DNA of 37,481 bases from Candidatus Zapsychrus exili (GTDB lineage: Bacteria > Omnitrophota > Gorgyraeia > Zapsychrales > Zapsychraceae): NCBI GenBank assembly GCA_030765585.1, contig JAVCCJ010000075.1:1-37481 (forward strand), written 5' to 3'. Below are positions 1 through 37,481 of this stretch, one piece after another. The notes beneath the pieces were generated by a model that was not told where the DNA came from, made no database searches, and was given only the letters and a program-made list of their open reading frames with translations. The position numbers and the translations under genes are program-made. Numbering within the stretch: position 1 is the first letter of the stretch; every line of letters begins with the position of its first letter.

Positions 1-546
1 AATCTTAATATTTTGGCAAAGATTTCTTTATGCGTTGTTTTTGTGTTCCTTTTTTGTGGGTGCGATGTTTTATATGGCATTCTAGATAAAAGAGGTGCAG
101 AAGAAAAAGAAATAGTAGGCGAGGTCAATCTTGTAGACATAAACTACAATATTGTCGAAATACAGATTTTGCTTAAATTGTACGGTTATGATCCTGGGAC
201 AATTGATGGGGTTTTAGGTCTTAAGACCAGAGACATGATAGCAAGGTTTCAAAAGGATAATGATCTTGAGCCAAGTAGATTTGTAGATAAAGATACATGG
301 CAGAAGCTTGAGGTTTTTAAAGTTAATGGTTTTGTAGTTGATAGTAAATTAAATGTCAAACAAGTTCAGTCGGCTTTAAAGGCAGCTGGGTTTAATCCTG
401 GCCGTATTGATGGCCGAAGCGGTTTTAAGACAGAAAGCGCTATAAGGCGCTTTCAAAAAACAAGTGGTTTAAAAGCTGACGGTAAAGTTGGCTATAAGAC
501 ACTTAGTGCATTGTCAGAATTTTTTAAAGAAGATACTGAAGATTAA
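1..546 (+). CDS. Lipoprotein with two peptidoglycan-binding (PG_binding_1-like) repeats; 5' end possibly truncated at window edge
   Basis: ORF open to the left edge; hydrophobic N-terminus with lipobox-like LFCGC; two repeats of the type VxxxQxxLKxxGYDPGxIDGxxGxKTxxxIxRFQK. Confidence 0.75.
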   Translation, partial: NLNILAKISLCVVFVFLFCGCDVLYGILDKRGAEEKEIVGEVNLVDINYNIVEIQILLKLYGYDPGTIDGVLGLKTRDMIARFQKDNDLEPSRFVDKDTWQKLEVFKVNGFVVDSKLNVKQVQSALKAAGFNPGRIDGRSGFKTESAIRRFQKTSGLKADGKVGYKTLSALSEFFKEDTED

Positions 547-572
547 TACTTTGTTATGTTAGTATATAAATA

Positions 573-1241
573 ATGAAAAAGAATATATTTCTAGCGATAC
601 TATTTTTTCTTTTAGTAGTTACCCCTTGCTTATCAGGTCAGGTAAGCCTATCCACGTATTATCCATCTCCATCAGGCGCATACAGCAAGCTTATATTAGT
701 TCCACAAGACAAAAAAAATACGAAAGAATGCGCGGTAGGAACACTTTATGTTGATAAAGAGGGTTTTTTAAACTTTTGCGAGGAGAATGGTGAAGAAAAA
801 GGAGAATGGGGATCTATTAAATCATATGATTATTCAAAAAGTGAGACAGGATTTTGTATAGGAGAAAGCTGTATAAAATCATGGGAAAAAAGCTCCGGTA
901 CAAGCGTTATGTCTTTAGAGAGTCTTTGTATCCCAGATGGTAAAGGAGATTGTACTGCGCAAGAGCCAAAGGAATGTCCCGCAGATTGGATAGAGGCTGA
1001 TTATAATATGAAAAGCGTTGGATCAAATAATGTCATAGCAAGGACATGTTATTCAGAGCAAGCATGTCGAGTTATGTATTTAGAAGGTTTGTGTGTTCCA
1101 GATGCGCATGGAGAGTGCACTGAAGATGGCCCTGCTCAATGTCCTTCTGGATGGAAGACTGCTGATTATAAAATTGCTAGATGGTATAACCTCGTAAGAA
1201 CATGCTATAAGTGTACAAGTAACCTACCTTTAGAAGAGTAA
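573..1241 (+). CDS. Secreted Cys-rich protein with STYYPSPSGAY motif and two homologous Cys-rich repeats
   Basis: Signal peptide-like N-terminus; internal repeat LCIPDGKGDCT...ECPADW..ADY...ARTCY / LCVPDAHGECT...QCPSGW..ADY...VRTCY. Confidence 0.7.
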   Translation: MKKNIFLAILFFLLVVTPCLSGQVSLSTYYPSPSGAYSKLILVPQDKKNTKECAVGTLYVDKEGFLNFCEENGEEKGEWGSIKSYDYSKSETGFCIGESCIKSWEKSSGTSVMSLESLCIPDGKGDCTAQEPKECPADWIEADYNMKSVGSNNVIARTCYSEQACRVMYLEGLCVPDAHGECTEDGPAQCPSGWKTADYKIARWYNLVRTCYKCTSNLPLEE

Positions 1242-1287
1242 TTTTAGCCATAAAACTTACCTAAGCTGCATATATTCTTTTGCCTTC

Positions 1288-1316
1288 TTGAAATATGGAC
1301 TTTTTAAGCGTATAAT
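1288..1316 (+). promoter_or_regulatory. Putative sigma70-type promoter of the pgmB-GH65-DRTGG-ANTAR operon (TTGAAA-17-TATAAT)
   Basis: TTGAAA at 1288-1293, 17-nt spacer, TATAAT at 1311-1316, about 65 nt upstream of the ORF. Confidence 0.55.
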
Positions 1317-1380
1317 AGTTTAAATTATTAATATAAACATATTTAGTAGTATTAATATATAAACAGAATAAGGATTAGAG

Positions 1381-2145
1381 ATGGATAAACTTGAGTTTAA
1401 GGCTGTTATTTTTGATTTAGATGGTGTTGTAACAAAAACCGCTATAGTTCATTGTGCTTCTTGGAAGGTTATGTTTGATGAATATATGCGAGAAAGAGAA
1501 GCAAGAGATAATGAGTCGTTTGTAGAATTTAGACATGAGCAAGATTATTTGGTTTATGTTGATGGCAAGCCTAGATATAAAGGAGTTCAGAGTTTCTTAG
1601 AATCTAGAAATATTAATATTGAGTTTGGCGACCCTTCCGATGATCCTTCCAAAGAAACAGTATGCGCTTTAGGAAACAGAAAAAACCTTAAATTTAGAGA
1701 AGTTTTAGAAAAAGATGGAGTTGAGGTATATCCTTCTACTATTGCTTTTATCAAAAAGCTTAAGGATAGAGGGTGCAGAATAGGTGTGGCATCATCAAGT
1801 AAAAATTGTCAATTTATTATGCAAGCAGCAAATATTGAAGATTTATTTGAAACTCGCGTTGATGGTGTTGTTTCAGCTAAATTAGGATTAAGCGGTAAAC
1901 CAGATCCTGATATTTTTGTTAAAGCTTGCGAGAATTTAGGTATTGATACAAAAGATTCTATTGTTGTAGAAGATGCTGTATCAGGTGTTCAAGCAGGCGC
2001 AAAGGGTGGCTTTGGATTAGTTATTGGAATAGCGCGCGAGAACAATGAAGAAGAGTTAAAGAAAAATGGAGCTGATTTTGTGATAATTGATTTTGAAGGA
2101 ATAACAATAGATATGATAGAACAAGAGCTGAAAGAAGCCAAATAG
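1381..2145 (+). CDS. pgmB: HAD-family beta-phosphoglucomutase
   Basis: FDLDGVVT HAD motif I, GVASSSKN motif II, KPDPDIF..VVEDAVSGVQAG motifs III/IV; adjacent to a GH65 gene. Confidence 0.85.
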   Translation: MDKLEFKAVIFDLDGVVTKTAIVHCASWKVMFDEYMREREARDNESFVEFRHEQDYLVYVDGKPRYKGVQSFLESRNINIEFGDPSDDPSKETVCALGNRKNLKFREVLEKDGVEVYPSTIAFIKKLKDRGCRIGVASSSKNCQFIMQAANIEDLFETRVDGVVSAKLGLSGKPDPDIFVKACENLGIDTKDSIVVEDAVSGVQAGAKGGFGLVIGIARENNEEELKKNGADFVIIDFEGITIDMIEQELKEAK

Positions 2146-2155
2146 GAGACCTAGA

Positions 2156-4576
2156 ATGAATACTTGGAAACTTACTTATAATAAGTTTAATCCTGAAGAA
2201 GAAAGTTTAAGAGAAGCTCTATGCACTTTGGGTAATGGCTACTTTGGAACAAGAGGTGCTGCTTCTGAATCTCAGGCAGGCAAGTTGCATTATCCAGGAA
2301 CATATATAGCAGGTGTATATAATACTTTGCCAACAGATGTTTCAGGAAGAACAATTTATAATGAGGATTTTGTTAATTGTCCAAATTGGCTTTTTTTGAA
2401 TTATCGTGTTGATGGTGGATCATGGTTCGATAGGTCAAAGACTAAAATACTTACATGGAAGGTAGAGCTTAATACGCGCAAAGGTATGCTTTCTCGTCGT
2501 ATTCGCTGGCAAGATGAAAAAGGACGAACCACATTAATTGAGGAACATCGCATCGTTAGTATGGCGCAGCCGCATAATGGCGCACTAGTATGTACAATTA
2601 CGCCAGAAAATTATAGTGGTAATGTTTCAATTAAAAGCGGAATTGATGGAAGCGTTATAAATGCTGGAGTTGAAAGATATAAACAACTTAATTCAAAACA
2701 TCTTGAGCCTGTGTCTCATGGAAAGTTTGGAGAAGATGGAATATTTTTACAAACTCGCACCAATCAAACTGAAATTAAGATAACAGAGGCGTTAAGAACT
2801 CTTGTCTATAAAGGTCGAGATAGGATTAAGCCTGAAATGAAAGTTACTGTTACTCATGGTAGACAAAAAATTATTCAAGAATTTAATATAGCTGTAAAGA
2901 AAGGTGAGAAATATACAATTGAGAAATTAGTTAGCATTTATACATCTCGCGATCATGGTGTTGCAGATGATTGTGATATGGCACAAGAGTCAGTAAACCA
3001 GATAGATAATTTTGATAATTTGTATAAACCTCATCGTGCAAAATGGAAAGCTTTGTGGAAGAAGTTCGATATAATTATTGAAGGCGACGCCTTTACACAA
3101 ATGGTTTTAAGATTACATGCATTTCATCTTCTTCAAGTTGCATCAACTTACAACGAAGACATAGATGCTGGTATGCCTGCAAGAGGACTTCATGGAGAGG
3201 CTTATCGTGGACATATTTTCTGGGATGAGCTTTATGTATTTCCATTCTATAATTTGCATGCTCCTGAAATCACGAGAGCGCTTTTGATGTATCGTTATAG
3301 ACGCCTTGGAGCTGCAAAGGATTATGCAAAACAGAATGAATATAGGGGAGCTATGTTTCCTTGGCAAAGTGCGTCTGCAGGAGATGAGACGACACAGACA
3401 ATACATCTTAACCCTATGTCTGGAACCTGGGGAGACGATTATAGCTGTTTGCAAAGACATGTTTCGATTGCAATTGCCTACAATGCATGGACGTATTATT
3501 ACACAACAGGTGATAGAGGGTTTTTAGATCGTTATGGTGCAGAGATGATATTAGAAATAGCGCATTTTTGGTCGAGCGTAGCTACATTTAATAGTAAGAC
3601 AAAACGCTATGAAATAGATGGTGTTATGGGGCCTGATGAATATCACGAAAAACTACCTGGCGATAAAAAGGGTGGGCTTAAGAATAATGCTTATACAAAT
3701 GTTATGGCTACTTGGGTTATTGAAAAAGCATTATATATTTTAGAGAAAATGATAACGGATGAAGATAGAGACGCATTGCTTTTAAAAGTTGGAGTGTCTG
3801 AAGAAGAGCTTTCCAGATGGAATGATATAATTCATAAGATGACAGTAGTAATGAATAAGAAGGGAATAATACATCAATTCCAAGGCTATATGGATTTAGA
3901 AGAACTTGATTGGGATGATTATACGGAAAAGTATGAAAATATCAGACGAATGGATAGAATTTTAAAGGCCGAGGGCCTTTCTCCTGATGATTATAAGCTT
4001 GCAAAGCAGGCGGATGTTTTGATGTTGTTTTATACATTAAATATAAAAGAGTTAAAGGAAATTTTTAAGCGATTAGGGTATAAATTTAATATAGAAATAA
4101 TGAGAAATAATTTTGATTATTATTTCAAAAGAACTTCGCATGGATCGACGCTGAGTTTGGTTGTTCACGCTTATGTGTCAGAGCTTTTAGGGTATAAGGA
4201 TAAAAGCCAAGAGTATTTGTTGGGCGCTCTTGAAAGTGATGTTTATGATACGCAAGGAGGAACAACGCAAGAAGGAATTCATACAGGTGTTATGGGCAGT
4301 ACATTAGATTTAGTTTTGCGAATATATGGAGGCTTATCAATATCAGAGGATCGTATTTGTATAAATCCTCAATTGCAAGAACATTGGAAGAGCATGAAAT
4401 TTAGTGTTCGTTATAAACGTATTTGGTTTCATGTAAAAGTTTTTAAAGGCAAGGTAGACGTTTTAGCCGAAGTTCCAAGAGGAGTCTCCTTAAGTCCGTC
4501 TAAAGAAATTCCAATAGAAATAAAAAATAAGTCTTATACGTTAATTGCAGGAAAGACGACAACGGTTTCATTATAA
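2156..4576 (+). CDS. Glycoside hydrolase family 65 disaccharide phosphorylase (trehalose/maltose/kojibiose type)
   Basis: RGLHGEAYRGHIFWDELYVFPF, MFPWQSASAGDETTQ, GVMGPDEYHE motifs typical of GH65. Confidence 0.9.
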   Translation: MNTWKLTYNKFNPEEESLREALCTLGNGYFGTRGAASESQAGKLHYPGTYIAGVYNTLPTDVSGRTIYNEDFVNCPNWLFLNYRVDGGSWFDRSKTKILTWKVELNTRKGMLSRRIRWQDEKGRTTLIEEHRIVSMAQPHNGALVCTITPENYSGNVSIKSGIDGSVINAGVERYKQLNSKHLEPVSHGKFGEDGIFLQTRTNQTEIKITEALRTLVYKGRDRIKPEMKVTVTHGRQKIIQEFNIAVKKGEKYTIEKLVSIYTSRDHGVADDCDMAQESVNQIDNFDNLYKPHRAKWKALWKKFDIIIEGDAFTQMVLRLHAFHLLQVASTYNEDIDAGMPARGLHGEAYRGHIFWDELYVFPFYNLHAPEITRALLMYRYRRLGAAKDYAKQNEYRGAMFPWQSASAGDETTQTIHLNPMSGTWGDDYSCLQRHVSIAIAYNAWTYYYTTGDRGFLDRYGAEMILEIAHFWSSVATFNSKTKRYEIDGVMGPDEYHEKLPGDKKGGLKNNAYTNVMATWVIEKALYILEKMITDEDRDALLLKVGVSEEELSRWNDIIHKMTVVMNKKGIIHQFQGYMDLEELDWDDYTEKYENIRRMDRILKAEGLSPDDYKLAKQADVLMLFYTLNIKELKEIFKRLGYKFNIEIMRNNFDYYFKRTSHGSTLSLVVHAYVSELLGYKDKSQEYLLGALESDVYDTQGGTTQEGIHTGVMGSTLDLVLRIYGGLSISEDRICINPQLQEHWKSMKFSVRYKRIWFHVKVFKGKVDVLAEVPRGVSLSPSKEIPIEIKNKSYTLIAGKTTTVSL

Positions 4577-4603
4577 ATATTGATGGACGATTAGGAGAAT
4601 ATT

Positions 4604-5704
4604 ATGGGTAAGAAACTTAAGAATATATTTTTATCTTCAATACATCAGAATGCTGGTAAGACAGCAATTTCTTTAGGGCTTTATAAAGCCCTAAAAGATA
4701 GAAAACAAAAGATAGCTTTTATAAAACCCGTTGGACAACAATTGGTTCATGTAGGAAAACTATCAATAGACAAAGATTCGTATTTAATAGGCGAGGTTTT
4801 TAAGTGTAGGAGAAAATTTAAAGATATGAGCCCTGTGACAATAGGTCCAGGGGATACACAAAAATATATTCTTAATCCAAATAAAGATAAGAATCGTCGT
4901 GCGATAGAAAAAGCTTTTAATTCTTTGATAAAAGATAAGACGGCTATTATTGTCGAGGGTACTGGTCATGCCGGAGTTGGAGCTGTAATAGATTATTCTA
5001 ATGCTGATGTTGCAAGTCTGCTTGGTTCTAAAGTTATTATTATTAGCGAAGGTGGTATTGGTAAAAGCATAGATGAGATTATTCTCAATAAAGCATTGTT
5101 TGATTTAAAAGGAGTTGAAGTATTAGGAGTTATAATTAACAAGGTTTTGCCAGCAAAATATGACAAAATTAAGATGATACTTACTAAGGGTTTGGCAAGA
5201 AAAGGATTAAAGCTCCTAGGCTGCATACCTTTAGAACCACTTCTTAGCTGTCCTACAATTGAGCAAATATCAAAAAAATTAAATTTGAAACTATTGTATG
5301 ATAAAGCTGATATAACCAAGCGTGTAAAGAATACAATGGTTGCTGCAATGGAACCGCATAATATGATTAACTATCTTGAAGACGGGACACTTGTTATAAC
5401 TTCGGGCGACAGAGTTGATAATATTTTGTTAGCCGTTAGTTCTCATTTAATGAGCGGAGGTACTGGATTTCATATCCCAGGTATTATTTTAACAGGAGGG
5501 CTGATACCTAGCTCTCAAATAGTTGATTTACTTAAACAAAGTCAGATACCGGTTCTTATCACGGAAGATGATACATATACGGTTGCTGCTAATTTGGAAC
5601 ATTTAATTTGTAAGATACAAAAAGAAGACAAGGACAAAATTAGAGAAGTGACACGTTTAGTTAAGAAGTATGTTGATGTAAAAGCAATTTTAGATAGCTT
5701 CTAA
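4604..5704 (+). CDS. BioD-like P-loop plus DRTGG-domain protein (Pta N-terminal-like, no phosphotransacetylase domain)
   Basis: SSIHQNAGKTAISLGLYKAL P-loop; C-terminal VITSGDRVDNILLAV..GIILTGG DRTGG-like region. Confidence 0.75.
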   Translation: MGKKLKNIFLSSIHQNAGKTAISLGLYKALKDRKQKIAFIKPVGQQLVHVGKLSIDKDSYLIGEVFKCRRKFKDMSPVTIGPGDTQKYILNPNKDKNRRAIEKAFNSLIKDKTAIIVEGTGHAGVGAVIDYSNADVASLLGSKVIIISEGGIGKSIDEIILNKALFDLKGVEVLGVIINKVLPAKYDKIKMILTKGLARKGLKLLGCIPLEPLLSCPTIEQISKKLNLKLLYDKADITKRVKNTMVAAMEPHNMINYLEDGTLVITSGDRVDNILLAVSSHLMSGGTGFHIPGIILTGGLIPSSQIVDLLKQSQIPVLITEDDTYTVAANLEHLICKIQKEDKDKIREVTRLVKKYVDVKAILDSF

Positions 5705-5721
5705 AATAAGTTTAAAATATT

Positions 5722-6957
5722 ATGCCTACTAAAATATCTAAGACTAAAAAAACAAGCATAAGCCAAGCGCAAGAGCTTGTTATCTTAAGAGAAATTGTTG
5801 AGATTACAAATTCTAAGTTTGATTTGGAGTCTATTCTTGATCAAGTGGTTAAGATTGTAAATAATACGATGAAGTCAGATTCTGTATTTGTTTATTTGTT
5901 TGATGAACAGTATAAAGAATTTGTTTTGATGGCATCAAAAACACAGCATAAAAAAGAGTTGGGTAAAGTATCTTTGAAAATGGGAGAAGGCATTACGGGT
6001 TGGGTTGCTCGCAAGAACGAATCAGTTGCGATTAGCAAAAATGCATACAAAGATAAGCGTTTTAAGAGTTTTGATGTTCTTCCGGAAGATAGATATGAGG
6101 CTTTTCTTTCTGTCCCGATTATATATAAAGCAAAATCTATCGGCGTTGTTAATATTCAACATAAAAAATCTCATGAATATACAAAGGCTACAGTTGATCT
6201 AATATCTCTTGTTGCAAAACAGATGGGTGGTGTTATTGATAATGCTAGACTTTATGAAGAGACAAAAAAGAAGGCTTTACAGTTTGATAGCTTAGTTAAG
6301 GTAAGCTATTCAATTACATCAGAGGCATACTTAGAGGAAATTCTAAGTTTAATTGTTGTCGTTACCGCCGAGATGTTAAATTCTAAAATATGCTCCATTA
6401 TGCTCTTAGATAAAAAAGGAAAAGACTTAGCTATAAAAGCAACGCAATTTTTAAGTAAGAATTATACAAAGAAGCCGAATGTTAAATTAGATTCAAGTAT
6501 AAGCGGAGAGGTTTTTAAGACAAAGAGTCCCATATCTATTTATGACGTTCGAGAAGAGAAAAAATATGGTTATCGTAATATAGCTGTTAAAGAAAGTTTA
6601 ACGTCAATGCTGTCTGTTCCTATGGTTGTAAAAGATAAGGCAATTGGTATTGTTAATGTTTACACAAAGAAACCACATGTCTTTACAAAAGAAGAAATTG
6701 ATATATTGCAGATGGTAGCTAATCAAGCAGCGGTTGCAGTTGAAAATACAAAGCTTATGGAAGAAACTTTAAAGGCGAAGGAAGCCTTGGAAACTAGAAA
6801 GATTGTTGAGCGCGCAAAAGGGGTATTGATGAAAATAAGCGGCTTAAACGAACAAGAAGCATATAAATTGATTCATAAAAAAAGTATGGATTCTTGCAAA
6901 ACAATGAAAGATGTTGCCGAATCTATACTTCTTATGGAAGAGTTTCGTAAGAAATAA
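5722..6957 (+). CDS. GAF-GAF-ANTAR RNA-binding transcription antiterminator
   Basis: Two GAF-like domains (..GEGITGWVARKNESVAI.., ..SSISGEVFKTKSPISI..); C-terminal RKIVERAKGVLMKISGLNEQEAYKLIHKKSMDSCKTMKDVAESIL is a classical ANTAR three-helix signature. Confidence 0.92.
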   Translation: MPTKISKTKKTSISQAQELVILREIVEITNSKFDLESILDQVVKIVNNTMKSDSVFVYLFDEQYKEFVLMASKTQHKKELGKVSLKMGEGITGWVARKNESVAISKNAYKDKRFKSFDVLPEDRYEAFLSVPIIYKAKSIGVVNIQHKKSHEYTKATVDLISLVAKQMGGVIDNARLYEETKKKALQFDSLVKVSYSITSEAYLEEILSLIVVVTAEMLNSKICSIMLLDKKGKDLAIKATQFLSKNYTKKPNVKLDSSISGEVFKTKSPISIYDVREEKKYGYRNIAVKESLTSMLSVPMVVKDKAIGIVNVYTKKPHVFTKEEIDILQMVANQAAVAVENTKLMEETLKAKEALETRKIVERAKGVLMKISGLNEQEAYKLIHKKSMDSCKTMKDVAESILLMEEFRKK

Positions 6958-6972
6958 AAAAAGGGTGAAAAT

Positions 6973-7332
6973 ATGTTTATTAAGATATTAGGTTGGATTT
7001 GGTTGATAATGGGAATAACTTTCTTAATAAAACCAGAATGGTGTAAATCATATCTCCAGAATAAGGGTATAAAGAAAATAAAAAAGGTTTTAATGGGGAT
7101 AACTATTGTTATAAGCATTTGGCTTATAACTGCAAGTTTTCAATTTTCGGGCATTACTTCAAAGGTTTTGATAGTTTTGGGAATTATTGGAGTAATTAAA
7201 GCATTTATGTTTTTGCGAGGCACAATAGCTGATAAAATGATTAAATTTTTTGCTGACGAACCTCTTTCTTTCTTTAGAATTGCAGCGTGTGGACATATTA
7301 TACTTGCTCTAGTTATAATTTTTATAAAATAA
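6973..7332 (+). CDS. Small integral membrane protein, function unknown
   Basis: 119 aa, several hydrophobic segments, 15 bp after the ANTAR gene. Confidence 0.6.
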   Translation: MFIKILGWIWLIMGITFLIKPEWCKSYLQNKGIKKIKKVLMGITIVISIWLITASFQFSGITSKVLIVLGIIGVIKAFMFLRGTIADKMIKFFADEPLSFFRIAACGHIILALVIIFIK

Positions 7333-7360
7333 TTTTTTGACCCCGTGTATTAAAAAACAT

Positions 7361-7389
7361 TTGACAAATAATTTATTTTATTGTATATT
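7361..7389 (+). promoter_or_regulatory. Promoter of glnN leader (TTGACA-17-TATATT)
   Basis: TTGACA 7361-7366, 17 nt spacer, TATATT 7384-7389. Confidence 0.75.
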
Positions 7390-7399
7390 TTAGACAGTT

Positions 7400-7451
7400 G
7401 GGCAAAGAAGTCCTTTTTAAAAACAAAGATGTTTTTGAAAAGGTTTTTTTT
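7400..7451 (+). promoter_or_regulatory. Attenuator unit 1: GGGC-AAAGAA-GUCC hairpin overlapping terminator CCUUUUUAAAAAC-AAAGAU-GUUUUUGAAAAGG-U8
   Basis: Manual pairing: small hairpin 7400-7413; terminator arms 7412-7424 / 7431-7443, T8 at 7444-7451. Confidence 0.75.
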
Positions 7452-7463
7452 ATTTTTATTATT

Positions 7464-7552
7464 CAATTGTTTGTCTTTTGACGGATTAAACAATTGGTTA
7501 GAGACGATGACGTCCTCTTTTAAGGTATAATTCCTTTAAAGAGGATTTTTTT
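7464..7552 (+). promoter_or_regulatory. Attenuator unit 2: CAATTGTTT/AAACAATTG stem, then GAC-GAUGAC-GUC hairpin overlapping a terminator
   Basis: Inverted repeat 7464-7472/7488-7496; hairpin 7503-7514; terminator UCCUCUUUUAAGG/CCUUUAAAGAGGA 7513-7545 followed by T7. Confidence 0.7.
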
Positions 7553-7553
7553 A

Positions 7554-7634
7554 TTTAGCACAGAAGCTAAATAAACTGGACAAAGCAGTCCTTCTTACAA
7601 GCTTGACATAAAAGCTTGAGTGGAGGACTTTTTT
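7554..7634 (+). promoter_or_regulatory. Attenuator unit 3: two-hairpin ANTAR-type site (UUUAGC-ACAGAA-GCUAAA; GGAC-AAAGCA-GUCC) overlapping a terminator
   Basis: P1 7554-7571, P2 7578-7591, terminator arms 7588-7604 / 7612-7628 followed by T6. Confidence 0.82.
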
Positions 7635-7669
7635 GTAGATGAGTAAGCGGCTCCTAAGTTAACGAAGAT

Positions 7670-7743
7670 AAGGTTCTTATGATTTAAAAAATAATCACAA
7701 GGAACCTTTGCTTTTCTGAAAAAGTTGAAAGGCAACAAAGGTT
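7670..7743 (+). promoter_or_regulatory. Possible three-segment RNA switch / fourth weak attenuator in the distal glnN leader
   Basis: AAGGUUCUU (7670-) pairs with AAGGAACCUU (7699-7708), while AACCUUUG (7703-7710) can pair perfectly with CAAAGGUU (7736-7743). Confidence 0.4.
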
Positions 7744-7861
7744 TCTGGGGCTTAAAAGAGTAATTATGGGGTAAATAAGTTTTTATTGAATAAAAGCCCA
7801 AGTTGCTATAATATTAATAATTATATTAAGATTATAAACTATTAAGTTTAGGGAGAGCAAT

Positions 7862-9955
7862 ATGAAAGAAAAAGAAGATGAGATAAAATCAGTTCCAGAT
7901 TATTATGGAGAAAATGTATTTAGTTTAAAGACTATGCGTAATTATCTCTCAGACAAGGCGTATAAAACTTTAAGCGCCACTATAAGAGAGGGTGGAGATT
8001 TAGATCCTAAGATTGCAGATGAAGTGGCTGACGCAATGAAAACTTGGGCTGTATCTAAAGGGGCCACACATTTTACTCATTGGTTTCAACCCTTAACTGG
8101 TACGACAGCAGAAAAACATGACTCTTTTATTTCTCCAGATGGAGAAGGTGGAGTTATGTTGAAGTTTTCTGGTAGAGAACTTATACAGGGTGAGCCGGAT
8201 GCATCAAGTTTTCCTTCAGGAGGTTTAAGACCTACTTTTGAAGCTCGTGGATATACAGGATGGGATCCAACTTCGCCTGCTTTTATTAAGGAGGGACCGA
8301 AATGTTCTACGCTTTGCATCCCGACATACTTTGTTGGTTGGAGAGGCGAAGCTTTAGACAAGAAGACTCCATTATTGCGTTCTATGAAAGTTCTTTCTAG
8401 GGAAGTTTGTAGATTGGGAAAGTTGTTTGGTATTAAATCAGAAGGAAAACAAGCTTATGCAACATTAGGTGGAGAACAAGAGTATTTTTTAATTGATAGA
8501 GATTATTATTACCAAAGGATAGATCTTATACAAACAGGTCGCACATTGTTTGGTAAAGAGCCTGCAAAACATCAGCAAATGTCTGATCATTATTTTGGGG
8601 CTATAAAGAGTAGAATAATGGGTTTTATGGAAGACCTAGATAGAGAAATGTGGAGATTAGGTGCTCCTATTAGAACCCGCCATAATGAAGTTGCGCCTGC
8701 TCAGTTTGAAGTAGCTCCTGTTTTTGAAAGTTTAAATTTAGCAGTTGATCATAATATGCTTTGTATGGAAGTATTGCAAAAAGTTGCTGAGAAGCACGGA
8801 CTTGTTTGTCTTCTTCATGAAAAGCCATTTGCAGGCGTAAATGGTTCAGGAAAGCATAATAATTGGTCAGTTGTTGGTCCAGATGGGAAGAACTGGTTAT
8901 CACCTGGAGATAATCCGCATGAGAACGCAAAGTTTTTAATTATGATTTGCGCTGTTATAAAAGCGGTTGATTCGTATGCTGAACTTCTTCGTGCATCTAT
9001 TGCCTCAGCAGGTAACGATCACAGGCTTGGTTCTCATGAAGCACCACCAGCTATTATTTCAATTTTCTTAGGAGATCAGTTAAATGATATTATTGAGCAA
9101 ATTGAAAAAGGTGGGGCAAAGAGTTCGAAGAAAAGTGGAGAGCTTAAGATAGGTGTAGATGTTTTGCCTGATCTTCCTAAAGATGCAACTGATAGAAATA
9201 GAACTTCTCCTTTTGCTTTTACAGGAGCAAAGTTTGAATTTCGTGCAGTTGGTTCAAATGCGTCCTTAGCTGGTCCAAATATTGTATTAAATACAATTGT
9301 GGCTGAGGCTCTTGATGAGATTTGTGCTGAACTTGAAAAAGCTTCGAAGAAAGAATTCAATGTAGCAGTACATAAGTTATTACAAAAAATAATTAAGAAA
9401 CATAAAAGAGTAATATTCAATGGTGATAATTATACTGATGCTTGGGCGAAAGAAGCGAAATCAAGAGGTTTACCAAATCTTAAGACAACGCCAGAAGCTT
9501 TAGAAGCTTTAAAGGATTCTAAAGTTCTTAGTCTTTTTGAAAAGCATGCTGTTTTAACTAAAACAGAGCTCATGTCTCGTTATGAAGTTTATAAAGAGGT
9601 ATATGACACAACTATTGATTATGAAGCAAAACTTGCTGCTGATATGGTTAAGACAAGCATACTTCCTGTCGCTATTAATTATCAGGAAGAACTTGCTAAC
9701 GCGATAGGATCAGTTGAAGCTACTAATAAAGTAAAATCAACGTCTTCTCGTAAACTTCTTCGCAAGATAACAAGTTTAGTTGAAGAAGCTATAGAGCGTG
9801 TTCATAAATTAGATACAGCTATAGAAAAAGGAGCATCGCTTAAGTCGAAAGCAGCTATGGTTGATTTAAGAAAAACAATTGATGCTCTTGAAGGTTTAGT
9901 GCCAGCCGATATGTGGCCACTTCCTTCATATGCAGAGATGTTGTTTATATTATAA
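7862..9955 (+). CDS. glnN: Type III glutamine synthetase
   Basis: GSIII-style sequence: AVSKGATHFTHWFQPLTGTTAEKHDSF, RTRHNEVAPAQFEVAPVFE, NGSGKHNNWSV, GNDHRLGSHEAPPA. Confidence 0.95.
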   Translation: MKEKEDEIKSVPDYYGENVFSLKTMRNYLSDKAYKTLSATIREGGDLDPKIADEVADAMKTWAVSKGATHFTHWFQPLTGTTAEKHDSFISPDGEGGVMLKFSGRELIQGEPDASSFPSGGLRPTFEARGYTGWDPTSPAFIKEGPKCSTLCIPTYFVGWRGEALDKKTPLLRSMKVLSREVCRLGKLFGIKSEGKQAYATLGGEQEYFLIDRDYYYQRIDLIQTGRTLFGKEPAKHQQMSDHYFGAIKSRIMGFMEDLDREMWRLGAPIRTRHNEVAPAQFEVAPVFESLNLAVDHNMLCMEVLQKVAEKHGLVCLLHEKPFAGVNGSGKHNNWSVVGPDGKNWLSPGDNPHENAKFLIMICAVIKAVDSYAELLRASIASAGNDHRLGSHEAPPAIISIFLGDQLNDIIEQIEKGGAKSSKKSGELKIGVDVLPDLPKDATDRNRTSPFAFTGAKFEFRAVGSNASLAGPNIVLNTIVAEALDEICAELEKASKKEFNVAVHKLLQKIIKKHKRVIFNGDNYTDAWAKEAKSRGLPNLKTTPEALEALKDSKVLSLFEKHAVLTKTELMSRYEVYKEVYDTTIDYEAKLAADMVKTSILPVAINYQEELANAIGSVEATNKVKSTSSRKLLRKITSLVEEAIERVHKLDTAIEKGASLKSKAAMVDLRKTIDALEGLVPADMWPLPSYAEMLFIL

Positions 9956-9970
9956 AAACAGTATTTATCT

Positions 9971-10003
9971 TTTAGCGGGTGGTGGTTTAAGCTGCCCGCT
10001 AAA
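9971..10003. terminator. Stem-loop TTTAGCGGG...CCCGCTAAA after glnN, possible terminator
   Basis: 9-bp perfect inverted repeat between glnN and nadE; no strong U tract. Confidence 0.45.
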
Positions 10004-10029
10004 TATTATTCGTCAATCAATATTAAAAT

Positions 10030-11670
10030 ATGAGAGTCGCTTTAGCACAAATTAATCCAACAGTCGGAGATTTATCTGGCAATAAGCAAAAGGTCATTAG
10101 TTTTATAAAAAAAGCTAAGAGCTTTGATGCAGATATTGTTGTGTTTCCTGAGCTTGTGATATCTGGATATCCGCCGCAGGATCTTATGTATAAAGAACAT
10201 TTTATTAAGAATAATATTAAGACTCTTAATTCGATAGTTAAAGGCATCAAGGGCATCACAGCCATAGTTGGTTTTGTTGATACTGACAGACAAAAAAATA
10301 TTTATAATGCTGCAGCTGTTATATCTGACGGGAAATTAAAAGGAGTTTATCATAAGCAAGAGCTTCCTAATTATGGTGTATTCGATGAGAAAAGATATTT
10401 TAAAAAAGGTGGAAAGGCTAAAAGTTTTTCTTTAAAAGGCGTAAAATTTGGATTAAGTATTTGTGAAGACATTTGGATTGATAATGGGCCATGTAAGCTT
10501 CAAGCGAAATCAGGTGCAAAAGTTATTTTCAATATATCAAGTTCTCCTTATGACCTTGGCAAGTTAAAAGAAAGGGAAAGCCTTTTAAAGAAACGCGCTA
10601 AGGAAACTAGAACGTTTATTTGTTATACGAATTTAGTTGGTGGACAGGATGAACTTGTTTTTGATGGAGGAAGCATTATTGTTGATCCTGGCGGTAACAT
10701 TGTCGCATCTGGAAAGTTATTTGAAGAAGATTTAGTTGTCTATGATTTGCCATTGTTAGATGTAAAAAAGAAAAAAGATTTATGCTCATCAAATACAAAA
10801 CATTTATTTAAGAAGATTAATAAAACAGAACGTATTTACAAGGCATTGGTTTTAGGGACTAGGGATTATATAAAAAAGAATGGTTTTGAAAAGGTTGTTA
10901 TTGGGCTAAGTGGAGGAATAGATTCAGCTCTTGTTGCTACAATAGCAGCTGATGCAATAGGGAGCGCAAATGTTATTGGAATTTCAATGCCATCGAGATA
11001 TACGTCAAAATCTACAAAATCTGATGCTAGTAAGTTTGCTAAGAATCTTGGAATTGATTTTAAAGAGATAGCGATCGAAGATACATTTAAAGTGTATTTG
11101 AAGACTTTAGCTTGTGATTTTAAAGGCAAGAAATCGGATATTACTGAGGAGAATATTCAGGCTCGTATTCGTGGCAATATATTGATGGCGCTATCTAATA
11201 AGTTCGGGTGGATAGTTTTAACAACAGGTAACAAAAGCGAGACTGCTGTTGGATATTGCACATTGTATGGAGATATGTCTGGAGGTTTTGCTGTAATTAA
11301 AGATTTGCTTAAAACAAAAGTATATGAATTGGCAAAAATGAGAAATGCAATAGTAGGTACAGATATCATTCTTAAGTCAATTATAGAGCGTGCGCCAACA
11401 GCTGAATTGAGGAATAATCAGAAAGATCAAGATACTTTGCCGCCTTATGATGTTTTAGATGATATATTAGTTGAATATATAGAAAAGCATAAATCAGTTT
11501 TGCAAATTACAAAGAATAAATATAGTAGATCGATGGTTGAGGACGTTATAAGCAAAGTAGATAGAAGCGAGTATAAGAGAAGGCAGGCTCCACCTGGAAT
11601 TAAAATAACGCAGCGCTCATTTGACAAAGATTGGCGACTTCCTATTACAAATAAATATAAAGGATTTTAG
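10030..11670 (+). CDS. nadE: Glutamine-dependent NAD+ synthetase (nitrilase-like glutaminase + synthetase)
   Basis: N-terminal nitrilase fold (VFPELVISGYPPQD, GLSICEDIW); SGGIDSALVATIAADA PP-loop. Confidence 0.93.
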   Translation: MRVALAQINPTVGDLSGNKQKVISFIKKAKSFDADIVVFPELVISGYPPQDLMYKEHFIKNNIKTLNSIVKGIKGITAIVGFVDTDRQKNIYNAAAVISDGKLKGVYHKQELPNYGVFDEKRYFKKGGKAKSFSLKGVKFGLSICEDIWIDNGPCKLQAKSGAKVIFNISSSPYDLGKLKERESLLKKRAKETRTFICYTNLVGGQDELVFDGGSIIVDPGGNIVASGKLFEEDLVVYDLPLLDVKKKKDLCSSNTKHLFKKINKTERIYKALVLGTRDYIKKNGFEKVVIGLSGGIDSALVATIAADAIGSANVIGISMPSRYTSKSTKSDASKFAKNLGIDFKEIAIEDTFKVYLKTLACDFKGKKSDITEENIQARIRGNILMALSNKFGWIVLTTGNKSETAVGYCTLYGDMSGGFAVIKDLLKTKVYELAKMRNAIVGTDIILKSIIERAPTAELRNNQKDQDTLPPYDVLDDILVEYIEKHKSVLQITKNKYSRSMVEDVISKVDRSEYKRRQAPPGIKITQRSFDKDWRLPITNKYKGF

Positions 11671-11708
11671 AAGTAAGGTAAGAGGTAAAGGGTGAAAGGC
11701 AAAAGTAT

Positions 11709-11826
11709 TGTCATTCCGGTTTTTTGCTTGCAAAAAGACCGGAATTTCCTTAATAAAAATATTAGACTCCTACTCGTAAAGGGACGTGGTCCCAACGGGA
11801 TTTTACGTGCCTTTGTAGGAATGATA
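11709..11826. repeat. Composite palindromic intergenic element (REP/MITE-like)
   Basis: Outer ends TGTCATTCC / GGAATGATA; internal hairpins ATTCCGGTTTTTTGC..GCAAAAAGACCGGAAT and TCCTAC..AAAGG.ACGT..ACGT.CCTTTGTAGGA. Confidence 0.6.
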
Positions 11827-11840
11827 GCAAAGAAAATAAA

Positions 11841-14800
11841 ATGAACATGTATCCAAAAAAACAAGGACTTTATGATCCAGCTTTTGAGCATGACGCTTGT
11901 GGAGTTGGACTTGTAACCAATATTGATGGCAAGAAATCGAATGATATCGTCTTAAAAGGAATAGAGGTTTTAAATAATTTGCTTCATCGTGGTGCATTGG
12001 CAGGAGACGAGAAAACGGGTGATGGGGCTGGCATTCTTGTGCAAATTCCAGATGCTTTTTTAAGGCGCGAGTGCGGTTCTCTTGGGATTACTTTACCTCC
12101 ATTAGAGAATTATGGTGTGGGTATGATATTTCTTCCTCAAGATAAGAAAGAAAGAAACAAATGCAAAAAGCTTATTGAACAGGTTATTTCAGAGGAAGGA
12201 TTGTTTTGTTTAGGATGGCGCGATGTACCTGCTGATTCAACAGATCTTGGTCAAAAAGCAAAACAGGAGCAGCCTTTTATTGCGCAATGTTTTATTGATG
12301 GTAAAACTTTTGTTGATATTGATTTAGAAAGAAAACTATATGTCATTAGGAAGGTAATTGAAAATCGAGTTAAAGATTCTATAAAGGACCAAGATAGTTT
12401 TTATGTTGTAAGTTTATCGTCGAGAACTATTATCTATAAAGGACTTTTGACCGGGTCGCAGATGATAAGTTTTTATAAAGATTTAAATGATAAAGAATTT
12501 GTTAGCGCTCTAGCTGTTATACATCAACGTTATAGTACAAACACCTTTCCCTCTTGGAAACTTGCTCAGCCATTTAGATATCTTGCCCATAACGGTGAAA
12601 TAAATACGTTACGAGGTAACATAAATCAGATGAAGTCGCGAGAAAAATTGTTAAAATCTGATATTTTTGGAGATGACATAAAAAAACTTTTACCCGTTAT
12701 TGATATATCTGGTAGCGATTCTGCATGTTTAGATAATATGCTAGAACTTTTGGTTGCTTGTGGTAGAGATTTGTCTCATGCGATGATGATGCTTATCCCA
12801 CAGGCCTGGGGATTAAAATATCCAATTGGTCCTGATTTACGAGGTTTTTATGAGTATCATGCTGGGCTGATGGAGCCATGGGATGGTCCTGCTGCTATTG
12901 CATTTACTAATGGAAAACAACTTGGAGCTTTATTGGATCGAAACGGTTTAAGACCAGCTCGATATACAATAACAAAAGATGGTTTTATGGTTCTCGCGTC
13001 AGAGGCTGGTGTTTTAGAGTTCAAGCCAGAGGATATAGTTGAAAAAGGAACGCTAAAGCCAGGAGAGATTATTTTAGTAGACTTAGATAAAAAACGTTTA
13101 ATTAAAAATGGCGAAATTAAAACGTTTTATTCTAGGAGACATCCTTATCGTCGTTGGGTCCAAGAAAATAAATTTGAGCTTAGAGGGCTTTTTAAAGATG
13201 TAGACCCTATGTCGGCTGATTTTCAAAGTTTGCTAAAGCGCCAATCGCTTTTTGGATATACGCGAGAAGATTTAAAAATGATTATAAATCCTATGGCGGC
13301 ACGAGGCTATGAGCCAGTAGGTTCTATGGGAACTGATACTCCTCTTGCAATCTTTTCAGAGAAGCCACAGTTGCTTTATAATTATTTTAAGCAACTTTTT
13401 GCGCAGATCACTAATCCTGCGATTGATCCAATAAGAGAAGAATTGGTTATGTCGCTTATGACTTTTTTAGGGAACGTAGGCAACATACTCACTGAAATTC
13501 CTCAGCATGCTAAGTTGATTAAATTTAGACATCCTATTCTTTCTAATAATGATTTAGATAGAGTGTGTTCTCTTAAAATGAAAGAATTTTGTACTACTAC
13601 TTTGAAAATGTGTTTTGAGTATGAAGGTTCTGGCAATGATTTAGAGAAAGCTTTGCAGAAATTATGTAATGATGCCGAAGCGTCGGTTGTTAAAGGCTGT
13701 TCTATTATTATTTTAAGCGATAGAGACTTAGAAGAAGGTATGACGCCAATTCCAGCATTGCTCGCTGTATCAGCTGTTAATCAACATCTTGTAAGAAAGA
13801 GTATGAAAACAGTTGTTGGTATTGTTGTTGAAACTGGCGAGGCGCGTGAAGTACAACATATGGCGCTTTTGTTAGGTTTTGGAGCAGCTGCAGTGAATCC
13901 TTATCTTGCGCTTGAGACAGTAGCTAATATGTCTGCTCGAAAAATGTTTGATCAAGATGTTGGCATTGCAAAAGCTTTAGAAAATTATATTAATTCTTTG
14001 CGTAAGGGTCTTTTAAAGGTTTTGTCTAAGATGGGAATTTCAACCTTAAGAAGTTATAGAGGGGCTCAAATATTTGAAGTAATAGGAATTAGTTCAGATG
14101 TTATTGATCAATATTTTACTGGAACGTCCTCTAGGATTGGTGGTATTGGGTTAGATGAAATAGCTAAAGAAGCTAACGCACGTTATAAAAGAGCATATTG
14201 TCAGTCGCCGAATGAAGATAAAGTTTTGACTGAAGGTGGTCATTACAGATCTAGGAAAGATGGAGAGAGACATTTGTGGACCGCCGAGTCTGTTAGTAAA
14301 TTACAGTTTGCTGCTAAATCTAATAATTATAAGATTTATAAAGAATATACTTCTTTAATTGATGATCAGTCAAAAAATACTAGCACTATTAGAGGAATGT
14401 TTAAGTTCAAAAAGACAAAGCCTATTTCTATAGATGAAGTTGAGCCTGTTTCTTCTATAGTTAAGCGTTTTGCAACATCTGCGATGTCTTTTGGATCAGT
14501 TAGTCGGGAAATTCATGAAACTTTAGCAATTGCAATGAATAGACTTGGCGCGATGAGCAATAGCGGTGAAGGAGGAGAAGACCCAGAAAGATATAAGTTG
14601 ATGCCTAACGGTGATAATAAATCAAGCGCTGTTAAGCAAGTTGCAAGTGGACGTTTTGGAGTAACTACTGAATATCTTACTAATGCTCGAGAAATTCAGA
14701 TTAAAATAGCGCAAGGAGCAAAACCTGGAGAAGGCGGTCAGCTTCCTGGTCATAAAGTTAATGAAGAAATAGCAAGAGTTCGTCATTCAACTCCAGGAGT

Positions 14801-16373
14801 AACATTAATTTCACCACCACCACATCATGATATTTATTCTATAGAAGATATTAAGCAGCTTATTTTTGATTTGAGAAATGTTAATCCTCAGGCTCGTGTA
14901 TCAGTTAAACTTGTTTCAGAAGCGGGAATTGGAACAATTGCAGCCGGTGTTGCTAAAGCAAAAGCTGATATGGTTTTAATTAGCGGATACGATGGAGGGA
15001 CAGGAGCATCTCCTTTATCATCTTTAAAACATGCAGGTGCTCCATGGGAATTAGGTCTTGCCGAAACTCAACAGACTCTTGTTTTAAATGCTCTTAGAAG
15101 CAGCATACGTATTCAATCTGATGGGCAAATGAAAACAGGACGAGATATTATTATCGCTGCTTTGCTTGGAGCTGAGGAGTTTGGTTTTGCGACAGTTCCT
15201 CTAGTTGTTTGTGGTTGTATTATGATGCGCAAGTGTCATTTAAATACATGTCCTATTGGAATTGCAACTCAAGATCCTGAGCTACGTAAACGATTTGTCG
15301 GTAAACCTGAACATGTGGTTAATTTCTTTAACATGATAGCAGGGGAAATAAGAGAGTATATGGCAGAGCTTGGTATTAAGAAAATGGATGACATGATTGG
15401 TAGAAGTGATCTTTTAGAAATGAATGATGCTATTGATTTCTGGAAGTCAAAAGGATTGGATTTGTCTAATATTCTTGCGCGCCCCTATGACGGGAAAGAC
15501 GTTGCAATGAGATGTTTTAAGGGGCAGAAACATAATATGGAAAAGCTGCTAGATGTTGAGCTTATTGATAAGGCCAAAGAAGCGTTAGAATCTAAAAAAC
15601 CTGTAAAGATTGATTTGCCTATAAAAAATACAAATTTAACTACAGGAGCGATGTTATCAGGAGAGATTACAAAACGTTATGGTCGCGAAGGCCTTTGTGA
15701 AGATACGATTGTGTGCGCATTCAAAGGGTCTGCTGGTCAGAGTTTTGGAGCTTTTGCTACTTATGGACTAACTCTTGTACTTGAAGGTGAAGCTAATGAT
15801 TATTTAGGAAAAGGTATGTGTGGAGGTAAAATTATTGTAAAGCTGCCGAAAGGCTCAACGCTTGATGCGTCTAAAAATACTATTTGCGGAAATGTTCTTT
15901 TGTATGGAGCAACTTTCGGAGAGGTCTACATTAATGGTTTAGTTGGAGAACGTTTTGCTATAAGAAACAGTGGAGTTAATGTTGTAGTGGAGGGCGCTGG
16001 AGATCATAGCTGTGAATATATGACAGGAGGACGTGTTGTTATTTTAGGTGATACTGGGGTAAATTTTGCTGCAGGTATGAGCGGAGGTATAGCCTATGTT
16101 TATGACCCTAATAGCAAGTTTGATGGAAGATGTAACCTTGATATGGTTGATTTAGAAATTGTTTCCGAAGACGAGGATATTGTTGAGCTTCGTACTATGA
16201 TAGAAAAACATTTTCAGAATACAGGCAGTTTAAAGGCTCGTGATATATTGGATAATTGGGAAAGTTGTTTGCCTTCGTTTGTTAAGGTTTTTCCTATGGA
16301 ATATCGTAAAGTTTTAGGAAAAATGACTAAAGAAGACGAGAACACAGAAAGAAAAGAAGTTTTATTTAAATAA
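11841..16373 (+). CDS. gltB: Glutamate synthase large subunit
   Basis: 1510 aa; HDACGVG class II GATase start, GEGGEDPERY, KPGEGGQLPGHKV, GYDGGTGASPLSS, C-terminal GXGXG repeats. Confidence 0.96.
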   Translation: MNMYPKKQGLYDPAFEHDACGVGLVTNIDGKKSNDIVLKGIEVLNNLLHRGALAGDEKTGDGAGILVQIPDAFLRRECGSLGITLPPLENYGVGMIFLPQDKKERNKCKKLIEQVISEEGLFCLGWRDVPADSTDLGQKAKQEQPFIAQCFIDGKTFVDIDLERKLYVIRKVIENRVKDSIKDQDSFYVVSLSSRTIIYKGLLTGSQMISFYKDLNDKEFVSALAVIHQRYSTNTFPSWKLAQPFRYLAHNGEINTLRGNINQMKSREKLLKSDIFGDDIKKLLPVIDISGSDSACLDNMLELLVACGRDLSHAMMMLIPQAWGLKYPIGPDLRGFYEYHAGLMEPWDGPAAIAFTNGKQLGALLDRNGLRPARYTITKDGFMVLASEAGVLEFKPEDIVEKGTLKPGEIILVDLDKKRLIKNGEIKTFYSRRHPYRRWVQENKFELRGLFKDVDPMSADFQSLLKRQSLFGYTREDLKMIINPMAARGYEPVGSMGTDTPLAIFSEKPQLLYNYFKQLFAQITNPAIDPIREELVMSLMTFLGNVGNILTEIPQHAKLIKFRHPILSNNDLDRVCSLKMKEFCTTTLKMCFEYEGSGNDLEKALQKLCNDAEASVVKGCSIIILSDRDLEEGMTPIPALLAVSAVNQHLVRKSMKTVVGIVVETGEAREVQHMALLLGFGAAAVNPYLALETVANMSARKMFDQDVGIAKALENYINSLRKGLLKVLSKMGISTLRSYRGAQIFEVIGISSDVIDQYFTGTSSRIGGIGLDEIAKEANARYKRAYCQSPNEDKVLTEGGHYRSRKDGERHLWTAESVSKLQFAAKSNNYKIYKEYTSLIDDQSKNTSTIRGMFKFKKTKPISIDEVEPVSSIVKRFATSAMSFGSVSREIHETLAIAMNRLGAMSNSGEGGEDPERYKLMPNGDNKSSAVKQVASGRFGVTTEYLTNAREIQIKIAQGAKPGEGGQLPGHKVNEEIARVRHSTPGVTLISPPPHHDIYSIEDIKQLIFDLRNVNPQARVSVKLVSEAGIGTIAAGVAKAKADMVLISGYDGGTGASPLSSLKHAGAPWELGLAETQQTLVLNALRSSIRIQSDGQMKTGRDIIIAALLGAEEFGFATVPLVVCGCIMMRKCHLNTCPIGIATQDPELRKRFVGKPEHVVNFFNMIAGEIREYMAELGIKKMDDMIGRSDLLEMNDAIDFWKSKGLDLSNILARPYDGKDVAMRCFKGQKHNMEKLLDVELIDKAKEALESKKPVKIDLPIKNTNLTTGAMLSGEITKRYGREGLCEDTIVCAFKGSAGQSFGAFATYGLTLVLEGEANDYLGKGMCGGKIIVKLPKGSTLDASKNTICGNVLLYGATFGEVYINGLVGERFAIRNSGVNVVVEGAGDHSCEYMTGGRVVILGDTGVNFAAGMSGGIAYVYDPNSKFDGRCNLDMVDLEIVSEDEDIVELRTMIEKHFQNTGSLKARDILDNWESCLPSFVKVFPMEYRKVLGKMTKEDENTERKEVLFK

Positions 16374-16401
16374 GATCAAAGGTAGGGGTAAATAAGAAAA
16401 G

Positions 16402-17829
16402 ATGGGCGATATAAAAGGTTTCATGAAATATGAAAGACAGGATTTACAAAAAGAGCCTGTTGAGGTGCGCTTAAAACATTGGAAAGAGTTTACAAAAGAT
16501 CTTTCTGAAGAAGAGCTAAAAAATCAAAGTGCTCGCTGCATGGATTGTGGCATACCTTTTTGTCATTGGAAATGTCCTGTTACGAACATCATTCCAGATT
16601 TTAATGATTTTGTTTATCAGGGAAGATGGAAAGAGGCTGTTAAGCGATTGCTTGAAACAAACAATTTTCCTGAGTTTACAGGTAGGGTTTGTCCTGCGCC
16701 TTGCGAGAATTCCTGTGTTTTAGCTATAAACCAGCCGGCTGTTACAATAAAAAATATTGAGCTCGCAATTATTGAGAAGGCATATCGAGAGGGATGGATT
16801 AAACCAAATCCTCCAAAAGCACTTAGCGGCAAGAAAGTGTCAGTTGTTGGCTCTGGTCCTGCTGGGCTTGCCTGTGCTGATCAGCTTAGGAAATTTGGGC
16901 ATAAGGTTACTGTTTATGAAAAAAATGAAGATGTTGGCGGGATTTTAACTTTGGGTATACCTGATTATAAGCTAGAAAAACGAGTGGTTGAAAGACGGAT
17001 AGAGCTTATGTGTCAAGAAGGAGTTGTTTTTAGAACAGGAGCTCATGTAGGTGTTGATATTAAACTAGAGTATCTTCGAAAGAGAGATGATGCTGTAGTT
17101 TTGACAGGTGGAGCAGAAAATGCAAGAGGATTAAATGTTCAAGGAAAAGAGCTTAAAGGAATATATCAGGCGATGGAATATCTTACTCAGCAAAATAGGG
17201 TGAATAAAGGAAATAAGATAGACGCAAAGACTCACATTGTTGCAAAAGGAAAAGATGTTATTGTTTTAGGCGGTGGAGACACTGGTTCTGATTGTGTGGG
17301 TACGGCTAATAGGCAGGGGGCAAAGTCTGTTAAACAATTTGAAATTATGCCTAAGCCTCCAGAGACAAGAGCGGATGATAATCCTTGGCCAGAGTGGGCA
17401 AATATATATAGAGAAAGCACATCTCATCAAGAAGGCGTTGAACAAGAATATTGCGTTATGACAAAAGCTTTAACTGGAGACAATGGAAAGCTTAAGAAAC
17501 TTCATGCAGTGCGTTTAGAGTATGGCGAAAAAGATCCAGAAACTGGACGTCGCGGTTTTAAAGAAATACCAGGTTCAGAGTTTGAGGTTGATTGTGATTT
17601 AGTATTTCTTGCGATGGGATTTTTAGGACCAGTTAAAGATGGTATGATAGAAGAGTTGGGATTAGAACTAACAGAACGTGGTAATGTAAGAACAGATGAT
17701 GATTATAAAACGAGCGTAGAAGGTATTTTTTCTGCTGGAGATATGCGAACAGGACAATCTTTAGTTGTCAAAGCCATTGATGAAGGACGATCCGCGGCAG
17801 AGAGTGTTAATAATTGGCTAATGAAATAA
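16402..17829 (+). CDS. gltD: Glutamate synthase small subunit
   Basis: CMDCGIPFCHWKCPVTNIIPDFNDFVY Fe-S region; two dinucleotide-binding motifs. Confidence 0.95.
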   Translation: MGDIKGFMKYERQDLQKEPVEVRLKHWKEFTKDLSEEELKNQSARCMDCGIPFCHWKCPVTNIIPDFNDFVYQGRWKEAVKRLLETNNFPEFTGRVCPAPCENSCVLAINQPAVTIKNIELAIIEKAYREGWIKPNPPKALSGKKVSVVGSGPAGLACADQLRKFGHKVTVYEKNEDVGGILTLGIPDYKLEKRVVERRIELMCQEGVVFRTGAHVGVDIKLEYLRKRDDAVVLTGGAENARGLNVQGKELKGIYQAMEYLTQQNRVNKGNKIDAKTHIVAKGKDVIVLGGGDTGSDCVGTANRQGAKSVKQFEIMPKPPETRADDNPWPEWANIYRESTSHQEGVEQEYCVMTKALTGDNGKLKKLHAVRLEYGEKDPETGRRGFKEIPGSEFEVDCDLVFLAMGFLGPVKDGMIEELGLELTERGNVRTDDDYKTSVEGIFSAGDMRTGQSLVVKAIDEGRSAAESVNNWLMK

Positions 17830-17888
17830 GAAGCAGGGAATGAAAGCAATAAATATAATACAAAACAATCCATTTTAAGAGGAAAAAT

Positions 17889-19394
17889 ATGAAAGTATAT
17901 TTAGCAGGTTTTAATGTTGATACAGCTGTTCTAGAAGAATTACAAAAAAAGGCAGAGCCTAGAGAAGATGTCACACCCGAAGTTATATCTGCTGCATATG
18001 CCAGAATAAGTAGAGATCCGAGAAAAATTAACGAGATAAGAGAGGCTGCTCGAGGAGAAGTTGAGCGTTCGCGCAAGTCTAACTCAACAATCATATTTAA
18101 AATGGGGCATCATTCAGTTGCTGAGCATGCTGTTTTTAATTTGGATGTGATAGGTCTTTCAAGATTTTGCATGGAAGATTTAGAAAAATTTCGCCTATGT
18201 TCTTATACAGAAAAGTCTCAAAGATATATAACCCTTGATAATGATTATGTTGTGCCGAAAGAAATAAAAGACACAAATTTAGAGAGTAAATTTGTCGATA
18301 TGATTCAAAAACAAAATGAGGCATATTTTGTTCTTTTTGAAAAATTGAAGAAACATGTTTTTGAAAAACATTCTGATTTAGCTCTTGATTCAAAGAATCA
18401 TAGTTTACTAGAGGGATGGGCAAAAGAAGACGCTAGATATATTACGGCTTTGGCAACTGAATCTCAAGTAGGATTAACGGTTAATGCTCGTAATTTTGAG
18501 CTTATGTTAAGAAGATTTGCGTCACATCCGCTAGCAGAGGTTAAGCAGCTTGGTCGACAACTGTATGAGAAAATAGAAAAGGTTGCTCCATCAATTGTAC
18601 TTTTTCATCAAGAAAATGATCGAGATAGTAAAACTTTTTCTGATTTAAAAGAAGTTGCAAATAAAATAATAAATGATTCTGGTGAATCTACAAAACAATC
18701 AAAAGAGGTTGAGTTAGTTGAATATACAAAAGAAGGCGATCTCATTGTTGCAGCATCTTTGTTGCATGTTTCAACTAAACAGCCGTATGAAAAATGTAAG
18801 GACATCGTAAGAAATCTTTCTAGGGAAGAATTAGAAAAAATATTTAAAACAGCATGGGGGAATATGCAATTTTATGATTCTATGCTTCGCGAGTTTGAAT
18901 ATGTGAACCTTACCTTTAATGTTGAATTATCTTCTGCATGTTTTGGCCAACTTAAGCGTCATAGAATGTCAACAATAACAGCGCAACCTTATGATATAGA
19001 TTTAGGTATAACAATTCCTGATAGAATTAAAGAAATTGGCGCTGATGGATATTTTAAAGAAATAGTTGAACGGACAAATGAAGTTTATAAAGAGTTAAAA
19101 GCTCAAGTGCCAGAAGTAGCTCCATATATTTTAACAAATGCGCATAGAAAGCGCGTATTAATAAGAGTAAATGCACGCGAACTTTATCATATATCTCGTT
19201 TAAGAGAAGATGCCCATGCCCAGTGGGATATACAAAATGTTTCTTGTGATATGGTAGCACAAGCCAAAGAGGTTATGCCGCTAACTTTTGGTCTTATTGG
19301 TGGAAAAGATAAATATAATGAGATTTTTAAGAACATTTATGGCAAATTGCCAAAAGTAACAGAAGCTGTTTTGCCTGCGGCAAGGAAGATATAA
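17889..19394 (+). CDS. thyX: Tandem (duplicated) FAD-dependent thymidylate synthase-like protein
   Basis: 501 aa with two ThyX-like halves: MGHHSVAEHAVFNL...CSYTEKSQRY...EDARYITALATESQVGLTVNARNFELMLRRF; second GQLKRHRMST...VNARELYHISRLREDAHAQWDI. Confidence 0.85.
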   Translation: MKVYLAGFNVDTAVLEELQKKAEPREDVTPEVISAAYARISRDPRKINEIREAARGEVERSRKSNSTIIFKMGHHSVAEHAVFNLDVIGLSRFCMEDLEKFRLCSYTEKSQRYITLDNDYVVPKEIKDTNLESKFVDMIQKQNEAYFVLFEKLKKHVFEKHSDLALDSKNHSLLEGWAKEDARYITALATESQVGLTVNARNFELMLRRFASHPLAEVKQLGRQLYEKIEKVAPSIVLFHQENDRDSKTFSDLKEVANKIINDSGESTKQSKEVELVEYTKEGDLIVAASLLHVSTKQPYEKCKDIVRNLSREELEKIFKTAWGNMQFYDSMLREFEYVNLTFNVELSSACFGQLKRHRMSTITAQPYDIDLGITIPDRIKEIGADGYFKEIVERTNEVYKELKAQVPEVAPYILTNAHRKRVLIRVNARELYHISRLREDAHAQWDIQNVSCDMVAQAKEVMPLTFGLIGGKDKYNEIFKNIYGKLPKVTEAVLPAARKI

Positions 19395-19429
19395 ATATTT
19401 TAGCGCTAAATGTTAAAACAAGAAAATAT

Positions 19430-19458
19430 TTGACAAGAATGTGCTTGGAGAGTATATT
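19430..19458 (+). promoter_or_regulatory. Promoter of NfnAB-like/gdhA operon (TTGACA-17-TATATT)
   Basis: TTGACA 19430-19435, TATATT 19453-19458. Confidence 0.75.
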
Positions 19459-19468
19459 AACTTTGCTT

Positions 19469-19526
19469 GATAAGGCGATGAAGTCTTATTGGTAATCTTT
19501 TTATACAGGTTTCAAAGAGGGAACTG
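19469..19526 (+). promoter_or_regulatory. Putative ANTAR dual hairpin: GAUAAGGC-GAUGAA-GUCUUAUU and CAGGUUUC-AAAGAG-GGAACUG
   Basis: Two hexaloop hairpins with C-G closing pair and G at loop position 4. Confidence 0.65.
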
Positions 19527-19565
19527 ATCTGATATTCTAGATTCTTGTGTCCATAAAGTAAACAT

Positions 19566-19601
19566 CCTCAAATAACTGCTAAAGGTTTTTGAGGGTTTTT
19601 T
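19566..19601 (+). terminator. Leader intrinsic terminator upstream of the NfnAB-like operon
   Basis: CCTCAAATAAC / GTTTTTGAGG stem followed by T6, 35 bp upstream of the start codon. Confidence 0.75.
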
Positions 19602-19636
19602 ATGCCTAAAAACTTAGTATTAAAATTTCTAATAAA

Positions 19637-20500
19637 ATGAACAAAATTATTCAAAAAATACAATTGTCAGAAGAGGTTTTTAAGATTATGGTTGAAGCTC
19701 AACTAATATCTGAAGAATGTCTTGCTGGCCAATTTATACTTTTGCAGGTTGATGAGAATGGAGAAAGGATTCCTTTAACTATTGTAGATTCTGATAAAGA
19801 AAAAGGAACGATTGATCTTATATTTCAGGCTGTAGGCAAAACAACACATTTACTTGCCGAGCTAAATGTTGGCGATGAAATATTAAATCTTGTAGGTCCT
19901 TTAGGAACGCCAACACATATTGAAAAATTAGGAACTGTTGTGTGTGTAGGTGGTGGTATTGGGGTCGCGCCAGCATATCCTATTGCAAAGGCAATGAAAG
20001 CTGCAGGAAATAAACTTATTGTAATTATCGGTGCGCGCAATAAAGATCTGATTATCCTTGAAGAAGAAATGAAAGAAATAGCTGATGAGCTAATAATATG
20101 TACTGATGACGGTTCTTATGGACAGAAAACTTTGGTTACTGGTCCTTTAAAGGAATTATGCGAAAAAGATAATAAGCCTGATTTGGTTGTTGCTATAGGT
20201 CCTCCTATTATGATGAAGTTTTGTGCTGAAACTACTAGGCCTTATGAGGTCTCTACAGTTGTTTCTCTTAATACTATTATGATTGATGGAACCGGTATGT
20301 GTGGAGGCTGTCGTGTAACGGTAGGGGATAAAGTTAAATTTGTATGTGTCGACGGCCCAGAATTTGATGGACATCTTGTTGATTTTGATAATATGATGCA
20401 ACGTCTTAAAACGTATAAAAAACATGAGGACAAAGCTCATGAGCAATGTCATTTAGATATGAAAATAAAGAGTAAACAAAATAGAAATGAACCTGCCTAA
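19637..20500 (+). CDS. NfnA/SudB-like ferredoxin-NADP+ reductase subunit (FAD/NAD-binding + 2Fe-2S)
   Basis: VVCVGGGIGVAPAYPIAKAMK; C-terminal DGTGMCGGCRVTVGDKVKFVCVDGPEFDGHLVDF. Confidence 0.9.
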   Translation: MNKIIQKIQLSEEVFKIMVEAQLISEECLAGQFILLQVDENGERIPLTIVDSDKEKGTIDLIFQAVGKTTHLLAELNVGDEILNLVGPLGTPTHIEKLGTVVCVGGGIGVAPAYPIAKAMKAAGNKLIVIIGARNKDLIILEEEMKEIADELIICTDDGSYGQKTLVTGPLKELCEKDNKPDLVVAIGPPIMMKFCAETTRPYEVSTVVSLNTIMIDGTGMCGGCRVTVGDKVKFVCVDGPEFDGHLVDFDNMMQRLKTYKKHEDKAHEQCHLDMKIKSKQNRNEPA

Positions 20501-21926
20501 TCATAAAGAATTAAAGTCCAAAGAACGTATGGCTATTCCTGCTCAAGAGATGCCTGTGCAAGATGCTAAAGTGCGAAGAGATAATATGAGCGAGGTTGCT
20601 TTAGGATATACTCAAGAACAGGCGCAGCTAGAAGCTATGCGATGTCTTCAGTGTAAAACAGCTCCTTGTGTAGCAGGTTGCCCTGTTCAAATAGATATTC
20701 CAGGATTTATTGGTGCAATAGCAAATGGAGATAATAAAGCTGCAATAGACATTCTTAAACAAAATAGTTTGTTACCTGCTGTTTGTGGAAGAGTTTGTCC
20801 TCAAGAAACGCAATGTCAGGCGCCATGTACTGTTGGGAAGAGCCTTAAAGATGTAAACAAAGCTGTTTCTGTTGGAAGACTTGAGCGTTTTGTTGCTGAT
20901 TGGGAACGCGATAATAATATGGTTACATCTCCAGAAGTAAAGAAAGAGACTGGCAAAAAAGTTGCAATTGTTGGTAGCGGTCCTGCAAGTATAACAGTCG
21001 CAGCTGATGTAAGACGCCAAGGACACTCAGTTACAATGTTTGAAGCATTTCATAAAACAGGTGGAGTTATGGTTTATGGTATTCCTGAGTTTCGTTTGCC
21101 TAAAAAGATTGTACAAATGGAAATAGATTCTCTTGAGGCGATGGGGGTTGAAGTTAAGACTAATTTTGTTGTTGGCCGCACAAGAAAACTTTTAGACTTT
21201 ATGGAAAAAGATGGTTTTGATGCAATATTTGTTGGAACAGGAGCAGGTTTGCCGCGCTTTATGAACATTGAGGGAGAAAATCTTGTAGGTGTTTTTTCTG
21301 CAAATGAATATTTGACTCGTACAAATTTAATGAAAGCTTATGATAAAAAAAATTCTCATACTCCGATTTTTAATTCGCGTAAGGTTGCTGTATTTGGTGG
21401 CGGTAATGTAGCGATGGATGCAGCACGAACGGCGGTACGTCTTGGCGCAGATGAAGTACATCTTATATATAGGCGTACAGAAGTTGAGATGCCAGCACGG
21501 GTAGAAGAAGGTCATCATGCAAAAGAAGAAGGAGTTATTTTTCATTTACTTGAAAATGCGAAACGTATTTTAGGAGACGAGAACGGTTGTGTGAAGGCAA
21601 TAGAGTGTCTGCGTTATAAATTAGGAGAGCCAGATGATTCAGGAAGACGTCGTCCAGTAGTTGTTGAGGGGAGCGAATTTATTATAGATTTGGATACTGT
21701 TATTGTTGCGATTGGTAATGATTCAAATCCTTTAATAAAACAAACAACGCCAGATTTAGAAACCAACAAGTGGGGCAATATTATTGCAGATGAAAATTGT
21801 AAAACCTCAATTGATGGTATTTATGCTGGAGGAGATATTGTTCTAGGAGCAGCGACAGTTATTTTGGCAATGGGTCAAGGAAGAGCTGCTGCAAAAGCTA
21901 TAAATGATTATTTGAATATTTTGTGA
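20487..21926 (+). CDS. NfnB/SudA-like (GltD-homologous) NADPH oxidoreductase, annotated in many genomes as gltA
   Basis: CLQCKTAPCVAGCPVQIDIPGFI Fe-S region, VAIVGSGPAS FAD motif, VAVFGGGNVAMDAARTA NAD(P) motif; overlaps upstream gene by 14 nt. Confidence 0.9.
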   Translation: MNLPNHKELKSKERMAIPAQEMPVQDAKVRRDNMSEVALGYTQEQAQLEAMRCLQCKTAPCVAGCPVQIDIPGFIGAIANGDNKAAIDILKQNSLLPAVCGRVCPQETQCQAPCTVGKSLKDVNKAVSVGRLERFVADWERDNNMVTSPEVKKETGKKVAIVGSGPASITVAADVRRQGHSVTMFEAFHKTGGVMVYGIPEFRLPKKIVQMEIDSLEAMGVEVKTNFVVGRTRKLLDFMEKDGFDAIFVGTGAGLPRFMNIEGENLVGVFSANEYLTRTNLMKAYDKKNSHTPIFNSRKVAVFGGGNVAMDAARTAVRLGADEVHLIYRRTEVEMPARVEEGHHAKEEGVIFHLLENAKRILGDENGCVKAIECLRYKLGEPDDSGRRRPVVVEGSEFIIDLDTVIVAIGNDSNPLIKQTTPDLETNKWGNIIADENCKTSIDGIYAGGDIVLGAATVILAMGQGRAAAKAINDYLNIL

Positions 21927-21954
21927 AATAAACAACATTTTCAAAGGAGACGAA

Positions 21955-22440
21955 ATGGGCAGATTTACTAAAGATGGAAGATTAGTTATCCCATTAAAGG
22001 AAAGAAAAAAGGTTAAAGCTAAAGAGGATGAGGTTAGGTATGTAATAGATAAGGCATATTGTCCTAAGGGCTGTAACATAATCGATCCTGAGCATAAAAT
22101 AAATAATTATCCTGGATTACGCATTAAATTTAAGAGGCCAAAATCAGAAGGAGAGTTTGTTCTTTCTGCTATTGAAGGAGATTTTGATAAAATAATTTTA
22201 TCAGGAGAGCTAAAAAATAAAGTTAAAGATGACCTTTTTTGCCCTCACTGTGGATGTATGTTTGAGAAGTTAATTGCTTGTAATTGTAAGCCTGATGCAG
22301 ATATGGTTGTAATAGGTTTAACTCCTAAGTTAGATTTTAACAATGCAATAACATTTTGCAATGTTACTGGATGCACAAACGGTACATTTGTTAAATCAGG
22401 AGATGCTATTAGACACATTAGGTTAGGGTTTTCGTATTAA
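21955..22440 (+). CDS. Conserved-looking hypothetical protein with multiple Cys metal-ligand motifs
   Basis: 161 aa ORF with RBS; YCPKGC, FCPHCGC, ACNC, FCNVTGC; sits between the NfnB-like gene and gdhA. Confidence 0.7.
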   Translation: MGRFTKDGRLVIPLKERKKVKAKEDEVRYVIDKAYCPKGCNIIDPEHKINNYPGLRIKFKRPKSEGEFVLSAIEGDFDKIILSGELKNKVKDDLFCPHCGCMFEKLIACNCKPDADMVVIGLTPKLDFNNAITFCNVTGCTNGTFVKSGDAIRHIRLGFSY

Positions 22441-22475
22441 AAGAAAAAATAATTTTTTAAAAAAAGGAGATAAAA

Positions 22476-23816
22476 ATGGCAGATTTGACCATAAAAGATT
22501 TTATGGATAAGGTAATTGCAAAAAATCCAGGCGAATCAGAGTTTCATCAAGCAGTTCAAGAAGTTGCAGAAGCAGTAATCCCTTTTATTAATAAAAATCC
22601 GAAGTACAGAGAAGCAAAGATTTTAGAAAGAATAGCAGAGCCAGAGAGAGTAATTATGTTTCGCGTTCCTTGGCTAGATGATAAGGGTGAAGTTCAAATA
22701 AATAGAGGTTTTCGTGTCGAAATGAATAGTGCTATTGGGCCTTATAAAGGAGGACTTCGTTTACATCCAACTGTTTATTTAGGTCTATTGAAATTTTTAG
22801 CTTTTGAGCAAGTATTCAAAAACAGCCTTACAACGCTTCCTATGGGTGGTGGTAAGGGTGGTTCTGATTTTGATCCTAAAGGAAAGTCAGATAATAAATA
22901 TATGAAGTTTTGTAAAAGATTTATGACAGAACCACAAAGACATATTGGACCTGACACTGATGTTCCTGCTGGAGATATTGGTACAGGAGGTCGTGAAATA
23001 GGCTTTATGTTTGGTCAATATAAAAGATTAAGAAATGAGTTTACAGGAATTCTTACAGGAAAAGGTTTAAATTGGGGTGGAAGTCTTATTCGTCCTGAAG
23101 CTACAGGTTACGGATGTGTTTATTTTACTGAAGAGATGTTAAAAGCAAAAGGTGATTCTCTTAAGGGTAAAGTTTGTACTATATCTGGATCAGGAAACGT
23201 TGCGCAATACACTGCTGAAAAAGTAAATCAATTAGGTGGAAAATGTGTTACTCTTTCAGATTCAGGTGGAACAGTTTATGATCCTGACGGAATAGATGCA
23301 GAAAAATTAGCATATGTTATGGAGCTAAAGAATGTAAAACGCGGCCGTATTAAAGAATACGCAGATAAATATGGTTGTAAATATCTTGAAGGTAAAAATC
23401 CTTGGAGTGTAAAATGTGACGTCGCTTTTCCATCTGCTACTCAAAATGAAATAAATGAAGCTGATGCAAAAGAATTAATCAAAAATGGTTGTATGGCTGT
23501 TGGAGAAGGCGCTAATATGCCAACAACTCCTGAAGGCGTAGAAGTTTTCCAAAAGGCTAAAATTTGTTATGGTCCTGGTAAAGCAGCTAATGCAGGTGGA
23601 GTTGCAACTTCTGGTTTAGAGATGTCTCAAAATAGTCAAAGACTTGCTTGGACTCGTGATGAAGTAGATACAAAATTACAAGGAATTATGGTAGCTATTC
23701 ATAAGCAATGTGAGAAATATGGTAAAGATGGCGACTATATAGATTACGTAAAAGGTGCTAATATTGGTGGCTTTGTAAAAGTTGCTGATGCTATGTTAGA
23801 CCAAGGCGTTGTTTAA
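22476..23816 (+). CDS. gdhA: NADP-type glutamate dehydrogenase
   Basis: KGGLRLHPTVYLGLLKFLAFEQVFKNSLTTLPMGGGKGGSDFDPKGKSD; good RBS AAAAAGGAG. Confidence 0.96.
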   Translation: MADLTIKDFMDKVIAKNPGESEFHQAVQEVAEAVIPFINKNPKYREAKILERIAEPERVIMFRVPWLDDKGEVQINRGFRVEMNSAIGPYKGGLRLHPTVYLGLLKFLAFEQVFKNSLTTLPMGGGKGGSDFDPKGKSDNKYMKFCKRFMTEPQRHIGPDTDVPAGDIGTGGREIGFMFGQYKRLRNEFTGILTGKGLNWGGSLIRPEATGYGCVYFTEEMLKAKGDSLKGKVCTISGSGNVAQYTAEKVNQLGGKCVTLSDSGGTVYDPDGIDAEKLAYVMELKNVKRGRIKEYADKYGCKYLEGKNPWSVKCDVAFPSATQNEINEADAKELIKNGCMAVGEGANMPTTPEGVEVFQKAKICYGPGKAANAGGVATSGLEMSQNSQRLAWTRDEVDTKLQGIMVAIHKQCEKYGKDGDYIDYVKGANIGGFVKVADAMLDQGVV

Positions 23817-23836
23817 ATAATAGCTGAAGTTATATG

Positions 23837-23869
23837 CCCCCGTTAGAGTAATTTCTGACGGGGGTTTTT
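23837..23869 (+). terminator. Intrinsic terminator after gdhA
   Basis: CCCCCGTTAGA-gtaatt-TCTGACGGGGG followed by TTTTT. Confidence 0.93.
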
Positions 23870-24000
23870 ATATGTTTTTAAGTTTTATCTTAAAATAAAA
23901 GCAAATTAGTGCTCTAAAATAAATAGTTAGACTTTTTGTGTATCTTTAACGTATAATGAAGAACATTTTTAAAGTACTTATTTTAAGAAAGGAATATTAT

Positions 24001-24480
24001 ATGAGAAAGTTATTTATATTAATACTATTAGCTATTATTGTTTCTGGTTGCGCACAAGATTCTACTAAGGCTGTTTCAGAAGAAAGTAAGCCAATAGTAA
24101 ATTATTTAGAAGAGGGCAAGAAATCTTTACAAGAGGGCGATATAGCTGGTGCCATAAGCAATCTTGACAGAGCGGTAATACAAAACCCTAGAGATTTGAC
24201 AGGTTATGTTATTTTAGGTCAACTTTATATGAGACTTAACAATGTCCCTAAAGCAATAGAAGTTTTGTTAGCTTCTACAAGAGTTCGTCAAGATAACGGA
24301 GAAGTTTATTATTTGCTAGCTAATTGTTTTATGATTCTTGGCAAGAGCACTGAAGCTATAGAAACTGCAAAAAAGAGTGTAGATATATTTTTAAAGCAAA
24401 AAGAAGAGGGTAGGTTAAAAAAGTCTCTTGTGTTGTTAAAATCTTTAGTGGATGCTAGCGAATCTAATCAAGATAAATAA
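24001..24480 (+). CDS. TPR-repeat lipoprotein (start likely 24001 rather than 23956)
   Basis: MRKLFILILLAIIVSGCAQD lipobox; TPR-like GDIAGAISNLDRAVIQNPRDLTGYVILGQLYMRLN. Confidence 0.8.
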   Translation: MRKLFILILLAIIVSGCAQDSTKAVSEESKPIVNYLEEGKKSLQEGDIAGAISNLDRAVIQNPRDLTGYVILGQLYMRLNNVPKAIEVLLASTRVRQDNGEVYYLLANCFMILGKSTEAIETAKKSVDIFLKQKEEGRLKKSLVLLKSLVDASESNQDK

Positions 24481-24606
24481 GTAAACCCAACCACGTACTT
24501 GCATTTGTAGAATAGTTAATATAAATTATATTTAAATATAATATTAGTAATAACATATTAATATTACTATTAAATAGAAGTCTATATATTGACTATAAAA
24601 TTGATA

Positions 24607-24634
24607 TTGACAAAATAGAACTTAATGATATATT
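24607..24634 (+). promoter_or_regulatory. Promoter of carA leader (TTGACA-16-TATATT)
   Basis: TTGACA 24607-24612, TATATT 24629-24634. Confidence 0.7.
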
Positions 24635-24692
24635 GATGCAGGCAGCACAAGATAATTAAAAGCAGTAACTCCAATAAGGTTTTTTAAAAGCG

Positions 24693-24751
24693 TTTCTTGT
24701 AGCATTGAAGTTATAAGATTTATGCTAGCTACAAGAAATCTTTGTTTCTTT
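24693..24751 (+). promoter_or_regulatory. carA leader attenuator: UCUUGUAGC-AUUGAA-GUUAUAAGA hairpin mutually exclusive with UUUCUUGUAGC/GCUACAAGAAA terminator
   Basis: 9-bp hexaloop hairpin 24695-24718 shares its 5' arm with an 11-bp terminator stem (24693-24703 / 24728-24738) followed by U-rich TCTTTGTTTCTTT. Confidence 0.65.
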
Positions 24752-24815
24752 AAAAGAAATATTTTAGACTACGAAGCTTTCCTGCCCTAAAACCTTTATT
24801 TAAACAGAAAAATAG

Positions 24816-25916
24816 ATGAATAAAGCAATTTTATATTTAGAAGATGGGACCAGTTTTTGTGGTACCAGTCTCTCTACAAAGGGGACGAGTGCTGGTGAGG
24901 TCATATTTAATACCTCAATGACTGGTTATCAAGAAATCCTAACAGACCCTTCCTACGCAGGTCAGATCGTTGTAATGACTTATCCTTTGATAGGTAATTA
25001 TGGTGTAAACGAAGAAGACATAGAATCTCAAAAAGTACATGTTAAGGGTTTTGTTGTAAAAGAATTCTGCAGGAAACATTCCAATTACAGGGCAACCGCA
25101 AGCATCATAGATTATCTGGATAAGAACAATATAGTAGCAATTGAGGGAATAGATACTCGCGCTTTAACTCGTCATTTAAGAGAAGCTGGCGCAATGAAAG
25201 CAATTATATCTACAGAAGATTTTGATCCTAAAAGTTTAGCTAAAAAGTTAGAAAATGTTCCTTCAATGGAAGGAAGTGATTGGGTTAAACAGGTTTCTAC
25301 AAAAGAGAAATATGTTTGGCCAATGGATGGCAAAGAGGTTCTTTTTAAGGTTGCAGCAATTGATTGTGGAATCAAGTTTAATATATTAAGAATACTTGCA
25401 AGCTTGGGTTGTGAAGTGCATGTCTTTCCAGCAAAGTCTACTTATGATGAGATTATGGCAGTTGAACCCGACGGTCTTTTTGTTTCAAACGGACCAGGAG
25501 ATCCTGCAGCGATTGATTATGTAATTGAGAATATAAAAAAGTTTTTTGGAGTTATTCCAATTTTTGGAATCTGCCTAGGACACCAAATGATTGGTTTAGC
25601 CTTAGGAGGGAAAACTTACAAATTAAAATTTGGCCATCACGGAGCAAATCATCCTGTTAAGCATTTACTTGATAATAGAGTTTGTATAACATCACAAAAT
25701 CATGGATTTTGTGTAGACTTATCAAGCTTGAGCGAAGATGAAGTAGAGATGATAGATGTTAATCTTAATGACCAGACACTTGAAGGTGTCAGACATAAGA
25801 AATATCCAATACTTTCGTTTCAGCATCATCCTGAAGCTTCTCCTGGACCTCATGATGCGAAGTACTTGTTTAAATATTTTGTTGATATGATAAAAGAAAA
25901 GAAAGCTAAAAGTTAA
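24816..25916 (+). CDS. carA: Carbamoyl-phosphate synthase small subunit
   Basis: [65 protein letters not shown]. Confidence 0.97.
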
Positions 25917-25918
25917 AT

Positions 25919-28900
25919 ATGCCACGACGCAATGACATAAAAAAGATATTAATAATTGGATCAGGTCCAATAGTGATTGGCCAGGCTTGTGAATTTGATT
26001 ACTCTGGAACACAGGCTTGTAAAGCATTGAAAGAAGAGGGATACGAAGTAGTGCTCGTTAACTCTAATCCTGCAACAATTATGACTGATCCTGAGTTCGC
26101 GGATGCTACTTATATAGAACCAATAACTCCTGAATTTGTAGAATATATTATTGAAAAAGAAAGACCATGTGCTGTGCTTCTAACATTAGGTGGACAAACA
26201 GGGCTTAATGTTGCTATGCAGCTTTGTGAGAAAGGTGTTTTTGAGAAATATAATGTAGAGATGCTGGGTGCAAATTATGATGTTATTAAGAAAGCTGAAG
26301 ACAGAGAATGCTTTAAAGAGGCAATGCAAAAGATTGGTTTAGATTTACCAGAGAGTGCTTTTGCGCGGGATATGGAGCAAGCAAAGGTTGCTGCAGAACA
26401 GATAGGTTTCCCTCTAATTGTTCGCCCTAGCTATACATTGGGAGGTACTGGTGGCGGATTCGCACATAATATGGAAGAGTTTTTTGAGGTTGCTCGTCGG
26501 GGAATAGAAAGCAGTATGATAAATGAGATCTTAATTGAAGAGTCTATTGTCGGATGGAAAGAATATGAACTCGAGGTTATGAGAGATAATAAAGACAATG
26601 TTGTTATAGTTTGTTCTATTGAGAATCTTGATCCAATGGGAATTCACACCGGAGACAGTATTACAGTTGCACCTGCACAAACTTTAACTGATAAATGTTA
26701 TCAAAATATGCGAGATGCATCCCTTGCTATTATTCGTGAGATAGGAGTTGAAACAGGCGGATCAAATATTCAATTTGCAGTTAATCCCGCAAATGGACGA
26801 ATGATAGTTATTGAAATGAATCCACGAGTTTCTCGTAGCTCTGCTTTAGCATCTAAGGCAACAGGATTTCCAATTGCAAAATTCGCTGCAAAACTTGCTG
26901 TAGGGTATTCATTAGATGAGATTCAAAATGATATTACAAAAGAAACACCAGCATCATTTGAGCCAACGATAGATTATTGTGTTGTTAAGATACCGCGTTT
27001 TACATTTGAAAAGTTTCCAGAAGCAAAAGATATTTTAGGTGTTCAGATGAAATCCGTTGGAGAAACTATGGCAATCGGACGAACTTTTAAAGAGGCATTA
27101 CAAAAAGGATTGCGTGGTCTTGAAATAGGACATATTGGTTTTGATAATAAATTAGATTATAGAAAGATATCTGACGAGAAGATAAAATTAAGATTAGAAG
27201 AGCCAAATGCATCACGTATATTTTATGTTAAATATGCACTGCAAAAAGGATGGAGCATAGAGAAAATCTTTGATGCAACCAAGATAGATATTTGGTTTTT
27301 ATATCATATAGAGCAAATTTTAAAACTTGAGCATCAATTGATGGAAGAGTTTGAAAAGGACAAAGATATATCAATTGAGCTTTTAAGAAAAGCAAAAGAG
27401 TATGGTTTTAGCGATAGGCAATTAGCTCAAATAATGAGCAAGACTGAAGTTGAGGTAAGGCGCTTAAGAAAAGAAAAGGGTATTGTTGCTACTTTTAAAT
27501 TGGTAGATACATGCGCAGCCGAATTTGAAGCATATACGCCTTATTTTTATTCTACTTATGAAACAGAAGATGAAGCAGAAATACAAATTGCAAAGTTTGG
27601 CGAAGGTAAAAAAGGTTCTCGTCGCAAAGTTATGATTCTAGGTGGTGGACCAAATAGAATAGGCCAAGGTATTGAATTTGATTATTGTTGCTGTCATGCG
27701 TCTTTTGCATTAAAAGATATGGGTTTTGAAACCATTATGGTTAACTCAAACCCTGAGACAGTTTCAACAGATTATGATATTTCTGATAGGCTCTATTTCG
27801 AACCGCTTACTTTTGAAGATGTAATGAATATTGTTGATATTGAGAAACCTGACGGAGTAATTGTCCAATTTGGAGGACAAACATCACTTAATCTTGCACA
27901 TAGTTTACAAGAAGCAGGAGTTTCTATATTAGGGACAAGTGTCGCGTCTATTGATTTAGCTGAAAATAGAGATAAGTTTTCCAATGTAATTGAGAAGCTT
28001 GGACTTATGCAGCCACCTAATGGTTCCGCGCTTTCTACAGAAGATGCTATAAAGGTTGCAGAGCAAATAGGGTATCCAGTTCTAGTAAGACCGTCTTATG
28101 TTTTAGGTGGTCGCGCTATGAAAATTGTTTATGACAGAAAAGCAATCCTTTCTTTTATTGATGAGGCAAAAGAAGTATCAGGAGATCATCCGATACTTAT
28201 TGATAAATTTATTGAAGATGCAACGGAGGTTGACGTAGATTCTATAAGCGATGGAGAGAACGCGTTTGTTGCAGGTATTATGGAACATATTGAGAATGCT
28301 GGAATACATTCAGGGGATTCCGCGTGCGTTTTACCTCCTGCGACAATAGGGCAGGGAATGATAGATAAAATAAAAAAGGCTACAATAGAGATAGCAAACG
28401 AGCTTAATGTTATCGGTCTTATGAATATTCAGTTTGCGATTAAGGGAAGAAATTTATATATTTTAGAAGTCAACCCAAGAGCATCCCGTACGGTTCCGTT
28501 TGTAAGTAAGGCGACAGGCAAGCCCTTAGCTAAAATAGCATCGCAAATTATGGCTGGCAAAAAATTAGCAGATTTTAATTTATCTTATGATGATTTCGAG
28601 AAAATGCCGCATATATCAGTTAAAGAATCCGTTTTGCCTTTCTCAAAGTTTTCTGGAGTTGATATTGTTTTGGGCCCTGAGATGAAATCTACTGGTGAGG
28701 TTATGGGAATAGGCATGAGCTTTGGAGAGGCTTTTGCAAAGTCACAAATAAGCGCACATCAAAGCTTGCCTGAAGAAGGAAAAGTCTTCTTATCTGTTTG
28801 CGATGAAGACAAAAGAGTCTCTGTTTTAATTGCAAAGAAACTAAAAGACCTTGGATTTTCTGTTGTATCTACACCTGGAACAGCAAGAATTTTAAAATCT

Positions 28901-29206
28901 AATGATGTTGAAGTTGAGATTGTAAAGCGTTATAATCAAGGGGAAAATGACCCTACGAGCTTGATGTCTTTAATCAAAAAAGATGATATAGCATTAATTA
29001 TTAATACTCCTTCTGGAGAGAGTAGCCAGTATGATATGCGTTCTATTCGTGCTGCTGCGATTTTACATAATGTACCTTGCATTACAACTCTTCAAGGAGC
29101 ATGGGCAGCTATTAACGGAATAGAATCAAGAAAAACAAAAGAATATAAAGTGCGTTCCTTACAAGAATGTTACAAGATAAGCAGAGGTGAGTCATGTGCG
29201 GCATAA
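25919..29206 (+). CDS. carB: Carbamoyl-phosphate synthase large subunit
   Basis: 1095 aa; [48 protein letters not shown]-like C-terminal domain. Confidence 0.97.
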
Positions 29207-30569
29207 TAGGTGTATCGCAAAATGAAAATGCAGCTAAGATTGTTTTTTAGGACTGTATTCTTTGCAACACAGAGGTGAAGAATCCGCAGGTATTGCATCT
29301 TACGATGGAAAGGAAATATATCTTGAGAAAGAAAAAGGCTTAGTTGCTGATGCATTTGATGAAAGAAAAGTTGAAAGCTTAAAAGGTAATGTTGCAATAG
29401 GACATTGCAGATATTCTACAACTGGTTCTAGTAATTATAAAAATATCCAACCATTTTTAGTAACTCATAGAGGAACTCCAATAGCTGTTGCTCATAATGG
29501 TAATTTAACAAATACAGAAGAGCTTTATAGAAAGCTTGAGAATGAAGGATCAATATTTCAGACATCAATGGATTCAGAAGTTATTATTCATTTGCTTGCA
29601 AGAACGAAAAATGGAGATTTGAAGAAGTGGTTTGTAAATGTGTTATCTCAGCTTGAAGGTGCATTTTCTTTGATATTTCTAGTCGGAGATACTATTATTG
29701 GAGCTCGTGATTCACACGGTTTTAGACCTTTATGTTTAGGTAAGCTAGATGGTAAATATGTTTTAGCGTCTGAAAGCTGTTCTCTTGATTTAATTAAGGC
29801 AGAGTTTGTTCGCGAAATTGAATCAGGAGAAATTGTTCTTATAAATGGTGATAAAATAGAATCTGTGTATCTTCCGGGAGCTAATGAAGCTAAAAAATGT
29901 CAGTGCATATTTGAAGAAATTTATTTTGCTCGTCCAGATAGTGATATATTTGGAGATAATGTTTACGAAGTAAGAAAAAGATTAGGCGCACAACTTGCAA
30001 AAGAGCATCCTGTTGATGCAGACTTTGTTATGTCTATACCTGATTCAGGTAATTATGCTGCAACAGGTTTTGCTCAAGAACTTGGCATGCCGCTTGAGGT
30101 TGGTATTATACGAAATCATTACATTGGAAGAACTTTTATACAACCGTCGCAGTTTTTAAGAGATTTTAGAGTAAGGGTTAAATTAAACCCGATACAAAGC
30201 GTACTTAAGGGAAAGAAAGTTATTGTAGTTGAAGACTCTATTGTTCGCGGTACGACTTCAAAAAGTCGTATTGAAGAGCTTCGGCGTGCAGGAGCAAAAG
30301 AAATTCATATGAGAATAAGTTGCCCTCCTATAATTTCACCTTGTTTTTATGGTATTGATTTTCCTAGCAAGAAAGAATTAATCGCTGCGAATAATTCAGT
30401 TGCTGAGATAGCAAAGTTTATTGAAGTGGATTCGTTAGAATATTTAAGTTTAGAAGGAATGATGTCAGTCTTTAAAGAACCTACAAAATTTTGTGATGCA
30501 TGTTTTTCAGGAAATTATCCAGTTAATGTTCCAGCGAATAAAAGTAAATATCTATTAGAAGGGAAGTAA
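29194..30569 (+). pseudogene. purF: Amidophosphoribosyltransferase with apparent frameshift at T6 (29243-29248)
   Basis: ATG at 29194 overlaps carB stop and reads [18 protein letters not shown]; continuation GLYSLQHRGEESAG... lies in the other frame. One extra T, or a -1 slip, restores MCGIIGV...VFLGLYSLQHRGEESAG. Confidence 0.85.
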
Positions 30570-30571
30570 GT

Positions 30572-32179
30572 ATGGCAAAATTTATTTTTGTAACAGGAGG
30601 AGTTGTTTCTAGTTTAGGAAAAGGTATTGCTGCAGCATCAATTGGAAAGCTTTTAGAGGCTCGTGGAATTCGTATAGCTATGATTAAATGTGATCCGTAT
30701 CTTAATGTTGATCCTGGGACAATGAGTCCTTTTCAGCATGGAGAGGTTTATGTTACAGATGATGGAGCAGAGACGGATTTAGATTTAGGGCATTATGAAA
30801 GATTTACAAATTCTCCAATTAACCAAGATAGTAATATTACAACAGGCAAGATTTATTATTCCGTTATTACCAAAGAAAGACGCGGAGATTATTTGGGCAA
30901 GACAGTTCAAATCATTCCTCACATTACAGATGAGATTAAGAAAAATATAAAGAAAGTTCCTAGGTCAAGCGATGTTGATGTGGTTATTATTGAGGTTGGA
31001 GGGACGATAGGAGATATCGAAAGCTTGCCTTTTTTGGAGGCCATTAGACAGCTTCGTTGGGAATTAGGTGAACATTACGCATTAAATGTTCATGTTACTT
31101 TGTTGCCTTATATAAAGTCCGCAGGAGAGCAAAAAACTAAACCAACTCAACATAGCGTAGGACGCCTCCGCGAAATTGGCATTACTCCAGATATTTTATT
31201 GTGTAGAACAGAGAGGCGTATGACTAAAGAGCAAAGAGATAAAATATCTTTGTTTTGTAATGTTGATAGAGAAGCTGTTATTGAAGCTGCAGATGTAAAA
31301 CATATTTATGAGGTGCCACTTGCTCTTAAGAAAGAGGGACTGGATAATCTTATTTTGAAGAAACTAAATATTAAGAAAGAAGACAAAGATCTAACAGCCT
31401 GGAGAGATTTAGTTGTAAATAGATTAAAGAGTCCGGAGAAAGAAGTAACTATTTGTGTGGTGGGAAAATATATTGCGCTTCAAGATGCTTATAAATCTAT
31501 TTATGAGGCTTTGGTGCATGGTGGCATTGCTAACAAAGCGAAAGTTAATATTATAAGAATAGATTCAGAGCAATTAGAAAAAGAAGATGTTAATAAAAAA
31601 TTAAAAGATGCAGATGGAATTCTTATACCAGGAGGGTTTGGAGATAGAGGGATAGAAGGCAAAATAAAAGCCGTTCGTTATGCGAGAGAAAATAGTATTC
31701 CTTATTTTGGTATTTGTTTAGGCATGCAAGTAGCAACCATTGAATTTGCTAGAAACGTTTGTAAATTAAAACAATGTAATTCAACAGAATTTGATAAAGA
31801 TGCAAAGAATCCAGTTATATCTTTGTTAGAGGAGCAAAAAAGTGTTAAGAATCTTGGGGCATCTATGCGATTGGGAGCGTATCCTTGCAAGATCTCTAAG
31901 AAGTCTTTAAGTTTTAAAGCTTATAAAAAAGAAAATATTTCTGAGAGACATCGTCATAGATATGAATTTAATAACAAATATAAGAAATCTTTTGAGAAAA
32001 ATGGTATGGTTTTTGCTGGTATAAATGCTACTCAGTCATTAGTTGAAATAATAGAGCTAAAGGGTAATCCTTGGTTTGTTGGTTGCCAGTTTCATCCAGA
32101 GTTTAAGTCTAAGCCAGATCGTGCGCATCCTTTATTTAAAAATTTTATTGCTGCAGCATTAACTAATTCTAAGAAATAG
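30572..32179 (+). CDS. pyrG: CTP synthase
   Basis: [29 protein letters not shown]; GATase GICLGMQ. Confidence 0.97.
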
Positions 32180-32193
32180 TAGAAACGTTTTGC

Positions 32194-32274
32194 GCGCGGG
32201 TGGCGAAATGGTAGACGCGCATGCTTGAGGGGCATGTGAGGAGACTCATGTGGGTTCAAGTCCCACCTCGCGCA
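32194..32274 (+). tRNA. tRNA-Leu (anticodon GAG), CCA not encoded
   Basis: Acceptor GCGCGGG/CTCGCGC; anticodon stem CATGC-TTGAGGG-GCATG; long variable arm; T arm GTGGGTTCAAGTCCCAC. Confidence 0.93.
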
Positions 32275-32318
32275 CTATATTTTGATGTTTATTTTAATAA
32301 TTTAGAAAGGCAGATATT

Positions 32319-33026
32319 ATGAATAAAAATATTCAAGTAAGTGTAAGCATATTGTGTGCAGATTTTGCTAATTTGAGCGATGAGATAAAGAAATGTGAAG
32401 ATGCTGGGGCAGATATGATTCATGTAGATGTGATGGATGGTCATTTTGTTCCTGTTATAACTGTTGGACAGCTTATAGTTGAGGCTGTTCGTCCTTTGAC
32501 AAAGTTGCCAATTGAATCTCATTTAATGGTTCAAGACCCAAGTTCTCATATTGACCATTTTCTTAATGCTGGAAGTGATATTATATCTGTACATGCTGAA
32601 TGTTATGGGGCTTTAAAAAAAGAGTGCAGCGGTTATTGGGAATTTCCTAAAGAAGTAGATTCTATTGATGCTGAGTTAATTAAGAAAGATATAGCAAAAA
32701 TTAAAAGTGCTGGGAAAAAGGCTCACATAGTTGTTAATCCTGGGACACCACTTTGTTTTGACTCGGTTTTGGATGATTTGGATGGAGTGTTGGTTATGTC
32801 AGTTAATCCAGGCTTTGCTAAGCAGAAATTTATGCCGGTTGCGCTTTCTAAGATAAAGGATTTGAGAGCTAAATTTGATGGCGACATAGCTGTTGATGGA
32901 GGAGTCAATGGTCAGACAGCACCAGAAGCTGTTAAGGCTGGCGCAAATATACTTGCAACAGCTAGTTATTTCTTTGGTTCTGATGATCCTAAGGTAGCAG
33001 TTGATTATTTAAAGAAATTGGGATAA
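32319..33026 (+). CDS. rpe: Ribulose-phosphate 3-epimerase
   Basis: VSVSILCADFANL, DMIHVDVMDGHFVPVITVG, MSVNPGFAKQKF, DGGVN. Confidence 0.93.
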   Translation: MNKNIQVSVSILCADFANLSDEIKKCEDAGADMIHVDVMDGHFVPVITVGQLIVEAVRPLTKLPIESHLMVQDPSSHIDHFLNAGSDIISVHAECYGALKKECSGYWEFPKEVDSIDAELIKKDIAKIKSAGKKAHIVVNPGTPLCFDSVLDDLDGVLVMSVNPGFAKQKFMPVALSKIKDLRAKFDGDIAVDGGVNGQTAPEAVKAGANILATASYFFGSDDPKVAVDYLKKLG

Positions 33027-33103
33027 AAGACGTTATGTTGCCCATATCTTTTTATTATGTTATATTTTATATATAGGTATTAATTAACTGTTTGGAGATA
33101 GAA

Positions 33104-33313
33104 ATGTTAAAGAAAATAAGTATTAAATGTAGAGAAAATAAAGCACAAGCGGCGGTTACATATTTGATTCTTTTGGCTGTGGTTCTTGCGATTACATTGG
33201 TAGGATTAAATACTTATGTAAATAGAACAAGGTCGGCATCAAATGTTTATTTTGATAAAACTGCAGAAGGCATTATGGGAAAGCCACATCCTGATGCAAC
33301 ACCATCTCAATAG
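33104..33313 (+). CDS. Small Flp/class-III-signal-type pilin-like protein
   Basis: KAQAAVTYLILLAVVLAITLVGLNTYVN hydrophobic segment after a basic N-terminus; start could be 33092 or 33104. Confidence 0.55.
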   Translation: MLKKISIKCRENKAQAAVTYLILLAVVLAITLVGLNTYVNRTRSASNVYFDKTAEGIMGKPHPDATPSQ

Positions 33314-33367
33314 AGCTAAAATCTAATCCATTAGGCCCTATAAATTAATTAATAAAATAATAATATT

Positions 33368-34297
33368 TTAATTTGTTCTTTTGTCTCGGACGAAATTGCT
33401 TCCTTCTGTGCCTTTTGCAAACTTCTTCAGTTCTGCAGCAATCTCTCCAACTTGGGCTACGTGAGTAATGTTTTGTCGGGCAGCACTTACAATACCTATT
33501 GATATAGACAACAAGCCAAATTTTTGTTCGTTGCCTTGGCGGTCTTTTGAAATGATAAATCCATTTTTGTTATCTTCCTCGCTATAAAAAGAAGGAGTTT
33601 TCTCATCGAAATCTTCAATTACTTTTTGGCATATTTCGTCTATTCTATCGTCGTTTGCAACAAATACAAAATCGTCACCACCAATATGTCCTACGAAGGT
33701 GTCTGATCCACATACTTGACGAGCACATTTTATAAGAGATCTGGCGGTTTCTTTTAATACCTCATCGCCTTTTTCAAAGCCGTATTTGTCATTATATGCT
33801 TTAAATTTATCAAGGTCAGCGTATCCAACAGCAAAAGGTGTTTTGTCTTCTAATTGCTTTATCATTTCTTCCATTATAGATGTGTTGCCTGGAAGATGTG
33901 TCAAAGGACTAGCATCAAGACTACGTACAGTTCTTCTTAGTATCATTTTAATTCTAGCTAATAGTTCGTCAGGGGAGAATGGTTTTACTATATAGTCATC
34001 TACCCCAGCTTCAATACCACCTATACGATCTTTTACTTCGCCTTTTCCTGTTAACATAATTACGGGTATATGCTGAAGAAGAACGTCTCTTTTAAGTGCT
34101 TTGCAAAATTCTCTCCCATTCATTATGGGCATCGTATAATCGCATATTATAAGATCTGGAAAATGTTGGTGTACAAGATTTAGGCCTTCTTGTCCATTAC
34201 CTGCTTGAAATACATCATAATGTTCCGATAGAGTTAGATCTAAAACATCTAAAATATCAGGGTCGTCGTCTACTGTTATAATTCTTTCTCTTTTCAC
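33368..34297 (-). CDS. Response regulator with REC and GGDEF domains
   Basis: VDDDPDIL...LIICDYTMPIMNG...VIMLTGKG REC; GHIGGDDFVFV GGDEF signature. Confidence 0.92.
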   Translation of the reverse strand: MKRERIITVDDDPDILDVLDLTLSEHYDVFQAGNGQEGLNLVHQHFPDLIICDYTMPIMNGREFCKALKRDVLLQHIPVIMLTGKGEVKDRIGGIEAGVDDYIVKPFSPDELLARIKMILRRTVRSLDASPLTHLPGNTSIMEEMIKQLEDKTPFAVGYADLDKFKAYNDKYGFEKGDEVLKETARSLIKCARQVCGSDTFVGHIGGDDFVFVANDDRIDEICQKVIEDFDEKTPSFYSEEDNKNGFIISKDRQGNEQKFGLLSISIGIVSAARQNITHVAQVGEIAAELKKFAKGTEGSNFVRDKRTN

Positions 34298-34316
34298 GTG
34301 TATATTCCTTTGATTC

Positions 34317-35789
34317 TTATTGTTTTATTGGTATTGTAAAATGGAAAGTAGTTCCTTTGCCGATTTCACTTGTAATCCAGATTTTACCATCATGAGCTTC
34401 TATAATTTTCTTGGCTAAAGGAAGCCCTAAGCCAGTACCTTTTACATTTTGATTTATGGTGTTTTCTACTCTATAAAACTCATCAAACAGTCTGGATATG
34501 TCGTCCTTACTAATTCCTATTCCAGTGTCAGATACTTCCACAGTAGCTGTATCATTGTCGTAATCAGCTTTCACTCCGATAATTCCATTTTGAGGAGTAA
34601 ATTTAGTAGCGTTCCCTATTAAATTAATAAATATACGTTCAACCTGATGTTTGTCTAATAGCATTTCAGGAATGTTTTCATTTATTTCAGCTTTCCAGTT
34701 TATATCTTTTTCTCTCATTTGAGGGTTAAGAAGGTCGCGGACGTTTTCTATAATATCAGGTAAGCTACATTTTTCTATACTCATTTCAACTCTTCCTGAT
34801 TCTATTCTTGATATATCAAGCAGATTGTTTATAAGCTGTACTAAATTATCAGAATGTATATTAATTTTTTCTAAACGTTGTTTAACTTGTTCTGGAACCT
34901 CACCTAACTTTCCAGCTATAAGTATAGATGCATATCCTTTTATTGATGTAAGGGGAGTACGAAGCTCATGAGACACAGCAGAGATAAACTCAGATTTTGC
35001 TTTGCTTATATATTTAACTTCTTCTAAGATAGATGCTAATTGTTTTGTACGCTCTTTGACTTTTGTATCTAGAATTTGACTTGCTCTGAAAGCCTCTTCA
35101 AATAGTCTTGCGTTCTCGAGAGATTGTCCTATTTGACTAGCTAAAATAGAAACCATTTCTTTATCTCCTTCTGTAACGGCAGAGGAAATTGTACCGTTGC
35201 CTACAAACATGATTCCAATCATTCCGTTCTTTGTCATGATAGGAGAGATTATAAAATGTTCAACATTGAAAATCTTTCCAATAGATAGTTTCATATCTTG
35301 AGGAGATGTTGCAGAGGATAGGGTGTCACCTTCATTTAAGAACTTAAGGACTTCAGCGCTTTTTTCCAATTCAGATATTATAGAGGCAATATTTTCGTCT
35401 TCTATTCCTAATTTAATGCGTGATATAAATTTTTTATTTTTGTCTTGGATAAGGATAATATTCTTCTCAAATCCTAAGCCTATTACAAGAGATTTGTCTA
35501 AACGATTAAAGATTTCATTTTCATCAAGAGTTGTGCTCATACTCCTAGATGTTTGTTGTAATGCATCTAATCCATTAAGACGTTTATCAAGCTCTTCTTG
35601 AGCTTTGTTGAGCTCCAGGTCAGTTTTTACAATTAATTTAGCTTGTTCGTCAAGACGATCAAAAGATTTTTTTAATTTCTTTAAATCTTCTTCGGACTTG
35701 TTAAGGCTTTTTGTTTGGAAGACAGCGAAAGCCGACAGTCCAGCTAAACTTGTAAAGATTATTATGTTTAATATTAGGTTAGAAGACAT
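34317..35789 (-). CDS. Membrane-anchored GAF-domain sensor histidine kinase
   Basis: N-terminal TM; GAF-like region; SAVSHELRTPLTSIKGYASIL HisKA; NLIGNATKF, DTGIGI, GTGLGLPLAKKI HATPase. Confidence 0.93.
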   Translation of the reverse strand: MSSNLILNIIIFTSLAGLSAFAVFQTKSLNKSEEDLKKLKKSFDRLDEQAKLIVKTDLELNKAQEELDKRLNGLDALQQTSRSMSTTLDENEIFNRLDKSLVIGLGFEKNIILIQDKNKKFISRIKLGIEDENIASIISELEKSAEVLKFLNEGDTLSSATSPQDMKLSIGKIFNVEHFIISPIMTKNGMIGIMFVGNGTISSAVTEGDKEMVSILASQIGQSLENARLFEEAFRASQILDTKVKERTKQLASILEEVKYISKAKSEFISAVSHELRTPLTSIKGYASILIAGKLGEVPEQVKQRLEKINIHSDNLVQLINNLLDISRIESGRVEMSIEKCSLPDIIENVRDLLNPQMREKDINWKAEINENIPEMLLDKHQVERIFINLIGNATKFTPQNGIIGVKADYDNDTATVEVSDTGIGISKDDISRLFDEFYRVENTINQNVKGTGLGLPLAKKIIEAHDGKIWITSEIGKGTTFHFTIPIKQ

Positions 35790-35798
35790 ATTTATTTT

Positions 35799-36989
35799 TT
35801 AACTTATAGCTACTATAGCTATACTTTCGTTTTGTAATAATGGCTTTTTAAACTTTTCATCAGTTTGAAAAGGGAAGATTTCCCCGTTTGAGTACATCCC
35901 TATAATATTAACTTTTTCTCCGAATATTTTTCTTATACCTTGTATTTCAGATGATGCCATTCGCCCAAGCAATTTTAGCCTAGCCATTGACTCAATAATT
36001 ATAACTAATTTAGCTTCTTTTCCTAGAAGATTTTTCTTTGCTTCTTTTGCTGCTTCTATTGCGGCTTTTTTACAAGAGTCTTTATTCCCTATCATAACAT
36101 GCACCTCAGAGCCTACAGGCACATCACCTTGGCAAATAATACTTCCATCATGTAAAATATTGATGGGGTTTCTTAATAAGTATTCATTATTTCTTCCAAT
36201 GAATATTCCTAAAGGATAAAGAATGGTTATTTTGCTTAGATGTTCTATCCCTAAGTTCTTAGCTTCTTTTCCGAAATACTCTTCATATAAAAGAGAAGCT
36301 TTCTTGTTGTCTATTTTTTTTATTATGTTTCCATTAGATTCAGTTACTATACGAGGCTTACCTAATGGGCGCCAGCCATGCCTGCCTGCTATACCAGCGC
36401 TTACTTGTCCTCCTAAAATTAGCCCTGTTGCTGAATGCTGGGTGACCTTTTCATCGTATATTTGAAATGTATTTTTAAATTGAAAATTATCAGAACTGCA
36501 TGCTCCTATAATAGGAAAGATGTTTCCCATAACTTCTTGTAAGCCTTTCAATAATAATGAGCTATTTCCTATTTGCCCATCTATAAAAAATAAAGAAACT
36601 TGTCTTCCGTGTTGTCCAAAATTTTCAAGAGTGCTTTTAGCGAGAGCTATACCAGCTTCTCTAACATTTTCCGAAGTTATATTAAATGTTGATCCTATTC
36701 CACATTTAACTTGGTCTGAGCACATAGTAAGAACAGCAATGCCTCTTGTTTCAATAGAATCTGATAAGATTATGCCTGCAGAAGAGCATCCTAAGATGTT
36801 TGTTTTGCTTTTGAATGCTTGCTTAATAATCGGAATAGTTTTCTGTGGAGGATAATGTATTGTGCTAAAAACTAAGCATAAGTCTACGCGTTGTTTACCT
36901 AACTTTGTTATTGATTCCGAAACAGCTTTTGCCGCTGCTAATTCTATATTTATATCTTGGCTGAATCCTATGCCGATGTTTATAGACAC
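35799..36989 (-). CDS. FIST domain sensory protein
   Basis: FIST_N-like FSQDINIELAAAKAVSESI...NILGCSSAGII; FIST_C-like GRMASSEIQGIRKIFGEKVNIIGMYSNGEIFP. Confidence 0.85.
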   Translation of the reverse strand: MSINIGIGFSQDINIELAAAKAVSESITKLGKQRVDLCLVFSTIHYPPQKTIPIIKQAFKSKTNILGCSSAGIILSDSIETRGIAVLTMCSDQVKCGIGSTFNITSENVREAGIALAKSTLENFGQHGRQVSLFFIDGQIGNSSLLLKGLQEVMGNIFPIIGACSSDNFQFKNTFQIYDEKVTQHSATGLILGGQVSAGIAGRHGWRPLGKPRIVTESNGNIIKKIDNKKASLLYEEYFGKEAKNLGIEHLSKITILYPLGIFIGRNNEYLLRNPINILHDGSIICQGDVPVGSEVHVMIGNKDSCKKAAIEAAKEAKKNLLGKEAKLVIIIESMARLKLLGRMASSEIQGIRKIFGEKVNIIGMYSNGEIFPFQTDEKFKKPLLQNESIAIVAIS

Positions 36990-37090
36990 GTTATTTTCTT
37001 TCTTTAATAATAAATAATATTAAAATTAATAATTTCTATTAATATTTTATTAAATTATATAAGCTTAATCTGTGTTATTTCTTTTTTTTA

Positions 37091-37140
37091 AAGAATCTTA
37101 GTTTCTTTAGAAAGTTTTAATGCCGCGAAACTTTCTTGAG
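37091..37140. repeat. Direct repeat copy 1 (AAGAATCTTAG...GAAAGTTTTAATGCCGCGAAACTTT)
   Basis: Alignable by eye with 37261-37310. Confidence 0.5.
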
Positions 37141-37260
37141 TTTATTTTATATACGGTAGTAGGCTGTGTCAATGGACAATGTTTATTGTTGACCGCACAG
37201 CAAAATATGTTATTATTTCTTATGCTTGCAATATTATAGAGATGCAATATAACTTGCATA

Positions 37261-37310
37261 AGGAATCTTCACTTATCTGCAAAGAAGTTTTAATGCAGTG
37301 AAGCTTTGTT
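37261..37310. repeat. Direct repeat copy 2 (AGGAATCTTC...AAGAAGTTTTAATGCAGTGAAGCTTT)
   Basis: Shares a 12-nt identical core AAGTTTTAATGC and flanking similarity with copy 1. Confidence 0.5.
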
Positions 37311-37322
37311 AAACAAAATAAA

Positions 37323-37396
37323 GGCCCCATCGTCTAGCCTGGTCAGGACATATGGTTCTCAGCCATAAAACACCGGTTCAAATCCGGTTGGGGCTA
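37323..37396 (+). tRNA. tRNA-Glu (anticodon CTC), CCA not encoded
   Basis: Acceptor GGCCCCA/TGGGGCT; anticodon stem-loop TATGG-TTCTCAG-CCATA; T arm CCGGTTCAAATCCGG. Confidence 0.92.
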
Positions 37397-37481
37397 TTTA
37401 ATAATAAAATTCCTATCTAGAAAATGTTTAAATATATAAAAGAGAAATTCCTTTCCTTTAGAATACCCGTAATGATGTTCA

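Follow-up and report, generated by a model that had tools for sequence, protein, structure and literature searches.

The window, that is the whole stretch of 37,481 nucleotides analysed here, contains the gene glnN (7862..9955, plus strand), the putative target of regulation, which encodes a type III glutamine synthetase (GSIII; Pfam GSIII_N 3.6e-76, Gln-synt_C-ter 2.6e-41). The nearest named relatives of this GSIII belong to Candidatus Omnitrophota. Its neighbour is a NAD synthetase gene (10030-11670), and the open reading frame at 11841-16373 resembles, by its sequence, a gene for glutamate synthase. Upstream of glnN, on the same strand, lies the gene of a GAF-GAF-ANTAR protein, ANTAR1 (5722..6957; Pfam GAF_2 7.7e-38 in two stretches, ANTAR 2.7e-20). 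The genome contains two such genes, ANTAR1 and ANTAR2. Between the ANTAR1 gene and the glnN leader there is an ORF of 119 amino acids (6973-7332), membrane-protein-like and with no Pfam match.

ANTAR proteins bind hexaloops with A at position 1 and G at position 4 (A1 and G4; PMC3369931, PMC8934654). In the alignment of ANTAR1 with EutV, ANTAR1 retains every one of the G4-contact residues (R142, K149, E160 and Y164), as well as K143 and the plug residue M172. Unlike the G4 contacts, several EutV backbone contacts are altered; the differing positions are K147->R, R168->H, N173->D, R175->C and R177->T. Thus ANTAR1 is the likely antiterminator of the leader. Among solved structures, its N-terminal GAF domain is closest to that of PtsP (3ci6, 1.4e-25; 3trc, 8.5e-18). 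PtsP, of the EI-Ntr type, is an enzyme of the nitrogen PTS, and the presence of a PtsP-type GAF domain in ANTAR1 suggests sensing of the nitrogen status.

Structure of the glnN leader

The leader is preceded by a sigma-70-type promoter (7361..7389, plus strand) with TTGACA (7361-7366) and TATATT (7384-7389) boxes at a distance of 17 nucleotides, matching the consensus in 11 of 12 positions; promoters of a comparable strong class precede most glnN leaders of related genomes. The transcript, judged by the promoter position, starts near 7396. Three units follow on the plus strand, and in all of them the 5' arm of a terminator overlaps the GUCC arm of a preceding hairpin with a six-nucleotide loop. 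At site 1, the candidate antiterminator hairpin GGGC(AAAGAA)GUCC (7400..7413) has an A1/G4 hexaloop and is located 10 nt past the -10 box. As the predicted transcript start lies about 4 nt upstream of this hairpin, there is no room for a recruitment hairpin P1 here. The terminator T1 (7412..7451) consists of a stem (7412-7443) and eight U extending to 7451, and its apex AAAAAC(AAAGAU)GUUUUU is an A1/G4 hexaloop too.

Site 2 is the weakest candidate. In the minimum free energy fold it starts with a P1-like hairpin (7463..7497) whose hexaloop UUUGAC has G4 but U1. The antiterminator hairpin AGAC(GAUGAC)GUCC (7502..7515) is sub-canonical, with G4 and G1 in the loop and an A.C mismatch at the base. 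As a hexaloop hairpin it retains three pairs; alone it folds better into GACG(AUGA)CGUC, as pairing of G1 with C6 closes the loop to a tetraloop. It is followed by terminator T2 (7512..7552; stem 7512-7546, U tract to 7552). Site 3 includes both hairpins, P1 UUUAUUUAGC(ACAGAA)GCUAAAUAAA (7550..7575) and P2, the antiterminator hairpin GGAC(AAAGCA)GUCC (7578..7591), each with an A1/G4 loop (z-score -4.85 for the two jointly) and separated by a linker of 2 nt, which grows to 6 nt on opening of the outer four pairs of P1. Terminator T3 (7587..7634) has a stem at 7587-7629 and a U tract to 7634. The tips of T2 and T3 are 7-nt loops. An additional hairpin after T3, at 7670-7708 (-12.2 kcal/mol), lacks coupling to a hexaloop, and its U tract (UGCUUUUC) is poor.

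Alone, the short hairpins have energies of -3.4 to -4.0 kcal/mol, whereas T1, T2 and T3 have -13.0, -15.2 and -20.0 kcal/mol, respectively. As the terminators are far more stable than the competing short hairpins, termination is the expected default. The z-scores against dinucleotide shuffles are -3.4, -4.9 and -6.1. Complete units, defined as RNNGNN (G4) hexaloop hairpins overlapping a terminator, occur three times at 7390-7640 and not once in 500 dinucleotide shuffles. A simple terminator scanner called T1 alone, passing over T2 and T3 because of internal mismatches in both stems. The covariance model R1 matches all three terminators: T1 with 58.6 bits (E 1.1e-13), T2 with 47.5 bits (E 2.0e-10) and T3 with 38.3 bits (E 9.0e-8). 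In the R1 search of the window, no ANTAR unit was found before other genes, and the next best match after the three had E 0.86.

The original prediction, namely a TTGACA-17-TATATT promoter followed by three intrinsic terminators, is thus borne out by the promoter match, the folds and the shuffles. The sharing of the terminator 5' arms with short preceding hairpins ending in GUCC or GUC is seen at all three sites, and the predicted 3' ends (7451, 7552 and 7634) agree with the computed ends of the U tracts. It was also claimed that RNA polymerase must pass all three terminators to reach glnN. The claim is weakened by a perfect extended -10 box TGCTATAAT at 7804-7812, between T3 and the glnN start, which might be a terminator-independent promoter. 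Since such internal boxes are not enriched in other leaders (2 observed, 1.04 expected), this one is a caveat rather than a demonstrated promoter. A candidate sigma-54 promoter near 7802 was rejected by inspection, as it has no GG at -24.

Conservation of the units and their link to nitrogen genes

The comparison set consisted of 55 genomes of the order, all from genera other than that of the window. GSIII and the GAF-GAF-ANTAR protein are present in nearly all of them, and in about 32 of the 55 their genes are at most 20 kb apart. Most glnN leaders that start at their own promoter contain a hairpin-terminator unit. Where glnN follows glnB, the units sit further upstream, e.g. before amtB in G001, G041 and G047. 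In GSIII-proximal loci, fetched by the position of GSIII alone, 34 units were picked on stem and terminator alone, whatever their loop; G4 is present in 34/34 of them, and position 1 is A in 30, G in 3 and T in 1. For all loci together the counts are 100/101 (G4), 81/101 (A1) and 18/101 (G1), the former figure of 34/34 being the clean one, as the larger set was partly fetched via a model trained on G4 units. The terminator stem covaries, with 68 two-sided cells compared to 19.3 +/- 4.4 after shuffling, and also exceeds the slid controls. The P2 stem is nearly invariant across homologous units, and its pairing thus has no independent covariation support. In G018 and G001, the sequence AAGAATTGTGATATAACTCTAAG about 60 nt before glnN (L035, L036) is retained despite different upstream genes; it could be an internal promoter or operator.

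Triple arrays were observed in the window and in eight genomes (G001, G018, G017, G033, G046, G002, G041 and G047), and arrays of two in about a dozen other cases. Where the downstream gene could be identified, the triple arrays precede amtB or a gene for an outer-membrane-like (envelope) protein. They are retained between species of one genus in the pairs G001/G018 and G041/G047, and in these two genera the stems change in a compensatory manner; in G044 the middle site of the array is degenerate. The glnN leaders of the relatives, which are from other genera, mostly have one unit; there are two in G018, and three in the window alone. Some P1 hairpins resemble units that have lost their terminator.

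There are four occurrences of the motif GGRCRNNGNNGTCC in the 2.04 Mb genome, all of them in the leaders of glnN and ANTAR2, compared to ten of the reversed control pattern. The seven best R1 matches (down to E 2.3e-4) are confined to two contigs, with three at the glnN leader and four on the second contig. Of the latter, two are located ahead of the ANTAR2 gene, a third falls between this gene and that of a membrane-type protein, and the weakest one is further along the contig. This second locus (L083, G000:C12, 3090-9661) is composed of a two-unit leader, GAF-GAF-ANTAR2, one unit, an outer-membrane-like protein with no Pfam match, amtB, glnB and a PtsP-like enzyme containing a GAF domain. 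Since units precede its gene, ANTAR2 appears to be autoregulated (positively), whereas ANTAR1 does not.

R1 matches were found in 51 of the 55 genomes. At the level of the phylum they co-occur with ANTAR genes (69/75 vs 108/162, odds ratio 5.75, p 1.2e-5; as the genomes are related, such p-values are only indicative). In G036, which is 98% complete, ANTAR, GSIII and R1 matches are all absent. G002, from the same family as the window genome, has six ANTAR-type units and no ANTAR domain in a 95% complete assembly, which may reflect a gap in the assembly or reading by some other protein. Around the GSIII genes of other phyla, only weak R1 matches turned up, the one directly before GSIII (Desulfosporosinus, L131 5908-5963) having E 0.09. 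Judged by this distribution, nitrogen genes throughout the order lie behind a candidate ANTAR-type switch, which frequently comes as a pair or a triplet.

Comparison with known ANTAR elements

The leader resembles the EutV/eutP-type antitermination of E. faecalis, and also NasR-nasF and AmiR-amiE, in the hairpin with a G4, mostly A1, hexaloop and a 3' arm that doubles as the 5' arm of the terminator (PMC3369931, PMC8934654). Other features shared with the EutV class are the ANTAR protein retaining the G4-contact residues and the nitrogen gene downstream. Unlike these systems, there are three units per leader, and the protein is GAF-GAF-ANTAR rather than REC-ANTAR or NIT-ANTAR. EutV needs two hexaloops, which in the eut genes are 5-12 nt apart; distances of 3 and 14 nt impair the function (PMC3369931, PMC8934654), and lengthening of the linker by 20 nt abolishes it (PMC8934654). 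In contrast, site 1 here has no P1, the P1-P2 linkers of the relatives often measure 26-57 nt, beyond the EutV limit, and hexaloops are often found at terminator tips.

An upstream RNNGNN hairpin is present in 58 of 100 units, compared to 7.8 +/- 2.3 in mononucleotide shuffles. These hairpins are mostly found at two distances, 2-16 and 26-57 nt, and in arrays some of them are the hairpin of the previous unit. The first hexaloop is 10-26 nt past the -10 box in at least 14 of 29 glnN leaders. In the window, G018, G005, G008, G050, G045 and G009 the first hairpin is already coupled to a terminator, leaving no room for P1. An RNNGNN hexaloop at the terminator tip was observed in 37/100 ANTAR units and in 42/345 other terminators from the same loci (37% vs 12%, p 8e-8; p 6e-5 with one per locus). 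In genus g28 the closing pairs at the tip shift from CC/GG to CU/AG, and the loop stays RNNGAA. The possibility that two ANTAR paralogues read A1 and G1 loops as an AND gate was considered and rejected, as tandem sites show no excess of G1 (p 0.43), and G1 is also found in genomes with a single ANTAR gene.

Serial arrangement of several terminator/antiterminator pairs before one gene is known from tandem T-box leaders, e.g. that of thrZ in B. subtilis. The layout is the same, whereas the effector of thrZ is a tRNA rather than a protein, and the RNAs are unrelated. According to Ramesh et al. 2012 (PMC3369931), at least 13 ANTAR attenuators control six nitrogen-metabolism transcription units of Desulfotomaculum acetoxidans. 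This system is similar in having several ANTAR sites per unit in nitrogen metabolism, as far as the counts given there allow comparison; the phylum and the gene set are different. In Clostridium saccharobutylicum, ANTAR antitermination by NitR induces the GS/GOGAT genes upon nitrogen limitation (cited in PMC6316151). That is another regulator in another organism, and the accessible part of the source does not mention a triple array.

Thus ANTAR attenuation of nitrogen genes, the presence of several sites per transcription unit and ANTAR control of Clostridium glutamine synthetase genes are already known. The original suggestion that the arrangement is undescribed for GSIII has to be qualified, since multi-site ANTAR leaders and ANTAR control of glutamine synthetase have been published (PMC3369931, PMC6316151). 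The open-access literature on ANTAR together with type III glutamine synthetase, tandem terminators or Omnitrophota yielded no earlier report of this type of locus. As far as that literature goes, the Omnitrophota regulon, the triple array at GSIII, the sites with no P1, the long linkers and the hexaloops at terminator tips appear to be new.

Proposed mechanism and alternatives

We consider it very likely that the glnN leader consists of three ANTAR-controlled transcription attenuators in series. Loop conservation, terminator covariation, synteny, the RNA-contact residues and genome-wide specificity support terminator/antiterminator pairs and a link of these to the neighbouring ANTAR protein, as originally predicted; the anatomy of the units, their conservation, their confinement to nitrogen loci and the presence of an ANTAR protein are all directly visible at the sequence level. 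By default, each nascent terminator would outcompete its short hairpin, and transcription from the promoter at 7361 would end before glnN. Under nitrogen limitation, binding of the G4 hexaloops by the GAF-GAF-ANTAR protein would keep the GUCC arm within the short hairpin. The base of the terminator stem could then not form, and the polymerase would clear T1, T2 and T3 in turn. Three sites in series plausibly multiply their leakage factors, and each of them would have to be occupied, so that lower leakage and a steeper response may be expected; this multiplicative stringency is arithmetic rather than evidence. Several observations count against ANTAR control: site 1 has no P1, site 2 is sub-canonical, the P2 stem is nearly invariant, no ANTAR gene was found in G002, and there is a possible promoter at 7804-7812.

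It is very unlikely that the three terminators are a plain insulator ending the transcript of the upstream ANTAR operon, with glnN transcribed from the extended -10 box at 7804-7812. The perfect TGCTATAAT match and the position of the terminators after the operon end at 7332 agree with such a role. However, a strong promoter lies between the operon and T1, and a conserved G4 hexaloop hairpin accompanies each of the three terminators, in contrast to other terminators. Moreover, in dozens of relatives with differing upstream genes the same units are found ahead of amtB and glnN, and internal extended -10 boxes, as mentioned above, are not enriched. Even less credible is control of the three terminators by another leader mechanism, such as a glutamine riboswitch, T-box or leader-peptide attenuation. 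Riboswitches of the glnA type and tandem T-boxes do exist for such genes; however, the leader matches no Rfam family at the gathering score, the matches below that score are to unrelated families, and it is precisely the ANTAR hexaloop that is conserved.

A stronger, though still doubtful, alternative retains ANTAR control and takes the copies to be redundant or to have decayed in part, so that three act like one or two and their number drifts by duplication and loss. Consistent with this are the deviation of site 2 in both loops, the mostly single-unit glnN leaders of the relatives and the P1 hairpins that look like units without their former terminator. On the other hand, T2 is a fully formed terminator with a high-scoring R1 match, and triple arrays are kept in two genera with compensatory changes in the stems.

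Under ANTAR control, a possible elaboration, which we propose only tentatively, is a daisy chain, suggested by the excess of tip hexaloops and by a few adjacent units in relatives. If the base of a terminator is held open, the upper hairpin may serve as a further ANTAR loop, either as the partner for a unit with no P1, such as site 1 of the window, or by acting as P1, the recruitment hairpin, for the next unit. In G001, G018, G033, G032, G041 and G047 the terminator tip is 4-14 nt from the next unit. In the window the model fits T1 but not T2 and T3 with their 7-nt tip loops. If it is true, passing one terminator loads the antiterminator for the next, and the switch would be processive, not merely multiplicative.

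These observations widen the range of ANTAR antitermination by a conserved nitrogen regulon in an uncultured phylum, comprising glnN, amtB, glnB and an ANTAR gene, with a GAF-GAF-ANTAR protein as the likely sensor. The sites with no P1 and the hexaloops at terminator tips bear on whether ANTAR proteins need one hexaloop or two. With the natural series of leaders that have one, two and three copies, the reason for stacking regulators can be tested directly.
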